64,000 nucleotides of DNA from SAR202 cluster bacterium bin127. GTDB taxonomy: Bacteria; Chloroflexota; Dehalococcoidia; Lucifugimonadales; Lucifugimonadaceae. A model generated the notes under the pieces. That model made no database searches, had not been told where the DNA came from, and saw nothing but the letters and a program-made list of their open reading frames with translations. This document shows, piece after piece, positions 1-64,000 of the stretch. The stretch lies in assembly GCA_002239045.1 (NCBI GenBank), contig MPNN01000002.1:349061-413060 (forward strand). Direction: 5' to 3'. The number at the start of each line of letters is the position of its first letter. Position 1 is the first letter of the stretch. Position numbers and translations under genes: made by a program.

Positions 1-1219
1 CGGCGATGGCTTCGCCGGGCGCGGGTGTGCATTCGGCGATGGTGTGAGTGCGGACCGGTACCGTTGGCGTAGCGAGGACGTCGACGTCTTTGGTTGCCTC
101 GGCCATGGCGACGGAGAATGCTTGGCGGGCGCGTTGGGCACGGACGTAGTCGACGGCGGGCATTGCGAGTGCGGATTGGATGCGGCTACGGACCGCCGGT
201 GTGTAGTCGTCGGCGTGGTAGGCGAGCATTTTTTCGTGGACCGCGGTGGCTTCGGCCAGGGTGATGATCATATTGATCGACCTGCCGTTCGATACCCAAT
301 CCAAAGGCACGGGAACGATCTCGGCGCCGTTGTTGGCCAGCAACTCGATGGCGGTATTGACTGCGGCGGCTATTTCGGGATCGACGATGTCGGGATCGAA
401 GAAGTAGTTCTCGGGGACTCCGATGCGCAATCCGTCGACACCCTTGTCGAGATCTGCCGCGAAGTCGGGAACCGGGCGCGTGGATGACGCGATGTCGAGC
501 GGATCATGTCCGGCGATTACGTTGAGCATGTGGGCGCAATCGGCGGTTCGGCGGGTCATCGGCCCGACGTGGTCACAACTCCAGCAGAGGTCAAGGACGC
601 CGGTGCGGGGAACACGTCCGTATGTAGGTTTCAAACCTGCGATGCCGCATAGCGATGCGGGCATCCGAATGCTTCCGCCGGTGTCGGAGCCGAGTGCGCC
701 GTAGACCATGCCGGCGGCGACACCAGCACCGGATCCGCTGCTTGAGCCACCGGTAATCTTGTCGGTGTCCCACGGATTGCGGGCATCTCCGGTGTAGGGA
801 TTCACGCCAGCCGCTCCGAACGCGAACTCGACAAGGTTGGTCTTGCCGATAGAGATTGCACCAGCGCAATTCAAACGGTCAGTGATGGTTGCGTCGTTCT
901 TGGCGATGTTGGATTGGAGGACTTTCGAGCCGCCGGTGGTGACTTTGCCGGCGACATCGACGAGGTCTTTAAGACCGATCGGGATTCCGTGCATTGGACC
1001 CAAGTATTGACCGTCGGCAATATCTCTTTCGGCTTTGGTCGCGGCCGCGAGCGTTTCATCATGCCAGATGTCGAGAAAGGCGTTCAACTTTGGATTGAGG
1101 ACCGCCGTGCGTTCGAGCGCGATCTCGGTGATATCGACCGGTGAAACCGATCCATCTTTGATTTTCGGGGCTAGTTCGTGGATCGAATCGAATGCCAACT
1201 GTGTGCGCTCGTCGCTCAT
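1..1219 (-). CDS. Amidase-signature family amidase, 3' end outside window
   Basis: This reading frame is absent from the ORF track because its stop lies beyond base 1; it was read directly on the minus strand. It starts MSDERTQLAFDSIHEL at an ATG whose first bases overlap the stop of the upstream small gene (ATGA). The amidase-signature triad is visible: Lys in IPIGLKDLVD (about residue 84), the first Ser in TGGSSSGSG (about 158) and the nucleophile Ser in GSDTGGSIRMP (about 187). The family hydrolyses amides or transamidates. Substrate cannot be assigned, and it is distinct from GatA encoded at 4351-5817. About 406 residues are present of the usual 450-480. Overlap with the upstream gene points to translational coupling and a functional pair. 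Confidence 0.9.
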   Translation of the reverse strand, partial: MSDERTQLAFDSIHELAPKIKDGSVSPVDITEIALERTAVLNPKLNAFLDIWHDETLAAATKAERDIADGQYLGPMHGIPIGLKDLVDVAGKVTTGGSKVLQSNIAKNDATITDRLNCAGAISIGKTNLVEFAFGAAGVNPYTGDARNPWDTDKITGGSSSGSGAGVAAGMVYGALGSDTGGSIRMPASLCGIAGLKPTYGRVPRTGVLDLCWSCDHVGPMTRRTADCAHMLNVIAGHDPLDIASSTRPVPDFAADLDKGVDGLRIGVPENYFFDPDIVDPEIAAAVNTAIELLANNGAEIVPVPLDWVSNGRSINMIITLAEATAVHEKMLAYHADDYTPAVRSRIQSALAMPAVDYVRAQRARQAFSVAMAEATKDVDVLATPTVPVRTHTIAECTPAPGEAIA

Positions 1220-1470
1220 CGGTCGTTCCTTTCGCGGGGATCGTCGTTGGAACCGACGGGATTGAACACGTTGGAGGGTTCGTGGGCTTGGTAGTCGATG
1301 GCGCGTACGACGTTGGCGGATTGATAGAGCGAGTCGCCCCACTGCGCGGCGAGTTTTGCGTGTTCGTCGGAGATCGGTATTCCGACGCGACCACCAGCGT
1401 TGGCGATATCTTCGGCGCGTTGGCTTGCGTTGGGGGGTATTTTTGATTCGGTCATGGGAGGAGATGGCAT
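1216..1470 (-). CDS. Small AtzG/GatC-like partner of the amidase
   Basis: This 84-residue gene ends in the ATGA overlap with the amidase start, so the two are almost certainly co-translated. The sequence GIPISDEHAKLAAQWGD followed by a short helix and NVFNPVG resembles the layout of small GatC/AtzG-like chaperone subunits that accompany amidase-signature enzymes. That similarity is judged by eye and by context, not by a profile. It starts at ATG 1470, with CAGGTC about 8 bases upstream as a weak ribosome site; a second ATG lies five codons in. It could instead be an unrelated hypothetical protein. Confidence 0.6.
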   Translation of the reverse strand: MPSPPMTESKIPPNASQRAEDIANAGGRVGIPISDEHAKLAAQWGDSLYQSANVVRAIDYQAHEPSNVFNPVGSNDDPRERNDR

Positions 1471-1596
1471 CGATTGACCTGAGCCAACCGAACGCGTTTT
1501 CTTATCCTTATATATGTACGGAAGTTGGTGTGTTAGCAGGATACATGTGCGGTCGAGAATATCGGCTTGCGCGTACGGATTTCAGATTGGGATAGT

Positions 1597-3270
1597 ATGC
1601 ACCCGCAAAAACAGATAGCAGAAATGGTGGTTTCGGCTCTCGATTCGGCTATTGCAGCAGATGCATTGCCGCAGATCGGGGAGGTAACTCCGACGGTTGA
1701 GCGTCCGAAACACGCGGAGCACGGGGACTACAGCACGAGCATTGCGCTGGCTTTGGCTTCGAGCATGCGAATGGCGCCGCGCGAGATCGCTGCCAAGATC
1801 GCGGAATCCGTTGAGCAGTCTTCGATGGTCTGCGATGTGAGCATCGCGGGCCCGGGATTTATCAATTTCCGATTGGACGACGAATGGCTCCGATCGCGGG
1901 TTAACGTTATCCGCCAGCAGGGCGTGAGGTTCGCGCATTCCGACATCGGTGCGGGTCAGAAGGTCCAGGTCGAGTTCGTGAGCGTAAATCCGACGGGACC
2001 ATTGCATATTGGGCACGTACGGGGCGCGGTGATCGGCAACGGCATCGCGAACATCTTGGATGCGGCGGGTTTCGATGTGCAGCGGGAGTACTATGTCAAC
2101 GACGCGGGCAATCAGATGCGTATTTATATGGAATCTGCCTATGTTCGTTTCCTGCAGGCAGCTGGAAAAGATGTTGAATTGGGTGTGGAGTCTTATCCGG
2201 GCGAATTCGTCGCAAAGTTGGGCGCAGAGTTGTACGCCGAGTATGGTGACGCGGTGGTTGAGATGAGCGAGGACGAAGCGATTGGCGTCATCAGGAAGAC
2301 GGCATTGGATCGCACATTGGCTAACATTCGCGCCACGTTGTCGAGGATGGGGATCGAGTATGACGAGTGGTTCAGCGAGAAATCGTTGATCGACGGCGAT
2401 GATTTCAACGAATCGTTGGAACTGCTGAAGGACCGGGGTTTCATCTCAGAGCGCGAGGGAGCGTTGTGGTTCCTGGGCACCAAGGTGGGTCTCGAGAGCG
2501 ATAGCGTGATTATTCGTTCGATGGAGCGTGGGCCATCGTATTTCGGAACCGATATCGCATACCACTACAACAAATTCGTGAAGCGAGGTTTCGATCGCGT
2601 GATCAACGTTTGGGGCGCTGATCACCATGGACACATTGCCAGAATGAACGCGGTGGTCGATTCATTGGGCGTCGAATCCGACAATCTGACGATCATCATC
2701 AACCAGATGGTCAATTTCAAAGAGGGCGATGAGACGGTCAGTTTCAACAAGCGTAAAGACAATTTCATCGGTGCAGACGAATTATTGGACGCGGTGGGTG
2801 CCGATGCGTGCCACTACATCTTCTTGGAGCGAACACCTGGTACACACATGGAGTTCGACCTTGAGTTGGCTAAAGCTGAGACAGCGGAGAACCCGGTGTT
2901 TTACGTGCAGTACGCGCATGCGCGGCTTTGCGCGGTGCTTCGTGCCGCGAAGGATCGGGGAATCGAATTCGCGGATGGCGATGTTTCGTTGCTGACGACA
3001 AGCCAGGAACTTGCGCTGATGCGGCGGTTGAACGAGCTGCCCGATGTGATCGCGCGCTCGGCGGAGATGTTGGAGCCACATCACATGCCGCACTTTGCAT
3101 ATGAAGTGGCGCGCGAGTTGCAGCGCTTCTACGAAGCATGCCGCGTGATCTCGAGCGAACCGGCTAATGCGGAGTTGACCAAGGCCAGGTTATTGCTGGT
3201 CGATGCGGCGCGAATCGTGCTTGAGGGCACGTTGAACATCATGGGGATGAATGCGCCGGAGCGGATGTAA
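1597..3270 (+). CDS. argS: Arginyl-tRNA synthetase
   Basis: A class I aminoacyl-tRNA synthetase that charges tRNA-Arg in the cytoplasm. The N-terminal Add-1 tRNA-binding domain covers roughly residues 1-100. The HIGH signature appears as PTGPLHIGHVRG near residue 137. The second signature region reads SFNKRKDNF near 381; ArgRS commonly lacks a canonical KMSK. The C-terminal third (ENPVFYVQYAHARLC onward) is the DALR anticodon-binding domain. I chose ATG 1597 with GGGA five bases upstream over the TTG at 1567 in the track, because the ten extra residues are not family-like; the protein is then 557 residues, normal for the family. It is transcribed divergently from the amidase pair across 126 bases. 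Confidence 0.95.
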   Translation: MHPQKQIAEMVVSALDSAIAADALPQIGEVTPTVERPKHAEHGDYSTSIALALASSMRMAPREIAAKIAESVEQSSMVCDVSIAGPGFINFRLDDEWLRSRVNVIRQQGVRFAHSDIGAGQKVQVEFVSVNPTGPLHIGHVRGAVIGNGIANILDAAGFDVQREYYVNDAGNQMRIYMESAYVRFLQAAGKDVELGVESYPGEFVAKLGAELYAEYGDAVVEMSEDEAIGVIRKTALDRTLANIRATLSRMGIEYDEWFSEKSLIDGDDFNESLELLKDRGFISEREGALWFLGTKVGLESDSVIIRSMERGPSYFGTDIAYHYNKFVKRGFDRVINVWGADHHGHIARMNAVVDSLGVESDNLTIIINQMVNFKEGDETVSFNKRKDNFIGADELLDAVGADACHYIFLERTPGTHMEFDLELAKAETAENPVFYVQYAHARLCAVLRAAKDRGIEFADGDVSLLTTSQELALMRRLNELPDVIARSAEMLEPHHMPHFAYEVARELQRFYEACRVISSEPANAELTKARLLLVDAARIVLEGTLNIMGMNAPERM

Positions 3271-3281
3271 GTCCGAATTGG

Positions 3282-3803
3282 TTATAGAGGGTTGTCTTCG
3301 GTGGATGACCGCTTGTAGCGTTCGATGCGGTTGACGTAGCTCAGGGCGGCGCGTTTCTGTAACTCTTGGTGTCTAGCGCGTAAATTGCCGATGGCTTTGC
3401 CCGGAACGCCGCGGATCAATTGGTTGTCGTCGAACTTGGCGTTTTCAGGGATGACGGAACCAGCGGCAACGAGGCAGCCTTTTCCCAACACGACGCCGTC
3501 GTTGAGAACTGAGCCGTTGCCGAGCAGGCATCCATCGCCGATCGTCTTGCCGTGGCATACGACGCCGTGGCCGATCGTCACACCATCGCCGATTGTGGCG
3601 TCGTCGTCGGCATGGATGACGGAGTTGTCTTGGACGTTCGATCCGGAACCGATGGTGATGGTTCCACTGTCTGCTCGGATTACGGCTCCGGGCCAGACAC
3701 TGGATCGGGGTCCGACGCGCACGTCTCCGATCAGCGTAGCTTGTGCGCTTACGAACGCCGTCTCGTCGACATGGGGAGCGCCGCCGCCGAGTTCGAGGAG
3801 CAT
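3282..3803 (-). CDS. Gamma-class carbonic anhydrase family protein
   Basis: A 173-residue left-handed beta-helix protein built from hexapeptide repeats such as TIGDGVTIGHGVVCHGKTIG. The three histidines expected for metal binding are present: His in SVIHADDD, then GHG and CHG five residues apart. Family members (YrdA/CaiE/Cam-like) form trimers and bind zinc or iron; carbonic anhydrase activity is known for only some. Its ATG overlaps the stop of the upstream lipoprotein gene (TAATG), making it the last gene of the gatC-gatA-lipoprotein operon. The C-terminus QKRAALSYVNRIERYKRS is the usual trailing helix. Physiological substrate is uncertain. Confidence 0.88.
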   Translation of the reverse strand: MLLELGGGAPHVDETAFVSAQATLIGDVRVGPRSSVWPGAVIRADSGTITIGSGSNVQDNSVIHADDDATIGDGVTIGHGVVCHGKTIGDGCLLGNGSVLNDGVVLGKGCLVAAGSVIPENAKFDDNQLIRGVPGKAIGNLRARHQELQKRAALSYVNRIERYKRSSTEDNPL

Positions 3804-4354
3804 TATTGTGCGTTCAACTCGCCCGGTCCCATCGGGAAGTTGAGATCTAGCTCGACCTCTTCGAAGGTCCCGGTGTTTTCGTATTCAACGGTTTCGTTCG
3901 CTTTGACTGCGACACCTTCGGGGTCGCCGAGGCAGAAGACGAAGGGCACATCATTGTCGGGCGGGTGAACCGGACCGTGAATGATGTCGCGATATTTGCC
4001 GTTCTCGAGAATCTCGACTGCGTGTGAGCGTGACGCGGTGAGTTTCACGTAGAGCATTTCGCCTTCGGGCGCGGGTTGACCATCAATATAGGCAGTGCCA
4101 GCGAAGATGTAGGGCATTCCCGGGGGCGGTCCCAGCGGAGTGTCGCCAACGTTCGGCGGTGTTTCGAGGTCTGGGCACTGCAAATCTTGTGTGCTGATCT
4201 CTAATTCGGATTTGGCGGTCGATGTGCCGTCTCCGTCAATGTTCACGATGTTGATTTCGGATGAACTACACGCGAAAACTGTGGCAAGCGCAAAGACCGA
4301 CATCGCGGCAATGATTTTGACGAACGAAGGTTTTGGGACGGTTAGGCTTTTCAT
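3803..4354 (-). CDS. Predicted secreted lipoprotein, unknown function
   Basis: The track ORF begins at 4483, but the credible start is ATG 4354, giving 183 residues. It opens with a lipoprotein signal, MKSLTVPKPSFVKIIAAMSVFALATVFAC, with Cys after VFA as a lipobox-like site. That ATG overlaps the gatA stop as ATGA. The mature part has a Ser/Thr/Asp-rich linker, then a compact region with ILENGKYRDIIHG and VPFVFCLGD, probably a small beta-sandwich. I do not recognise the family. It sits between gatA and the carbonic-anhydrase-like gene with overlaps on both sides, so it is expressed with them, although a functional link to tRNA amidation is not obvious. Confidence 0.75.
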   Translation of the reverse strand: MKSLTVPKPSFVKIIAAMSVFALATVFACSSSEINIVNIDGDGTSTAKSELEISTQDLQCPDLETPPNVGDTPLGPPPGMPYIFAGTAYIDGQPAPEGEMLYVKLTASRSHAVEILENGKYRDIIHGPVHPPDNDVPFVFCLGDPEGVAVKANETVEYENTGTFEEVELDLNFPMGPGELNAQ

Positions 4355-5817
4355 AATTCTGGAGGTGTCAGCTTCCAATTTGCCGATTGCTCGTAGGCAT
4401 GCGCGATCTGCAACGCGGTGCGGTCTCCCAATTGAGGGGCGACGATTTGCAGTCCTACTGGTAGACCTTCGGAGAGGCCGCAAGGGACCGATATTCCTGG
4501 CAATCCCGCGATGTTGACCGGTATGGTGCAGACGTCGCTGAGATACATCTGGAACGGGTCCTGCGTTTTTTCGCCGATTTCGAAGGCTACGGTCGGAGAG
4601 GTCGGCATGACTAGAGCATCGAACTTTTGGAATGCGTCTTGGAACTCTCGCCGGATGAGAGTCCTGACTTGCTGCGCTTTCTTGTAGTAGGCGTCGTAGT
4701 ACCCGGCTGAGAGTGCATACGTTCCGATGAGTATGCGCCGTTTCACTTCTGGCCCAAATCCGTTACCCCGTGTTGCTTCGATCGATTCGCGAGCGTTTGG
4801 CTCGCCATCGACCGACATTCCGTATTTGACGCCGTCGAAGCGGGAAAGGTTTGCGGACGCTTCAGATGGGGCAATGATGTAGTAGACGGCGAGGGCGTGG
4901 TCGGTTAGGGGAAGGCTGGTCTCTTCGACAACGGCGCCTAGACTTTCGAGGACGGCGATCGAGGCGTCGAATGCGGATCGTACGCCGGGTTCGATGCCTT
5001 CGACGAGGTATTCACGGGGAATACCGATCCGCATTCCATCGATGTCGCGATCGAGGTATTCGGTGAAATCTAGGTCGAGTTCTAGTGATGTTGAGTCGAA
5101 TGAGTCGCGGCCGGAAATTGCATTTGCGGTGTCGGCGCAGTCTGCGACGGTTCTTGCGATGGGTCCGATTTGGTCGAGCGATGAGCCGAATGCGATGAGG
5201 CCGTATCGACTGACGGTGCCGTAAGTAGGTTTGAATCCGACGACGCCGCAGAGCGATGCGGGTTGGCGGATGCTGCCGCCAGTGTCAGATCCGAGAGCGA
5301 TTGCGGCTTCTCCCGCCGCGACGGCCGCCGCGGCTCCGCCGCTGGAACCGCCGGGCACGCGGTTTTTGCCCCACGGGTTGATGACCGCTCCGAATGCGGA
5401 GTTTTCGTTCGACGAGCCCATGGCGAATTCGTCGAGGTTGCCTTTGCCAAGGATGATTGCGCCGGCTTTTTTGAGCCGTGAAACTACGGTGGCATCGAAT
5501 GGCGGGACGTATCCGTCCAAGATCTTGGAGGCGGCGGTGGTGCGGACGCCATCGGTTGATATGTTGTCCTTGATCAGGAACGGTATGCCGGTCATGGCTG
5601 AGGCTTGGCCAGCTCGGATCATCTCGTCTGCGGCGTCGGCTTGGGCGACGATTTGATTTTCGTCCAGTACTGTAAGGAAGGCGTGTGTGTGTTTGTCGAC
5701 TTTTTGAATGCGTTCTAGGTGTGCGAGCGCGGTGTCTCGGACGGTTGCTTGGCCGGATTCGTACTTGGCGCGCATTTCGCGCGCCGACGCGTGGGTTTCG
5801 GGAAGGGTTTCTGTCAT
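4351..5817 (-). CDS. gatA: Glutamyl-tRNA(Gln)/aspartyl-tRNA(Asn) amidotransferase subunit A
   Basis: The glutaminase subunit of GatCAB, which releases ammonia to convert mischarged Glu-tRNA-Gln or Asp-tRNA-Asn. At 488 residues it has normal family length. The Lys-Ser-Ser triad is visible as Lys83 in PFLIKDNIS, the GGSSGGAAAAVAAGE segment and GSDTGGSIRQPASLCG with the nucleophile Ser. The C-terminus NIAGLPGISVPCG is typical. The upstream neighbour is gatC 44 bases away, and the downstream lipoprotein overlaps by ATGA. gatB is not in the window, so the complex is split in this genome or gatB lies elsewhere. Presence of GatCAB implies the indirect route to Gln-tRNA and/or Asn-tRNA. Confidence 0.96.
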   Translation of the reverse strand: MTETLPETHASAREMRAKYESGQATVRDTALAHLERIQKVDKHTHAFLTVLDENQIVAQADAADEMIRAGQASAMTGIPFLIKDNISTDGVRTTAASKILDGYVPPFDATVVSRLKKAGAIILGKGNLDEFAMGSSNENSAFGAVINPWGKNRVPGGSSGGAAAAVAAGEAAIALGSDTGGSIRQPASLCGVVGFKPTYGTVSRYGLIAFGSSLDQIGPIARTVADCADTANAISGRDSFDSTSLELDLDFTEYLDRDIDGMRIGIPREYLVEGIEPGVRSAFDASIAVLESLGAVVEETSLPLTDHALAVYYIIAPSEASANLSRFDGVKYGMSVDGEPNARESIEATRGNGFGPEVKRRILIGTYALSAGYYDAYYKKAQQVRTLIRREFQDAFQKFDALVMPTSPTVAFEIGEKTQDPFQMYLSDVCTIPVNIAGLPGISVPCGLSEGLPVGLQIVAPQLGDRTALQIAHAYEQSANWKLTPPEL

Positions 5818-5861
5818 CGTGGGAAACGCAATCTGGTGGCGGTTGGCGTCAGCAGTAACGG

Positions 5862-6158
5862 TTATTCAATTACTGGCCTGACGCGGACGAATTCGCCGTC
5901 GATAAATGGCGCATTTGCGAGAGTCTGCTCGCGATCGAGGGCCGCCATTTCTTCATCGTCACGCATCACAGAGTGCGCGTCGGTGGTGTGTCCGGTTGGC
6001 GGCACTCCTTGGGTGTCAAGTTGTGCCAGCGTCTGAAAGTGAGCGAGGATGTCGGATAACTGGCTTCGCATCGTCTCGACCTCTGCATCATCGATGCGTA
6101 GAGCGGCTAGGCGTGCGATGTGTCGGACGTCGTCTTCCGTCAGCAATGGGGAGTTCAT
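5862..6158 (-). CDS. gatC: Glutamyl-tRNA(Gln) amidotransferase subunit C
   Basis: The small GatC subunit that stabilises and bridges GatA and GatB. The track ORF extends to 6275, but ATG 6158 gives the canonical N-terminus MNSPLLTEDDVRHIARLAAL and 98 residues, the usual length. The internal region QLSDILAHFQTLAQLDTQGVPPTGH and the DEEMAALDREQTLANAP tail match the family pattern. It is the first gene of the minus-strand operon gatC-gatA-lipoprotein-gamma-CA. The 159-base gap to pyrG on the other strand must hold both divergent promoters. Confidence 0.93.
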   Translation of the reverse strand: MNSPLLTEDDVRHIARLAALRIDDAEVETMRSQLSDILAHFQTLAQLDTQGVPPTGHTTDAHSVMRDDEEMAALDREQTLANAPFIDGEFVRVRPVIE

Positions 6159-6317
6159 TTGACTGGCACTTGGGCTTGCACTTGGATTGGTGTCACAAAC
6201 GAAGATTCTATATGTGAGCAAATCTGCGCGTTTTCGGATTGAGACGCTCACGAACAGTTCGATTTTTGGGTACACTTTTCATGTGCCGAACCTCCGCAAC
6301 AACGCTCGTTTTTCACG

Positions 6318-8066
6318 TTGAGTAAGCGCCGGCGATACATCTTCGTTACGGGCGGCGTAACCAGCTCTTTAGGCAAGGGCATCGCCTGTGCATCTATCGG
6401 GCGCATGTTAAAGAATCGGGGACTGCGGGTCACTATACTCAAGCTCGACCCTTATCTGAACGTCGACCCAGGGACGATGTCGCCTCTTGAACACGGCGAG
6501 GTGTTCGTGACGATGGACGGTAGCGAGACGGATCTGGACCTGGGGCATTACGAGCGCTTTTTGAACCAGGATTTCACGATCCTGTCAAATGTGACCGCGG
6601 GGCAGATCTATAACGAGTTATTGGACAAGGAACGTTTGGGTTCGGAGTATTTGGGGGAGACGGTGCAAGTGGTGCCGCATCTGGTGAGTGCGGTTGCCCG
6701 GCGGATCAGGAAGTTGGCGGAGAGTGAGGACGCGGATGTTGTGATTGTCGAAGTGGGTGGAACGGTAGGCGACATGGAGGCGGAGGCATTTATCGAAGCA
6801 GTGCGGTGGATGCGGGACATGGAGGGGCACCAAAATTCGTTTTCGATACACCTCACGTTCGTTCCCATGCTAAAGCCGACGAACGAGTTGAAGACGAAAC
6901 CGACGCAACACAGCGTTCGCGCGCTTCGAGCGTTGGGTATCCAACCGGATGCGATTCTCTGTCGTCTTAACGACCCGACGGATTCGGAGGAAGAGGCGGA
7001 GAGCCTGAAGGACAAGATCAGTCTGCATTGCGGTGTGCCGCGCGACGCGATCATCTATCTACCAACTTTGGGCAATGTTTACGCGGTTCCTGGTTGGTTG
7101 GAAAATCAGGGTTTGGCGGAGGTGATCATGGATCGCCTCGGCTTCGAGCGGCGGGATCCGGTGGTGCCTCCGGTATGGAAGGCTTTGGCGGATACTCCGA
7201 ATTTGGCGAATAACGGCGAGGGTTCGTTCGTATACGACAGCGACATGGAACGAGTGTCTATCGCGATCGTCGGCAAATATACGAGCCTCCAGGATTCCTA
7301 CCTGTCGGTAGTTGAAGCGTTGCGACATGCGGAATTAAACCAAGGTGTCCGCATCGATCTCGAATGGACACCTTCGGAGTTGATCGAGGAGAATGGCGCC
7401 GATCGCTATCTTTCGAAGGCGCAGGGGATTGTGGTACCGGGCGGTTTCGACAAGCGCGGGACGGAGGGGATGATTCAGACGGCGCGGTACGCGCGTGAAG
7501 GGGGCATTCCGTATCTGGGTCTGTGTCTAGGTTTGCAGATGATGATCATCGAGTTTGCCCGCCACGTGGCCGGAATCGAAGAAGCGGATTCGACGGAGTT
7601 CGATGCGGCAGCGATGGAACCGGTCATTGCGCTGATGGAGGAGCAGAAGCAGGTTACCGAGATCGGCGGAACGATGCGGTTGGGCGAGTATTCTTGCGTT
7701 CTTACCCCGGGAACGAGGGCCTACGAAGCATACGCGATTGCCAAAGACGCGGGTGACACGAGTAACGGGACGTTAAAGATCAGCGAACGGCACCGCCATC
7801 GGTTTGAGTACAACAACGCGTATCGGAAGCGTTTGGAGAATTTAGGTCTTCTGAGCAGCGGGATGAATCCGGAGCTGTCGTTGGTCGAGATCGCGGAGTT
7901 AGCTGATCACCCGTTCATGCTGGGCAGTCAGTTCCATCCGGAGTTTCGGTCTCGTCCCGAACAGCCGCATCCGCTGTTCGATCTCTTCGTGCAGTACGCT
8001 CGGCAGTTCCAACCAGAAGGCACGCAGCATCAACTTTTCGCGAGTGCGTTGTCTGTTGGCAGTTGA
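6318..8066 (+). CDS. pyrG: CTP synthase (glutamine hydrolysing)
   Basis: Catalyses UTP + ATP + glutamine to CTP in pyrimidine synthesis. The N-terminal synthetase domain starts RRRYIFVTGGVTSSLGKG with the nucleotide-binding loop at once, and extends to about residue 285. The C-terminal class I glutaminase domain carries the nucleophile Cys in IPYLGLCLGLQMM (about 401) and the His/Glu pair in GSQFHPEFRSRP. The 582 residues are slightly longer than usual because of an insertion around EEADSTEFDAAAMEP between the glutaminase elements. The start codon is TTG at 6318, just ahead of SKRRRY; no ATG fits. An inverted repeat GTTGGCA/TGCCAAC spans the stop but lacks a T-tract. Confidence 0.96.
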   Translation: MSKRRRYIFVTGGVTSSLGKGIACASIGRMLKNRGLRVTILKLDPYLNVDPGTMSPLEHGEVFVTMDGSETDLDLGHYERFLNQDFTILSNVTAGQIYNELLDKERLGSEYLGETVQVVPHLVSAVARRIRKLAESEDADVVIVEVGGTVGDMEAEAFIEAVRWMRDMEGHQNSFSIHLTFVPMLKPTNELKTKPTQHSVRALRALGIQPDAILCRLNDPTDSEEEAESLKDKISLHCGVPRDAIIYLPTLGNVYAVPGWLENQGLAEVIMDRLGFERRDPVVPPVWKALADTPNLANNGEGSFVYDSDMERVSIAIVGKYTSLQDSYLSVVEALRHAELNQGVRIDLEWTPSELIEENGADRYLSKAQGIVVPGGFDKRGTEGMIQTARYAREGGIPYLGLCLGLQMMIIEFARHVAGIEEADSTEFDAAAMEPVIALMEEQKQVTEIGGTMRLGEYSCVLTPGTRAYEAYAIAKDAGDTSNGTLKISERHRHRFEYNNAYRKRLENLGLLSSGMNPELSLVEIAELADHPFMLGSQFHPEFRSRPEQPHPLFDLFVQYARQFQPEGTQHQLFASALSVGS

Positions 8067-8125
8067 TGCCAACGTGGAGCGGTGGCAACGGGCCGGAAAT
8101 TTGGAATTCGTGACATCTGATTGAT

Positions 8126-8153
8126 TTGACTCGCTGTTGTTTTTTCATATAGA
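8126..8153 (+). promoter_or_regulatory. Predicted sigma-70-type promoter for rho
   Basis: TTGACT at 8126-8131, a 16-base spacer and TATAGA at 8148-8153 (TTTGAC with 17 bases is an alternative reading). It lies about 158 bases before the rho start, leaving a long GC-rich 5' leader. Rho is autoregulated through its leader in several bacteria, so a long leader is expected, but no specific element was recognised. Confidence 0.5.
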
Positions 8154-8311
8154 CTTTCTCGCAGAACGCGGAATGCCATGCGCGGTGTGGTGTGTAACTG
8201 ATGGTTGATGGGGACGATTGGCGGGCAGGCAACCGCTCCACTCGGAGACATATCGCCCAGAAGCGATCCCTCACTTTAGTAATTCGCTGAGTCCTAACGC
8301 GAAGGTGCTTA

Positions 8312-9694
8312 ATGACACGTACCCCTATTGATACGTCGATTCCGATTGATCAGAACGGACAACGGAGGCAAGTTGCAATTGCCCCGAAACCAGCTCCACG
8401 TCAATCAGAACGATTGAGTCCGGATGCCCTTGGCAATCTTGGAACCATGACCAACGCTGAGTTGATGGTGGAGGCGCGGAGCATCGGTCTGGTTGATATC
8501 CCGGAACGTCGCACCGAGCTTGCATTGCAGGTGCTCCTTGCCAATTCTGAGACGACCGGCATCGCAATCGGTGCTGGCATTCTGGATGTTCACGACAAGG
8601 GTTACGGTTTTTTGCGACCTCCCGGAGGTGGGAGCAGCGACGATGACATCTACGTTCCCAATGGACTGATTCGCAAGAGCGGTCTTCGGCAGGGCGATTT
8701 CATCGCCGGTCCGGTGCGGTCACAGGGCGAGCGCACGCGGGGACGCGGCAACAATCCGTTGCTGTGGCCGGAGTTGGTCAACGGTCGCGACGTTGAATTC
8801 GCCCGCCGTCGCCCGCGTTTCGAGCATTTGACGGTCGTCTACCCGGACAAGCAGTTGACCCTGGAGACTCTGCCGAACAAGCTCAATAGCCGGGTGATCG
8901 ACATCATTGCACCGATCGGCAAGGGCCAGCGCGCATTGATTGTGGCGCCTCCCAAAGCTGGCAAGACGGTGATCTTGAAGGACATCGCGCACGCGGTGGC
9001 CGAAAACTACCCGGCGATTCACATCATCGTCGCTTTGATCGGCGAACGGCCGGAAGAAGTGACTGACATGCGCCGGTCGATTAAGGGCGAGGTCTACTCC
9101 TCGACTTTCGACGAGCAGGTCGAGCATCAATGTGAGACGTCGGACCAGGCTTTGGACCGTGCGAAACGGCTCGTGGAATCTGGCGAGGACGTGTTGTTGG
9201 TACTTGACAGCTTGACTCGTCTGGCACGCGCCTTCAACGTTAAGCTGCCGAGCAGCGGCAAGACGTTGTCGGGAGGTATGGACCCGTTGGCACTCTACCC
9301 GCCGAAGCAATTCTTCGGCGCGGCTCGGAACTGCGAAGAGGGCGGCAGTCTGACGATCGTCGCAACCGCATTGGTCGAGACCGGCAGCCGTTTGGACGAC
9401 TTGATCTACGAGGAGTTCAAAGGCACCGGGAACATGGAACTCCACCTTGACCGCACGATGTCGGATCGCAGGATTTATCCGGCGGTCTCCATGGAACGCA
9501 GCGGCACTCGGCACGAAGAGTTGCTGCAGAGCCCGGACACTTTGCGACAGGTCTGGTTGTTGCGTCGGATGCTCTCGTTGTTGCAACAGCAGTCATCTAA
9601 TGGGAACCCGACAGAGGCGACCGAGCGCATCTTGGAACGTCTTGCGCGATCAAAGGACAACGCATCGTTCCTTCGGAGCATCACCGAGAAATAA
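8312..9694 (+). CDS. rho: Transcription termination factor Rho
   Basis: Hexameric RNA helicase that ends transcription of untranslated RNA. The N-terminal helical region holds [15 protein letters not shown], followed by the cold-shock-like RNA-binding domain with [17 protein letters not shown] (about residues 88-103). The ATPase core has Walker A APPKAGKT near residue 212, Walker [14 protein letters not shown] near 295, and the Q/R-loop region [13 protein letters not shown]. At 460 residues it is normal. The start is an ATG preceded by GAAGGTG. A hairpin terminator follows it. The repeat islands downstream may themselves require Rho, but that is inference. Confidence 0.96.
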
Positions 9695-9722
9695 GGGTCG
9701 CAGTCGTCCCTGATCGCTACGA

Positions 9723-9753
9723 TTGGAGCGGATCGAGACCGCTTCAATTCTTT
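9723..9753 (+). terminator. Intrinsic terminator after rho
   Basis: Stem TTGGAGCGG / CCGCTTCAA (nine pairs with one G-U) around a seven-base loop, followed by TTCTTT. It lies 29 bases after the rho stop. Confidence 0.6.
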
Positions 9754-9898
9754 CGATGGAACAAAATCCACGTCGAGAACGTTTATCTTTATGAACGCGT
9801 GTGAACGCGGTTCGACGTTGACGCGACGGAAATCGATTTTCTTGGATCGAAAGTCGACTCGCCGGTTAACGCACGCGACCAATCTGGAATAGGCTCCG

Positions 9899-12800
9899 AT
9901 GAGAACTCCGCAGCACAACACTAAGTACATAAAGTGGAACTTTTTGGGAATTGCGCTGATCGTCTCCATTGCGTTCGGCGTGTTCGGGGTGCAGATGAGC
10001 GGATACGGCGTGCAACGTGCGGACGCTGCCACAGGGGTGATTGATGCTCTGAACGTCGGCACGTGTCTGGCCACGGATGCCTCGGTATTCGAGGACGAAA
10101 CATGCCATTTGTCCGACCGGTCCGATGGTTGGGAAATCCGGGATGAGATCGAAGATGCGCGGACCCTGTATGCGACGTATGCCCACGATCCCAAGACGGC
10201 TTGGGATGAGCCGCGAGCGATCCTTGAAGATACCGATCTCCTTAAGATCAGCATCTACGATCCCGACCGCGACAAACGAACCGGCGTGCTGGTGAGAGGT
10301 GAGGGCCATGCCGAAATTGTCGGCGACTTGGCGGAGATTAGACGACTGCTGCGAAACCGCGATCTCATCGCCAGCGATGAAGATACTGTATTCGAAACGG
10401 GTACGAGACTCACAGTCCGCGACTCGAGCGGGGTCGCTACTATTCCAACTTCGGGCAGTCGAACGCTGAACTTTGAATACGGCTCGAGCTATAAGCCGAT
10501 GGACGGTGACAGCAATATCCGTTTCTTCGGTTGCGTAACCGATCTTGTTGTCTGTTCGCTGTCGAGTAGCGGTGATGACAGGTTGACCGATGTGAGCGAT
10601 TCGGTAGGAGTCGACGAAGACCGTGTATCCGGTAGCGTTAGCCCGTCGGTCGCCCCTTGGCTGGCCGTCAACGCCAGCGTGCCGGCGAGCAAGAACGTCT
10701 TGATCCATGCCATCTTTTACGAGACCAGCGGGCGCGAAGAGATGGTCGGCGATCGGTCGTATTACCACTGCGGCGTATCCAGCACCACCGATCCAACACG
10801 CGAGCGGAACGATGTTTGGAGGTGCGGAAGCAGCGAGGCGGACGAGCGGGACGGCGGCCGTGATGTGCAATACACGAGCAATGAAATCGACGGCAATGAC
10901 CAGCTGCTGCTTCTGGCTAGCTCCGACGGCGACCGCGACGCCGTAAATCTACATCTGGAGGAGACCGGTCTATTCACTGGCCGGTACGAAGGGTACGTAC
11001 GGTTGACCGACACCAATGGCGATGGGCGATACTCCTCAAGCGATACACAAAGTACTAACTGGGGAGCGCGCGTGCGCGACGCGGCGGGCAGCGGGGAGTC
11101 GGATACGGCGGTGCTTGGCGTTGCGAGCGGCCCGGTAACTATCGAGTATCGCGATTCAGGCGGACGCCGACGAACGCTCCGCATCGCGATCGATTATGAA
11201 CCGCCGCGCATCGAAATCGATCAGCCTCGGCACGCATCTTCCAGCGATGACCATTCGCCGGACTTCATCGGATCGTTTGACGACAACGACTCCGGCCTCG
11301 CTCGAGACTCGTTCCGATTGGTCGTGGACAACGACTCGGATTCCTCACGCAACTTTGCGCTTGATGGCATCGTTCCGAGATTCAATGTCCGAGGAAGCGG
11401 CCCGAACGGAAGCGTGTCTCGACGAGAGGACTATGTCGGATACAACACCTCGAGGGACGACCCGTTCGGCGTTATCGACCCGCGTCGACTGTTCGACCTG
11501 GGAGACGACTCGTGCAGTCGGAATCAAGACCGGTGCTACATCGAGGCTGACAACTACAACGATGGCGCTAGCTCCGGCCGTTTCGACGATTCGGTGCGCT
11601 TACGGCTTGGAGGCGATGAACAGGAGTTCGGTGTCGATTTCCAAGCCTTTGTCGTCGACATTGCCGGAAATATCGGGTTCTCCGATGCCGACCGTGATGA
11701 TCCGTATTTCATCGACGATCTTGGGGAAGAAGACCCGCGTGATCGGAATCAGCCCAACGTTTTGGGATATCTCTCCGCGCACATCGTTGGCCTTGATGAA
11801 AAAGATCCGGAGATCAGTACTGAGCGATCTGCGACTGGTTACTATGGTCGGGACCGCGACGATGACCCCGTGCCCGACCGGCGCGGCGTAATGCTCGTGT
11901 TCGACGGACCTATTAATCCTTCGTCTATCGGATTGAACACGTTCTATGTCGAGCTGGATGATGGTTCGGAGGCCGAGGTGGTCGACGTCGATGTCGACGA
12001 AGAACATGTCTTCTTGAAGTTGGCGGACGAACTCGATTCGGATGAGACGCCGTATGTTGGCATCTCGGCTGGCGAGAGCGTCCGTGACTTCGCGGGCAAT
12101 ATCACGTCGGGCCGCGAGTTACGACGATTTGAAGCTAACGACGGTATCGGGCCACGTTTAACTGTGACGTTGAGCGGTGGTTCGGGCCGGGGAGATGAAT
12201 TTGAAGGCCCGGATCGGCTGACGAACAGTTTCATCAACATCCACGTCGAATCGGACGAACCGTTGCAGGGAACTCCGACGGTCGTAGTGGTGTGTGAAAG
12301 CTTGAGTTGGGAAGAGACGGTCAACGGGCGCAAGATCGAGTACGACGTAGACGATTTCATTGCGAATCGTCACGGCGCCTTCTCCGGCGAGCCACGCGAA
12401 CCTTCCGGCACTGATTACACCTGTGGATACAACCGTGACCGAGACAGTCGTGGCGATTCCTTCCAGCTGACCGAAAGGTCGATGAATTCAAGGCCCGGTG
12501 AGAACTGGGAGGTCGAGTGGCTCAACACGCGCAGCGGCATCGCATCGCTCGAAGATGGTCGACTGCGGGTCGTGGCATTCGCGCGCGACCGGTCGCGGCA
12601 CGTCCGCGATGGTCAGCGCGTGCAGAGCTGGGGCGCGGCATCGACCGATTTCACCTTGGACACCGAGTTCCTGTCTCCGCTACGATCTGGCGGCGGTGAA
12701 GTTCAACCCGAAGACGACTCGACATCGACCGAACTGCGTCCCTTCATCTTCATCGAATTCGCCGAGGCGACCACAGTCACCCTCGACAGCGTGACGCTGG

Positions 12801-13525
12801 ATGGCGTTGAGATCAAAGACGACTTTACGAACCGGGAGACGAACCGTTTCGTCTACTGGCCGCCCAGCATCTCGCGCGGAGAGCATGAGATCGTCGTCGA
12901 AGCGACCGACGCCGCGGGCAATCCGTTGGAGTTCGATCTCGAATTCGTCTCAACCCAGCGCGGCGACTTCGTATTGGACCTCGTCACTGGCTGGAACGCG
13001 ATATCAGTGCCGGCCGATCCGATAGATACGAGCATCGAGACCGTGTTCACGAATCCGGCGATCCAAGCGGTCATTGGATGGGATACCCAAGGATGGCGCG
13101 TTGCGGTTCGCCGCGACGGCATCTGGGAATCGAGCCAGTCCTTCGGTACCTTGCCCGACATCCGTGCCCGTTACGGTTACTGGGTGAAGTCCGCATCCTT
13201 TGTACAGCAGCCCGTCGCGCTACGCGGCACGATCCGGCGCAGCGACGGCGTCGTCCCGAGCCTCTACGAGATTCCGACATTGGATGGCTGGAACTTCGTC
13301 GGCGTAGTCGACAACGACGGCGACCAGACCGAAGACCACTTCGGCGTCTCCCTCCGCGACAGCCAAGCCGCGCCCGTGACCGCCAGCGACTACCTAGGCC
13401 CAAACTTCATCCGCGCCTACACCTGGGACGCCACCTTCAGCCGCTTCAACACCCTCCGCCCAAGCGACACGATGACGATCGGCGACGGGGTTTGGGTGTT
13501 TTATGGGGGTGGGATCGCGCCTTAG
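9899..13525 (+). CDS. Large secreted surface-type protein, paralog 1 of 5
   Basis: A 1,208-residue exported protein. The signal peptide ends at ADA|ATG near residue 43, the same AxA-ATG junction as in the other four paralogs. Landmarks in order: GVIDALNVGTC, LYATYAHDPKT with PRAIL and LLKIS (about 85-120), a calcium-loop-like DTNGDGRYSSSD (about 374), VDFQAFVVDIAGNIGFSD (about 577), a Gly-rich LTVTLSGGSGRG (about 755), then two C-terminal modules starting GWNAISVP (about 1029) and GWNFVGVVDNDGDQ (about 1130). It ends GGGIAP. There is no C-terminal membrane anchor or LPXTG. Repeated beta-sandwich-like segments and Asp-rich loops suggest an S-layer or adhesin role, which is inference. It groups with paralog 2 by its C-terminal WDTQGWRVAVRRDG. 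Confidence 0.8.
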   Translation: MRTPQHNTKYIKWNFLGIALIVSIAFGVFGVQMSGYGVQRADAATGVIDALNVGTCLATDASVFEDETCHLSDRSDGWEIRDEIEDARTLYATYAHDPKTAWDEPRAILEDTDLLKISIYDPDRDKRTGVLVRGEGHAEIVGDLAEIRRLLRNRDLIASDEDTVFETGTRLTVRDSSGVATIPTSGSRTLNFEYGSSYKPMDGDSNIRFFGCVTDLVVCSLSSSGDDRLTDVSDSVGVDEDRVSGSVSPSVAPWLAVNASVPASKNVLIHAIFYETSGREEMVGDRSYYHCGVSSTTDPTRERNDVWRCGSSEADERDGGRDVQYTSNEIDGNDQLLLLASSDGDRDAVNLHLEETGLFTGRYEGYVRLTDTNGDGRYSSSDTQSTNWGARVRDAAGSGESDTAVLGVASGPVTIEYRDSGGRRRTLRIAIDYEPPRIEIDQPRHASSSDDHSPDFIGSFDDNDSGLARDSFRLVVDNDSDSSRNFALDGIVPRFNVRGSGPNGSVSRREDYVGYNTSRDDPFGVIDPRRLFDLGDDSCSRNQDRCYIEADNYNDGASSGRFDDSVRLRLGGDEQEFGVDFQAFVVDIAGNIGFSDADRDDPYFIDDLGEEDPRDRNQPNVLGYLSAHIVGLDEKDPEISTERSATGYYGRDRDDDPVPDRRGVMLVFDGPINPSSIGLNTFYVELDDGSEAEVVDVDVDEEHVFLKLADELDSDETPYVGISAGESVRDFAGNITSGRELRRFEANDGIGPRLTVTLSGGSGRGDEFEGPDRLTNSFINIHVESDEPLQGTPTVVVVCESLSWEETVNGRKIEYDVDDFIANRHGAFSGEPREPSGTDYTCGYNRDRDSRGDSFQLTERSMNSRPGENWEVEWLNTRSGIASLEDGRLRVVAFARDRSRHVRDGQRVQSWGAASTDFTLDTEFLSPLRSGGGEVQPEDDSTSTELRPFIFIEFAEATTVTLDSVTLDGVEIKDDFTNRETNRFVYWPPSISRGEHEIVVEATDAAGNPLEFDLEFVSTQRGDFVLDLVTGWNAISVPADPIDTSIETVFTNPAIQAVIGWDTQGWRVAVRRDGIWESSQSFGTLPDIRARYGYWVKSASFVQQPVALRGTIRRSDGVVPSLYEIPTLDGWNFVGVVDNDGDQTEDHFGVSLRDSQAAPVTASDYLGPNFIRAYTWDATFSRFNTLRPSDTMTIGDGVWVFYGGGIAP

Positions 13526-13534
13526 GGGGTTGTT

Positions 13535-13676
13535 TTGAACTAGGATGCGAAGGATGGGGAAGGATTTTAAGGATGGGTTGTTGTGAGAGGTCCTACGTCA
13601 TTCCGGCGAAAGCCGGAATCCAGGGGGTGGTGGGGATCATTCCCATCTTTTCCAATCATGCGCATCATAGTTCAAA
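13535..13676 (+). repeat. MITE-like palindromic element with internal hairpin
   Basis: Left arm TTGAACTAGGATGCGAAGG continues in GGAT-containing units about ten bases apart. The centre is the hairpin ATTCCGGCGAAAGCCGGAAT, and the right arm ends GCGCATCATAGTTCAAA. It begins ten bases after the stop of surface paralog 1. This is the simplest copy of the family seen through the window. Confidence 0.7.
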
Positions 13677-13682
13677 GGCGGG

Positions 13683-14126
13683 TTAGGGGCGAGGGTTCCA
13701 ATTTCCAGCGGCCAACTCGGAAAGGTACCTGATGTGTTGGTTTCGTTCGTTTTCATCCGCTAGTGCCGTTTGGGGCAGAAGAATAAGGGCGTGGTAGGGG
13801 TTTTCGGGCATCTGGCCGATGGCTGGTGCAGGGTCAGCTTGTACTTTGAATCCTCTGTTCGTTATTTCTTTAACCGGGAGCATTCCCCAACCTTGAAACC
13901 TACGTTTCCCCGATGTACCGCGCTGAAGGATGATGTTTACAAGGTCGGTGATTTCGCCTCGTTTCTCGGCTGCGCTTACGCGGTTGACAGATAACTCGGG
14001 ACCGTCCTTGATGTTTTGACGCATCGAGTCGTAGATCGCCTCGGGGGTACGCGCTCTTGGTTCAGATGAGCGCGTTATATCGTGCCCCACATCCTCATCC
14101 AGTTCGACCGGTCCCAAACGAATCAT
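13683..14126 (-). CDS. Hypothetical protein paired with chimeric antitoxin-like gene
   Basis: A 147-residue protein if started at ATG 14126, five bases after the stop of the antitoxin-like gene; the longer track start overlaps that gene and is unlikely. It contains EAIYDSMRQNIKDG, then VSAAEKRGEITDLVNIIL and a C-terminal MPENPYHALILLPQ. I do not recognise the family, and it has no PIN-domain acidic pattern. Its position directly downstream of a gene with an antitoxin N-terminus makes it a candidate toxin or regulated partner by context only. No transmembrane segment or signal peptide is apparent. Confidence 0.55.
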   Translation of the reverse strand: MIRLGPVELDEDVGHDITRSSEPRARTPEAIYDSMRQNIKDGPELSVNRVSAAEKRGEITDLVNIILQRGTSGKRRFQGWGMLPVKEITNRGFKVQADPAPAIGQMPENPYHALILLPQTALADENERNQHIRYLSELAAGNWNPRP

Positions 14127-14131
14127 ACCGT

Positions 14132-14602
14132 TCAATATCGGACAGTTTCCAACAGCGCCTTCAAGAATCCTGCGCGCTCGGCCTCCCCCATATCCTTGTA
14201 CCGCGCGTATGATCTGACGTTGAACATCACCGACACCTCGCCGTTTTCCTGACACTCGACCGAGATGTAGTTGAGATCTGCGCCCCGGGCGGTTGCCATC
14301 ATTCCTTCCTCTAGGACAGCCACGCTAGATAACCCTTGTGGGCAATGATCATCCATCATCTTCACTGCTCGTAGCGCGTTCGATAGAACCGAATCGCTTG
14401 GCGTCGGAATCTCTTCCTCTTCAGCCTCCTCAAGCGCGTCTTTGAAGCGGAGTTTGGCTTCGGCGATGGTTGCGGGTGAGATCCCCTCGTTTCCGCGTCG
14501 CAAAGCCTCATTCGCCACCTGCTCGAAGGGCTTTTTCTCGTCTCGACTTCGCTTTTCGAGAATCTCAGCGACATCATCATCGATCGTCAATGTGGCTCTC
14601 AT
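14132..14602 (-). CDS. Antitoxin-like protein with shared N-terminus and different C-terminus
   Basis: A 156-residue protein from ATG 14602. The first 34 or so residues, MRATLTIDDDVAEILEKRSR onward to ANEALRRG, are the ribbon-helix-helix type VapB N-terminus and are identical to the vapB at 15484-15753. After that the sequence changes completely to an acidic stretch ALEEAEEEEIPTPSD and a C-terminal domain with VSVMFNVRSYARYKDMGEAE. The identical part continues upstream through the promoter region, so this is a segmental duplication fused to another gene body. It likely binds the same operator type. The function of the C-terminal domain is unknown. Confidence 0.7.
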   Translation of the reverse strand: MRATLTIDDDVAEILEKRSRDEKKPFEQVANEALRRGNEGISPATIAEAKLRFKDALEEAEEEEIPTPSDSVLSNALRAVKMMDDHCPQGLSSVAVLEEGMMATARGADLNYISVECQENGEVSVMFNVRSYARYKDMGEAERAGFLKALLETVRY

Positions 14603-14648
14603 ACAGATACCTCGCATCGCTTCAACACATGCCAACAAGTCTATACAG
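14500..14648 (-). repeat. 149-bp duplicated antitoxin N-terminus and upstream region, copy A
   Basis: Identical by eye over 149 bases to 15651-15799. It covers the first 34 codons of the antitoxin reading frame and about 46 bases upstream of its ATG, so promoter and DNA-binding domain were copied together. Confidence 0.9.
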
Positions 14649-14654
14649 GGGGGG

Positions 14655-15026
14655 TGAACTAGGATGGGCATGATTTGGAATGATGGGAATGATGGGTTGT
14701 TGTGGGTGGGGATTGTTGCGTTGATGTGGGTTGGGGGGGCTGGGGGTGGTTTGCTGCGTGACGACTGTCATTCCGGGGGTTTGCGGGAAACTGGGCCTAC
14801 GTCATTCCCGCGCACGGGTGCTGTGCATAACCCTCCCCCTTGATGCCCAAGGGGGAATTAAAGGGGGTTTAGGTGTGGCGTTTAGCTTTGCGCTCCGTTG
14901 CCCGGCCCCTCTGGATTCCGGCTTTCGCCGGAATGACGGTAGTTATGCACAGCACCCGGACGCGGGAATCTATGGGGGTGGTGGGGATCATTCCCATCTT
15001 TTCCAATCCTCCGCATCATAGTTCAA
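14655..15026 (+). repeat. Compound palindromic-repeat island
   Basis: Outer arms TGAACTAGGATGGGCATGA and CCGCATCATAGTTCAAA enclose several nested palindromes, including ATTCCGGC hairpins and a segment with GGTGCTGTGCATAAC and its inverse GTTATGCACAGCACCC. It looks like one element inserted in another. No gene is seen here. Confidence 0.6.
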
Positions 15027-15061
15027 AGGCGGGAATGGCGTGGTGGATTTGCGCGTTATCG

Positions 15062-15487
15062 TTACAGAGGGTCTATCCACTTGAGGCCGGGGAACTGCGC
15101 AAACTTGGAGTCTTTTGAGTGGACTTCTGCGTTGTGCTCAATAGCGATAGCCGCGATGTGGGCATCGGTAACGACGTTGCGGCTAGTTCCTGTTGCCTCA
15201 ACCATTAGTCGCATTACATCAAAGTGATCGGCTCCGGGGTGTATCGCGAAGATGTGCGTGCGTTCAAACCAATTTCGGACACGGTCTATAGAAACGACCG
15301 GAGAGACTGGTGGGGCGATGACTTTCGGATTAGCCATCAAGCGGACGAAGCCAGTTGAAACTGCCGAAGGTATGCCAACATCCTCAGATCCTTCGAGCAA
15401 ACCGTACCACCAATCCTTGGCGACGTTGTGCATGGGAGAGGTTTCGTTGTAGGCGTAGACCAACATGTTTACATCCGGAACGATCAC
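15062..15487 (-). CDS. vapC: VapC-type PIN-domain toxin
   Basis: A 141-residue PIN-domain ribonuclease, normally a tRNA or rRNA endonuclease held inactive by VapB. The first acidic residue is in MIVPDVNMLVYAYNE (Asp5). The conserved Asn-x-x-x-x-Asp block is seen as TSRNVVTDAHIAAIAIEHNAE, and the late acidic residue as SKDSKFAQFPGLKW. Its start overlaps the vapB stop by four bases (ATGA), the classic antitoxin-first arrangement. It lies in a repeat island between surface paralogs 1 and 2. Confidence 0.9.
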   Translation of the reverse strand: MIVPDVNMLVYAYNETSPMHNVAKDWWYGLLEGSEDVGIPSAVSTGFVRLMANPKVIAPPVSPVVSIDRVRNWFERTHIFAIHPGADHFDVMRLMVEATGTSRNVVTDAHIAAIAIEHNAEVHSKDSKFAQFPGLKWIDPL

Positions 15488-15753
15488 TCTCTGATACTCC
15501 GAAGGTAGTCTTCCACTTCCATATCTGCCAAGATCTCTTTTAGTCGCGCGGGGTCATCGCCGGCCATCCATTTACCGTCGTGCGGTTTCAATTCAGACGG
15601 CTCCTTCGCCGGTTGCTGGGCGTCAGCAGTTTGTGGAGATGTTCCGCGCCGCAAAGCCTCATTCGCCACCTGCTCGAAGGGCTTTTTCTCGTCTCGACTT
15701 CGCTTTTCGAGAATCTCAGCGACATCATCATCGATCGTCAATGTGGCTCTCAT
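15484..15753 (-). CDS. vapB: VapB-type antitoxin
   Basis: An 89-residue antitoxin starting at ATG 15753; the track start 12 codons earlier lacks support. The N-terminal MRATLTIDDDVAEILEKRSR is a ribbon-helix-helix-type DNA-binding segment. The C-terminal PARLKEILADMEVEDYLRS is the expected toxin-wrapping helix. It neutralises the VapC encoded downstream and should repress its own promoter. The N-terminal half is identical to that of the chimeric gene at 14132-14602. Confidence 0.85.
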   Translation of the reverse strand: MRATLTIDDDVAEILEKRSRDEKKPFEQVANEALRRGTSPQTADAQQPAKEPSELKPHDGKWMAGDDPARLKEILADMEVEDYLRSIRE

Positions 15754-15799
15754 ACAGATACCTCGCATCGCTTCAACACATGCCAACAAGTCTATACAG
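15651..15799 (-). repeat. 149-bp duplicated antitoxin N-terminus and upstream region, copy B
   Basis: Identical by eye to 14500-14648. The identity runs through the ATG of vapB and about 46 bases upstream, and ends at TCTATACAG. This copy sits in the intact VapBC operon and is probably the parent. Confidence 0.9.
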
Positions 15800-15817
15800 C
15801 CGGTGATTGGTGCGGTT

Positions 15818-15984
15818 TTGAACTAGGATTTGAAGGATTGGTAAGGATTTTAATGATGGGTTGTTGTGGGAGGGGGTTGTTGCGTTGATGTCGGTTGCGC
15901 TGGCCTCCGTCATTCCCGCGGACGCGGGAATCTAGGGGGTGGGGATCATTCCCATCTTTTGCCATCATGGGCATCATAGTTCAC
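15818..15984 (+). repeat. MITE-like palindromic element
   Basis: Left arm TTGAACTAGGATTTGAAGG, centre hairpin ATTCCCGCGGACGCGGGAAT, right arm GGGCATCATAGTTCACA. It lies immediately upstream of the minus-strand vapB promoter region. Confidence 0.65.
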
Positions 15985-16074
15985 AGGCTGGCGGGGAACG
16001 GTGATGAGCGATCCATCTGATACGATAAAGGCGCGGTTAATCTGTGAACGTGCGATTTCATAAGGCGGAACGGA

Positions 16075-16311
16075 ATGCCGACACTCGAAGAACGTGTTGA
16101 ACAGTTAGAAGCTGATCTCCCGACGCGTCGGGCGTATGTCGTAGAACTGCAGTCACTCCGGCAAGGCCAGCAATTTCTGCTTCAGCGCATGGGTGCGCTG
16201 GAGCAGCGCGTGGGTCGCCTAGAAAGTGATATGGCAGAAGTGAAGTCCACACTCGCAGAGATAATGACTGACCTCAAATCGATCCTGCAACACTTCAAGA
16301 TCGAAACGTAG
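16075..16311 (+). CDS. Small coiled-coil protein, paralog A
   Basis: A 78-residue protein, MPTLEERVEQLEADLPTRR, with heptads through MGALEQRVGRLESDMAEVK to the end and no transmembrane segment. A paralog lies at 21474-21752, and the 70 or so bases upstream are also conserved between the two, including AACGTGCGATTTCATAAGG just before the start. That AAGG-containing stretch is the likely ribosome site. I do not recognise the family; a self-assembling coiled coil is the only visible property. It sits alone in a repeat island. Confidence 0.8.
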   Translation: MPTLEERVEQLEADLPTRRAYVVELQSLRQGQQFLLQRMGALEQRVGRLESDMAEVKSTLAEIMTDLKSILQHFKIET

Positions 16312-16323
16312 ATCATCTCTCCA

Positions 16324-16715
16324 ATTGAACTAGGATTTGAAGGATTGGGAAGGATTTAAAGGATGGGTTGTTGTGGGTGGGGTTGTTGCGTTGATGTCGA
16401 GGTTTTTGAACTATGATGCGAAAGATTGGTAAGGATGGAAATGATGGGTTGTTGTGGGAGGGGGGTGTTGCGTTGATGCGGGTCGCGCGGGCTGGGCGTC
16501 GTTCGCTGCGTGACAACCGTCATTCCGGCGAAAGCCGGAATCCACGGGGGCGGCGGGGATCATTGGCATCTTTTGCCATCATGGGCATCATAGTTCAGAG
16601 GCTGGCGAGGGAACGGCGTGCTTTATGTTCCCTGGTTTCCCGCGTGCGCGGGAATGACGGTGGCGGGGATCATGGGCATCATAGTTCAGAGGCGGCGGCA
16701 TCCTAGTTCTCGCGA
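16324..16715 (+). repeat. Nested MITE-like elements
   Basis: At least two left arms (TTGAACTAGGATTTGAAGG and TTGAACTATGATGCGAAAG) are followed by an ATTCCGGCGAAAGCCGGAAT hairpin, a right arm ending CATCATAGTTCAG, a second hairpin TTCCCGCGTGCGCGGGAA, and two more right-arm ends. No gene is seen between 16312 and 16744. Confidence 0.6.
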
Positions 16716-16744
16716 AAATGCTTCGCTAAACGCGTTGTGGTGCA

Positions 16745-16774
16745 TTGAATCGGATTCGTCTGGATTCGTATATT
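16745..16774 (+). promoter_or_regulatory. Predicted promoter of surface paralog 2
   Basis: TTGAAT, an 18-base spacer and TATATT, followed by CGG. The same TATATTCGG block is the -10 region of paralogs 4 and 5. The leader to ATG 16922 is about 145 bases. Confidence 0.5.
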
Positions 16775-16921
16775 CGGGAACATGAACGCCAAATGGCGAA
16801 CTTTTGTGTATGCGAGCGAGGGATTGCTTGCGTCTGAAGGTCAGCCTGAGGCGAGGTTCTATCGACAAATACGGTGACCCACAAGACAGTGAGTGAGATC
16901 CGCATGAGAGAGAGAATTAGC

Positions 16922-19900
16922 ATGAAATCGAAGATGCTGGGTGCGCTGGCACTCTTTACGCTAATCGGCGCGCTGTTTATTTTGCAGTCGGCAGGAACTG
17001 GCCCGCCAACCGTGGATGCGGCGACCGGCAGCATCGACGCGTTGAATATGGGGACGTGTCTGACGACGGACGCAACCCTGTTCAAGGATGAAGACTGCGA
17101 CCTGTCCGGTGAGTACGATGGGGTCAAGTGGGAGATTCGCGACAAGGTCGTCGAGGTCTCTACGCTCTATGCGACATACGCGCATGACCCGAAGACTTCG
17201 TCGGACGCGCCGAGGGCGATCCTTACCAACTCTGACCTGATCAAGATCAGCATCGCCGATACCGGACGCGACAAGCGGACGGGTGTGTTGGTACGAGGGC
17301 GTTCTTATGAGGGCGTAAACGATGATTCCGACGCGGATGACACTGCCGTCGATTTCGACGAGGATCAATCCGGTTCGCTGGCGGTTTTAATCAGAACGGA
17401 TTTGGACGCCGATGGTTTGAGTTACCAGACAGCTGTTGATCTGGATACTACCGACACTGATGAAGATATCAAGTTCACGTCTGAGGAAGCCGGAAATGGC
17501 ACGGACGGGATATGGCTATACCAGGGTGCTGCTACAGTTACAACTTCCGAAGTAACTTCCAGCGGCAATTACACGCTGAACTTTACGCGAGACGGTGGTA
17601 TTGGTGATGGGGTAGCTAATCCTTGGCAATTCAAGCCGGCCGATTTCGATGTCGCCAACGGTGCTGAGGTTAGGTTCTACGGTTGTGTTTCTACTAATGC
17701 AACATGCGGGGACGACGGGACTTCTCCTAATTTCACGGATCCCATCAAAAAGTTGACCGAATTGGAGGTTGACGAGGACGCGTCGAACGGCGACGCTGGG
17801 GGCAACACCGCGCCGTGGCTCGGAGTGAATGCAAGTGTGCCTAGCGGCTCAAGAGTCGTCATCCTCGCCATCTACTACCGCACGAGCAATGAAGAGAACT
17901 TGGTTGGTGGGCAGACCTACCGCGAGTGTTCGGGAGAAGGTAATACTCCAACCAAGACGAATGGTGATACGTGGAGGTGCTCGCCTGATGGTACGTTGAG
18001 CACGAACGATGGCGTGGGCGGTGAGGATAATGTCGTCTTCACCGACAATGAGAAGAATCGCAACACTGCGTTGGAGGTTCGGGCATTAGCGGATGGCAAC
18101 CTTGAAAATCGAAGTGTCGACCTGTTCCTGACGGAGACGGGGCGCTTCGATGGTGTCTATCAGGGCTACCTGCGGCTGACCGATGCCAATGGCGATGGTA
18201 GAGGCACTGGCACAAGTCCAGATAACTGGGGTCGCGTAGTTGGAGACGGCAAGACGGATAACTCTATTGGCAATGCGGCGGTTCTGGCGGTTCAGAGCGG
18301 TCCGGTGACGATCGAGTACCGTGACAGCAGTGGGACGAAGCGCACGTTGCGCATCGAGATCGACAACCGGGCGCCGACGATAACGGTTGCGAACCCGGCG
18401 CACGGCGCTGCCAGCGGAGACCAATCGCCCGACTTCGCGGGCGCGATGGAAGACACCGACTCCGGTCTGGTGGACGGCTCGTTCCGACTTGTGGTCGACA
18501 ACAAGGTCGACAGCAACGGAGCACCAGGCAGTAACAGTGACTACGCTTTGGAAGCCAAGGCGCCGAATGCGGAAAAAGTAATTCTGAGAACAGTAAGCCC
18601 GGTTCTAAAGCGAGCGACACGCATAGCAGATTACGCCGGGTATTCCGCTTCGGACCAGACATTCGGAATTTCAGATGCGGATGCTCTCTACGCCTTGGGC
18701 GATGATGCGTGTGACGATGGTCAAGAGGTTTGCCACATCTTGTCGGATGAGTACGACGACGGCGCCACTCGTGGCACGTTCGAGGACTCGCTGCGGCTGG
18801 ATCTGTGGGAGACCGAGGGCGAGACTCTGGTGTTGCGTGACAAGGAGTTCCAGATCGACTTCCAGGCGTTCGTGATGGACATGGCGGGGAACATCGGTTT
18901 CTCGGATTCCGATCCTGCGAACCCGCGCTTCATCAACGACCTTGGCACGGAAACCGCTGACCGCGACCTGGAAATAGCGAAGCAAGTTCTCGGTTACTAC
19001 TCGGCGCACATCATCACCTTGGACGAGAAGGATCCGGAGGTCATGACCGACGAGTCGGCTACTGGCTACTACGGTAGGACATCGGACAAGAGCTTGATTG
19101 CGGATCGTTCGGGTATCGTGGTGGTGTTCGACAACAATGTCGCGGCGAGCTCGATCTCGACCGACACGTTCACGGTTGAGTTGGACGACGAGTCGGCGGC
19201 GCAGATCACGGACGTGGAGGTAGATGGCAAGTACGTCTTCCTGAAGCTCGCTTCGGAGCTGGCGTCTGACGCCACGCCGGAGATCGACATCGCGCAGGGC
19301 GCGAAGGTCGAGGACATGGCCGGCAACGAGACGTTCGGCCGGGAGCTGGAAGCGTTCGATGCCAAAGACGGGATCTCCCCGCGGCTGACGGTGACGTTGA
19401 GCGGCGGTTCCGGCACTGGCACCGGCAATGAAGGCCCGGACAAGCTGACTAGGGATCAGATCATGGTTCATGTGTCGTCCGACGAGCCGTTGCAAGGGTC
19501 GCCGAGAGTGGATGTCGTTTGCACCAGCCTGGAATGGATGAGCCAAGACGATACGAAGATGGATGTCGACGACTACGTTGCGAACCGCATGAGGGCTTCC
19601 AGTAGCGAACCAATGGACAATCCGAAAGAAACGATGGAACGTGCCAACAGAAACGAAGTGTACGACTACACCTGCGGTTACGAGGATGCCGACAGCGACC
19701 TCGTGCAGGCATACTCGCCGAACTCTGGGAGTCGTGCGCTTGCTCTGCCGGGCGAGAACTGGCAGTACACTTGGCAGAACCCGCCCAGCGCCGATATGGC
19801 ACTAGAGGATGGCGGAGCCACCGTAGTGGTATTCGCGAGCGACCGTTCGCGTTACACGATGGGCAGCGATGCCAGCGTCCGTAACTGGGGTTCAGCTTCG

Positions 19901-20779
19901 GCAGACTTCACTCTCGACCGCGAGCTGTTGTCGCCTCAGGCAAACGGCGGCGGAGACTTGCAGCCGGAGGACGGCGGAGAGTCGAAAGAGTCGCGACCGT
20001 TCATCCTGATTGAGTTCAATGAAGGCACGACGGTCACCCTTGACTCGGTGGAGCTTGACGATGTCGAGATTGCCGACCAGTTCACTAAGCCGGCGATGAA
20101 CCGCTTCGTCTACTGGCCCGACACGATCACGCAGGGCGACCACGAGGTCGAGGTCGATGCATCGGATGCCGCGGGCAACGAGGTAACCTTCGACTACGAA
20201 TTCAAGGTTGTCGATCGTGGCGACTTTGTGATCGAGCTGCAGGCCGGTTGGAACGCCATCTCGGTACCTGCAACTCCGGTCGACACGGCAATCGGTTCGG
20301 TCTTCACGGACGCGGCGGTCACGACCGTTATCGGTTGGGACACGCAGGGCTGGCGCATCGCAGTGCGACGCGACGGCGTGTGGGAATCGAACCAGCAGTA
20401 CGGCGCATTGAACGACATTCAATCGAAGTACGGCTACTGGGTGAAGTCCGACCGTTTCGTGAGCCAACCCGTGGCGCTACAGGGCCCGATTGGCCGCGAC
20501 GCAGGCTCGCCAGGGACACCGGATGCGATCGACACGATTGCTGGCTGGAACTTCGTCGGGGTCATCGACCAGGACGGCGACCAGACGGAGGGCCACTTCG
20601 GCGAAGGCTTGCGGAGCGGTATCGCACCTGTTTCAGCAGGCGAGTACCTAGGTTCGCACTACATTCGAGCGTACACTTGGGACCCGACCTTCAGCCGGTT
20701 CGAAAACCTGGCTAAGGACGTTCAAATCGAGATCGGCGGCGGCGTGTGGGTCTACTACGAAGGCGGCATTGCACCGTAG
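16922..20779 (+). CDS. Large secreted surface-type protein, paralog 2 of 5
   Basis: About 1,285 residues from ATG 16922, which directly opens a signal peptide MKSKMLGALALFTLIGALF cut at VDA|ATG (residue 33). The track uses GTG 16874, adding 16 residues that spoil the signal. The landmark order matches paralog 1: SIDALNMGTC, LYATYAHDPKT, an Asp-rich DANGDGRGTG loop (about 420), IDFQAFVMDMAGNIGFSD (about 644), LTVTLSGGSGTGTG, then GWNAISVPATP (about 1109) and GWNFVGVIDQDGDQ. It ends EGGIAP. It is closest to paralog 1 in the C-terminal WDTQGWRIAVRRDG segment. Likely exported and surface-associated; the precise role is not known. Confidence 0.8.
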   Translation: MKSKMLGALALFTLIGALFILQSAGTGPPTVDAATGSIDALNMGTCLTTDATLFKDEDCDLSGEYDGVKWEIRDKVVEVSTLYATYAHDPKTSSDAPRAILTNSDLIKISIADTGRDKRTGVLVRGRSYEGVNDDSDADDTAVDFDEDQSGSLAVLIRTDLDADGLSYQTAVDLDTTDTDEDIKFTSEEAGNGTDGIWLYQGAATVTTSEVTSSGNYTLNFTRDGGIGDGVANPWQFKPADFDVANGAEVRFYGCVSTNATCGDDGTSPNFTDPIKKLTELEVDEDASNGDAGGNTAPWLGVNASVPSGSRVVILAIYYRTSNEENLVGGQTYRECSGEGNTPTKTNGDTWRCSPDGTLSTNDGVGGEDNVVFTDNEKNRNTALEVRALADGNLENRSVDLFLTETGRFDGVYQGYLRLTDANGDGRGTGTSPDNWGRVVGDGKTDNSIGNAAVLAVQSGPVTIEYRDSSGTKRTLRIEIDNRAPTITVANPAHGAASGDQSPDFAGAMEDTDSGLVDGSFRLVVDNKVDSNGAPGSNSDYALEAKAPNAEKVILRTVSPVLKRATRIADYAGYSASDQTFGISDADALYALGDDACDDGQEVCHILSDEYDDGATRGTFEDSLRLDLWETEGETLVLRDKEFQIDFQAFVMDMAGNIGFSDSDPANPRFINDLGTETADRDLEIAKQVLGYYSAHIITLDEKDPEVMTDESATGYYGRTSDKSLIADRSGIVVVFDNNVAASSISTDTFTVELDDESAAQITDVEVDGKYVFLKLASELASDATPEIDIAQGAKVEDMAGNETFGRELEAFDAKDGISPRLTVTLSGGSGTGTGNEGPDKLTRDQIMVHVSSDEPLQGSPRVDVVCTSLEWMSQDDTKMDVDDYVANRMRASSSEPMDNPKETMERANRNEVYDYTCGYEDADSDLVQAYSPNSGSRALALPGENWQYTWQNPPSADMALEDGGATVVVFASDRSRYTMGSDASVRNWGSASADFTLDRELLSPQANGGGDLQPEDGGESKESRPFILIEFNEGTTVTLDSVELDDVEIADQFTKPAMNRFVYWPDTITQGDHEVEVDASDAAGNEVTFDYEFKVVDRGDFVIELQAGWNAISVPATPVDTAIGSVFTDAAVTTVIGWDTQGWRIAVRRDGVWESNQQYGALNDIQSKYGYWVKSDRFVSQPVALQGPIGRDAGSPGTPDAIDTIAGWNFVGVIDQDGDQTEGHFGEGLRSGIAPVSAGEYLGSHYIRAYTWDPTFSRFENLAKDVQIEIGGGVWVYYEGGIAP

Positions 20780-20799
20780 ATTGCACAGTAGGACATGTG

Positions 20800-21411
20800 C
20801 CCTCACCCCTACCCTCTCCTGCTGAGCGGGAGAGGGGGTAGGGTGCGCCTTTGAACTAGGATTTGAAGGATTGGGAAGGATTTTAAGGATGGGGTGTTGT
20901 GCCCTCCGCCGTCATTCCGGCGAAAGCCGGAATCTAGGGGGTAGCGGGGGATGACGTTTTTTGAACTATGATGTGAATGATTGGGAATGATTTTAATGAT
21001 GGGTTGTTTTGGGAGGGGGGTGTTGCGTTGATGTTGGGCGTGTTCCTCGCCGTCGTTCCCGCGTTCCCTCCTTCGTCATTCCGGCGAAAGCCGGAATCTA
21101 GAGGGGCGGTGGGGGGATCATTTCCATCTTTTTCAATCATGGGCATCATAGTTCACAGGCGCGTGGGGTTGTGTGACCGCGCCCCTTGGCCGCCCCGTTG
21201 CCCTCACCCTGGGAACCCCTCTGTATCTCCCCTTGGGAAGGGGAGGGAATTAGCTCGCGGGAGAGGGGATCGTTGTTGTGGTTTGGGGGTGTTGCGTTGA
21301 ATTTCGAGCATCCCCTGCGTGCGAGGGCGGGTTTCAAACCCGCCCCTACGTCGCGTCCCCTTCGCGGGGCGAAGGGGAGGTGGTGGTGGTGGTGGGACGG
21401 TGGTGAGCGAT
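20800..21411 (+). repeat. Repeat island with several palindrome families
   Basis: Contents in order: a CTCTCCTGCTGAGCGGGAG palindrome; TTGAACTAGGATTTGAAGG arm; ATTCCGGCGAAAGCCGGAAT hairpin; a complete element with complementary arms TGAACTATGATG and CATCATAGTTCA (about 20960-21155); then GAGGGCGGGTTTCAAACCC palindrome. No coding region is supported. The short track ORFs here run through the repeats. Confidence 0.65.
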
Positions 21412-21473
21412 CTATCTGATACGATGGAGGCGCGGTTACTCTGTGAACGTGCGATTTCATAAGGTGGAACGGA

Positions 21474-21752
21474 ATGCCGACACTCGAAGAGCGTGTTGAA
21501 CAGTTAGAAGCTGATCTCCCGACGCGTCGGGGGTATGTCGTAGAACTGCAATCACTCCGGCAAGGTCAGCAATTTATGTTTCAGCGCATGGATGCGCTGG
21601 AGCAGAGTATGAGTGCGCTGGAGCAGCGTATGGGTGCGCTGGAGCAGCGCATGGATCGCCTAGAAAGTGATATGGCAGAAGTGAAGTCCACACTCGCAGA
21701 GGTGATGACTGACCTCAAATCGATCCTGCAACACTTCAAGATCGAAACGTAG
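21474..21752 (+). CDS. Small coiled-coil protein, paralog B with extra heptads
   Basis: A 92-residue paralog of 16075-16311. It differs mainly by 14 added residues, produced by two extra copies of a 21-base unit encoding ALEQRMG or a close variant. The coiled coil therefore grew by exactly two heptads while staying in register. The start, upstream 70 bases and C-terminal DLKSILQHFKIET are conserved with paralog A. Function unknown. It is flanked by repeats on both sides, so the gene and its upstream region may have been copied together by repeat-mediated recombination. Confidence 0.8.
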   Translation: MPTLEERVEQLEADLPTRRGYVVELQSLRQGQQFMFQRMDALEQSMSALEQRMGALEQRMDRLESDMAEVKSTLAEVMTDLKSILQHFKIET

Positions 21753-21774
21753 ATCATCTCTCCAACGCCTGCGA

Positions 21775-22797
21775 TTTTTTGAACTATGATGGGCATGATT
21801 TGGAATGATGGGTTGTTGTTGGAGGGGGTGTTTGCGTTGATGTGGGTTGCGCTGGCTGGGCGTCGTTCGCTGCGTGACAACCGTCATTCCGGCGGACGCG
21901 GAAAACCGGGCCTACGTCATTCCGGCGAAAGCCGGAATCTAGAGGGGCGGTGGGGGGATCCTTTCCATCTTTTCCAATCATGGGCATCATAGTTCACAGG
22001 CGCATTCCCCGTTGCCCGGCCCCTCTGGATTCCGGCTTTCGCCGGAATGACGGAAGTTATGCACAGCGCCCGTAGGGGCAGGTTTGAAACCTGCCCCTAC
22101 CACCCAAACCACCAACCTCCCATCACCGCAGTACCTTGAACGACCACGCCCCATCCTTCCCATCTTTTCCAATCCTTTGCGTCCTAGTTCAAAGGCGCGT
22201 GGGGTTGTGTGACCGCGCCCCTTGGCCGCCCCGTTGCCCTCACCCTAGCCCTCTCCCGCTGAGCGGGAGAGGGGATCGTTGTTGTGGTTTGGGGGTGTTG
22301 CTTTGAATTTCGTGTATCCCCTGCGTGCGAGGGCGGGTTTGAAACCCGCCCCTACGTCGCGTCCCCTTCGCGGGGCGAAGGGGAGGGAGAAGGCGTGCGC
22401 CCCTACGGGCCAAACGACGAACGTCACGATCACCGCGGTACCTTGAACGACTACAACCCATCCTTCCCATCCTTCCCCATCCTTCGCATCCTAGTTCACA
22501 GGCGCGTGTGGGATCGGCGTGCTTTGCTTTACTCTGGATTCCCGCGTGCGCGGGAATGACGGGATGTTTGCGGTGATGACGGGGTGTTTGCGCCCCTTCG
22601 CCCGACGCGTAGGGGCGGGTTTGAAACCTGCCCCTACCACCCAGACCACCAACCTGACTATCACCGCAGCATCCCAAACCGCCGACACCGCATCCTTCCC
22701 ATCCTTCCCCATCCTTCGCATCCTAGTTCAGAGGCGCGTGTGGGATCGGCGTGCTTTGCTTTACTCTGGATTCCCGCGTGCGCGGGAATGGACGGGG
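21775..22797 (+). repeat. Repeat island with several palindrome families
   Basis: Contains TGAACTATGATG arms, CATCATAGTTCA and CATCCTAGTTCA right ends, ATTCCGGC and ATTCCCGCG hairpins, and three 27-29-base GTAGGGGC-GTTTGAAAC-GCCCCTAC palindromes (near 22072, 22329 and 22609). Two almost identical 50-base blocks, GCGCGTGTGGGATCGGCGTGC onward, occur at about 22500 and 22733. No gene is supported. Confidence 0.65.
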
Positions 22798-22838
22798 TGT
22801 TTTTAGCCGGTAAAATCGGTGAAACGATTTATTGTGGG

Positions 22839-22868
22839 TTTACGCGCGCACAGAAGTTTGGGTATCAT
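22839..22868 (+). promoter_or_regulatory. Possible promoter of surface paralog 3
   Basis: TTTACG, 18 bases and TATCAT. The surrounding GGTATCATATA(C/G)TTTTCA is shared with the leaders of paralogs 4 and 5, so the region is probably regulatory even if the exact hexamers are uncertain. Confidence 0.4.
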
Positions 22869-23032
22869 ATACTTTTCATGGCACGCCGCGCGCGTTGCGC
22901 GTTGGCGCGCTTGCAAGTATTATGCAAACATCGCACAGATCCGGACAGAGGACGTATCGGGCTTGGCTTGGCACATTTGCCGACAAGGTTCGTTCACGAT
23001 CGTGCCGGGAAAGTAAGCAGGAGGACTGAAGC

Positions 23033-26000
23033 GTGCAGCTTTCAGCGAGAATCTTGACAGCACTGGCCGTGCTCGCATTCGTCGTCGGCGTCGTCGTCGG
23101 CACGAGAGGTGCGACGGACGAAGTCAGCGCAGCTACCGGAACGATCGATGCTTTGAACGTGGGCGCATGCGCGACGAACAACGCGGATGTGTTCGTGTTG
23201 GCAAACTGTACACAGAAGATGGCGCGCTTCCAGCAGGAAGAACTCAAGGACCTTATCGAGGTCGACACGCTCTACGCCACTTACGCGCATGACCCGAAGA
23301 CGGGCGCCGAAAACCCACGCGCAATCCTCGGAGACTCCGACCTCATCCGGGTAAGCATCTCCGACAAGGGACGCGACCGCAGGGACCCGGTTTTGATTAC
23401 GTCGGCGAATCCGGAGTTTAATGGCACTGGCCTCGGTACCACGGACTCACCATTTCTCAATGCTGATGGAGACCCGTTCGGAGCACCTGCCGCTCCAGAC
23501 GATCCAGCTACTACTACTGTTGACGAACAAGTTGTTTACACGTTGTTGGAGACGAGCGCAGACGACGATGCAACCACGCGGGATGTTGATGAAAGCGTCA
23601 AACCTCGGGCAATCGTCGCGGAGTCGGCGATTGGCGATGCTGAAAAAACAATGGACTTGCCGCCTCTCGAGCAGGTCGTCCAGTTTGGTGCTGACGGTGT
23701 CGCTCCCACCGGAATTACGGACGATGAGGGGACAACCTTCGGCAGTTCGGGTTCGTATCAGGTGCTTTTCGAGGATGGAGACCTCACCGCTACTCCCCCG
23801 GTACACTACAAACCCATCGCGCCTGATGGTACCGTGAAGTTCTTCGGGAGAGTCAGTGATAATGGGGACACAACTATTGACCCTGACGAAAAGTTCCAGG
23901 ACATCGGGACATGGATCAAGATCGACGAAGACGTGATATCTGGGGACACCAATGTCGCGCCGGCGATCAAGTTGAACGTCAGCGTTCCCAATGGTGGTGC
24001 CGTCCAACTCCAACTCATCTACTACGAAACCAGCGGGGTTGAGTACATCCAGGGCGGATTTAAGTGTGTAGATGAACCTGAAGCGGATCCGACTGACCTT
24101 GTTTCGTTTGCCCAGGCTGAATGTACGGCTAAAGAGCGTGAGCCCGCGGGCGAGGAAGACAATGCGTCGTTCGAGTTGTATGCGGAATCGGATGAGGACG
24201 CAGGCGGTGACGGAACCGACCGAAGCCATCGCAAGAATCTCGCGCTGATCGAGACCGGAAGATTCACTGGTGTGTTCCAGGGATTCCTGCGACTGACCGA
24301 CGCCGATGGAATAGGCGGCACTAACCGCGACAACTGGGGTTTGATGAAGAAGAGCGGCGCATTGGTGGGTGATCTGGCAGAAGGGATCGATCTGGCAGAC
24401 GGGATCGATGCCGATGAACTCGCAGCCGCGCAAGCGGTGCTGGGTGTTGGCAACGGTCCGATTACGATCAGGTACAAGGATTCGGACGACAAAAACAAGT
24501 CGTTCGATATCCAACTCGACATTGAACCGCCTTCGATCCAGATCGATTCGCCGATGCACAACGACCGAAGCGACGACGAGAAGCCGTCCTTCATCGGCAC
24601 GTTCAACGACGCCGATTCCGGCTTGGCGGCGGAATCGTTCCAGTTGAACATCGATAACCGCGATATACAAGAGCCTGAGTCAGCAGTGATGCGGATCATG
24701 TCCGATGTCAAAGGCACGGGTGATGACATGGACGGACAAGTTCTTCGTCGTTTGGACTACCAGGGTTTCTCCGATGAAATGAAACAGTTCGGCGTGATCG
24801 AAGGCGATAATCTGACCATGGAGATTTACAAGATCGATTTGGAAATTGAGCTTGAACCTGGTCAATCTGCGGCTTTCAAGGCAGTCGAAGCGGATGACTT
24901 CGATGATGGCGACCCTGACGGCGCCTTCAACGAAGAGCAGGAGATCGACTTCGACGAAGTGACCGGTGTTGCAGCCGACTTTGTGTTCAACCACGCGATC
25001 GACTTCCAAGCGGCGGTGCGTGACCTTGCGGGCAACATCGGCTTCTCGGACAGCGATGCTGCGAACCCGCGCTTCATCGACGCCCTCGGCGAGGAGAAAG
25101 CAGCAAAACGGACATCTGAAGGGAAGAAGCACAACGTCTTGGGTTACTTCTCCGCCCACATCGTCCACATCGACGATTTGGATCCCAAGATCGCGAAAGA
25201 AATGTCGGTTACTGGTTTCTACGGATTGAACAGCGACGACGAGCCGGTGAGAGATCGTTCGGCGGTGATGGTCGTGTTTGATGGTGGAGTGAACGGCGAC
25301 CTGATCGATACTGGCACCTTCACCCTGGAGTATGACGACGAATCGGCGATTGCGATCGAGGATGTCGTGGTTGACGGCAAGTTGGTGTTCCTGAAACTCG
25401 GCGAAAAGTTGGCATCGGATGCCCGTCCGACGTTGAGCATCTCCGAGGGGCGTGAAGTAGAAGACATGGCCGGGAACGTTTTGTCTTGGCAAGAGAAAGA
25501 TGCGGAAGCATTCAAGTTGGCGGATGGCATCCTGCCGGTCTTGACGCTGACTTTGAGCGGCGGCTCTGGCACCGGCATTGGCCGAGAGGGTCCGTCGGAA
25601 CTGACTGATGGTGCTATCGACATCGCAATCGCCTCCGATGAGGACCTGACGGGAGCTCCGAGCGTTTCGGTCGTCTGCCCGAACGTCACTTGGAAGGACG
25701 GTGATGATAAGGAACGTGGTCTGAGCGACTTCGTGAATAACCGCACCGGTTACACCGATGCATCCACGGGCGAGATGGATCTGGGTCTACTTTGTGGTGA
25801 AGCCGCTGAACCAAACTCGTTCATCAGGTCTGCATCGCTGGCTCGTCCGGGCAACAACTGGGTCTACGCGTGGCGCAACAGCAACACTAAAACGCTGAAG
25901 CTGAACGACGGCGAGTTGGTGATTGTGGTATGGGCTCGCGACCGCTCGGATTACGATGGACACAACGACGAAATTTGTGACGGCAGCAAGTGCGAGAACT

Positions 26001-26926
26001 TTGGTTCGGTGACGACGAGGTTCGTTCTGGACAACACGTTCAACAGTCCATTGAAGCTAGACGGTTCTGGCGGCAGTGTGCAGCCGGCAGCCGATTCGGA
26101 AGTGAAAGAGCCGCGTCCGTTCGTCTACCTCGACTTTGCTGGCGAGCCTACGACGGTGAAGGTTACGGAGTTCACGATCGATGGCGAAGACGCATTGAGC
26201 TCGTTGTCGACGGTCGGCGATAACCGTTTCCTGTATTGGCCGGAGTCGTTGGCGTTTGGTACGCACACGATTGAGTTCGACGCGCGCGACGCGGCGGACA
26301 ACGAGCCAATTGGCAACACATCGTTCGATTTCGATGTGACGGCACGCGACCCATTCGTAATCGACCTCACGGCTGGCTGGAACGCGATATCGTTGCCGGC
26401 CAACCCGGTCGACACTGCGCTAGACGCGGTGTTCACGGAGGAAGCCGTGGATCGAGTTGTGGGTTGGAACCCGCTTAGCTCGACCGGTCCGTGGAGCATC
26501 GCGACTCGCATGGACGGCGTGTGGTCGACAAGTGCGAACTTCGCACCGCTTACCGATGTCGTTGTGCGTTACGGATACTGGGTACACTCGATGGCCTTCG
26601 TGAAACAGAGCGTCGACCTGAAGGGTCAGCTGGACCGCGAGACTGGCGACAACCCGGCTCCGATCGGCATTATCACCGCGCCGGGTTGGAACTTCGTGGG
26701 CGTGATCGACCAAGACGGCGATCAGACGGAGAACCACTTCGGCAAGGTGCTGCAAGACAGCGAAAAAACCGATGTGACGGCGGATGACTACATGCCGGGC
26801 TTCCGCCAGGCCTACACGTGGGATGCGATAGCCAACGGCTACCGTGTGCTAAACGGCGACGGCAACATGATCATCGGCAAAGGCATCTGGGTCTTCTTCC
26901 CGGATGACGAGACGATCGCGCCGTAA
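23033..26926 (+). CDS. Large secreted surface-type protein, paralog 3 of 5
   Basis: A 1,297-residue protein starting at GTG 23033 after a strong ribosome site AGGAGGACTG. The signal peptide MQLSARILTALAVLAFVVGV is cut at VSA|ATG (residue 33). Landmarks follow the array order: TIDALNVGAC, LYATYAHDPKT, IDFQAAVRDLAGNIGFSDSD (about 656), LTLTLSGGSGTGIG, GWNAISLPANP (about 1112), GWNFVGVIDQDGDQ. It ends DDETIAP. The C-terminal GPWSIATRMDGVW groups it with paralogs 4 and 5. Many Asp/Glu residues suggest an acidic, possibly calcium-binding surface protein. Followed by a perfect terminator. Confidence 0.8.
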   Translation: MQLSARILTALAVLAFVVGVVVGTRGATDEVSAATGTIDALNVGACATNNADVFVLANCTQKMARFQQEELKDLIEVDTLYATYAHDPKTGAENPRAILGDSDLIRVSISDKGRDRRDPVLITSANPEFNGTGLGTTDSPFLNADGDPFGAPAAPDDPATTTVDEQVVYTLLETSADDDATTRDVDESVKPRAIVAESAIGDAEKTMDLPPLEQVVQFGADGVAPTGITDDEGTTFGSSGSYQVLFEDGDLTATPPVHYKPIAPDGTVKFFGRVSDNGDTTIDPDEKFQDIGTWIKIDEDVISGDTNVAPAIKLNVSVPNGGAVQLQLIYYETSGVEYIQGGFKCVDEPEADPTDLVSFAQAECTAKEREPAGEEDNASFELYAESDEDAGGDGTDRSHRKNLALIETGRFTGVFQGFLRLTDADGIGGTNRDNWGLMKKSGALVGDLAEGIDLADGIDADELAAAQAVLGVGNGPITIRYKDSDDKNKSFDIQLDIEPPSIQIDSPMHNDRSDDEKPSFIGTFNDADSGLAAESFQLNIDNRDIQEPESAVMRIMSDVKGTGDDMDGQVLRRLDYQGFSDEMKQFGVIEGDNLTMEIYKIDLEIELEPGQSAAFKAVEADDFDDGDPDGAFNEEQEIDFDEVTGVAADFVFNHAIDFQAAVRDLAGNIGFSDSDAANPRFIDALGEEKAAKRTSEGKKHNVLGYFSAHIVHIDDLDPKIAKEMSVTGFYGLNSDDEPVRDRSAVMVVFDGGVNGDLIDTGTFTLEYDDESAIAIEDVVVDGKLVFLKLGEKLASDARPTLSISEGREVEDMAGNVLSWQEKDAEAFKLADGILPVLTLTLSGGSGTGIGREGPSELTDGAIDIAIASDEDLTGAPSVSVVCPNVTWKDGDDKERGLSDFVNNRTGYTDASTGEMDLGLLCGEAAEPNSFIRSASLARPGNNWVYAWRNSNTKTLKLNDGELVIVVWARDRSDYDGHNDEICDGSKCENFGSVTTRFVLDNTFNSPLKLDGSGGSVQPAADSEVKEPRPFVYLDFAGEPTTVKVTEFTIDGEDALSSLSTVGDNRFLYWPESLAFGTHTIEFDARDAADNEPIGNTSFDFDVTARDPFVIDLTAGWNAISLPANPVDTALDAVFTEEAVDRVVGWNPLSSTGPWSIATRMDGVWSTSANFAPLTDVVVRYGYWVHSMAFVKQSVDLKGQLDRETGDNPAPIGIITAPGWNFVGVIDQDGDQTENHFGKVLQDSEKTDVTADDYMPGFRQAYTWDAIANGYRVLNGDGNMIIGKGIWVFFPDDETIAP

Positions 26927-26957
26927 GAGACACAGAGACGCCAAGAACGGAAAGAGA

Positions 26958-26987
26958 CGCCCCCCGTGGAAACACGGGGGGCGTTTT
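26958..26987 (+). terminator. Perfect 11-bp intrinsic terminator after surface paralog 3
   Basis: CGCCCCCCGTG, GAAA tetraloop, CACGGGGGGCG, then TTTT. The T-run runs directly into the TTTTGAACTAGGAT start of a repeat arm. The same hairpin follows paralog 4. Confidence 0.92.
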
Positions 26988-27600
26988 GAACTAGGATTTG
27001 AAGGATGCCCACCGCCCCCTGTCATTCCCGACTCACCGCCTCCTGTCATTCCCGGCCTCGCTTCCGTCATTCCCGCAAACTCCTCCGTCATTCCGGTGAA
27101 AGCCGGAATCCAGAGGGGGGATTGCGTTTTTTGAACTAGGATTTGAAGGATGGGTAAGGATGTGAAGGATGCCCACCGCCCCCTGTCATTCCCGACCTCG
27201 CCCTCTGTTATTCCCGCGAACTCCTCCGTCATTCCGGCGAAAGCCGGAATCCAGAGGGGGGGGGATTGCGTTTTTTGAACTAGGATTTGAAGGATGGGTA
27301 AGGATGTGAAGGATGGGGTGTTGTGGGAGGGGTGGTTGCGTTGATGTCGTCCTCGCAAGCCCCGCGTCATTTCCGGCTCCGACTCCGTCATTCCCGCGGA
27401 TGCGGGAATCCAGAGTAAGGCAAAGCACACCGATCCGACACGCGCTTTGAACTAGGATTTGAAGGATGGGTAAGGATGGAAAGGATGGGGTGTTGTGGGA
27501 GTGGTTGTTGCTAACGATGGAAATCATGAAGATTGCCATTGGTGAGGCCTTCACCCGTAGTATCTCCTAGACCCTCAATCCTTCGCATCCTAGTTCAAAC
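26983..27600 (+). repeat. Repeat island downstream of surface paralog 3
   Basis: Four left arms TTGAACTAGGATTTGAAGG in the same direction, each followed by ATTCC(G/C) hairpins (near 27090, 27225 and 27385), and a final right end GCATCCTAGTTCAAA. The first two units are imperfect tandem copies of about 145 bases. No gene is supported. Confidence 0.65.
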
Positions 27601-27650
27601 GAAAGTATGATTTATGGTCTTGGCGGTTCTTTGTATGGAGACGTTGAAAC

Positions 27651-28052
27651 ATGGATAAGAGTCATGTTCATTTCGAGTTGACAGGGGCGGTGATCGGGTG
27701 TGCGATGGAGGTGCACAGGGAGCTGGGTGCTGGTTTCCAGGAAGTGGTTTATCAACGATCTCTTGAAGTTGAGATGACGCAAGCGGGGCTCGACTTCGGG
27801 CGCGAGGTTGAGATACCGATCTATTACAAGGGCCGGCAGGTGGGACTACGCCGCGTTGATTTTCTGGTGGGTGATGTTGTCTCAGTGGAGTTGAAGGCGG
27901 TAGGGACGTTGGACAGTGTCCACCAAGCCCAAGCGATCAACTACTTGGAGGCGTTCAACTTCGAAATCGGCCTGCTTATCAACTTCGGCGGGGAACGCCT
28001 AGAATTCAGGCGACTGTTCAACAACCGCTACAACGCAAATCGGCGTTTGTGA
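27651..28052 (+). CDS. GxxExxY family protein
   Basis: A 133-residue member of the GxxExxY family, named for the motif seen here as GFQEVVY (about residue 28). The core VDFLVGDVVSVELKA has the spacing of a PD-(D/E)XK-like nuclease fold (Asp, then Glu-x-Lys), and the C-terminus AINYLEAFNFEIGLLINFG is conserved in the family. Biochemical function of the family is not established. Start ATG 27651 follows GGAGACG. It is immediately flanked by palindromic repeat islands on both sides with no other gene, so involvement with the repeats is possible but only a guess from position. Confidence 0.88.
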   Translation: MDKSHVHFELTGAVIGCAMEVHRELGAGFQEVVYQRSLEVEMTQAGLDFGREVEIPIYYKGRQVGLRRVDFLVGDVVSVELKAVGTLDSVHQAQAINYLEAFNFEIGLLINFGGERLEFRRLFNNRYNANRRL

Positions 28053-28731
28053 ACTAGGATTTGAAGGATGGGGAAGGATGGTAAGGATTGAGGGTTTGAA
28101 CTAGGATTTGAAGGATTGAGGGTCTTGGAGGATACTTCGGGTGAAGGCCTTGCTTTCGGGTTTGAACTAGGATTTGAAGGATGGTTAAGGATTTGAAGGA
28201 TTGAGGGTCTAGGAGGATACTTCGGGTGAAGGCCTCACCGATGGCAATCCGCATGATTTCCATCCTAAGCATCCCCGTCCCCAACCAACATCCCATCCTT
28301 TCCATCCTTCCCCATCCTTAGCATCCTAGTTCAAAAGCGCGTGTGGGATCGGCGTGCTTTGCCTTACTCTGGATTCCCGCGTGCGCGGGAATGACGGGGG
28401 CGGCGGGGATCCTTCCCCATCCTTCGCATCCTAGTTCAAAACCCCGACATCGACGCATCCCCGTCCCCAACCGACACCCCATCCTTTCCATCCTTCCCCA
28501 TCCTTAGCATCCTAGTTCAAAAACCCGACATCGACGCATCCCCGTCCTCAACCAACACCCCATCCTTTCCATCCTTCCCCATCCTTAGCATCCTAGTTCA
28601 AAAGCGGGTGTGGGATCGGCGTGCCTTGCCTTGCTCTGGATGGGCGTTCCGCCCGCTGAAGCGCCCGCGTGCGCGGGAATGACGATTGCGGCGGGCATCC
28701 TTCCCCTCCTTCCCGATCCTTCGCATCCTAG
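28045..28731 (+). repeat. Repeat island between GxxExxY gene and surface paralog 4
   Basis: Three left arms (near 28050, 28096 and 28163) are followed by five right-arm ends CATCCTAGTTC, with blocks of CATCCTTTCCATCCTTCCCC and one GATTCCCGCGTGCGCGGGAA hairpin. Two copies of AACCCGACATCGACGCATCC (near 28440 and 28523) mark an 80-base tandem duplication. No gene is supported. Confidence 0.65.
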
Positions 28732-29111
28732 TTCTCAACTGTTTGAGAGAATTTGATTGACAGGGCGCGCGTGGTGGCATATATTCGGTATCATATAGTT
28801 TTCAGGGCGTGCCTACGGACGTGTGGTTCGTTGCGCGTCTTGAGAGTGCTATGGAAACATCCGGGCAAGACCGCTTTGATTTTGGCGAAGAGTTCGCTGG
28901 GGTCTACGTGTCGGGTATCGAACCGGTAGAGATATAGATAGAGGAGGACTGCAGCTGTGCAGCTTTCATCGAGAATCTTGACGGCTCTGGCCGTGCTGAT
29001 ACTGGCCGTTGCGGTGGTGGCGGTGCGAACCGGCTCACCGGAGACGGTAGAAGCGGCTACCGGTACGATCGACGTGCTGAACGTCGGAACATGCTACACC
29101 ACCGACGACGA
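28732..29111 (+). repeat. 380-bp duplicated promoter and signal-peptide cassette, copy 1
   Basis: Differs from 35009-35388 at only three positions by eye. It runs from the repeat-arm end TTCTCAACTG through promoter, about 170-base leader, ribosome site, signal peptide and the first 52 codons of paralog 4, then stops abruptly where the two proteins diverge. Confidence 0.93.
28757..28785 (+). promoter_or_regulatory. Strong promoter of surface paralog 4
   Basis: Consensus TTGACA, 17-base spacer and TATATT. The predicted start leaves a leader of about 165 bases ending in GAGGAGGACTG before the GTG. Confidence 0.8.
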
Positions 29112-32100
29112 GGTCTTCACCGTCGACGATTGCGACGATGGCGATGGCGGCGATGCCTACGAAGTGGCCGAACGCGACACCATCACCGAGACCGGCACGG
29201 TATACGCGACGTATGCCCACGATCCGAAGACCGCGCCTGACAGCCCGCGCGCAATCCTCGAAAACTCCAACCTCCTGAAGATCAGCATCACCGACACCGG
29301 CAGAGACAAGAGGACACCGGTTTTGCTCGGTGTGGGAGGTGCCCGGCCATGCGACTCGACTGACATGGAAATCGATGACACTGTGGATCCCCAGACGGAT
29401 CCCCCGACGATGAGGCTAGTAGACATTGATTGTCAAGTAGGTTTTAATTCCGCCGAAGACGGTTCTGGTCACATTGACACCATCCGTAAGGACTACTCTG
29501 ACATTGTCGCTGACGCAAACGATTTTCGGTGGGTAGAGCGCAATCAGACCACAGCCGCCACAGATCCCATACCCAACGCGCAAGCCATGACTTTCCTTGG
29601 AACGCCTGATCCTACTGCTGCCGAAAGGGTGATAACGGGTATCACGATCCACAAGAACGGTTTGTCCGACAGTCTGCCGTACAAACCCATGTACGTGGCT
29701 GATGGGGATGATTCGCCTATCTCTCTCTACGGCACAATCGGCGGACTGACTCCGGCCTCGGAGGATGGGTTCAAGAAGCTGAACAAATACCTCGCGATTG
29801 ACGAGGACGTTGGACCAGGACGGGTTTTCAACGAAGCTGGGAATCGTGAGTTAGAAGTTGCACCGTGGTTCAGCGTTAAGTTGAATATCCCTGCTGGTGC
29901 GACTGTGACAGTGATGTACGTCGTGTATGAGACGAGCGAATTTGAGTCGCTCGTAGGTGGATCGACGGTTGGTGATGAAAATGGCAAAGCCGCTGTCGGT
30001 ACCACAGCCGTTACCGAAGCCAAATCCGATGCGCCCGCCTTTACAACGACTGAGTTACGATCCCCCAATACGGCGCTGGTCGTTGAGGCAAGGTCGGACG
30101 GGCGGAAAAATTCGCAAAATCTCGCACTCAGAGAGACCTCCCGCTTCAGCGGCAAATACGAAGGCTATCTAAAGCTGACGGACGAGAATGGCATCAGCAA
30201 AGACGGCGATGGAGACGCCACGAACTGGGGTCTAGATAACACGGACGCTACTCGTTGTGAAGACCGCACCGGCTGTCAAACTGGCGAAGCTGCCATCTTG
30301 GGCGTTGAGAGCGGTCCGGTCGTGATCGCATACAAAGACACGGACGGCACGACGCAGCTTCTGAATGTGGCGATAGATACGGCGCCGCCGATGGTGGAGA
30401 TTCACGAGCCGGCCCACGAGGCGCAGATCCAAGACCTTTCGCCAGAGTTCTCGGGCGCGTTCAGCGATGCCGGATCGGGCCTGCGCCGGAATTCCTTCCG
30501 AGGATATGTTGACCACACAGATGACACGAATGAGAACGGTGAAGATGCCGGTAAATTGGCGTTGGACTTCAGAGTCGACCATGTGAATGGTACTGTCGAG
30601 ACCTATGGTGTTGTCACGATCGACGGAGACAAGAAGACGGTTGAATCGCACGCCGACTACGCGGGATACGAAATGAACGCGGATGGTTCGGTGTTCGGTG
30701 TCATTCCGCACGGCGATGTGTTCGACCTCGATGCAACGGGGAACGACGAGAATGACGAGATCAAGTTGGTCGAGGGCGATTCGCACAACGATGGCGCGAC
30801 CAGCGGCACCTTCGGTGATTCGGTTCGCATCGCCTTCCGAGGGTCTGATGAAGAGTACAACGACACGATCGACTTCCAAGCGTTGGTTGCGGACGTTGCG
30901 GGTAACATCGGCTTCTCGGACAGCGATGCTGACGGTCCGCGTTTCATCAATAATCTTGGCGAAGAGGCCGGCAACAAACGCAAGACCGGACGCTACAACG
31001 TCCTTGGTTGGTATGCGCGGCACATCTTCTTCCTTGATGAAGTGAATCCGGATATCTTCAAAGAGCAGTCGGTAACTGGTTTCTATGGCGAGAACGACGA
31101 CGATATGCCGCAAGTCGACCGCTCCGGTATCTTGGTCGCGTTTGACCGCGCGGTAGACGAAGACTCGATCGATCTCGGAACGTTCACGGTGACGCTGGAT
31201 CCGACTGGCGCCGCGGGTTCGACAGGAGCGTCGGCGGAGATCATGGACTTCGATGTTGAAGGACGAGTGGTGTATCTGAAGTTGAGCAACGAGCTCGCTT
31301 CGAATGCGACGCCGATGGTCGATATCGCATCTGGCAAGTGGGTCTCGGACCCGGCTGGCAACCGGTTGACTGGCGGCACGTTAGAAGCGTTCGAGGTCAA
31401 GGACGGCATCTCGCCGATAATCACGGTGTCGTTGAGCGAAGGTTCCGGCTCCGGCGAGGGCGACGAAGGCCCGTCCATGCTGACCAAAGACTCGATCGTC
31501 GTCACGATAAATGCTGACGAGGAGATCGCGACGCCATCACTGGTAGTGGTGTGTTCCAACATCACTTGGGACAGTGCGGATGAGGATACCGAGAACGACA
31601 AGAAGTTGTCGGATCTGGTCAAGAGCCGGACTGGCGGTCTCGACAATTCGAGTGCGGACTTCCAGTTCCCGCCCGACTTGAAAGACACAGGTGAGACCCG
31701 CACGCCGAACGTGTACGATTGCGGCAGCGGCGATAGCGGTTATGGTCCGGTGACCATGCAACAGGCGCCGTCATACTCTCGACCTGGCCTCACATGGGAG
31801 TACCAGTGGGTCAACTTCGAGGATGATAAGGCACTTAGAGACGGCGATCTGACCGTTGTTGCCTACGCCCGCGACCGTCAATCCTACGCCAGTCTGACGA
31901 ACCGCGAGATCGACGATCCGGCGACTGCACCGGATAGGTACAGCTGGGGAGCTGGCACGGCGGAGTTCTTGTTTGACAAGACACTGAATGACCCGGCTCC
32001 GACGCCGATGAAAGATGCTGTCGTGACGGAGATGCGTCCGTTCGTGATGCTGACTTACGAAGACAAGACAACGGTCACGATCAACGAGTTCAAGATCGAC

Positions 32101-32844
32101 GGCACGGTGCAAGAGGTGTCGGATCTCGGCGGTAACCGCTTCCTCTACTGGCCAGAGATGCTTGCCTTGGGCAAACACGAGATATCGGTCAAAGCGACGG
32201 ACGCGGCTGGTGTCGAGGACACGTTCGAGTACAGCTTTAAGTCGGCGGAACGCAGCGCCTTCGGTCTGAAGTTGATCGCTGGTTGGAACGCGGTTTCGTT
32301 CCCGGCCAACCCGATGGACCCGATGATCGAGAGCGTCTTCACCGACAGCCAGGTGGACATGGTTGCTGGCTGGGATGCCAGCGACCCGGAGAAACCTTGG
32401 AGCATTGCGACACGGATGGAAGACGAGTGGTCGACGCACGAAGAGTTTGCGACCTTGAACAAGATTCACGCCCAGTATGGCTACTGGGTGCACTCGCTCG
32501 GCTTCACGACGCAACGCGTGCAACTCGTCGCCGGCCCAAGCCGGACCGATCCGAACGTGGTGCCGGCCGACTTGGTGACGATCCCGACAATGCCAGGTTG
32601 GAACTTCGTCGGCGTCATCGACCAAGATGGCGACCAGACGCAGGACGACTTCGGCGAAAAGCTGATGAACCGCGACGAAGCTGGTGATCAAACCACAGTC
32701 AAAGCAGGTGATTATCTTGGCACCAACAAACGTGCCTACACCTGGGATCCGATTCGCAGCAAGTTCGATGTCATCGAAGATGACGACGAACTCCAGATCG
32801 GCGACGGCATCTGGGTCTACTTCGGCCCCGGCATCGCCCCGTAA
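28957..32844 (+). CDS. Large secreted surface-type protein, paralog 4 of 5
   Basis: A 1,295-residue protein starting at GTG 28957 with ribosome site GAGGAGGACTG. Signal peptide MQLSSRILTALAVLILAVAV is cut at VEA|ATG (residue 33). It has the array landmarks: TIDVLNVGTC, VYATYAHDPKT, an Asp-rich loop DENGISKDGDGD, IDFQALVADVAGNIGFSDSD (about 638), ITVSLSEGSGSG, GWNAVSFPANP (about 1108) and GWNFVGVIDQDGDQ. It ends GPGIAP. Its promoter, leader and first 52 codons are nearly identical to paralog 5, whereas the rest of the proteins clearly differ. Probable surface-layer or adhesin component; not proven. Confidence 0.8.
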   Translation: MQLSSRILTALAVLILAVAVVAVRTGSPETVEAATGTIDVLNVGTCYTTDDEVFTVDDCDDGDGGDAYEVAERDTITETGTVYATYAHDPKTAPDSPRAILENSNLLKISITDTGRDKRTPVLLGVGGARPCDSTDMEIDDTVDPQTDPPTMRLVDIDCQVGFNSAEDGSGHIDTIRKDYSDIVADANDFRWVERNQTTAATDPIPNAQAMTFLGTPDPTAAERVITGITIHKNGLSDSLPYKPMYVADGDDSPISLYGTIGGLTPASEDGFKKLNKYLAIDEDVGPGRVFNEAGNRELEVAPWFSVKLNIPAGATVTVMYVVYETSEFESLVGGSTVGDENGKAAVGTTAVTEAKSDAPAFTTTELRSPNTALVVEARSDGRKNSQNLALRETSRFSGKYEGYLKLTDENGISKDGDGDATNWGLDNTDATRCEDRTGCQTGEAAILGVESGPVVIAYKDTDGTTQLLNVAIDTAPPMVEIHEPAHEAQIQDLSPEFSGAFSDAGSGLRRNSFRGYVDHTDDTNENGEDAGKLALDFRVDHVNGTVETYGVVTIDGDKKTVESHADYAGYEMNADGSVFGVIPHGDVFDLDATGNDENDEIKLVEGDSHNDGATSGTFGDSVRIAFRGSDEEYNDTIDFQALVADVAGNIGFSDSDADGPRFINNLGEEAGNKRKTGRYNVLGWYARHIFFLDEVNPDIFKEQSVTGFYGENDDDMPQVDRSGILVAFDRAVDEDSIDLGTFTVTLDPTGAAGSTGASAEIMDFDVEGRVVYLKLSNELASNATPMVDIASGKWVSDPAGNRLTGGTLEAFEVKDGISPIITVSLSEGSGSGEGDEGPSMLTKDSIVVTINADEEIATPSLVVVCSNITWDSADEDTENDKKLSDLVKSRTGGLDNSSADFQFPPDLKDTGETRTPNVYDCGSGDSGYGPVTMQQAPSYSRPGLTWEYQWVNFEDDKALRDGDLTVVAYARDRQSYASLTNREIDDPATAPDRYSWGAGTAEFLFDKTLNDPAPTPMKDAVVTEMRPFVMLTYEDKTTVTINEFKIDGTVQEVSDLGGNRFLYWPEMLALGKHEISVKATDAAGVEDTFEYSFKSAERSAFGLKLIAGWNAVSFPANPMDPMIESVFTDSQVDMVAGWDASDPEKPWSIATRMEDEWSTHEEFATLNKIHAQYGYWVHSLGFTTQRVQLVAGPSRTDPNVVPADLVTIPTMPGWNFVGVIDQDGDQTQDDFGEKLMNRDEAGDQTTVKAGDYLGTNKRAYTWDPIRSKFDVIEDDDELQIGDGIWVYFGPGIAP

Positions 32845-32873
32845 GGGACACCGAGACACCAAGAACGGAAAGA

Positions 32874-32903
32874 CGCCCCCCGTGGAAACACGGGGGGCGT
32901 TTT
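32874..32903 (+). terminator. Perfect 11-bp intrinsic terminator after surface paralog 4
   Basis: CGCCCCCCGTG, GAAA, CACGGGGGGCG, TTTT; the same hairpin as after paralog 3, including flanking AAGAACGGAAAGA. The T-run again leads straight into TTTTGAACTAGGAT. Confidence 0.92.
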
Positions 32904-33935
32904 GAACTAGGATGCTAAGGATGGGTAAGGATTTGAAGGATTGAGGGTCTAGGAGATACTACGGGTGAAGGCCTTGCTTTCGGGTTTGAACTAGGATTTG
33001 AAGGATGGGTAAGGATGGAAAGGATGGGGTGTTGTGGGAGGGGTGGTTGCGTCGATGTCGTTCGCGCAAGCCCCGCGTCATCCCCGCAGGCCACCGTCAT
33101 TCCCGGCCTCACCTCCGTCATCCCCGCGTCCTTCTCCGTCATTCCCGCGTACGCGGGAATCTAGGGACATAAAAACAACCGTTTCTTTCGGGTGGTGCGT
33201 GTGGGTCTCGGCGTGGGTTTTGCTGGCGTGCTTTGCTTTACTCTGGATTCCCGCGTGCGCGGGAATGACGGAGGGTTTGAACTAGGATTTGAAGGATTGG
33301 GAAGGATGGGTTGTTGTGGGAGGTGTTGTTGCGTTGATGTCGGTCGTGGGGGGTGCCGCGCGACCGCGTCATTCCCGGCTCCGACTCCGTCATCCCCGGC
33401 TCCGCCTCCGTCATTCCCGCGCACGCGGGAATCTAGGGTTGGTGGTGCGGATGGTTCGCGTCCGTTGGCATGGTGGTTCGAGGGTGTGGTAGGGGATCGG
33501 CGTGCTTTGCTTTACTCTGGATTCCCGCGTGCGCGGGAATGACGGAGGGTTTGAACTAGGATTTGAAGGATTGGGAAGGATGGGTTGTTGTGGGAGGTGT
33601 TGTTGCGTTGATGTCGGTCGTGGGGGTGCCGCGCGACCGCGTCATTCCCGGCTCCGACTCCGTCATTCCCGCGTACGCGGGAATCTAGGGGTGGTGGTGC
33701 CTATGGTTCGCGTCCGTTGGCATGGTGGTTCGAGGGTGTGGTAGGAGATCGGCGTGCTTTGCTTTACTCTGGATTCCCGCGTGCGCGGGAATGACGGGAT
33801 GTTTGCGGTGATGACGGATGGTTTTGCGGGAATGACGGGTTGTTTGCGGGAATGAGGGATGCCGGGCACAACCATCGTCATTCCCGCGTGTCATTCTTCG
33901 TCATTCCCGCGCACGCGGGAATCCAGGAACATAAA
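32900..33935 (+). repeat. Repeat island downstream of surface paralog 4
   Basis: Left arms at about 32903, 32986, 33278 and 33550 with many ATTCCCGCG hairpins. A block of roughly 270 bases holding arm, hairpin and GGTTCGCGTCCGTTGGCATG is present twice in tandem (about 33240-33500 and 33515-33770). No gene is supported; track ORFs here translate the repeats. Confidence 0.65.
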
Positions 33936-33973
33936 AACAACCAGTTCCCCGGCGACCGGTGCGCGTCTGGCTC

Positions 33974-34261
33974 TCACACAATATCGTCGTATAGATCCCG
34001 CCAGTTGGGATTTAGCTGTTCGATCAGGTCAAGCTTCCACTCCCGTCGCCAACGCTTGATGTTCTTCTCGCGTTGGATCGCATCCTCTATCGTCCCGTGC
34101 TCCTCGTACCACACGAATTTGTGCACACCGTATCGCTTGGTGAATCCATCGACCGAATCGTTCTTGTGCTCCCAAATGCGTCGCACCAAATCGGAGGTAA
34201 CCCCAACGTAAAGGGTGCCGTTCCGCTTGCTGGCCAGAATGTATACGTAGCCCACAGCCAT
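33974..34261 (-). CDS. GIY-YIG domain nuclease-like protein (YhbQ type)
   Basis: A 95-residue single-domain GIY-YIG protein. The signature appears as YVYILASKRNGTLYVGVT at residues 5-22, followed by the conserved Arg in DLVRRIWEHKN and the glutamate-containing AIQREKNIKRWRREWK. Family members such as YhbQ and the UvrC N-terminus cleave single DNA strands; many stand-alone copies are of unknown role. It begins at ATG 34261 and lies alone between two large palindromic repeat islands. Whether it acts on these repeats is speculation based only on location. Confidence 0.9.
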   Translation of the reverse strand: MAVGYVYILASKRNGTLYVGVTSDLVRRIWEHKNDSVDGFTKRYGVHKFVWYEEHGTIEDAIQREKNIKRWRREWKLDLIEQLNPNWRDLYDDIV

Positions 34262-34284
34262 ACGCCTAATGTACTAGCCGGGAA

Positions 34285-35008
34285 TGATGTGGCGCGTGGG
34301 TTTTTGCTGGCGTGGTTTGCTTTGCTCTGGATTCCCGCGTGTTCTCCGTCGTCATTCCCGCGTCCTTCTCCGTCATCCCCGCGTGTCCTTCTCCGTCATT
34401 CCCGCGCGTCCTTCTCCGTCATTCCCGCGCACGCGGGAATCTAGGATGGTGGTGCGGATGGTTCGCGTCCGTTGGCATGGTGGTTCGAAGGTGTGGTAGG
34501 GGATCGGCGTGCTTTGCCTTACTCTGGATTCCCGCGTGTCCTTCTTCGTCATTCCCGCGCACGCGGGAATCTAGGGTGGTGGTGCGGATGGTTCGCGTCC
34601 GTTGGCATGGTGGTTCGAGGGTGTGGCAGGGGATCGGCGTGCTTTATCTTCTCTGGATTCCCGCGTGTCCTTCTTCGTCATTCCCGCGCACGCGGGAATC
34701 TAGGGTGGTGGTGCGGATGGTTCGCGTCCGTTGGCATGGTGGTTCGAAGGTGTGGTAGGGGATCGGCGTGCTTTGCCTTACTCTGGATTCCCGCGTGCGC
34801 GGGAATGACGGAGGGTTTGCGGGAATGACGGGGGCGGCGGGGATCCTTCCCATCCTTCCCCATCCTTAGCATCCTAGTTCAAAAGCGCGTGTGGGATCGG
34901 CGTGCTTTATCTTCTCTGGATTCCCGCGTGCGCGGGAATGACGGGGAGTTGCGGGAATGACGGTGGCGGCGGGGGTCCTTCCCCTCCTTCGCATCCTTCG
35001 CATCCTAG
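34285..35008 (+). repeat. Repeat island with a 130-bp tandem array
   Basis: Three tandem units of 129-130 bases (34430-34800) contain GGTTCGCGTCCGTTGGCATG, GGATCGGCGTGCTTTGCC and an ATTCCCGCGCACGCGGGAAT hairpin. They are preceded by short partial hairpins CGTCATTCCCGCG repeated several times, and followed by two right-arm ends CATCCTAGTTC. No gene is supported. Confidence 0.7.
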
Positions 35009-35388
35009 TTCTCAACTGTTTGGGAGAATTTGATTGACAGGGCGCGCGTGGTGGCATATATTCGGTATCATATAGTTTTCAGGGCGTGCCTACGGACGTG
35101 TGGTTCGTTGCGCGTCTTGAGAGTGCTATGGAAACATCCGGGCAAGACCGCTTTGATTTTGGCGAAGAGTTCGCCGGGGTCTACGTGTCGGGTATCGAAC
35201 CGGTAGAGATATAGATAGAGGAGGACTGCAGCTGTGCAGCTTTCATCGAGAATCTTGACGGCTCTGGCCGTGCTGATACTGGCCGTTGCAGTGGTGGCGG
35301 TGCGAACCGGCTCACCGGAGACGGTAGAAGCGGCTACCGGTACGATCGACGTGCTGAACGTCGGAACATGCTACACCACCGACGACGA
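35009..35388 (+). repeat. 380-bp duplicated promoter and signal-peptide cassette, copy 2
   Basis: Second copy of 28732-29111 with three differences. It includes promoter, leader, start codon and 51-52 codons of paralog 5. Confidence 0.93.
35034..35062 (+). promoter_or_regulatory. Strong promoter of surface paralog 5
   Basis: TTGACA, 17-base spacer, TATATT; identical to the promoter of paralog 4. Confidence 0.8.
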
Positions 35389-38300
35389 TATCTTCAAGGT
35401 CGGCGCTTGCGACTCCGGAGAAACGGATACAGACGGCGATAAGGTCGACTACAACGTCGCTGGGCGCACGACGATCACCGAGGTGAAGGCAGGGACTTCG
35501 ATATACGCCACCTATGCCATCGACCCCAAGACTTCGGGTGATGCGCCGCGTGCAATCGCCAAAAACGCCGACGTCATCAAGATCAGCATTGAGGACAAAG
35601 ACCGCGACAAGAGGACGGGTAAGCTTTACACCGTGAGCGGATCTGAGCCTACGCGCCTTGCGGTTGATAATCCGGGTACCACCGATGACGAGGGTGAAGC
35701 GAATGAGAAGATTATCAGAGCAATTGGGCTCGATTCTATGGACGAAGACAAGCTGTTGGCACCTCTAACTGGTACGCCGTTGCCGACACGGTCGGTAACA
35801 AATAGCCTCGTTATGCCTACTAGTACCGTTGTTGCCGAAGCTGCCTTCGCCCACAGTGCCGGAGGTACCAGTGGAACTATAAACAACTCGGGTAATGCTA
35901 CGTTCCGTTTAGAGGGGAGTGAGAGCACTAACTACCCGATGGCATCAGAGGATGACCGAGGCAAGTTTTACTGGTTCGGCACTTTTGACCCTGACACGAC
36001 TGTGGACGCCGACGAAACATTTGAAAACCTGACAGGTCAGTACATCAATCTGGACGAAGACCAGGCGCCTGGTAGCGTTCGAAACTCTATCGCGCCTTGG
36101 ATGCAGGTAACCGCATCGATCCCTCAAGGCGCATCAGTCACAGTTGAGTACATCTACTACCAGACCAGCGAAGAGGAGGAGATCATCGGCGGGATGAAGG
36201 ATAGCGTTGACTACGATAGCGAGAATCCGCCCGTCTTCGTGGATAAAGAAAAGCGTTCAGAAACCAATGACGATCCCGACGCATTGGTTCTTCGGGCAAG
36301 CAGTGACGGCAATTCGAGCAATGAAAATGTACCGACTCGGAACCTCTGGCTTAAGGAGACAAGCCGCTTCTCCGGCCAGTACGAAGGCTACCTCCGACTG
36401 ACCGACGCAGACGGCGACGGACGTTGCAAGGTAGAAGATTCGGACCCGACCACATACGAACCATGTAACTGGGGTTTGATGACGAGGGACGCTACGGGTT
36501 CAGGCATGGATGATGCAGCGTATCTCGGAGTTGAAAGCGGCCCGGTCACCATCACGTATAAGGACTCGACTGGCGACAACGAGACGGTAACGATACTGAT
36601 CGACAAAACGCCTCCGGCTATCCAGGTCGATTTGCCGTTGCATGAAACCGCCAGCAAGGACGACTCGCCCGACCTTATCGGTTCGTTCAACGACGGCGGC
36701 GGATCAGGTCTACGCGCCGACTCGTTCAAGGCCTACGCCGACAACAGCGCCGACAATAAGGACGAGACTCCGGTTTGGGATTTGGGGGTCAATGACGAGG
36801 ATGATCCGGATCCAGATCGTGGCCTTGTCTGTGTCGATCTCGATGCGGACGGAGAGTGCGATGCCGATACAGCCGTAGCCGTGTTGCGAGCTCACTACGC
36901 GGGATACAGCCAAGTAGCAACCTTCGGCATCATCAAGAGTAAAGACATCTACAAAGCTGAAGACACGGATCCGGATGAAGAAAACGGCGACGAGTACAAG
37001 ACCGCGGATGCCGAGGACTTCGAAGACGGTGCTGTAGAGGGTGGGTTCGACACGGTAGTTCGTATCGACTTCCCTCCGGGAAACGAGCAAAACCGCTACA
37101 ACCACGAGATCGACATCCAGGCGGTCGTGATGGACGTTGCGGGTAACATCGGTTTCTCGGACAGCGACCCCACGGCTCCGACCTTCATCCACGACCTCAA
37201 CACGAAGAAAGATGACCGCGATGCGGATCGGCACAACGTGATCGGTTGGTACTCTCGGCACACCTACTACCTCGACGATGTCGATCCGGAGTACGACAAG
37301 GATCAGTCGGCGACCGGTTTCTACGTGGACTCGGATGGCGACGAGATGATGTCGAATTCCGGTCTCAAGGTGGTGTTCGACGGTAATATCGACGCGAGCA
37401 CGGTGGGCCCCGGCACGTTCGACGTGACGCTCGACGATAGGAGTTCCGCCACCATAACCGGCGTCAAAGTCAAAGATGACAAGGTTTACCTGCTGATTGA
37501 AGAGGAGTTGCCACCTGACGCCACGCCGCAGGTCGACCTGGCGACGGGTCAGTCGATCTCCGACCGCGCCGGCAACGAGTCTACGGACCGCCGTCTGGAC
37601 GGGATTGAGTTGAGCGATGGCATCCTGCCGACCTTCACGGTAACGCTGAGCGGCGGCACCGGACTGAACGAAGACATTGACGGTGAAGGACCATCTGAGT
37701 TGACCAAGGGTCAGATCAAGGTCTCCATCTCGGCCAACGAACCGGTTCAAGGCTCACCGAAGTTTGCAGTGGTCTGTTCGAACCTCTACTGGGGCGGAGA
37801 CGCGGTTGACAACCATGTTGCCAAGTTCGAAGCTAACCGCACCGGAACCTTCACCAGCGCGAAAATCAACGAAGCCGCGCCGACGGGCACCAAGCCGCAC
37901 AACGGCGCTAAAATCGATCGACAGAAGATGGTGGACGGAGAAAACGTTGATCAAGGGACGATGTGTCCGGATCACGTTAAGGACGCTGCGACCACTGACG
38001 ATACGGCGAAATACTTTGACGTAGCCGTAACGTCGGCGCTGGCCCGTCCGGGCAACAACTGGGAATACCAGTGGTCTAACCTGTCGTCCGACCAAGAGGT
38101 CGAAGACGGCGATCTCTCGGTCATCGTTTGGGGTCGCGACCGTAGCTCCTACAAGAAGGGCGATGACACGGTCTACAACTACTCGGCCTCGACCGCGAGC
38201 TTCGTCTACGACACGGATCTCGAGGCTGCGTGGGAAGGCAACGATGACGCAGACGAAGCAGTTGGCGAACTCGTTCCGGACGAAAATGAAGACGTCTTCG

Positions 38301-39112
38301 AAGTGCGACCGTTTGTCCTGCTGGACTTTGGCGATGAAGGCACGACGGTAAACGTCACAACCTTTGAGATCGACGGTACTGACTACACTGCCGACTTGCA
38401 GGCGATTGAAGACAACGAGTTCGTATGGTGGCCCGAGCCTCTGGCCTACGGCACCTACGAGGTCTACGTCGAGGCTAACGACGCCGCCGACAACACTGGC
38501 GAGCACACCTATAGCTTCACCGTCAAGGAGCGGGCACCGTTCGTTATCGACCTGCTGGCAGGTTGGAACGCGATCTCGTTCCCGGCCAACCCGGTCGACC
38601 GAGCCTTGCACGCAGTGTTCACGAACTCGGCAGTCGACCAGGTCATCGGTTGGAACGTAACCGAACCGGTCAGCCCGTGGCGCATGGCGACACGAGTAGA
38701 CGGTGTCTGGATGACTAGCGACGAAGTTGCTGCATTGAACGATGTAGAAGCACGTTACGGTTACTGGGTCCACTCGCAAGGCTTCGTAACGCAGGCTGTG
38801 AACCTCGCAGGCAAGGGCGACCGTTCAACCGACGGTCAACCCAACCCGGCGGACATTCCGACCGATGAGGGCTGGAACTTCGTAGGCGTCGTGGACGTCG
38901 ACGGCGACCAGACGCAGGACAACGCCGGCGAGTCGTTGCGCAACAGCAGCAACGATCCGATCACCGCGGCCACGTACCTTGGGAACTACACCCGCGCCTA
39001 CACGTGGGACCACATCAACAACACGTGGGATGTGCTCAAGGCGAACGAAGACGTCGTGATTGGTAGCGGTATCTGGGTCTACTACACGAAGGGCCACGAC
39101 ATCGCCCCATAA
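35234..39112 (+). CDS. Large secreted surface-type protein, paralog 5 of 5
   Basis: A 1,292-residue protein, GTG start, with the same signal peptide as paralog 4 cut at VEA|ATG. Landmarks: TIDVLNVGTC, IYATYAIDPKT, a DADGDGRCKVED calcium-loop-like segment, IDIQAVVMDVAGNIGFSDSD (about 625), FTVTLSGGTGLNED, GWNAISFPANP (about 1110), and the final module GWNFVGVVDVDGDQ. It ends GHDIAP. Asp and Glu are enriched throughout and there is no membrane anchor. Followed by an intrinsic terminator, so each of paralogs 3-5 is a separate transcription unit. Role inferred as surface layer or adhesion. Confidence 0.8.
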   Translation: MQLSSRILTALAVLILAVAVVAVRTGSPETVEAATGTIDVLNVGTCYTTDDDIFKVGACDSGETDTDGDKVDYNVAGRTTITEVKAGTSIYATYAIDPKTSGDAPRAIAKNADVIKISIEDKDRDKRTGKLYTVSGSEPTRLAVDNPGTTDDEGEANEKIIRAIGLDSMDEDKLLAPLTGTPLPTRSVTNSLVMPTSTVVAEAAFAHSAGGTSGTINNSGNATFRLEGSESTNYPMASEDDRGKFYWFGTFDPDTTVDADETFENLTGQYINLDEDQAPGSVRNSIAPWMQVTASIPQGASVTVEYIYYQTSEEEEIIGGMKDSVDYDSENPPVFVDKEKRSETNDDPDALVLRASSDGNSSNENVPTRNLWLKETSRFSGQYEGYLRLTDADGDGRCKVEDSDPTTYEPCNWGLMTRDATGSGMDDAAYLGVESGPVTITYKDSTGDNETVTILIDKTPPAIQVDLPLHETASKDDSPDLIGSFNDGGGSGLRADSFKAYADNSADNKDETPVWDLGVNDEDDPDPDRGLVCVDLDADGECDADTAVAVLRAHYAGYSQVATFGIIKSKDIYKAEDTDPDEENGDEYKTADAEDFEDGAVEGGFDTVVRIDFPPGNEQNRYNHEIDIQAVVMDVAGNIGFSDSDPTAPTFIHDLNTKKDDRDADRHNVIGWYSRHTYYLDDVDPEYDKDQSATGFYVDSDGDEMMSNSGLKVVFDGNIDASTVGPGTFDVTLDDRSSATITGVKVKDDKVYLLIEEELPPDATPQVDLATGQSISDRAGNESTDRRLDGIELSDGILPTFTVTLSGGTGLNEDIDGEGPSELTKGQIKVSISANEPVQGSPKFAVVCSNLYWGGDAVDNHVAKFEANRTGTFTSAKINEAAPTGTKPHNGAKIDRQKMVDGENVDQGTMCPDHVKDAATTDDTAKYFDVAVTSALARPGNNWEYQWSNLSSDQEVEDGDLSVIVWGRDRSSYKKGDDTVYNYSASTASFVYDTDLEAAWEGNDDADEAVGELVPDENEDVFEVRPFVLLDFGDEGTTVNVTTFEIDGTDYTADLQAIEDNEFVWWPEPLAYGTYEVYVEANDAADNTGEHTYSFTVKERAPFVIDLLAGWNAISFPANPVDRALHAVFTNSAVDQVIGWNVTEPVSPWRMATRVDGVWMTSDEVAALNDVEARYGYWVHSQGFVTQAVNLAGKGDRSTDGQPNPADIPTDEGWNFVGVVDVDGDQTQDNAGESLRNSSNDPITAATYLGNYTRAYTWDHINNTWDVLKANEDVVIGSGIWVYYTKGHDIAP

Positions 39113-39156
39113 GCGTAAGCGATGACGCTCAAGTCGTAAGACTGAAATTGCACGCT

Positions 39157-39190
39157 ACGCCCCTTGGGAAACCGAGGGGCGTGCGTGTTT
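39157..39190 (+). terminator. Intrinsic terminator after surface paralog 5
   Basis: ACGCCCCTTGG, GAAA, CCGAGGGGCGT (11 pairs with one G-U) followed by GCGTGTTT. Same GAAA-capped design as the terminators of paralogs 3 and 4 but a different stem. Confidence 0.8.
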
Positions 39191-39235
39191 GTTGGGCTTT
39201 CCCCAAACTAACGATTCATATACTTGAATCCAGCC

Positions 39236-40337
39236 ATGGACCCACAGCTCCAATCAAACGCCAAAGAGTTACGCGGACGCATCGCGCAGATCGTGAGGCA
39301 TCTTTGACCTCGCCAAAAAGCATTCGCAAATCTCCCTCTTGGAAAAGCAGACTCTGGATCCTGGTTTCTGGTCAGATCACCAAGATGCACAAGGTCGCAT
39401 GCAGTCTTTGACCGCATTGAAAGATCAGGTGACCGCATGGGAGACGCTCCAACGACGATCAGAGGAGTTGGTGGAACTTATCGAGTTGGCGGATGACGAG
39501 TCTGATGATGTGATGCTGACCCAACTCGGACTCGATGCGGAGAGCTTGAGTGCTGATCTGGCGGACCAAGAATTCCGATTGCAGTTGAGCGGAAAACACG
39601 ACTCAAGACCAGCGATCCTCTCGGTGAAGCAAGGCGCTGGCGGGGTCGACGCCCAAGATTGGTCGGAGATGTTGCTGCGAATGTATTTGCGGTGGAGCGA
39701 GCAGGCCGGCTACGATGCGGACGTTCTGGACTTTACTCCGGGCGAGGAAGCAGGAATCAAGTCGGCGGCGGTGCGGGTTTCGGGTGACCACGCCTACGGG
39801 TATTTGAGGTCTGAAAGGGGTGTGCATCGCTTGGTCCGGCTTTCGCCTTTCGATTCAGGGAATCGTCGTCACACGAGTTTCTCATTGGTTGAGGTATATC
39901 CCGAACCCGCCGCTGCCGATGAAGTTGAGATCGACCCTTCGGAAGTGCGCATGGAGGCTTTTCGAGCGAGCGGACACGGTGGCCAGAGTGTGCAAAAAAA
40001 CTCAACCGCGGTCCGCCTGACGCACGAACCAACGGGTATCGTGGTGTCCGTCCAAAACGAACGTTCGCAAGCCCAAAACCGCCAAGTTGCGATGAAGATT
40101 TTGCACGCTCGAGTTACGGATCTCGAGAATCAAAAGCGTGCGGCCGCACAGGCGAAGCTCAAGGGCGATCACATTTCGGCGGAGTTCGGGCGCCAAGTAC
40201 GCAGCTACGTCTTGCATCCCTACCAGATGGTGAAGGACCACCGCACCGACTATGAAGTTTCGGATGCTCGTGGTGTGTTGGAAGGTGATCTCGGTGGATT
40301 TTTGAAGGCGTATCTTCAATCCTCGACCGGTGGCTAA
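39236..40337 (+). CDS. prfB: Peptide chain release factor 2, programmed +1 frameshift
   Basis: RF2 recognises UGA and UAA stop codons. The ORF track shows only the second frame; the first 23 codons start at ATG 39236 (MDPQLQSNAKELRGRIAQIV) and end in an in-frame UGA at 39305. A +1 shift at CTTTGAC joins them to DLAKKHSQISLLEKQ. The full product is about 366 residues. The RF2 anticodon-like tripeptide SPF is in RLVRLSPFDSGNRRHTS, and the catalytic GGQ in SGHGGQSVQKN. Synthesis is autoregulated: low RF2 lets the ribosome shift past the UGA. All parts of the classic signal are intact. Confidence 0.96.
39294..39308 (+). promoter_or_regulatory. prfB programmed frameshift signal
   Basis: GTGAGGCATCTTTGAC: a Shine-Dalgarno-like GAGG three bases before the CTT slippery codon, then UGA followed by C, the weak stop context found in most bacterial RF2 genes. 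Confidence 0.95.
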
Positions 40338-40520
40338 CCGGTGGTGTTGACAAGAATGACCGTCCTAGGATTGAAGACCACATGAATGGCAAGTAACCAT
40401 GGTGTCCGGATATTCCAAGTTAATTTGATACGACATCGCAGACTCGCAATCCAATGTGAGTAACTGATTCGTAAGAATAATTAGGCAGTCAGAAATCGAA
40501 GTGATAGCTGGAGATAGCAG

Positions 40521-42269
40521 ATGAAGATAGCCCGTTTCTTTGGTGTATCGTTGATCGCCGCGGTTGCCTTGTTCGCCGCAGCGTGCACGACCGAACCAGA
40601 ACCGACGCAACCACCCGCACCCGAACCAACCGCGACGCAAGTCCCGACCGTAGTTTCGACACCCCCGCCGACCCGGGCCGAGCGCCCAACGCCGAGTTCA
40701 GGCCAGCCGAAAGTTGCCCCCGAGTTGCTTCAAACACCGGAGAGTTCCGGCGATGAAGAGCGAAGTGGTGGGATCTTCCGGCGGCTGTGGTCAGACCCGC
40801 CGACGTTGGACCCCGCTCTGGTGACTGACGGTACGTCGTACGGTATCGTGATTGAGTTGTTCAGCGGTCTGGTGAAGCTGACAGGAGAATCGGACGAACC
40901 GATCGTAGCCGATTTAGCCGAGAGTTACACGGTCAGTAATGGTGGGAAAACCTACAAGTTCATCCTCAGAGAAGATCTGAAGTTTAGCGACGGTTCGCCC
41001 GTTACTGCTTCGGACTTTAAGTGGTCGTGGGAACGGGCGGCAAACCCGGACACCGAGTCGCCGATCGTCGACGAGTTTTTGGGCGACATCGTAGGGGTGC
41101 AGGCGATCATCGACGGCGACGCCACCACGGCCGACGGCATCGAGGTGATTGATGACCACACTTTGCAGGTCACAATCGATGCACCGAAACCGTATTTCAT
41201 CGCCAAGTTGACCTATCCTATTGCGTTCGTCGTCAATGCCGATAACGTCACGTCCGGAGGCGAAAACTGGACGGATTCCCCAGTTGCCACAGGCCCGTTC
41301 ATATTGAAGAGCTACAGCATCGGCGAACGTATGATTTTGTCGAAGAACCCCAACTACTGGGGTGACGCCGCGCACCTCGATGAAGTGCACCTCTTGCTCG
41401 CCGGCGGCTCCGCAATGGCGATGTACGAGAATGACGAGATCGACATCACCGGTATCGGCCTAGCAGACTTGGAACGGGTTACCGATCCTACCCAGGAGAT
41501 TTCCAAGGATGTGATCGAGGTACCCCCGTCATTTAGCACTAGTTACATCGGCTTCAACATGGAAGAGGCGCCGTTCGACGATGTGCATTTCCGACGCGCC
41601 CTGAATTTCGCGGTAGATAAGCAGCTGGTCGCAGAGGCCGTATTCTCCGATTTGGTCCGACCTGCGACGGGCGTGATACCACCGGGTTTCGTTGGCTTCA
41701 ACTCGGATCTTGAAGGGTTGAGTTTCGATGAAGAGAAGGCGAAGGAAGAGCTGGCATTGTCGAAATATGCCGATCCTGATACCAGACCTCGCATCGTGAT
41801 TACTCTGCCGGGCACCGGCGGCTCACCCAGTCTGACGACCGAGGTAGTTGCCGACATGTGGCGCCGAACGCTGGAAGTGGATGTGGAGATACAGCAGGTC
41901 GAATGGGCAACGTTCTTGCAGGACCTGCATCGAAATCGACTCCAGGCGTTCTCGCTGGCTTGGCAGGCCGACTATCCCGATCCGCACACATTCGTCGATG
42001 TGCTCTTCAGGACGGGTAGTTCAATCAACAACACGAACTACTCGAACGCTGAGGTCGACGCATTGCTGGAGGAGGCTAACGTTGAAGCCGATCCAGTGCG
42101 TCGGATTGAGTTGTACCAAGAAGCTGAAGAGATCATCGTTGAGGATGCAGCGTGGTTGCCGTTGTGGTGGGGCGTGGAAGGCAAGGTTCTGGTGAAGCAG
42201 CACGTCGAAGGATTGATGTTCCCACCGTTGTCAGTGCCGATTTATCAACACGTTTGGATAGACGGTTGA
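40521..42269 (+). CDS. ABC transporter family-5 substrate-binding lipoprotein, copy 1
   Basis: A 582-residue extracellular solute-binding protein of family 5 (peptides, opines, nickel). The lipoprotein signal MKIARFFGVSLIAAVALFAAAC has its lipid Cys at about residue 22, then a Pro/Thr-rich linker EPTQPPAPEPTATQVPT. The folded domain begins at GGIFRRLWSDPPTLDPALVT (about 88), with LKFSDGSPVTASDFKWSWER as the family hallmark and a C-terminal QHVWIDG. Ligand cannot be predicted. It is the first gene of a run with a second binding protein and two permeases. The 183 bases upstream hold no promoter I can call confidently. Confidence 0.92.
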   Translation: MKIARFFGVSLIAAVALFAAACTTEPEPTQPPAPEPTATQVPTVVSTPPPTRAERPTPSSGQPKVAPELLQTPESSGDEERSGGIFRRLWSDPPTLDPALVTDGTSYGIVIELFSGLVKLTGESDEPIVADLAESYTVSNGGKTYKFILREDLKFSDGSPVTASDFKWSWERAANPDTESPIVDEFLGDIVGVQAIIDGDATTADGIEVIDDHTLQVTIDAPKPYFIAKLTYPIAFVVNADNVTSGGENWTDSPVATGPFILKSYSIGERMILSKNPNYWGDAAHLDEVHLLLAGGSAMAMYENDEIDITGIGLADLERVTDPTQEISKDVIEVPPSFSTSYIGFNMEEAPFDDVHFRRALNFAVDKQLVAEAVFSDLVRPATGVIPPGFVGFNSDLEGLSFDEEKAKEELALSKYADPDTRPRIVITLPGTGGSPSLTTEVVADMWRRTLEVDVEIQQVEWATFLQDLHRNRLQAFSLAWQADYPDPHTFVDVLFRTGSSINNTNYSNAEVDALLEEANVEADPVRRIELYQEAEEIIVEDAAWLPLWWGVEGKVLVKQHVEGLMFPPLSVPIYQHVWIDG

Positions 42270-42297
42270 TCTAGACGGATTTTCGTCAACAAAAAGA

Positions 42298-42330
42298 TGG
42301 TTAGGTGAGTTTCGTTAACTCACCTAACCA
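42298..42330 (+). repeat. 14-bp perfect inverted repeat between the binding-protein genes
   Basis: TGGTTAGGTGAGTT, five-base loop, AACTCACCTAACCA. Forward transcription gives a stable hairpin without a T-tract. It may act as an mRNA-stability or partial terminator element, or as an operator. Confidence 0.6.
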
Positions 42331-42411
42331 ATTGTGAAGTCGATCAGAATTTCCCATTTTTGGATCGTGGTTTGATACCGTGTATCTAAGTTGGGAGTCT
42401 GAAAATCTGAA

Positions 42412-44283
42412 GTGAAGAAAGTGCAAAGAGCGATGAGATACGTAAGAAGATTGATGATTGCCGGACTAGCTGTCGCGGTGATGTTTGCAATCGGTTGCAG
42501 TGCAGACGAACCAACTCCCGTGCCTCCTACCGCCACGTCGGTTCCCGAACCGACTGCTACACAGGTCCCCACGAAGGCGCCGGAGGTTCAGCGAACCAGT
42601 TCAGGCGTCGCACCTACGGCGACTGCCATCGCCGCCGCCACATCTACGGCAGTTGCGGAAGCTACCGCGTCCGCCGGGGAGCAGGCAACCGTTGTCGCTG
42701 AAGAGACGGCCACGGCTGCGTCGCAGGCGGTTGAGGATGTTGATGACCGCGAATTCGATGCGCGAAGGGGTGGCGTTTTCCGTCTACTGGGTTCGGATCC
42801 GGTTACATTCGATCCAGCCTTGACCACAGACAGCACTTCCTACGACATTACTTTGCAGTTGTTCAGCGGTTTGACGAGACTGACCGATGATCCGAATAAT
42901 CCAATCGTGACGGATCTGGCCGAGAGCTTTACCGTCAGTTCGGATGGAACTGTATATCGTTTCGTGCTCCGCGAAGGCTTGGTATTCAGCGATGGCAGCC
43001 CGTTAACGGCGTTCGATTTCAAGTGGTCGTGGGAACGGGCGGCGTTGCCGGAGACGGGTTCGCCGATCGTGAAGGAATTTCTCGGTGACATCGTCGGGAT
43101 CAACGACATCGTAGAAGGTAATGCTACGTCGGCAGAAGGAATCACTGTGATCGATGATCTCACGTTGGAAGTCAAGATCGATAGTCCCAAGCCGTATTTC
43201 ATCGCCAAATTGACCTACCCAGTTACCTTCGTGGTCAATCGTGACAACGTCGAATCTGGGGGTGAGACCTGGACTGAAGCGCCGATCGGGTCTGGTCCGT
43301 TCGTATTGAAGTCGTACGAAATTGGCGTAAGCATGGTTCTTGCTCGCAACGACAACTACTGGGATACACCTGCGTTCTTGGATGAGGTGCACTTCATCCT
43401 AGCGGGTGGTTCTGCGATGGCGATGTATGAAAACGAAGAGATACACGTCACGGGGATTCCGTCGGCCTCCTACGAACGGGTAACAGACCCGAATGAGCAG
43501 CTATCGCAAGAGGTTGTCGATGTACCGGCCGAGTTTGTTACGTATTACATCGGATTCAACGTCGAGCAAGCGCCGTTCGACGATGTTCACTTCCGAAGGG
43601 CGCTCAATTACGCGGTCGATAAGGAACTCATCGCTGAGGCGGTACTAAATAATCGAGCGAAACCAGCATACGGTCCGATACCGCCAGGTTTCGTCGGATT
43701 CAATCCCGACCTTGAAGGATTGAGGTTCAATGCCGAAAGAGCCCAGGAAGAACTGGCGATGTCGAAGTATGCGGACCCTGAATCACTTCCTCGCATCGTA
43801 TTCACAACTCCAGGAACCGGAGGCTCACCGCCTACCTACCTTCTGGCGGTCGCAGACATGTGGGCGCGAACACTTGGGGTAGAGGTCGAGTTCCAAGAAG
43901 TTGAATGGGCGACGTTCTTGCAGGAAATCGACAACTACCGGCTCCAAGTCTTCTCATTGGCATGGAGTCCCGATTACCCGGATCCTCATACCTTCGTAGA
44001 CGTGTTGTTCCGTAGTGACAGCTCCATCAACCAGACTCAGTACTCGAACGCTGAGGTGGACGCATTGCTCGATGAGGCGACCACAGAGCCAGACCCAGCG
44101 CGACGAGTTCAGCTATACCAGCAGGCGGAGCAGATAATCGTCAACGATGCTGTGTGGGTGCCGATGTGGTGGGGCACCGAGGGCAAGATACTGGTCAACC
44201 GCCGGGTCAATGGATTCCGTATCTCGCCGCTCGGCAGTTACTACCTGAAGGACGTATGGATCGAAAAGCAGATCGATTTCTAG
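42412..44283 (+). CDS. ABC transporter family-5 substrate-binding lipoprotein, copy 2
   Basis: A 623-residue paralog of the upstream binding protein, with a similar mature domain (GGVFRLLGSDPVTFDPALTT, GLVFSDGSPLTAFDFKWSWE) and a longer Ala/Thr-rich linker ATATAIAAATSTAVAEATAS. The lipobox is in AVMFAIGC. The start is GTG 42412 in the track; ATG 42433 (MRYVRRLMIAGLAVAV) is an equally good signal-peptide start. Two tandem binding proteins with one permease pair suggest different ligands delivered to the same channel. The two differ most in the linker and in the region FEDITGIG versus HVTGIPSASY near the ligand pocket. Confidence 0.92.
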   Translation: MKKVQRAMRYVRRLMIAGLAVAVMFAIGCSADEPTPVPPTATSVPEPTATQVPTKAPEVQRTSSGVAPTATAIAAATSTAVAEATASAGEQATVVAEETATAASQAVEDVDDREFDARRGGVFRLLGSDPVTFDPALTTDSTSYDITLQLFSGLTRLTDDPNNPIVTDLAESFTVSSDGTVYRFVLREGLVFSDGSPLTAFDFKWSWERAALPETGSPIVKEFLGDIVGINDIVEGNATSAEGITVIDDLTLEVKIDSPKPYFIAKLTYPVTFVVNRDNVESGGETWTEAPIGSGPFVLKSYEIGVSMVLARNDNYWDTPAFLDEVHFILAGGSAMAMYENEEIHVTGIPSASYERVTDPNEQLSQEVVDVPAEFVTYYIGFNVEQAPFDDVHFRRALNYAVDKELIAEAVLNNRAKPAYGPIPPGFVGFNPDLEGLRFNAERAQEELAMSKYADPESLPRIVFTTPGTGGSPPTYLLAVADMWARTLGVEVEFQEVEWATFLQEIDNYRLQVFSLAWSPDYPDPHTFVDVLFRSDSSINQTQYSNAEVDALLDEATTEPDPARRVQLYQQAEQIIVNDAVWVPMWWGTEGKILVNRRVNGFRISPLGSYYLKDVWIEKQIDF

Positions 44284-44362
44284 TCGATCATATGCAGTGC
44301 TGTCCGGGCGTCCGTTGCTGTCGTTGAGAGAAGCGGCGCTGAATGCTAGCATTTGAAGCGCA

Positions 44363-45295
44363 ATGCTGATCTACATTTCCCGACGACTGCTTTGGACGCC
44401 CGTGTTGTTGTTCGTCGCCGGGTTGTTCATTTTCTCACTCGGTTCCGTGGCACCAGGTGATCCGGCCGAATTAATGGCGGGTCAGCGCGCGGATCCAGAA
44501 GCGATAGCGCGGATCCGCGATCGGCTTGGCCTTGATGACCCGTTCCTAGTTCAGTACACACGCTATGCCGCAAATGCACTGAAAGGCGATTTCGGCGAGA
44601 GTTACCGGTACCGCGGGCGCGATGTCATCGAACTCTTGGGACCGAAACTGCTCGTGTCGTTGGAATTGAATATCGTTTCGTACGTGGTGACTCTTCTCAT
44701 CGGGTTGCCACTCGGGTTCTGGGCAGCAATGCGTCAAGGGACTTGGAAAGACCCGACGATGACGACTTTCATGCTCCTTGTCTACGCATTGCCGGTGTTC
44801 TTTACCGCACCGTTCTTGATCTTGGTATTCGCGCTGTGGCTTGATTGGATTCCAGTTTCGGGATGGTCAGGCATGTTCTCGACGCATGCGATATTGCCGG
44901 CGTTCACGATTGGCGTGCCCGGCGCGTTCGTCTTTATGCGCTACATGAGGGCGTCTACTCTGGATGTGTTGGGTCAGGAATATGTGCGAACGGCTCATGG
45001 CAAAGGCATGGGACACATGACGGTCAACCGTAGACATATCGCCCGTAACGCATTATTGCCGATAGTAACAATCTTGGGGTTTTCCCTGGCTGGGTTGTTC
45101 GGCGGTTCGCTGATCGTGGAGTTGATTTACGGAATTCCAGGGGTGTCACGGTTGGCCTTAGAGGCGGTTTTCCAACGCGATTATCCGGTGCTGACGACTT
45201 TGACGTTGCTCGGTGCGACAATGCTCGCAATTGCGAACTTGGTCGCGGACATCATGTACTCGCTAATCGATCCGAGGATAAGGTTGCGAGCGTGA
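44363..45295 (+). CDS. Peptide/opine ABC transporter permease, DppB type
   Basis: A 310-residue inner-membrane permease. The N-terminus MLIYISRRLLWTPVLLFVAGLFIF is the first transmembrane helix, followed by the periplasmic PGDPAELMAG and RIRDRLGLDDPFLVQY typical of DppB. The cytoplasmic coupling loop is EYVRTAHGKGMGHMTVNRRH. Six transmembrane segments are expected. Its stop is one base from the start of the next permease, so the two are translated together. No ATP-binding genes (DppD/DppF type) are found in the window. Confidence 0.93.
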   Translation: MLIYISRRLLWTPVLLFVAGLFIFSLGSVAPGDPAELMAGQRADPEAIARIRDRLGLDDPFLVQYTRYAANALKGDFGESYRYRGRDVIELLGPKLLVSLELNIVSYVVTLLIGLPLGFWAAMRQGTWKDPTMTTFMLLVYALPVFFTAPFLILVFALWLDWIPVSGWSGMFSTHAILPAFTIGVPGAFVFMRYMRASTLDVLGQEYVRTAHGKGMGHMTVNRRHIARNALLPIVTILGFSLAGLFGGSLIVELIYGIPGVSRLALEAVFQRDYPVLTTLTLLGATMLAIANLVADIMYSLIDPRIRLRA

Positions 45296-45296
45296 A

Positions 45297-46301
45297 ATGA
45301 ATCAGACTGGAACTACGACGTCTGCACAACCCGAACCTTCGCAGTTACTTGAGGTAGACGCGTCTGACAGCTTTCTAAGACACGCTTGGACCGAGTTACG
45401 GAAGCGGAAGTTGGCTTTAATTGCGGTCTGCGTGCTTCTGTTCCTCTACACGCTCGGGATCTTTGCACCGCTGGTCGCTACTCACGATTACTCTGAGACC
45501 AATCTCGCCAAAACGCAAGCAGGGCCAGACGCCGAAAACTGGTTGGGCACTGATCGTTTGGGGCGGGACATTTTCACGCGGGTAGTTTGGGGAATTCAGA
45601 CGACGATCATTCTCACCGTGATCACGATATTGACGGCCAGCGTTTTCCTTGGTTTGGCTTTGGGGATGGCGGCAGGGTACTTACGAGGGATCGCGGACAT
45701 CATCACCATGAGAACGGGAGAGGTGGTCGCGGTCGTACCCGATTTCCTTTTGGTGTTGATCATCGCCGCGACCGTGCGGCCTAGGATCAAAGAGTTCGGC
45801 TACTGGATAGAGGACAATACGTTCATATCCGGCGTCAATTCGTCCGGTGCCGTTGATTACATTGTTTTGGGTTTGGCCTTTCTACCGCTTTCTTGGTTCG
45901 GTGCAATGCGACTGATACGAGGGCAGACACTCGCAATTCGCGATGCGCCTTATGTTGACGCGGCACGGTCAATGGGAGTGGGCACTCCGACGATCCTGTT
46001 GCGGCATATCTTGCCCAACGTGATCACCCCATTGATCGTGAGCGTCAGTTTTGGAATGGGTGCCGTCGCTCTCGGGGAGGTTGTTGCCAGTTTCTTCGGT
46101 ATCGGGGTTCAGCCGCCGCGACCAAGTTTGGGGGTAATGATTGGTGACGTGACCGCACGAACGGGCAGTGCGGCGGTCGAGACTTTACGGAGCCACCCGG
46201 AGCAGTTGCTTTCACCGATTGTGGTGGTTTGGCTGATGATATTCTGCTGGAACATATTAGGTGACGCGCTCAACGATATCCTGAATCCGCGCGCACGTTG
46301 A
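45297..46301 (+). CDS. Peptide/opine ABC transporter permease, DppC type
   Basis: A 334-residue partner of the preceding permease. It has the DppC-type N-terminal helix after AWTELRKRKLALIAVCVLLF, then APLVATHDYSETNL and ENWLGTDRLGRDIFTRVVWG, a hallmark of this subfamily. The coupling loop is YVDAARSMGVGTPTILLRH. Compared with usual DppC there is an insertion around RIKEFGYWIEDNTFISG, probably a periplasmic loop. ATPases must be supplied from elsewhere in the genome. Confidence 0.92.
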   Translation: MNQTGTTTSAQPEPSQLLEVDASDSFLRHAWTELRKRKLALIAVCVLLFLYTLGIFAPLVATHDYSETNLAKTQAGPDAENWLGTDRLGRDIFTRVVWGIQTTIILTVITILTASVFLGLALGMAAGYLRGIADIITMRTGEVVAVVPDFLLVLIIAATVRPRIKEFGYWIEDNTFISGVNSSGAVDYIVLGLAFLPLSWFGAMRLIRGQTLAIRDAPYVDAARSMGVGTPTILLRHILPNVITPLIVSVSFGMGAVALGEVVASFFGIGVQPPRPSLGVMIGDVTARTGSAAVETLRSHPEQLLSPIVVVWLMIFCWNILGDALNDILNPRAR

Positions 46302-46316
46302 TCGGAGGTCGGTTCA

Positions 46317-47417
46317 ATGGGTGACAAGCTGAAGGTGGGGTTGGCGTGCAACGCGGGCTATGTTGAGCGGGGTATCAAGGACCATGAGGTTGACCTTCTC
46401 AAAGAATTCGCGGAGTTCGAAATTCGGGAATTCAATGAATCGTCTGACTGGTATTCGGCGCCGGAATCTTCGCATGAGGTGATCGCTGAATTCAAAGATT
46501 TCGCGTCAAGTGTTGATGCCATGATTGTTTGTCATGGGTCGCCGCGCGTGACAGGTGACATCTTGGACGCCGCACCGTCGTTGAGGTTGGTCGGTGAGCT
46601 TGAGGGGGATCGGTTCGCGCAACGGATCGATGCGGAGGCGTGTGCTGATCGAGGCGTGAAGGCGGTGGATACCACTCATGCGTCGAGTTTGCCGGTGTCG
46701 GAGTGGGCGTTGGCGATGATGATGATGGGGTTGAAGAAGGTCGGGGCGCACTATCGAAGACTGATCACCGATCAAGAATGGGGGACCGGATATCAGCGTG
46801 CATTTGAGCCGGACTTCCAGATGATGGGTGATCTGACCGGTCGAACGGTGGGATTGATCGGCGGCGGCAACATCGCTCGTCGATTGATCGAGCTTTTGGA
46901 GCCGTTCCGCGTGGATATCTTGCTGCACGACCCTTATTTGCCCAGGGAGTTGGCTTCGGCAATGAACTTCACGATGACATCGTTGGAGAACGTGATGAGC
47001 ATGCCGGATGTCGTTGTATGTCTGGTACCTCACACGCCGGCGACGGAGGGTATGTTGGGGGCGAAGGAGTTGGGTTGGATTCGGTCCGGGGGCGTATTCG
47101 TCAACGTGTCGCGGGGCCAGGTTGTTCAGTCGGACGCTTTGATCGAGCGGTTGCGCAAGAACGACATCTACGCGTGTTTGGACGTATTCGATCCTGAACC
47201 GGTGCCGACCGATTCGCCGATCCGAGAATTGTGGAACGTGTTCTTGACGCCACATATCGCGAGCACGACAGACGGGACTGGCATCTCGTTCTTCGGAGAA
47301 ATGATCGATGAGCTTCGTCGATTCCATCTGGGTCACGACACGAAGCATGACCTAATGCCGCGGACGCTGGCGAATCGACGGGGTGAATCGCCGACCAATC
47401 TTGACGCGGTCCGTTGA
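46317..47417 (+). CDS. D-isomer-specific 2-hydroxyacid dehydrogenase
   Basis: A 366-residue NAD(P)-dependent oxidoreductase. The Rossmann glycine motif is in RTVGLIGGGNIARRLIE (about 180). The catalytic Arg lies in FVNVSRGQVV, Glu in DVFDPEPVP and His in FLTPHIAST, so the active site is intact. The N-terminal substrate domain MIVCHGSPRVTGDILDAAP is typical. Oxidises or makes a 2-hydroxy acid; substrate unknown. A strong ribosome site GGAGG precedes ATG 46317, 15 bases after the permease stop, so it belongs to the transporter operon and probably handles an imported compound. Confidence 0.92.
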   Translation: MGDKLKVGLACNAGYVERGIKDHEVDLLKEFAEFEIREFNESSDWYSAPESSHEVIAEFKDFASSVDAMIVCHGSPRVTGDILDAAPSLRLVGELEGDRFAQRIDAEACADRGVKAVDTTHASSLPVSEWALAMMMMGLKKVGAHYRRLITDQEWGTGYQRAFEPDFQMMGDLTGRTVGLIGGGNIARRLIELLEPFRVDILLHDPYLPRELASAMNFTMTSLENVMSMPDVVVCLVPHTPATEGMLGAKELGWIRSGGVFVNVSRGQVVQSDALIERLRKNDIYACLDVFDPEPVPTDSPIRELWNVFLTPHIASTTDGTGISFFGEMIDELRRFHLGHDTKHDLMPRTLANRRGESPTNLDAVR

Positions 47418-47482
47418 AGTATGGGTTTCATTAAAGTCGTGTGCCAGCTTGGACATTAGACGGGATGACGATGCGACTTGCT

Positions 47483-47525
47483 TGCTAACATGTAAGGCGT
47501 ACGCATTTCCGCCCATTTGTTAGCA
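47483..47525 (+). promoter_or_regulatory. Inverted repeat before gamma-glutamyltransferase gene
   Basis: TGCTAACA and TGTTAGCA form a perfect 8-base inverted repeat 27 bases apart, the second half touching the ribosome site AGGTGA. Could be an operator or a leader hairpin controlling translation. TGTTAGCAGG also occurs upstream of argS (about 1530). Confidence 0.4.
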
Positions 47526-47535
47526 GGTGACCCCC

Positions 47536-49176
47536 GTGTCAAAGATCGATCCTTACTCATCCTCATATTTCCAGTCGCGTCGATCGGCGGTGATGGCGCG
47601 CAACGGCGCGGTTGCCACTAGCCAACCGTTGGCGGCCCAGGCAGGGCTTCGCATCATGCTCGACGGTGGTAACGCAGTTGATGCGGCAGTGGCAATGGCT
47701 GCGGCGTTGAATGTGGTTGAACCCGGCTCGACAGGTATCGGCGGTGACATGTTCGCGCTGATTTGGAATAAAGACGAGCGGAAGGTTGTTGCTCTGAACG
47801 GGAGTGGACGCTCCGGAGCGGCGGCGAACCCGGATGATGTGCGCAATGCAGGATTCGATTCGATACCGAATCTGTTGGATGGTTGTGCGTTTTCAGTCAG
47901 CGTGCCGGGCACGGTGCACGGTTGGGAGACAGCGTTGGCGCACTATGGCCGCATGACGCTAGCGGAGGTACTCAAACCGGCTATCGAATATGCGTTGAAC
48001 GGATATCCGGTATCAGAGGTGATCGCGAACGGTTGGAAGGGATGCGAGGAGAAGCTGAGGCATCGGCCATCCGGTGTTGAGATGTTGCCGATTGGTGGGC
48101 GTGCGCCGAAATGCGGAGAGGTGGCCGCATTGCCGGAACTAGGTGGATCGTTGCAGGTGATAGCTGAGGGTGGTAGTGAGGCTTACTACAAGGGAGATAT
48201 CGGGAAGAAGATCGCGGCGTATGTGCAGCAAGAGGGTGGTTGGTTGACGGAGGATGATTTGACGTCGCATCACTCGGATTGGGACGAGGCGATACACACG
48301 AACTACCGTGGAGTTGAGGTCTGGGAATGCCCACCGAACGGTCAGGGGATAGCGGCGTTGATGGCGTTGAATATCGCCGAGGGGTTTGACATTGGAGGGA
48401 TGGGAAGCCAATCGGTGGACGCATACCATCATTTGATCGAATCGATGCGTTTGGGATACGAGGATGCTTTGCAGTACGTGGCGGACCCGCGAGTTGCTGA
48501 GGTGCCGATCGGCCCGTTGCTGACTAAGGAGTATGGCGACCGACGGCGATCGAGTATCGACTCGATGCAGGCGAATCCGAATGTTTCATATGGAGATCCG
48601 ATGGGTGGTGGAGACACGATCTACTGCACGGCGGTTGACGGTGACGGTAACGCGTGCTCGTTGATCAACAGCTTGTTTGCAGGATTCGGTTCTGGGTTGG
48701 TGGTTCCAGGCACCGGGATCGCGTTGCAGAACCGCGGTTCGCTGTTCTCGTTTGATCCTGACCACCCGAACTATCTGGAAGGTCGGAAGCGACCTTATCA
48801 GACCATTATTCCGGCGATGGCGACGCGTGACGATGAGATGTGGTTGTCGTTTGGCGTGATGGGTGGTTTCCAACAGCCGCAAGGTCATCTTCAGGTCATT
48901 TCGAACATGGTCGACTTCGGGATGGACTCGCAGAAGGCGTTGGACGCTTTGCGGTTCAGCATCGACGTGCAGGGCGACAAGAGCGTGAAGGTCGAGGAAG
49001 ACCTCGACGGCTCGGTCGTTTCAGCGTTGAGGAAACGTGGGCACGATGTATTGGTTCAGCGGGCCTACGATCGCGTTGGGTTTGGTGGCGGGCAGGTTGT
49101 ATCGCGGGATGCGGAAACGGGTGTGCTTTGCGCTGGAACGGAGCCGCGGAAGGATGGGTCTGCGCTGGGTTGGTAG
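47536..49176 (+). CDS. Gamma-glutamyltransferase family protein
   Basis: About 546 residues from GTG 47536 with ribosome site AGGTGA; the track start at 47527 overlaps that site. The N-terminal half carries NAVDAAVAMAAALNVVEPGSTG and GGDMFALIW. The autoprocessing nucleophile is Thr in GGGDTIYCTAVDGDGN (about 361), which becomes the N-terminus of the small subunit. No signal peptide is visible, so it may be cytoplasmic, unlike most bacterial GGT. Family enzymes hydrolyse or transfer gamma-glutamyl groups or related amides. The context after a peptide-type transporter suggests catabolism of an imported glutamyl compound, which is inference. Confidence 0.9.
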   Translation: MSKIDPYSSSYFQSRRSAVMARNGAVATSQPLAAQAGLRIMLDGGNAVDAAVAMAAALNVVEPGSTGIGGDMFALIWNKDERKVVALNGSGRSGAAANPDDVRNAGFDSIPNLLDGCAFSVSVPGTVHGWETALAHYGRMTLAEVLKPAIEYALNGYPVSEVIANGWKGCEEKLRHRPSGVEMLPIGGRAPKCGEVAALPELGGSLQVIAEGGSEAYYKGDIGKKIAAYVQQEGGWLTEDDLTSHHSDWDEAIHTNYRGVEVWECPPNGQGIAALMALNIAEGFDIGGMGSQSVDAYHHLIESMRLGYEDALQYVADPRVAEVPIGPLLTKEYGDRRRSSIDSMQANPNVSYGDPMGGGDTIYCTAVDGDGNACSLINSLFAGFGSGLVVPGTGIALQNRGSLFSFDPDHPNYLEGRKRPYQTIIPAMATRDDEMWLSFGVMGGFQQPQGHLQVISNMVDFGMDSQKALDALRFSIDVQGDKSVKVEEDLDGSVVSALRKRGHDVLVQRAYDRVGFGGGQVVSRDAETGVLCAGTEPRKDGSALGW

Positions 49177-49184
49177 CGGTTCGG

Positions 49185-50690
49185 CTACACGCGGTTTCGG
49201 CGGAATACGAAGACGCTTGCCAGTAGGCCTGCGATAAGCAGAGCGGATGCTTCTAATGGTCCGTTGCCGTTTGAGTTGCACAGTCCGCCGGAGCTCGTTG
49301 GCTCATCGGTTGGGGAATCCTCTTCTGGCGCGGGTTGTTCCGTCGGTTCGTCGGTCGCTTTGACCAAAACTTCGGGCGCTTCGGTCGCGATCGCAGTGGG
49401 CGTGGGCGGTACTGGAGTGATGGTCGGTTCTGGTGTCGGTTCAGTTCCGGTTTCACCGACGGCGATTCCACCTTCGACCGGTGTCAGGGTGAGGAGTTTG
49501 TATCCTGACGTTTCGGTGGCCTCGGCTTCGGGCGTTGGCGTTGGAGTCGGTGGGACGTATGGGTCGGCGCCGATATTGTCTCGCCATTCGTTGTCGAGTT
49601 GTTGGATGGTCTTGCCGTAGATGTTGCGGATGGCGATGTCTCCGCTGCGTCCTTCGCCAATTGAGGCGAGGGTTTCGGCAATCTTGTCGGCGCCGTAGGT
49701 TTCGATTAGGTATTCGACGAAGTCGCGACTTTGACCGTAGGAGACGATGACGAGGTTCGGATCGCCGGGGAAGGTTTGGAGTCTAGTGAAGGGGATGAGT
49801 CTTTGGGTATCGACGGCCCAGTCGAGGAAGTAGACGTATGAGAGCCCTTTGTCTAGGTTGCCGAATTCGGCGAGGCCTTCGTTCAACCACAGTGGGACGA
49901 GAGCGGTGCTGCCGCCGGCGGCTCTCCCGACGAGGATGTGGGTGAGTTCGTGAGTGAGGGTGCCGATGTCTCGGCTGCCGGAGAGGACGAGGACGACGCT
50001 GTGGTCGAAGAATGCTTGTCCTTCGGTGATGAGTTCTCGACTGATGGTGGCGCTTCGGGCGCTGACGGCACCGATCATCTCGGCGTTGTTGTTGTAAAGG
50101 GTGACGACGATGGGGGTTTCGATCTCGCTGCCGGTGATGGGACCCATCATTTCCATGGATTCCTGCGCGGCTTCGGCGAGGCGTTCGGCACGGACTTGCA
50201 CGGGGCCGTGGTAGTAGACGTGAATCGGGCCGCGACTGACGACTTCCCATTCGAATCTGGCGTCGAAGACCATTTGGCTGTATTGCTCTGAGAGGTATTC
50301 GTTACCGTCTTCATCGATGGCTTCGAATACGAAATCGACGGTGGTTCCGGGTGGCAAATAACGAGCGGAGGTGTTTACTCGCCATAGGAGTTCGCCATCG
50401 AAGAGCGATTCGGAACGTTCGTCGATGTCTAGGTAGTCGTATTGACCAGTGGTTATTGGCCCGGTGGTGAATCTGACTCTGACGTCGTCGATCTCGATGT
50501 CGCTTTCGAAGCTGGTGAAGAATCGAATGCTCTCGGGGAAGTTGCTCTCGAGGCCGCCGTCGAGGAATCGCACCGGGGAGTTTTCTTCGGTGTTCTGGGC
50601 GGTCGTTGGTTGATCGCTATTGAATGCGAAAAGGGTCGCAATCAGGGCGATGGCGACGGTGATGACGGTGAGTTGGGCTGCCCTATTCAT
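49185..50690 (-). CDS. Membrane-anchored MA-clan metallopeptidase
   Basis: A 501-residue exported peptidase. N-terminal signal segment MNRAAQLTVITVAIALIATLFAF. The zinc motif HExxH is in GTLTHELTHILVG (about residue 250), with a downstream glutamate in WLNEGLAEFG as the third ligand, as in peptidase-MA-like gluzincins. The region before it (about 35-160) is a beta-rich domain of unknown role. A long linker with PTPTPTPEAEATE leads to a C-terminal anchor SALLIAGLLASVFVFRRNRV preceded by GGLCNSNGNGP, reminiscent of CTERM-type sorting tails. Probably outside the cytoplasmic membrane. It converges with the gamma-glutamyltransferase gene eight bases away. Confidence 0.88.
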   Translation of the reverse strand: MNRAAQLTVITVAIALIATLFAFNSDQPTTAQNTEENSPVRFLDGGLESNFPESIRFFTSFESDIEIDDVRVRFTTGPITTGQYDYLDIDERSESLFDGELLWRVNTSARYLPPGTTVDFVFEAIDEDGNEYLSEQYSQMVFDARFEWEVVSRGPIHVYYHGPVQVRAERLAEAAQESMEMMGPITGSEIETPIVVTLYNNNAEMIGAVSARSATISRELITEGQAFFDHSVVLVLSGSRDIGTLTHELTHILVGRAAGGSTALVPLWLNEGLAEFGNLDKGLSYVYFLDWAVDTQRLIPFTRLQTFPGDPNLVIVSYGQSRDFVEYLIETYGADKIAETLASIGEGRSGDIAIRNIYGKTIQQLDNEWRDNIGADPYVPPTPTPTPEAEATETSGYKLLTLTPVEGGIAVGETGTEPTPEPTITPVPPTPTAIATEAPEVLVKATDEPTEQPAPEEDSPTDEPTSSGGLCNSNGNGPLEASALLIAGLLASVFVFRRNRV

Positions 50691-50781
50691 TGCTCGAGGT
50701 AGTTGGTGCGAACGACGCTACTTTAGTAGTTACGCCTGCGCGGTGTGGTTGGACGTATTGCGACGTATCTATAAGGGTAAG

Positions 50782-51393
50782 TTAGTCGGCGCTGCGCCAC
50801 TCGGCCCAGAAGCGGTAGAAGGCGCTTAGGGGGGTGCCGATGGCGAGTATCCATAGGCCCCAGATGGGTTGGCCGATGATAAGTGCGACGGTCATGATGA
50901 CTACGCGTTCGGGTCGGGTGAGGAATCCGGAGGTGCCTTGGTAGCCGAGGCCTTCGGCTCGGGCTCGGATGTAGCTGACCATTATGGAGCCGACGAATGC
51001 GACGAATGCGAGAATGATGGCGTCTTGACGGAAGGTGTTAGTCGATGAGTAGTAGATGAGTAATCCGAGGAGGAGGGAGGCTTCGGAGAGGCGGTCGAAG
51101 GTGGAATCGAGGAGTGCGCCGCGGTCGGAGACTTTGTTGGTGCGGCGGGCGATTGCGCCGTCGATCATGTCGAATAGGGCGGCGGGTATGCTGACGAGTC
51201 CGGCGATGAGGAATTGGCCGGTGGCGGCGAATCCGGCGGCAACTACGGCGATGAGGAAGCCCGCGATGGTTGCGGCGTTGGCGTTGAAGCCGAGTGCGAC
51301 GAGAGCGCCGGAGACAGGTTCCTCAAACCATCGTGCGATCGCGGCGCGGGCGGATCTGCGGAGCTTTTGAAGTCCGCTCTCGGTTTCAGCCAC
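50782..51393 (-). CDS. CDP-alcohol phosphatidyltransferase (PI-phosphate-synthase-like)
   Basis: A 203-residue integral membrane enzyme that joins a CDP-diacylglycerol-type lipid to an alcohol. The complete family signature is present: DMIDGAIARRTNKVSDRGALLDSTFDR, i.e. D-x2-D-G-x2-A-R-x8-G-x3-D-x3-D (about residues 74-100). Five to six membrane helices are apparent. It overlaps the upstream glycosyltransferase by eight bases, the arrangement seen for PIP synthase and PimA in actinobacteria (order differs), and an Ino1 gene lies 5 kb away. I therefore favour inositol phosphate as acceptor. PgsA-type phosphatidylglycerophosphate synthase is the alternative. Confidence 0.88.
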   Translation of the reverse strand: MAETESGLQKLRRSARAAIARWFEEPVSGALVALGFNANAATIAGFLIAVVAAGFAATGQFLIAGLVSIPAALFDMIDGAIARRTNKVSDRGALLDSTFDRLSEASLLLGLLIYYSSTNTFRQDAIILAFVAFVGSIMVSYIRARAEGLGYQGTSGFLTRPERVVIMTVALIIGQPIWGLWILAIGTPLSAFYRFWAEWRSAD

Positions 51394-52555
51394 TGCTGGC
51401 TCGCTGCTCGTAGGTGGCGTACGGCACCTGTGCGTTCGCGGCGACCTGGTGGTAGTAATCGATCACGTCGTCCGCGACGCGTGCCCACCCGAAACGTTGG
51501 ACTTTTTCGCGTCCGTTTTCGACAAGGCGTTGTCGGAGGTCCGGTTCTTCGATCAGTCTACGGATCGCTTTGGCGATAGCGTATTCGTCACCAACGTCAA
51601 ACAGGAGGGCGTCTTGTTCGTGGTCGGCGACGCCTTCAAAGCCGAGAATACGGGAAGCTACGATCGGAGCGCCGGACGCCATGGCCTCGATGAGCACGAG
51701 TCCAAAACTCTCTTGGCCGGTATTGGGCGCGCAGAATATGTCGGCGTGCTGGTAGTAGCCGGGTAGCTCCGTGTCGGTTACGGGCCCGGCAAAGATGACA
51801 TCGTCGATGCCGCGTTCGCCCATCATCCGGTACGATTCGCGGTCTGGGACACCGGCGCCTACAACAATGAGCCGAAGGTTGGGATATCGCCATCGGAGGG
51901 TGCTGTACGCGCCCAGAAGGTATCGCAGACCTTTGCGTTTCTCGCCGACTCTTCCGACAAATACGATGTTGATGGCGTCGTCTCTGAACTCGCTCGGTCT
52001 GGGGCTTGGCTGTTCGAACTTCGGAACGTCGATGCCGTTGGGGATGATGGTGTAGTTGTCAGGGAAATACTTGTCCGCGTAGGCTTTTGCGGCCTTTGAG
52101 ACTGCGATGCGGCCGTGTAGTTTATCGGCGACCAAGGTGAAGAATGGTTTTCCGGCGAGATATCCGGGGTGAATATTCTCGCTGTAGGCGTGGAAGGTAC
52201 CGACCGTGGGCCAAGGAGAGAACCAGCTTGCAGTTGTTGCCAAGAAGGGCATGAGCGGCTCGTGGATGTGTACGATGTCGAACCGTTCGGCGGTCAGCAC
52301 CTTTTGCATCTGACGCGCCGCTTTGACGCTCATGGAGATGCGGGATACGGAACCGCCGGCGGCGAACGGAACGCTGCCGCCAAGGGGGACGACTTCGAGG
52401 TCGCTGACATCGGGCGCCGTCTGTGGTCGGGACCGGGGTGCGAACAGCACGACTTCGTTGCCTCGGCGCGCAAGCTCTTTGCTGAGGCTCGCCATGTGGG
52501 CGACTACGCCGCCGTGGTAGGAGAGGTCGTATGGGGAGATCTGAGCGATTCGCAT
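51386..52555 (-). CDS. GT4 glycosyltransferase, PimA-like
   Basis: A 389-residue GT-B retaining glycosyltransferase. The N-terminal nucleotide-fold opens MRIAQISPYDLSYHGGVVAH, with the acceptor-side FDIVHIHEPLMPFLA near 97. The C-terminal donor domain has FVGRVGEKRKGLRYLLGA and the EX7E-type segment TGQESFGLVLIEAMASGAP. Overall layout and these motifs resemble PimA, the GDP-mannose phosphatidylinositol mannosyltransferase, but related GT4 enzymes share them. It overlaps the CDP-alcohol transferase downstream by eight bases. Together they suggest synthesis of a glycosylated phospholipid at the inner membrane face. Confidence 0.9.
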   Translation of the reverse strand: MRIAQISPYDLSYHGGVVAHMASLSKELARRGNEVVLFAPRSRPQTAPDVSDLEVVPLGGSVPFAAGGSVSRISMSVKAARQMQKVLTAERFDIVHIHEPLMPFLATTASWFSPWPTVGTFHAYSENIHPGYLAGKPFFTLVADKLHGRIAVSKAAKAYADKYFPDNYTIIPNGIDVPKFEQPSPRPSEFRDDAINIVFVGRVGEKRKGLRYLLGAYSTLRWRYPNLRLIVVGAGVPDRESYRMMGERGIDDVIFAGPVTDTELPGYYQHADIFCAPNTGQESFGLVLIEAMASGAPIVASRILGFEGVADHEQDALLFDVGDEYAIAKAIRRLIEEPDLRQRLVENGREKVQRFGWARVADDVIDYYHQVAANAQVPYATYEQRASSG

Positions 52556-52654
52556 TTGGTGGAGTAGCTACCGCGAACGTTGACCGCGTTTTAGAAATAC
52601 GGTACCTGTCGGTACATCATACCAAGTCTTTTTGCGGTTTTGGCGAACGTAGGA

Positions 52655-52870
52655 CAGGGGATTTTGAACTAGGATGCGAAGGATGGGGAAGGATTTTAAG
52701 GATGGGTGTTGTGGGGAGAGATTGTTGCTGTGATCGCCACGGTGTTTGAACCGCGGATTGCGCGGGTTTACGCGGATGGGGTTTGATGGGTTGTTGTTTG
52801 AACTAGGATGCGAATGATGTGGGAAAATTTTGAGGATTTTTTGTTTTGGGGCGTGTTTAAATGAAGGTGG
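52655..52870 (+). repeat. Palindromic repeat arms upstream of the glycosyltransferase
   Basis: Two left arms (TTGAACTAGGATGCGAAGG near 52664 and TTGAACTAGGATGCGAATG near 52798) separated by an A/G-rich segment. No right arm is obvious. No gene is supported between 52556 and 52922. Confidence 0.55.
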
Positions 52871-52922
52871 GGGTGTGCCTCCTTTGTGTTTCCGCTTGGG
52901 CGGGGTTGGTTATGTTTCCTTT

Positions 52923-53600
52923 TCAGAGAAAGGGAACGGGTATTGGTTGTTGAGCTTGCTTCGAGTTTCGAAGCGTTGCTCGGTGGGACATCGCCGCTTT
53001 GCTGCGAGATGTTGGACTGCCGACTTCCCTCGTCCGGTCACTGCCCGCGTCGCCAGTCCGCGGGCCCTCTCGGCGACCAATCTGTTGAGTCGCGTCGCCG
53101 ATCATCGGGTAGTTTTGCACATCCTCGTGCCGTAGCCGCGGCCCCGCAGCGAGTGGGGCCCGACGTCTGCCGAATCCACGACCGTTTATCTGGCCCTTGG
53201 CTTGACATTGGTGGCCTCCCCCTGGCCCCCTCCTGAAGGAGGGGGGGACAGGCACTTCCCGTCCTCCTGGAGGAGGGGGGATAGGTGCTTCCCTTCTTGG
53301 GGGAGGGCATGAATGTCTTGCTGGCTCGTGTTGCCGGGGGTGCATTAGTCCCCGGCGACCAGAACTTGTTACTTCGATCGCTTCGAACGGAACCTCTAGA
53401 CCTTGCGCCCGTCTCAAGATTGGGCGAGGGGCGTCGCTGCTGGTCGTTTCTGCGCGCGGACGGGTCCGGGTTACCTTCGCAGGACCCCGTGTACCCGTTT
53501 GTTGTTCCTTGCGTTTCCACGATCTGACGCTTTGTCCCTTCGGTCTTTCGGCTAGATTGGTGTCCGCACTCGTCAGGGCGGCGATGTCTTTTGAATTCAC
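52923..53600 (-). ncRNA. Candidate large structured non-coding RNA or long leader
   Basis: Starts seven bases below a strong minus-strand promoter. The 680 bases are GC-rich, open in several frames on both strands (typical of structured RNA rather than a gene), and rich in stems: CTGACG/CGTCAG near the 5' end, GCCGGGG/CCCCGGC, TCGGCGAC/GTCGCCGA (53070-53101), GGCCCC/GGGGCC (53140-53160), and a tandem of CTCCT-AGGAG hairpins. The 236-codon ORF on this strand is low-complexity Pro/Arg/Gly and starts inside the promoter, so I do not call a protein. I checked by eye for RNase P, tmRNA and rRNA landmarks and found none. It points toward the glycosyltransferase operon and could be its leader. Confidence 0.35.
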
Positions 53601-53605
53601 TTTTA

Positions 53606-53633
53606 ATAATACTACGTATGTAACGGTTGTCAA
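53606..53633 (-). promoter_or_regulatory. Strong promoter for candidate RNA
   Basis: On the minus strand TTGACA, 16-base spacer, TATTAT in an AT-rich island (TAGTATTATTAAAAGTGAATTC) unlike the GC-rich surroundings. Confidence 0.65.
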
Positions 53634-53637
53634 GTGG

Positions 53638-53880
53638 TTGTTTGAACTAGGATGTTAAGGATTGGGAAGGGATTTAAGGATGGGTGTTGCGGGATGGGAT
53701 TGTTGCGGTGATGGTGGGTGGATGCATGTTGGGGTGGTCCGCGCCCCTTGGCCGCCGGGTTGCCCTCACCCTAGCCCTCTCCCGCCGAGCGGGAGAGGGG
53801 ACGGTTGTTGGGAGCGAGGGTACTTCTGCGACTGCGGGGTGGTGATGCGGGAGGGGATTGTTGTGTTGATGAGGGGTTGT
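53638..53880 (+). repeat. Palindromic repeat arm and CTCTCCCGC palindrome
   Basis: Left arm TTGAACTAGGATGTTAAGG followed by a CCCTAGCCCTCTCCCGCCGAGCGGGAGAGGG palindrome of the family also seen near 20803 and 22238. No gene. Confidence 0.55.
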
Positions 53881-53905
53881 TGCGGGGGACGGAGTGCAAA
53901 GAATT

Positions 53906-53929
53906 GGAAATTATATATCAGGGTTGACA
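53906..53929 (+). repeat. Left terminal inverted repeat of IS1595 element
   Basis: Twenty-four bases ending in TTGACA, which doubles as the -35 box of an inward promoter (TTGACA, 17 bases, TAGCCT at 53947). Preceded by target duplication AAAGAATT at 53898-53905. Confidence 0.92.
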
Positions 53930-53956
53930 CGCCAAGTGTTTTAGGTTAGCCTTCTG

Positions 53957-54051
53957 GTTGCTACAAACCGTATCTTTTGTCGAACCGACACATGCGACCG
54001 TTCCGGGGCGTTCCGCGCCCCCTGAGCGGTTCGACGCTGGTTTGTAGCAAC
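53957..54051 (+). promoter_or_regulatory. Nested hairpin leader inside the IS element
   Basis: Three concentric stems: GTTGCTACAAACC/GGTTTGTAGCAAC (13 pairs), GTCGAACCG/CGGTTCGAC (9 pairs) and GGGGCG/CGCCCC. It sits between the left-end promoter and the lipoprotein gene, so it would be transcribed as a 95-base structured leader. No known riboswitch pattern was recognised. Confidence 0.7.
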
Positions 54052-54083
54052 ACCTCGAAAGGTCGCGTAAGGGGGTATTCCCT

Positions 54084-54704
54084 ATGGGTGCGAGGGTTTT
54101 TGGGGTGGTTGTGGTATCTATGCTCGCCGCTATTGTCTTGACGGCATGTTCCACGGGTTCGGCATCGTTCACCGTCACGCCAGAACCAGACGTAGTTTCA
54201 GATTGGTATGGCGACATGAGCGCGTTTGAGTTGGGCGCGGTTGCATGTGGGCATATAGGGCGTGCGTTTGGTTCGTATTCAGTCGGAAATGTGGCCGATG
54301 AGAGGGCGCACGCTATCGTGGCGACAAAGATCGATATGGAATTGAAGATCGGTGTGTCTGGCGATGTTTCTTACGGCGACGCGTTGAGGTTGTGTTCCGA
54401 TCTCTACGGCGTCAACGTTGCCGTCAACGGAATTTCACCGACGGACGTAACCTCGGAGCCAAGTGCCACACCGACGATTGAACCGTCGCCGACGATCACG
54501 CCTCCAACCGGCCCGTTGATCCGTGTGACATCGAAGGGTATGACGTTCATGTGCGAACGATTGCGAATGGCGTATAGCACGATGTCGTCCCTGGGTTCGG
54601 ACGCGGCATACACGCACGTCGCGAACACGATGATGATAACCGCCGACTACTCGGAGTATTTCGACGGATACGACGCGAAGACGGCGTTGCGGAAATGCAA
54701 CTGA
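54084..54704 (+). CDS. Passenger lipoprotein, unknown function
   Basis: A 206-residue protein with lipoprotein signal MGARVFGVVVVSMLAAIVLTAC (lipid Cys at 22). The mature protein has two similar Cys-bearing helical segments, LGAVACGHIGRAFGSYSVG and MTFMCERLRMAYSTMSSLG, on either side of a Thr/Pro-rich linker EPSATPTIEPSPTITPP. The pattern hints at an internal duplication. Cysteines near the end of each half (LRLCSDLYG and LRKCN) could form disulfides. Start ATG 54084 follows AAGGGGG. It is the first gene after the structured leader in the IS1595 element. Family unknown. Confidence 0.8.
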   Translation: MGARVFGVVVVSMLAAIVLTACSTGSASFTVTPEPDVVSDWYGDMSAFELGAVACGHIGRAFGSYSVGNVADERAHAIVATKIDMELKIGVSGDVSYGDALRLCSDLYGVNVAVNGISPTDVTSEPSATPTIEPSPTITPPTGPLIRVTSKGMTFMCERLRMAYSTMSSLGSDAAYTHVANTMMITADYSEYFDGYDAKTALRKCN

Positions 54705-54755
54705 TCGGCGTGTGCTAACATCGCGAATCTCGCAGTTAAGGACGAGGACGATACG

Positions 54756-55001
54756 TTGAACCTATACGTCGTCAACGACAACATTCCCGCCAACAGTGTG
54801 CGTGTCCACCTCGCGCGGTGCGATCGTGCCACAGAACGCGCGGGCGTCGGATGGTCAAAGGAATTCAACGATTTGGAATCGGCGATCATCTTCGCCCGTC
54901 AGCTCAACCGCAGAGATGCCAAGGGATGTTACTGGTGCATCAGGGTAGGCGATCTCACGCGCCCGATGAACGAGCTTCTCGAAGAGAACCGATGGCGTTG
55001 A
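54756..55001 (+). CDS. Passenger hypothetical protein
   Basis: An 81-residue soluble protein starting at TTG 54756 after AAGGACGAGGA. It reads NLYVVNDNIPANSVRVHLARCDRATERAG, then an FNDLESAIIFARQLN helix, and contains a Cys pair in GCYWCIRVGD. Possibly a small alpha/beta fold. Not recognised. Part of the plus-strand passenger run in the IS1595 element; the next gene starts 25 bases downstream. Confidence 0.6.
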   Translation: MNLYVVNDNIPANSVRVHLARCDRATERAGVGWSKEFNDLESAIIFARQLNRRDAKGCYWCIRVGDLTRPMNELLEENRWR

Positions 55002-55026
55002 CGAACCGCGAGGAGGGTGTATAAGA

Positions 55027-55290
55027 ATGAAAATGCCAGGACCTCATTACATCGGCATCACCGCCGGCCCTGCACCAACTGATCTGGTTTTCACATTTTC
55101 ATGTGGGCCAGACAATATTTTCGATCGGAGGCCAGCTGCGCAGGCACAGATCATAGAGTGCGAGAAACATGGGAAGTTCATCGCCATGATGCCTGTTGGC
55201 TTGAGGTTGCCGGACATTTTAGGAAACCCGAGCCCGGTATTGCTGGTTCCGTTCGATGCCGTCGAGTTCGCTCATCAGTTGATGAACTAG
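55027..55290 (+). CDS. Passenger hypothetical protein
   Basis: An 87-residue protein with ribosome site GAGGAGGG before ATG 55027 (a second ATG two codons on is possible). Contains FTFSCGPDNIFDRRPAAQAQ and LLVPFDAVEFAHQLMN at the end, with no membrane segment. Family not recognised. Lies between two other small genes in the same direction inside the IS1595 element, so it is probably co-transcribed from the left-end promoter. Confidence 0.65.
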   Translation: MKMPGPHYIGITAGPAPTDLVFTFSCGPDNIFDRRPAAQAQIIECEKHGKFIAMMPVGLRLPDILGNPSPVLLVPFDAVEFAHQLMN

Positions 55291-55379
55291 AAGGAAGACT
55301 AAGGAAGACTAGAACGGTTGCTTAATCGTAGAATCGAGGGTAGGATGTTTTCCACATTCAAGATTGGACGAGGATCGCC

Positions 55380-55646
55380 ATGAATGTCTTTGTTGTGATA
55401 TTTGACGGACCTTTGCCGGCGGAATTTCTCCAAGAGGCAAAGAACATCTACGGCGAGCCCAACGTATACCGAGTTTCGGGCTCGGTTGCCGCCGTTCGTT
55501 CTCCAACAATCGACAACCCAGGAGATATCAGTGCGGCGTTGCGTGTGCAGGGTGATAGAACAGCCGCCGTGCTCAAGTTGAACGGCTCCCACTCAGGTTA
55601 TTACTACATACCGTTCTGGGATTGGTTGCGGGAGGCAGTGACATGA
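55380..55646 (+). CDS. Passenger hypothetical protein, possible ferredoxin-like fold
   Basis: An 88-residue protein, MNVFVVIFDGPLPAEFLQEA, with a beta-strand-first layout followed by a helix, more strands (AAVLKLNGSHSGYYYIPFW) and the ending FWDWLREAVT. The opening strand and size recall small Cas2/SinR-like ferredoxin-fold proteins, but this is a weak visual resemblance and I see no catalytic residue pattern. Its stop overlaps the next gene start as ATGA, so the two are translationally coupled and likely act together. Confidence 0.65.
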   Translation: MNVFVVIFDGPLPAEFLQEAKNIYGEPNVYRVSGSVAAVRSPTIDNPGDISAALRVQGDRTAAVLKLNGSHSGYYYIPFWDWLREAVT

Positions 55647-55873
55647 ACGGCAACCGTGACGACCAGATAGGTTTCGCCAATTACCATGTGCAACAATTAA
55701 CCGAAGTTGGGCAACGGTTGTCGCATCTCGAAGGCGAATTAAAACATTTGGCAACGAAGAAAGATGTCGAATCTGCCAAACTTTCAATGATGACGGTATG
55801 GGTATCAACTGGCGCACTGATCCTCGTAGGTGCGATTGACGTAGCGATCATGCTATGGCGCGCTCTCGATTGA
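55643..55873 (+). CDS. Passenger small membrane protein with coiled coil
   Basis: A 76-residue protein from ATG 55643 (MNGNRDDQIGFANYHVQQL); the track start 21 bases earlier overlaps the previous gene more deeply and is less likely. The first half is a coiled coil (VGQRLSHLEGELKHLATKKD), the second a single membrane helix MTVWVSTGALILVGAIDVAIMLW. Topology resembles small holin-like or DUF1640-like proteins. Coupled by ATGA to the 88-residue gene. It converges with the transposase 31 bases away. Confidence 0.7.
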   Translation: MNGNRDDQIGFANYHVQQLTEVGQRLSHLEGELKHLATKKDVESAKLSMMTVWVSTGALILVGAIDVAIMLWRALD

Positions 55874-55903
55874 CAGTGTGGCAGACATGAGAACCTCGTT
55901 CGA

Positions 55904-56899
55904 TTAGGCGATCAAGTCCCGATAGCGCAACCGTTTGCCGGACATCCCGCGCACCAGATACACCATCTGGTCGACGGTATCCATGTCCCGAACGCCTTGC
56001 CGTCCCGCGAACTCCGCCACATAGCGGTGCAGGTGCTTGGGCGAGATGCGGTGATACGTGCCGTGGAACCCACGCTTGAGCATCGACCAGAACGACTCCA
56101 CGGCGTTCGTGTGCGCTTGACCACGCACATACTCGCCTACCGAGTGGTTCACCGCTTCATGGCGGATGCCGTTTAACAGGTCGGCGATGTTGTCGTACGC
56201 GGTCGCGCCGTCCGTGTAAAGCGTCGCGCCGTCTTCAACGCTATCTTCCACGAACAAACGCAGGGTTTCACGATCCGTGCTTTGAACCACCCGCGCCTTG
56301 ACCTTGCCGGTCTCGCGATCCTTCGCGCCCACGACGGCGGTTTTGCCGACGGTGCCGCGTCCTGCCTTGGTGCGCTTCCACTCGTGCTTGTTCGATTCCT
56401 TGCCGCCGAAATACGCCTCGTCGACCTCGACCGCGCCGCCGAACGGCGGATCGTCGTTGTCGTCGAACGCCTCGCGGATGCGCTGAAGCATGAACCACGC
56501 CGTCTTTTGAGTAACGCCGATGTCCCGATGGAGTTTCATGGACGACACGCCCTTGAGGGATGTCAGATGCAGGTATATCGCCCACGCCCATTTCCGCAAC
56601 GGGACTTTGGACGTTTCAAGCAACGTTCCGGTGCGGACGCTGAAATACTTGCGGCAGTCGGAACACCAGTAGGGCATTTTGGCGTGGGACGACTCGACGG
56701 TGCGTTCGCCGTTGCATCGCGGGCATTTGCGCCCGTCCGGCCACATCTTGGACTCGAACCAATCCTGTGCCGTTTCTTCGTCTGGGAACATGTCGCCGAG
56801 TTGCAACATGGTGATGCCTCGGCGGTGCGATTTTCCGGGTGCTTTGGAGTGCGCGTCATTCACAACGCCAACCCTTTCAATCCCGCTTTTTCGAGACAT
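55904..56899 (-). CDS. IS1595-family transposase
   Basis: A 331-residue DDE-type transposase of the ISXO2-like group. N-terminal zinc ribbon: CPRCNGERTVESSH and YWCSDCRKYFSVRTGT. The catalytic domain has the first Asp in GAVEVDEAYFGGKES, the second in TLYTDGATAYDN, and the third acidic/amide position in TNAVESFWSMLKRGFHGTYH. Intact and probably active. The start at 56899 overlaps the upstream small gene by 40 bases; ATG 56809 (MLQLGDMFPDEETAQDW) is a plausible alternative. It moves the 3.3-kb element bounded by 24-base inverted repeats. Confidence 0.95.
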   Translation of the reverse strand: MSRKSGIERVGVVNDAHSKAPGKSHRRGITMLQLGDMFPDEETAQDWFESKMWPDGRKCPRCNGERTVESSHAKMPYWCSDCRKYFSVRTGTLLETSKVPLRKWAWAIYLHLTSLKGVSSMKLHRDIGVTQKTAWFMLQRIREAFDDNDDPPFGGAVEVDEAYFGGKESNKHEWKRTKAGRGTVGKTAVVGAKDRETGKVKARVVQSTDRETLRLFVEDSVEDGATLYTDGATAYDNIADLLNGIRHEAVNHSVGEYVRGQAHTNAVESFWSMLKRGFHGTYHRISPKHLHRYVAEFAGRQGVRDMDTVDQMVYLVRGMSGKRLRYRDLIA

Positions 56900-57168
56900 C
56901 GGTCGATGTCGATTTTGTCGTTTTGGAGTTCCGTCAACTTGTCCACAAGGTCGAACACGTCACGCACGATATCCAAATCGACATCGGGACGATTCGACCA
57001 ATTGCTTCCCTCGTCCATCCTGAACCCCGATGCATATTGCTCCATAGCGGACGCCATGCGTTGAAGGATTTTACGGCGATCATCCAACTCGCTTTCAACG
57101 ACGGCTATCGCCTCGGAATTCGCTTTGGCTTTTTGAACGAGTCGTCCGATTGATGCTTCTTTGTTCAT
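56860..57168 (-). CDS. Small helical protein upstream of the transposase
   Basis: A 102-residue mostly helical protein, MNKEASIGRLVQKAKANSEA with a heptad-like VVESELDDRRKILQRMASAM and VRDVFDLVDKLTELQNDKID. Predicted coiled coil. The right-end promoter places its ATG about seven bases below the -10, so the transcript may be leaderless. It overlaps the transposase start by 40 bases, so both are transcribed together from the right terminal repeat. A regulatory or accessory role in transposition is possible but unproven. Confidence 0.7.
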   Translation of the reverse strand: MNKEASIGRLVQKAKANSEAIAVVESELDDRRKILQRMASAMEQYASGFRMDEGSNWSNRPDVDLDIVRDVFDLVDKLTELQNDKIDIDRCLEKAGLKGLAL

Positions 57169-57174
57169 ACTTGA

Positions 57175-57203
57175 ATCGTATCAAATTTGAACTGATTTGT
57201 CAA
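57175..57203 (-). promoter_or_regulatory. Inward promoter in right end of IS1595 element
   Basis: On the minus strand TTGACA (the tip of the terminal repeat), 17 bases, TACGAT. It drives the small gene and transposase. Confidence 0.65.
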
Positions 57204-57221
57204 CCCTGATATATAATTCCC
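57198..57221 (-). repeat. Right terminal inverted repeat of IS1595 element
   Basis: Twenty-four bases, one mismatch to the left end. Followed by target duplication AAAGAATT at 57222-57229. Confidence 0.92.
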
Positions 57222-57429
57222 AAAGAATTCATACGGTGGTGGTAGGGCAACGACGAGGGGTGTTGCTGCGGTGGTGGTTTTCGGGATCATCTGGGAACTC
57301 GTTTCGCTTGTTCGTTTCTCATTCATTCCGATGTGGCGAGCATTAGTTGCACTTTGAGGGAATTTGTTAGAAAATGATGGAAGAATGTGGAACCGCCGCG
57401 TTGGGAAGTTTTAGGAAGGAGCTTTGAGC

Positions 57430-58821
57430 ATGGCCAATTTGAAGGTGCGTGATGTTGCTGAGCGTTTGGATGTCAGCAGCAAGACGGTCTACAAGTGGCT
57501 TCGTGAGGGGCTTATACCGGCGAGTCGGCTGGGGAGGAGTTGGATCGTATCGGAGGAGGCGCTGCAGGCAGCGCTGGCTCCGGGGTCGAACCGTCCGCTG
57601 TCGAGCGCGGTAGTTGACGAAGACGCGGTGACGTCGGCGTCTGGTTCTGGTGGCGTTCTGGATTCCCGCGTGCGCGGGAATGACGTAGCGCTTGGCGCGG
57701 AACCGATGGTTTCCGTCAAACCATTTGAAAGGAGAACCCCTGTGGGTCGAATTAATGTTGCAGTTGTTGGCTTGGGGAATTGTGCCTCATCGCTGATTCA
57801 AGGTGTTCACAAATATGGCGAGGTCGATGAGAACTCGTCGTCGGTGCCGGGTGTGATGCACAACGTTCTTGGCGGTTACACCATCGGCGATGTGAACATC
57901 GTCGCCGCTTTCGACGTTGACAAGGAGAAGGTCGGCGTAGACATAAACGAAGCGATCTTTGCGAAGACGAACAATGCATTGCAGTTCCACGACGTGCCTC
58001 GTGCTGGCATTGCGGTGGATCGCGGAATGACGCACGATGGGATCGGGCAGTATTTGGAGGATGTGGTGGAGAAGGCTCCGGGATCGACGGCTGACATCGT
58101 GGGGATTCTGCGGGACCGGGAAGTGGATGTAGTGATCAACTACCTTCCGGTGGGTTCGGAGCAGGCGACGAAGTGGTATGTGGAGCAGGTGTTGGCGGCG
58201 GGTTGTGCGTTTGTGAACTGCATCCCGGTGTTTATTGCGAAGGAGCAGTATTGGCAGAAGCGTTTCGAGGACAAGGGAGTGCCGGTCGTTGGGGACGACA
58301 TCAAGTCGCAGGTGGGTGCGACGATCATCCATCGGATGTTGGCGAGGTTGTTCGAGGACCGGGGCGTTCGGTTGGACCGGACGTATCAGCTGAACTTCGG
58401 CGGGAACACGGATTTCTACAACATGCTAGAGCGTGCGCGGCTGGTGACGAAGAAGATATCCAAGACGCAGTCGGTTCAGTCGCAGTTGGAGAAGGAGTTG
58501 CCGACGGATGATGTTCACATTAGTCCTAGCGACCACGTTTCGTGGTTGGAGGATCGGAAGTGGGCTTACATCCGGTTGGAGGGGACGTCTTGGGGCGATG
58601 TGCCGCTGAATGTGGAGTTGAAGTTGGAGGTTGAGGACAGCCCGAACTCTGCGGGGGTAGCGATCGATGCGATTCGTTCGGCGAAGATTGCGCTGGACAA
58701 GGGAGTTGCAGGAGCGATCGAGCCGGCGTCGGCGTACTTCATGAAGTCGCCTCCGGTGCAGATGCGAGACGATGATGCGCGTAAGGCGGTGATTGAGTTT
58801 GCGGGGAATGGGATGGTTTGA
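57430..58821 (+). CDS. HTH domain fused in frame to myo-inositol-1-phosphate synthase
   Basis: One open frame of 463 residues from ATG 57430 (ribosome site GGAAGGAG). Residues 1-50 are an excisionase/MerR-type winged helix: [20 protein letters not shown] then [18 protein letters not shown] linker (about 55-104) follows and includes LDSRVRGND, the translation of a palindromic repeat. From about residue 105 the sequence is a full-length actinobacterial-type Ino1: [20 protein letters not shown] (NAD-binding), [19 protein letters not shown], and [15 protein letters not shown] near the active-site lysines. Ino1 converts glucose-6-phosphate to inositol-3-phosphate. A second, strong ribosome site and GTG 57742 could also produce stand-alone Ino1. 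Confidence 0.9.
57657..57685 (+). repeat. Palindromic repeat inserted within a coding frame
   Basis: TCTGGATTCCCGCGTGCGCGGGAATGACG, identical to many intergenic hairpins (for example near 22537, 28367 and 33241). Here it is read in frame as LDSRVRGND in the HTH-Ino1 linker. Confidence 0.95.
57729..57744 (+). promoter_or_regulatory. Internal ribosome site and GTG start for stand-alone Ino1
   Basis: AAGGAG seven bases before GTG 57742, in frame, exactly at the point where Ino1 homology begins ([17 protein letters not shown]). Confidence 0.7.
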
Positions 58822-58847
58822 ACTGTGATTAAGGTATTGGCTATGAT
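58818..58847 (+). promoter_or_regulatory. Predicted hicBA promoter
   Basis: TTGAAC, 18 bases, TATGAT, just after the Ino1 stop. The -35 lies in TTTGAACTGTGATTAAGG, which resembles a degenerate repeat arm. Confidence 0.5.
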
Positions 58848-58880
58848 GGTAGCGTGAAGAGATAGCAGGGAGGTCTGAGC

Positions 58881-59132
58881 ATGACTGAGGCAGCATTTAG
58901 CAAATCGTTGCGCTTCAATATCGAGATCGAAATTGACGAAGATGGACGGTACATTGCGGAATGTACCGATTTACCGGGGTGTGTGTCCGATGGAGCGACG
59001 GAAGAAGAGGCCCTTGACAACATTGCCGATGCAATAGGCGGTTACTTGGCTTCGATGGCGAAGCATGCACGAGCGGAACACGGTACGAAGGTCCGCGTGA
59101 TCGAAACCGAGGTGGTAGCGGCGGTTGGCTGA
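58881..59132 (+). CDS. hicB: HicB-type antitoxin
   Basis: An 83-residue HicB-like antitoxin with the partial RNase-H-like fold: FNIEIEIDEDGRYIAECTDLPGCVSDGATEEEALDNI matches the family core. There is no clear C-terminal DNA-binding domain, so it may act only by binding HicA. Its final codons overlap the hicA start. Preceded by ribosome site GGGAGG and a promoter. Antitoxin-first order is one of two known for Hic systems. Confidence 0.9.
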   Translation: MTEAAFSKSLRFNIEIEIDEDGRYIAECTDLPGCVSDGATEEEALDNIADAIGGYLASMAKHARAEHGTKVRVIETEVVAAVG

Positions 59133-59364
59133 ACGACTACCGGTAATTTCTTCGCGGGATTTCGAGCGAGCTGTGGGCCGAATCGGGTATCGATTTGATC
59201 ACGCGACAGGGAGCCACAGAATACTGCGCAATGAAACTGGCGCGATGTTGTCGGTGCCGTTTCGGAGGGAACTGGCGAAAGGCACCTTGAGGAAACTGAT
59301 CCGGCACGCGGGATTGGAGGTTAGCGAGTTTATGGATCTGTATCGGGGTAGGCGTCGTCCTTGA
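59125..59364 (+). CDS. hicA: HicA-type mRNA interferase toxin
   Basis: A 79-residue HicA toxin with dsRNA-binding-like fold. The catalytic His is in ATGSHRILRN (His31), preceded by RDFERAVGRIGYRFD. The C-terminal GTLRKLIRHAGLEVSEFMDL is typical. Starts at TTG 59125, overlapping hicB by eight bases. Cleaves mRNA when unbound by HicB. Confidence 0.9.
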   Translation: MAERLPVISSRDFERAVGRIGYRFDHATGSHRILRNETGAMLSVPFRRELAKGTLRKLIRHAGLEVSEFMDLYRGRRRP

Positions 59365-59475
59365 TCGGTTGTAGCGGAAGTCGCTGACTAGGAGCGAAGG
59401 CTGTCGAGATTGATGAGGATAGATTGGGTGGTGGATTAGAATCGCATCAGTAGATGGTTTAGAGAGGTTTCGAAT

Positions 59476-59832
59476 ATGGGTACATTCAACTGGCCGTTGC
59501 GGATATCCAGTATGGATGGTGAACGGTCCCGGGAGATTGATGCGACGGTTGATACCGGTGCTGCGTATACGACGTTGCCAACTAGCCTTTTGCTTGAGAT
59601 AGGCGTTGAGCCGAGGGGGAAGCGGAGGTTTTTGTTGGCCGACGGGCGCAGGATTGAGATGGACTACGGTGAGGCGCGGGCGAGCGTCAATGGAGAGGAT
59701 GTGACGACGTTGGTGGTTTTTGGGGAGGATGAAGGTCCCGCGTTATTGGGTGCTTACACCTTAGAAGGATTGGCTCTGGCGGTCGACCCGGTGGAGCAGC
59801 GGTTGGTCCCGACTCACCTGATTATGTATTAG
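59476..59832 (+). CDS. Retropepsin-like aspartic protease family protein
   Basis: A 118-residue clan AA protein. The active-site motif is in EIDATVDTGAAYTTLPTSLL (Asp-Thr-Gly at about 26), followed by FLLADGRRIEMDYGEARASV and a late hydrophobic-Gly element GPALLGAYTLEGLALAVD. Such single-domain proteins would need to dimerise to be active. Substrate unknown. Start ATG 59476 follows GAGAGG. It is next to hicBA but on its own transcript as far as can be seen. Confidence 0.88.
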   Translation: MGTFNWPLRISSMDGERSREIDATVDTGAAYTTLPTSLLLEIGVEPRGKRRFLLADGRRIEMDYGEARASVNGEDVTTLVVFGEDEGPALLGAYTLEGLALAVDPVEQRLVPTHLIMY

Positions 59833-59960
59833 GACAATGGATCGCTTGTACGGTTCGTATTAGGCGTAAACGCGGTCAAAATTGGAACATCCCCCGTTTG
59901 CCCTTCCCCTCTGGATTCCCGCCTTCGCGGGAATGACGATGGCGGACAGGGATGGCGATG
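59833..59960 (+). repeat. Single palindromic hairpin in convergent gap
   Basis: CTCTGGATTCCCGCCTTCGCGGGAATGACG near 59910-59940, between the retropepsin-like gene and cysH. Could terminate both. Confidence 0.6.
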
Positions 59961-60755
59961 CTAGCTAGCGTTTACGGTGTGGATGCCGCATTCTTTGGCG
60001 TCGGGGTCGGATTCCCACCACCAGCGTCCGGAGCGTTCGTCTTCGCCGGGTTTTACGGCTCGGGTGCAGGGGGCGCAGCCGATTGAGGGGTAGCCTTTGT
60101 CGTGGAGGATGTTGTAGGGGACTTTGTTGTCGAGGGCGTATTGGCGGATTTGTTCGGCGGTCCAGTTGGCGACGGGGTTGATTTTGTATGCGTCGTGGGC
60201 GAGGTCTTTTTCGACGATCTGGATTTCGGAGCGCTTCATTCCTTGGTCGCGGCGGAGTCCGGTGATCCATGCGTCGGCTTCGCTGAGGGCTTGGTTGAGC
60301 GGGTTGACCTTGCGGATTTCGCAGCAGAGTTTGCGGTTGTTGACGCCTTTGTAGAAGAGGTTCATGCCGTGTTGGCGGATCATTCGTCCGACTTCACGAA
60401 TGTCGGGGTAGTGGACTTCCACCTCGGTGTTGTAGCGGCGGGCGATGCGGTCTATGAGATCGTAGGTCTCTTCGAACAGTCGCATGGTGTCGAGTGTGGC
60501 GAGTCGGGCTTTGGGGTTGACCTTCCAGTACATGTCGAAGATGGCCATGCCGTCGACGGCGAACGAGGACATTTGGATGGCGCGATCGCCGAAGGTATCG
60601 TCGGCCCATTGGAGGATGTCTGACGGGTGCGCCTCTTCGAGCTGTTGGTTGACTTCGGCGAGCTCTTGGTCCGAGAAGCGGTCTAGGACGCGAGGGTTCT
60701 CAAAATCGATCTCGATCGTTTCATAGGATTCGATCTCGTGTTTTGCGAGTGTCAA
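59961..60755 (-). CDS. cysH: Phosphoadenylyl/adenylyl-sulfate reductase
   Basis: Reduces activated sulfate (APS or PAPS) to sulfite in assimilation. The PAPS-reductase fold has IQMSSFAVDGMAIFD (PP-loop region) and LATLDTMRLFEETYDLIDR. The two Cys pairs NRKLCCEIRK and GCAPCTRAV are the iron-sulfur ligands of the APS-reductase subgroup, and the catalytic Cys is in KECGIHTVN near the end. The track start at 60821 is a TTG inside the T-run of a terminator and cannot be right; TTG 60755 after GAGAG gives 264 residues and a normal N-terminus. Controlled by the leader upstream. Confidence 0.9.
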   Translation of the reverse strand: MTLAKHEIESYETIEIDFENPRVLDRFSDQELAEVNQQLEEAHPSDILQWADDTFGDRAIQMSSFAVDGMAIFDMYWKVNPKARLATLDTMRLFEETYDLIDRIARRYNTEVEVHYPDIREVGRMIRQHGMNLFYKGVNNRKLCCEIRKVNPLNQALSEADAWITGLRRDQGMKRSEIQIVEKDLAHDAYKINPVANWTAEQIRQYALDNKVPYNILHDKGYPSIGCAPCTRAVKPGEDERSGRWWWESDPDAKECGIHTVNAS

Positions 60756-60819
60756 GTTGAAGTCTCTCAGCTTTGGTATGGGTTGCAGCTTGGTGTCTGG
60801 GGGCTTTATGTTTTGGGGC

Positions 60820-60853
60820 AAAAAAATACCCCTGCGGCGTGATTTGCAGGGGT
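60820..60853 (-). terminator. Intrinsic terminator in the cysH leader
   Basis: On the minus strand ACCCCTGC, ten-base loop, GCAGGGGT, A, then seven T. It lies 65 bases before the proposed cysH start, so it acts as an attenuator rather than ending a gene. Confidence 0.88.
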
Positions 60854-60889
60854 CATGCGGGCGGCGTAGCGCGGTTTTGGACCGGCTTT

Positions 60890-60990
60890 ACGCGTTGGAA
60901 GGTGCATCTAACCCCGGCACGGGGCTGATACAAGGACACTCTGCGGTTCGAGACCGCTCAGTCAAATAGGACATTCCACGCGTCATTATA
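60890..60990 (-). promoter_or_regulatory. Unidentified three-way-junction leader with -10 box upstream of cysH
   Basis: TATAAT (60985-60990) is followed by a 94-base structure closed by ACGCG-U-GGAA/UUCC-AA-CGCGU. P2 is GACU-GA-GCGGU/ACCGC-AG-AGUGUC with tandem G-A pairs, and P3 is UGUAUC-A-GCCCCG/CGGGGU-UA-GAUGCA. A terminator follows 37 bases later. It fits a riboswitch, but does not match SAM-I, SAM-II, SAM-IV, cobalamin, TPP, purine or T-box patterns by eye. Confidence 0.6.
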
Positions 60991-61136
60991 CCTTGCGCTG
61001 GAGAGTTGCGACTAGGTGTTCTAGTTCGTTCGGATTTAGAATGGATTGTAACTTGGGCGATTGTCAGAAGGCACGCGGGTGATGTGCGCAACCTCACTTA
61101 CGACGGATTCACGGTCAGATCACGTGCGCCTCCCCG

Positions 61137-61200
61137 TTGCCCAACCCCTCTGGATTCCGGCTTTCGCCGGAATGACGGAGGTTATGCACAGCACCCACCC
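61137..61200 (+). repeat. Palindromic hairpin with flanking conserved tail
   Basis: CCCCTCTGGATTCCGGCTTTCGCCGGAATGACGG followed by GTTATGCACAGCACCC. The same 60-base composite is at about 14908 and 22018, so hairpin and tail move as one unit. Confidence 0.75.
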
Positions 61201-61223
61201 GCGGAATTTGGAGGTTTACCTCG

Positions 61224-62603
61224 ATGGCAACGATGACCAAAGCACCGATCACCGGCGAGCGTATCGAGGAGTTGCAGAGCATCGCTAGCGAGCATCTTTT
61301 CATGCACGCGCAGCAGGTTGAGGATTGGCGGGGACAGCTCAAGATTTTCATCAAGGGCGAGGGCGCGTGGGTCGAGGACATCGAGGGAAATCGATTGCTG
61401 GACGCGTTGGGCGGTCTTTGGTACAAGGCGGCGGGTTATGGCAGGCGGCAGATCGCGGATGCGATGTACGAGCAGTTGATGGCGATTGAGACGCCGCCGG
61501 CGAACTCGGCGACGCCAACCCAGATCGAATTGGCAGGTCGGATCGCGTCGTTGTATCACGACAAGGATGCGCGAACGTTTTTCTTGTCGGGAGGTTCGGA
61601 GGCGGTCGAGACGGCGGTGAAGATGGCGAAGAAGTACCAGTCGCTAAATGGCAAGGCTGGTGCGTTCAAGGTTATTTCGCGCCGATATTCTTATCACGGA
61701 GCGACGGCGATGGCGGTGAGCCTTGGTCGAAGTCCGGCGGCAGACCCTTGCGGTCCGGAGATGCCGGGTGTGGTTCATGTGACGAACTGGGATTCGTATC
61801 GGTTGCCGTTTGATGGAGACCCGGTTGATGTGGCGATTCGCTGCGCGAATGAGTTCGAAGTTGCGATCAAGCACAACGGCCCGGAGTCGGTTGCGGCGAT
61901 GATTGCGGAGCCGATTTCTGCGGCGGCTGGAATTCATGTTCCGCCGGCGGAGTATTGGCAGCGCTTGCGAGAGATTGCGGATCAGTATGATGTGGTGCTG
62001 ATCGCTGACGAAGTGATCACGGGGTTCGGACGGACTGGCGAGTATTTTGCGCCGATGAATTGGGATGTGAAGCCGGATATCACGACGGTGGCGAAGTCGC
62101 TGACGAGTGGTTACTCGCCGTTGGGCGCGGCGATCGCGTCGAAGAAGATAGCGGATGCGTTCCAAGGCGGTGCGGACGAAACATTTAGGCACCTGGTAAC
62201 TTTTGGGGGGCATCCGGTGAGTACGGCGGCAGCGTTGGCGAATTTGGACGTGTTCGAGGATGAAGACCTAGTGGGCAATAGCCGTCGGATGGGTGATTAT
62301 CTGTATGACGAGTTGCAGCGGTTGCGGGATCATGAGATCGTAGGTGATGTGCGCGGTGGATTGGGTCTCCTAGCAGCCGTTGAGCTGGTGCAAGATCGGG
62401 AGAACAAGACGCCGTTCCCGGCGAGTGCCGGATTGGCGAAGCGAATGCCGCCATTGCTTTTCGAGAATGGCTTGGTTACGTTCCGGGCTGGTGACACGAT
62501 TGCGCTGTGCCCGCCGCTGATGGTCGACAAGGACGAGATCGACTACATAGTCGATGCGGTCGATCGCTCGTTGGCTACGGTGAGTCGTGAGCTTGAACTA
62601 TGA
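61224..62603 (+). CDS. Class III aminotransferase (omega-amino acid type)
   Basis: A 459-residue PLP enzyme of fold type I. Substrate-binding start GEGAWVEDIEGNRLLDALGG, cofactor region LSGGSEAVETAVKMAK (about 116), the Asp of ADEVITGFGRTGEYF (about 260), and the Schiff-base Lys in TTVAKSLTSGYSPLGA (about 290). Family members transfer amino groups from omega-amino acids, taurine or amines; here the donor is unknown. Ribosome site GGAGG before ATG 61224. No operon partners, as repeats flank it on both sides. Confidence 0.92.
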   Translation: MATMTKAPITGERIEELQSIASEHLFMHAQQVEDWRGQLKIFIKGEGAWVEDIEGNRLLDALGGLWYKAAGYGRRQIADAMYEQLMAIETPPANSATPTQIELAGRIASLYHDKDARTFFLSGGSEAVETAVKMAKKYQSLNGKAGAFKVISRRYSYHGATAMAVSLGRSPAADPCGPEMPGVVHVTNWDSYRLPFDGDPVDVAIRCANEFEVAIKHNGPESVAAMIAEPISAAAGIHVPPAEYWQRLREIADQYDVVLIADEVITGFGRTGEYFAPMNWDVKPDITTVAKSLTSGYSPLGAAIASKKIADAFQGGADETFRHLVTFGGHPVSTAAALANLDVFEDEDLVGNSRRMGDYLYDELQRLRDHEIVGDVRGGLGLLAAVELVQDRENKTPFPASAGLAKRMPPLLFENGLVTFRAGDTIALCPPLMVDKDEIDYIVDAVDRSLATVSRELEL

Positions 62604-62611
62604 TGGGCATG

Positions 62612-62933
62612 ATTTGAACTAGGATGCGAAGGATGGGGAAGGATAGGAAGGATGGGTTGTTGTGGGAGGGGGTTGTTGCCGAGTGTGCTACGTCATACCC
62701 GCGCTGCCCTACGTCATACCCGCGCACGCGGGTATCCAGAGAAAAACAAAGCACGCCATTACCCCTCTCCGCCGCCCCTCTGGATTCCGGCTTTCGCCGG
62801 AATGACGGTGGGTTGGCGCGGGATTGACGTGGGGCTTTCGCGGGAATGACGTGGGGGATGGCGCGGCAATGACGGCAGTCGACCACAACCCCCCATCCTT
62901 AAAATCCTTCCCCATCCTTCGCATCCTAGTTCA
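62612..62933 (+). repeat. Complete MITE-like element with about 42-bp inverted arms
   Basis: TGAACTAGGATGCGAAGGAT at the left and its complement ATCCTTCGCATCCTAGTTCA at the right. The arms are complementary over about 42 bases with few mismatches. Inside are ATACCCGCGCACGCGGGTAT and ATTCCGGC hairpins. The clearest full-length example in the window, directly after the aminotransferase stop. Confidence 0.8.
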
Positions 62934-63064
62934 CACCCTACGTCATACCCGCGCACGCGGGTATCCAGAGAAAGGCAAAGCACGCCATAGTTCGTGTGGT
63001 ATTGTGGGAGATATTGCATAATGCAGAGCAATAACAAGGATAAGGACAAGGATATCCCCGCCAT

Positions 63065-63215
63065 GCCCTCTACCCCCCCCCCCAAAAAAAAACATTTTTT
63101 AATCTTTTAAAAAGCCCCCCAAAGTTGCGGGCCCCCCCCTTCCCCCGCCCCCCCCCCCCAGCCCCTCTACCCCCCCCCCCAGAACAACACATGTTCTAAT
63201 CTATTCAGAAGGCCC
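63065..63215 (+). other. Homopolymer-degraded duplicate, probable assembly artefact
   Basis: CTCTACCCCCCCCCC is followed by a run where every short word has collapsed to homopolymers, then the same sequence again in normal form (CTCTACCCCC, AGAACAACACATGTTC). It looks like one stretch read once badly and once well. No biological feature is called here. Confidence 0.75.
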
Positions 63216-63218
63216 CCA

Positions 63219-64000
63219 ATGATGCGGGCCGCCTCCTTCCGCCGCCTCTCCCCGCTCCTTCTGCTGGCCGCCGCGCTCGTTGCGCTGGCGGTTCTCGTTG
63301 CGCCCGGCGCACAGCCCGCCCAGGCCCAGACCACCACCGTCTGGTCCGCCACGCTGACGGCGGGGGATATTTTTGTCGGCCAGAATAATGCCGGTTGCGA
63401 CAATACCGTTACCAGCGCCGCCTGCAGTACAACTGCCGTGCTCACGGACGACAACTTCACGTATGACAGCGTCGACTACGAGGTCGTGCTCTTGAATATA
63501 AACTCAGGGATCCTTGTTTTGACACTCAACAAGGTAATCCCCGCGGAACTCAGGTCGGCTCTGACACTGCATGTCGGCAACGACCAGTTCCCCCTTGCAG
63601 ACGCGAACCTTCCCGCTAGCGACACCGTGAACTGGTCCAACACCGGCCTGAGCTGGTCCGTCGGCGATACGGTGCAGTTGAGCCTGACGGAGCCGCGGAC
63701 GGCGTCCAGCGACGCGGACCTGTCCGGTCTGACGGCGAGCGCGAGCACGAGCGCCTCGGGGACGTTCAGCGCGCTGACGCTGAGCCCCTCGACCTTCGCG
63801 GCGGCGACCACGGCCTACGCGGCGCCGGTGGAGAACGACAGGACGCACGTGAAGATCACCCCGACAGCGAGCGACTCCAACGCCACGGTGGAGGTGGGCA
63901 AGGGGTCGAGCCTCGCGTCGGTGACGAGCGGCAGCGCCAGCGCCGCCATCGCGCTCTCCCCGGGCGCGAACGCGATCACCGTGAAGGTCACCGCCGAGAA
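63219..64000 (+). CDS. Secreted beta-sandwich protein, 5' part only, possibly from another organism
   Basis: Not in the ORF track because it runs off the window: 260 codons open to base 64000. Signal peptide MMRAASFRRLSPLLLLAAAL ending APGAQPAQAQ. The mature part has TLTAGDIFVGQNNAGCDN, then LSLTEPRTASSDADLSGLTA and a cadherin-like beta-sandwich repeat TLSPSTFAAATTAYAAPVE. The codon pattern (third positions nearly all G or C) is unlike the rest of the window. It follows the artefact region directly, so the junction may be a chimera. A real secreted protein, but linkage to this genome is doubtful. Confidence 0.7.
   Translation, partial: MMRAASFRRLSPLLLLAAALVALAVLVAPGAQPAQAQTTTVWSATLTAGDIFVGQNNAGCDNTVTSAACSTTAVLTDDNFTYDSVDYEVVLLNINSGILVLTLNKVIPAELRSALTLHVGNDQFPLADANLPASDTVNWSNTGLSWSVGDTVQLSLTEPRTASSDADLSGLTASASTSASGTFSALTLSPSTFAAATTAYAAPVENDRTHVKITPTASDSNATVEVGKGSSLASVTSGSASAAIALSPGANAITVKVTAE

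Follow-up and report, generated by a model that had tools for sequence, protein, structure and literature searches.

Which kind of regulatory element precedes cysH on the minus strand of the window, the 64,000-nucleotide stretch of DNA analysed here, and what does it sense? The window genome belongs to the Dehalococcoidia (Chloroflexota); its nearest named relative is OX638325.1, and its relatives are MAGs that carry the label Dehalococcoidia or Chloroflexi. The initial annotation had proposed a transcription-attenuating riboswitch, consisting of a −10 box, a 94-base structure with a closing stem and two arms joined in a three-way junction, and an intrinsic terminator 65 bases before the start of a sulfate-assimilation gene. 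Because the perfect TATAAT, a folded leader, the terminator and cysH are all present (Table 1), this anatomy was right in outline. The identity of the gene as a PAPS/APS reductase is confirmed, and the terminator U-tract ends 64 nt ahead of TTG 60755, which bears out the annotated distance of 65 bases. This TTG, which lies behind a conserved purine-rich ribosome site, is the likely cysH start: GAGAG/GGAGA followed by TTGAC is conserved there in the same-genus alignment. What had been overlooked is a conserved short open reading frame (ORF) that runs through the supposed aptamer. We propose that the leader is very probably a ribosome-mediated transcription attenuator of the trp type, which would sense charged tRNA-Cys by way of a short, near-leaderless leader peptide.

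Table 1 Coordinates of the cysH leader, its predicted pairings and neighboring elements in the window
Feature	Position	Strand	Remarks
−10 box TATAAT (perfect)	60985..60990	−	10 nt before leader-ORF ATG
Leader ORF, 28 codons, MSYLTERSRTAECPCISPVPGLDAPSNA	60888..60974	−	Homologous ORFs in five same-genus genomes
Upstream hairpin (arm 1), GCGGTCTCGAACCGC	60943..60957	−	Inside leader ORF
Control codons TGT CCT TGT (Cys-Pro-Cys)	60930..60938	−	Both TGT invariant in 6/6 same-genus leaders
1:2 hairpin (arm 2), TGTATCAGCCCCGTGCCGGGGTTAGATGCA	60903..60932	−	−16.9 kcal/mol
Region 2, GTGCCGGGGTTAGATGC	60904..60920	−	Predicted to pair with region 3 as antiterminator, −17.4 kcal/mol
Region 3, GCATGACCCCTGCAA	60843..60857	−	Includes terminator 5′ arm ACCCCTGC
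Intrinsic terminator (3:4 hairpin) and U-tract	60820..60853	−	Hairpin −14.9 kcal/mol
cysH, phosphoadenylyl-/adenylylsulfate reductase	59961..60755	−	Likely TTG start at 60755; open frame reaches 60821
REP-like palindromes	61140–61185, 62690–62830, 62935–62970		

The three-way junction among close relatives

The leader does fold better than chance, with a z score of −2.67 over 186 nt (a value reached by 1 of 200 shuffles) and of −4.3 for the 98-nt core of same-genus leader L002. The details of the proposed structure fared less well among the homologous leaders found ahead of cysH in five same-genus genomes. Energy minimization yields the three-way junction only for the window sequence and its 97% twin; the remaining four leaders, taken singly, fold differently. 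Over the six sequences, pairing is kept in 76% of alignment cells for the closing stem, 79% for arm 1 and 93% for arm 2. Covariation is scarce in the closing stem, where a single pair has changes on both sides, and in arm 1; arm 2 is mostly invariant. The tandem G-A pairs noted in one arm occur in L001 and L002 (alignment columns 26–27 with 43–44) and nowhere else among the same-genus leaders. Searches of Rfam 15 with the window and 20 relatives returned weak chance matches and none at or above the gathering score, in line with the earlier statement that no known class fits, riboswitch and T-box classes included.

A short cysteine-codon ORF precedes cysH across the order

Within the genus, the ECxCxSP core and the open frame of the leader ORF are kept in all six leaders, and the length of its tail and the position of its stop codon vary. 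Values of pN/pS are 0.3–0.5 for most pairs and near or above 1 in a few (above 1 in two). We rejected dN/dS within the genus as stand-alone proof of coding, the synonymous bias being too modest and non-uniform, and taken alone the same-genus conservation of the ORF is only suggestive of coding. At E above 0.01, DNA matches outside the genus (G037 and G007) were discarded as chance hits to unrelated coding genes.

The window's own leader peptide would contain two Cys codons only. We place most weight on regions upstream of cysH from the family, order and class, a wider comparison that we regard as decisive for reading the frame as a putative leader peptide. Across the family and order, cysH leaders carry ORFs for overt poly-Cys peptides (MKPVAIRVTCACTCRSGHSEGSS, NMCTCCCPSPAREIG and SCVCCCCCMPASAG), with further Cys-run upstream ORFs (uORFs) at the equivalent place (MSSKFYCNCACTCRLTFETGVV, MKMLNKRPANMCTCCCPSPAREIG, MFLDNHQNCACACCATLLGTPD, MASSCVCCCCCMPASAGSEVLSG, MFQTFIPCCCCSDNEGKAFVSGAQEK and others); a poly-Cys short ORF stands before cysH over most of the family as well as in several of the order's other families. 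Three or more Cys within 8 residues are encoded in 30 of 47 leaders, compared with a mean of 1.57 and a maximum of 5 in 100 shuffled sets and with 1 on the reverse strand, and at least four Cys in 19 of 47, compared with 0.08 in shuffles, although the 47 leaders are related by descent and the counts overstate their independence. Seven of the 47 score fewer than two Cys, and two of these (L156 and L157) have a visible terminator. No uORF with at least three or at least four Cys was found in the 64 cysH leaders from distant families of the class. In f23, a family of another order of the class, leaders L109, L110 and L113 have Cys uORFs (MNTQSHRNSPSVIALAQRAAVTCSCCCMPTQGREAGPLS, VTCSCYMPVPGRE and VTCSCCCMPTQGRE) with terminators before cysH; the reverse-strand count in this family is no lower, so these three sequences prove little alone.

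The spacing between TATAAT and ATG is exactly 10 nt in all six same-genus leaders, and promoter spacing places the predicted transcription start of the window leader near 60978, about 7 nt past the −10 box. The ATG would then lie only about 4 nt from the 5′ end, making the ORF near-leaderless. In the wider set, a −10 box (5/6 or better) stands 7–11 nt ahead of the start codon in 24 of 40 leaders, a spacing found for 3.1% of ATGs overall in these loci, and 38 of 40 have no Shine–Dalgarno-like sequence before the uORF. The −10 spacing and the missing Shine–Dalgarno sequence make it probable that ribosomes read the uORF from an mRNA that is leaderless or nearly so. A consensus scan for promoters and terminators reported neither the −10 promoter nor the terminator of the window leader, because the −35 box is poor and the terminator loop is longer than the 8 that the scan allows.

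The segment after the Cys codons co-varies with the terminator

In the window, the terminator arms ACCCCTGC (60853–60846) and GCAGGGGT (60835–60828) are separated by a loop and followed by T7 ending at 60820. An intrinsic terminator with a U-tract follows the uORF in 40 of the 43 ORF-bearing leaders examined. Region 2, the G-rich segment immediately after the Cys codons, complements the 5′ arm of this terminator (region 3), and the mean energy of the 2:3 duplex is −14.0 kcal/mol, compared with −8.7 in shuffles (best of 40 shuffle sets, −9.55). The two regions change together between genera and families: GCCGGGGT is found with ACCCCTGC in the window's genus, GAGGGA with TCCCTT in L036, GCTCGGGGG with CCCCTCGAGC in L071 and GGGGCGG with CCGCCCC in L109. 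When partners were swapped, with one leader taken per genus or family, the native 2:3 pairing was better in 5,000 of 5,000 permutations.

We also folded the leaders under a ribosome mask, a thermodynamic test with an assumed ribosome footprint. The modelled probability that region 3 is held by upstream pairing was 0.71 with the ribosome at the first Cys codon, 0.64 at the last and 0.39 at the stop codon. Relative to a ribosome at the stop, modelled stalling at the Cys codons sequestered the terminator arm by 0.37 more, compared with a mean of 0.11 and a maximum of 0.19 in shuffles; several leaders (L071, L093 and L095) showed little modelled discrimination. In the sequence and in this model, antiterminator and terminator are mutually exclusive, the choice between them being set by the position of the ribosome. 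The ORF, the terminator and the alternative pairings agree with the transcription-attenuating role first assigned to this leader of a sulfate-assimilation gene.

Proposed mechanism and alternatives

From the sequence we infer the following course of translation, ribosome stalling and termination, and with it the direction in which cysH would be regulated. A ribosome would initiate at the AUG near the 5′ end of the cysH leader. When Cys-tRNA is scarce, it would stall at the Cys codons and cover region 1, so that region 2 could pair with region 3; the resulting antiterminator would block the 3:4 terminator, and cysH would be transcribed. When cysteine is ample, the ribosome would continue to the uORF stop codon, where region 2 would be covered or refolded into the 1:2 hairpin. 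Region 3 would then be free, the 3:4 terminator would form and transcription would stop ahead of cysH. The upstream hairpin within the ORF is possibly a pause hairpin.

The sensor envisaged in the initial annotation, a ligand-binding riboswitch, is most likely wrong, its place being taken by a putatively translated short ORF with Cys codons. A new metabolite-binding riboswitch, in which the three-way junction would bind a sulfur metabolite and control the terminator directly while the ORF is incidental, would account for the stable fold, the terminator, the metabolic gene and, within the genus, the strong nucleotide conservation in and around arm 2. We consider it extremely improbable, however, given the incomplete pairing (76–79% of cells) and scant covariation of the closing stem and arm 1, the empty Rfam searches, and the finding that a peptide with Cys codons can be read from the conserved stretch. 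Moreover, relatives in the family have the Cys codons and the terminator without the junction sequence, and with a start near 60978, half of the 5′ strand of the closing stem (60983–60979) would lie upstream of the transcript. An orphan riboswitch built on this junction was accordingly rejected, as neither conservation nor covariation among same-genus relatives supports the junction.

Two other readings retain the Cys uORF. It could control whether ribosomes reach the cysH ribosome site, or it could act through Rho-dependent termination, as suggested for Actinobacteria, where Cys leader peptides lack terminators (PMC1262725) and those of mycobacteria are described as translation attenuation (PMC13236596). 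The U-tract terminators of the cysH leaders, together with the pairing and covariation of the G-rich segment with the terminator 5′ arm, render such translational control very unlikely. Alternatively, the nascent Cys-rich peptide, rather than a lack of Cys-tRNA, could stall the ribosome in response to a thiol or a metal; Cys-X-Cys and Cys runs could bind metals, and residues flanking the Cys codons are partly conserved within the genus. Across genera, however, the Cys codons alone are kept and the surrounding residues differ, as expected for codon sensing and not for a specific arrest sequence, so that we give an arrest peptide hardly any credence. Attenuation by charged tRNA-Cys thus stays our strongly preferred interpretation.

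Control appears to be centred on cysH or its operon among the genes checked: no convincing Cys uORF with a terminator was found before sat, sulfite reductase (sir), cysK or the SulP transporter gene (sulP) in the window's genome, nor any before cysS in 12 genomes checked. In some relatives sat lies directly downstream of cysH, and in others cysH is followed by genes whose translations read by eye as cysD-cysN, arrangements that fit a cysteine-biosynthesis operon; in the window's genus, sat is not beside cysH and is located elsewhere. Serine acetyltransferase (TIGR01172, cysE) was absent at E of 1e-20 or better from 12 of 12 genomes of the order, although a strong cysK-like gene is present in the genome that contains the window, and these genomes may reach the cysteine precursor by a different route.

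Relation to known attenuators

The E. coli trp operon attenuator combines control codons, alternative 1:2, 2:3 and 3:4 pairings and an intrinsic terminator. The cysH leader has the same elements and differs in the amino acid that would be sensed, in the gene controlled and in its near-leaderless start without a Shine–Dalgarno sequence. Attenuation by leader peptides with Cys codons is a known kind of control, to which the cysH leader would belong. In the uORFC-8-2 motif upstream of cysS in Rhodobacterales, stems and an intrinsic terminator lie downstream of a uORF in which two Cys codons are conserved, and ribosome-mediated attenuation by Cys-tRNA has been proposed for this motif (PMC8632094). 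The cysH leader shares the order of Cys-codon uORF and terminator; it differs from this alphaproteobacterial motif in its gene, its phylum, its near-leaderless start and its codons, which form Cys-X-Cys (Cys-Pro-Cys in the window) or longer runs instead of a tandem pair. Cys-codon leader peptides also precede cysteine-biosynthesis genes in Mycobacterium, P. acnes and B. longum, where no conserved terminator hairpins accompany them (PMC1262725), and leaderless polycysteine short ORFs of mycobacteria were tested by Canestrari et al. 2020 (as cited in PMC13236596). Like these, the cysH leaders have a short ORF with runs of Cys codons that, judging from promoter spacing, would start at or near the transcript 5′ end; unlike the actinobacterial leaders, they have an intrinsic terminator and a co-varying antiterminator.

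In the literature searched, which covered few subscription papers, we found no attenuator reported for this Chloroflexota group, and what appears new is the target gene, the phylum and the joining of a near-leaderless start to a trp-type switch whose segments co-vary. The cysH gene would join a short list of genes with intrinsic-terminator attenuators and Cys control codons, and cysteine supply may adjust the expression of cysH, and of the sulfate-assimilation operons behind it in relatives, in a large part of the Chloroflexota that is mostly uncultured. Near-leaderless translation combined with trp-type attenuation would make it possible to test how closely a leaderless ribosome has to follow RNA polymerase. 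The locus also illustrates how a single-sequence reading can make a leader-peptide attenuator look like an orphan riboswitch. It is possible, if rather doubtful, that such control extends order-wide in the Dehalococcoidia, with a leaderless-initiating ribosome coupled to RNA polymerase governing the intrinsic terminator and serving as the principal sensor of cysteine for sulfate assimilation; the peptide of the window's genus would then have shrunk to Cys-X-Cys and its RNA gained extra structure, possibly adding a second input.

Genomic surroundings

Divergent from cysH lies a class III aminotransferase gene (61224–62603, plus strand), an arrangement repeated with a similar gene in other genera (L037, L038 and L040). 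Repeated palindromic elements of REP-like appearance, CTGGATTCCGGCTTTCGCCGGAATGACGG and TACGTCATACCCGCGCACGCGGGTATCCAGAG, flank the aminotransferase gene on both sides. The window's end is the last base of the contig, and near it, at 63060–63260, a stretch is present twice; the first copy looks degraded into C, A and T homopolymer runs and the second is normal, which may reflect an error of sequencing or assembly. A transposase-like gene (55904–56899, minus strand) looks intact, has a zinc-ribbon start and resembles the ISXO2/IS1595 type by eye. An inositol-3-phosphate synthase gene (57424–58821, plus strand) encodes an excisionase-type helix-turn-helix domain at its N terminus (residues 8–52) ahead of a region of the mycothiol INO1 family (residues 110–459), and an open frame similar to this synthase is found near cysH in relative L034.
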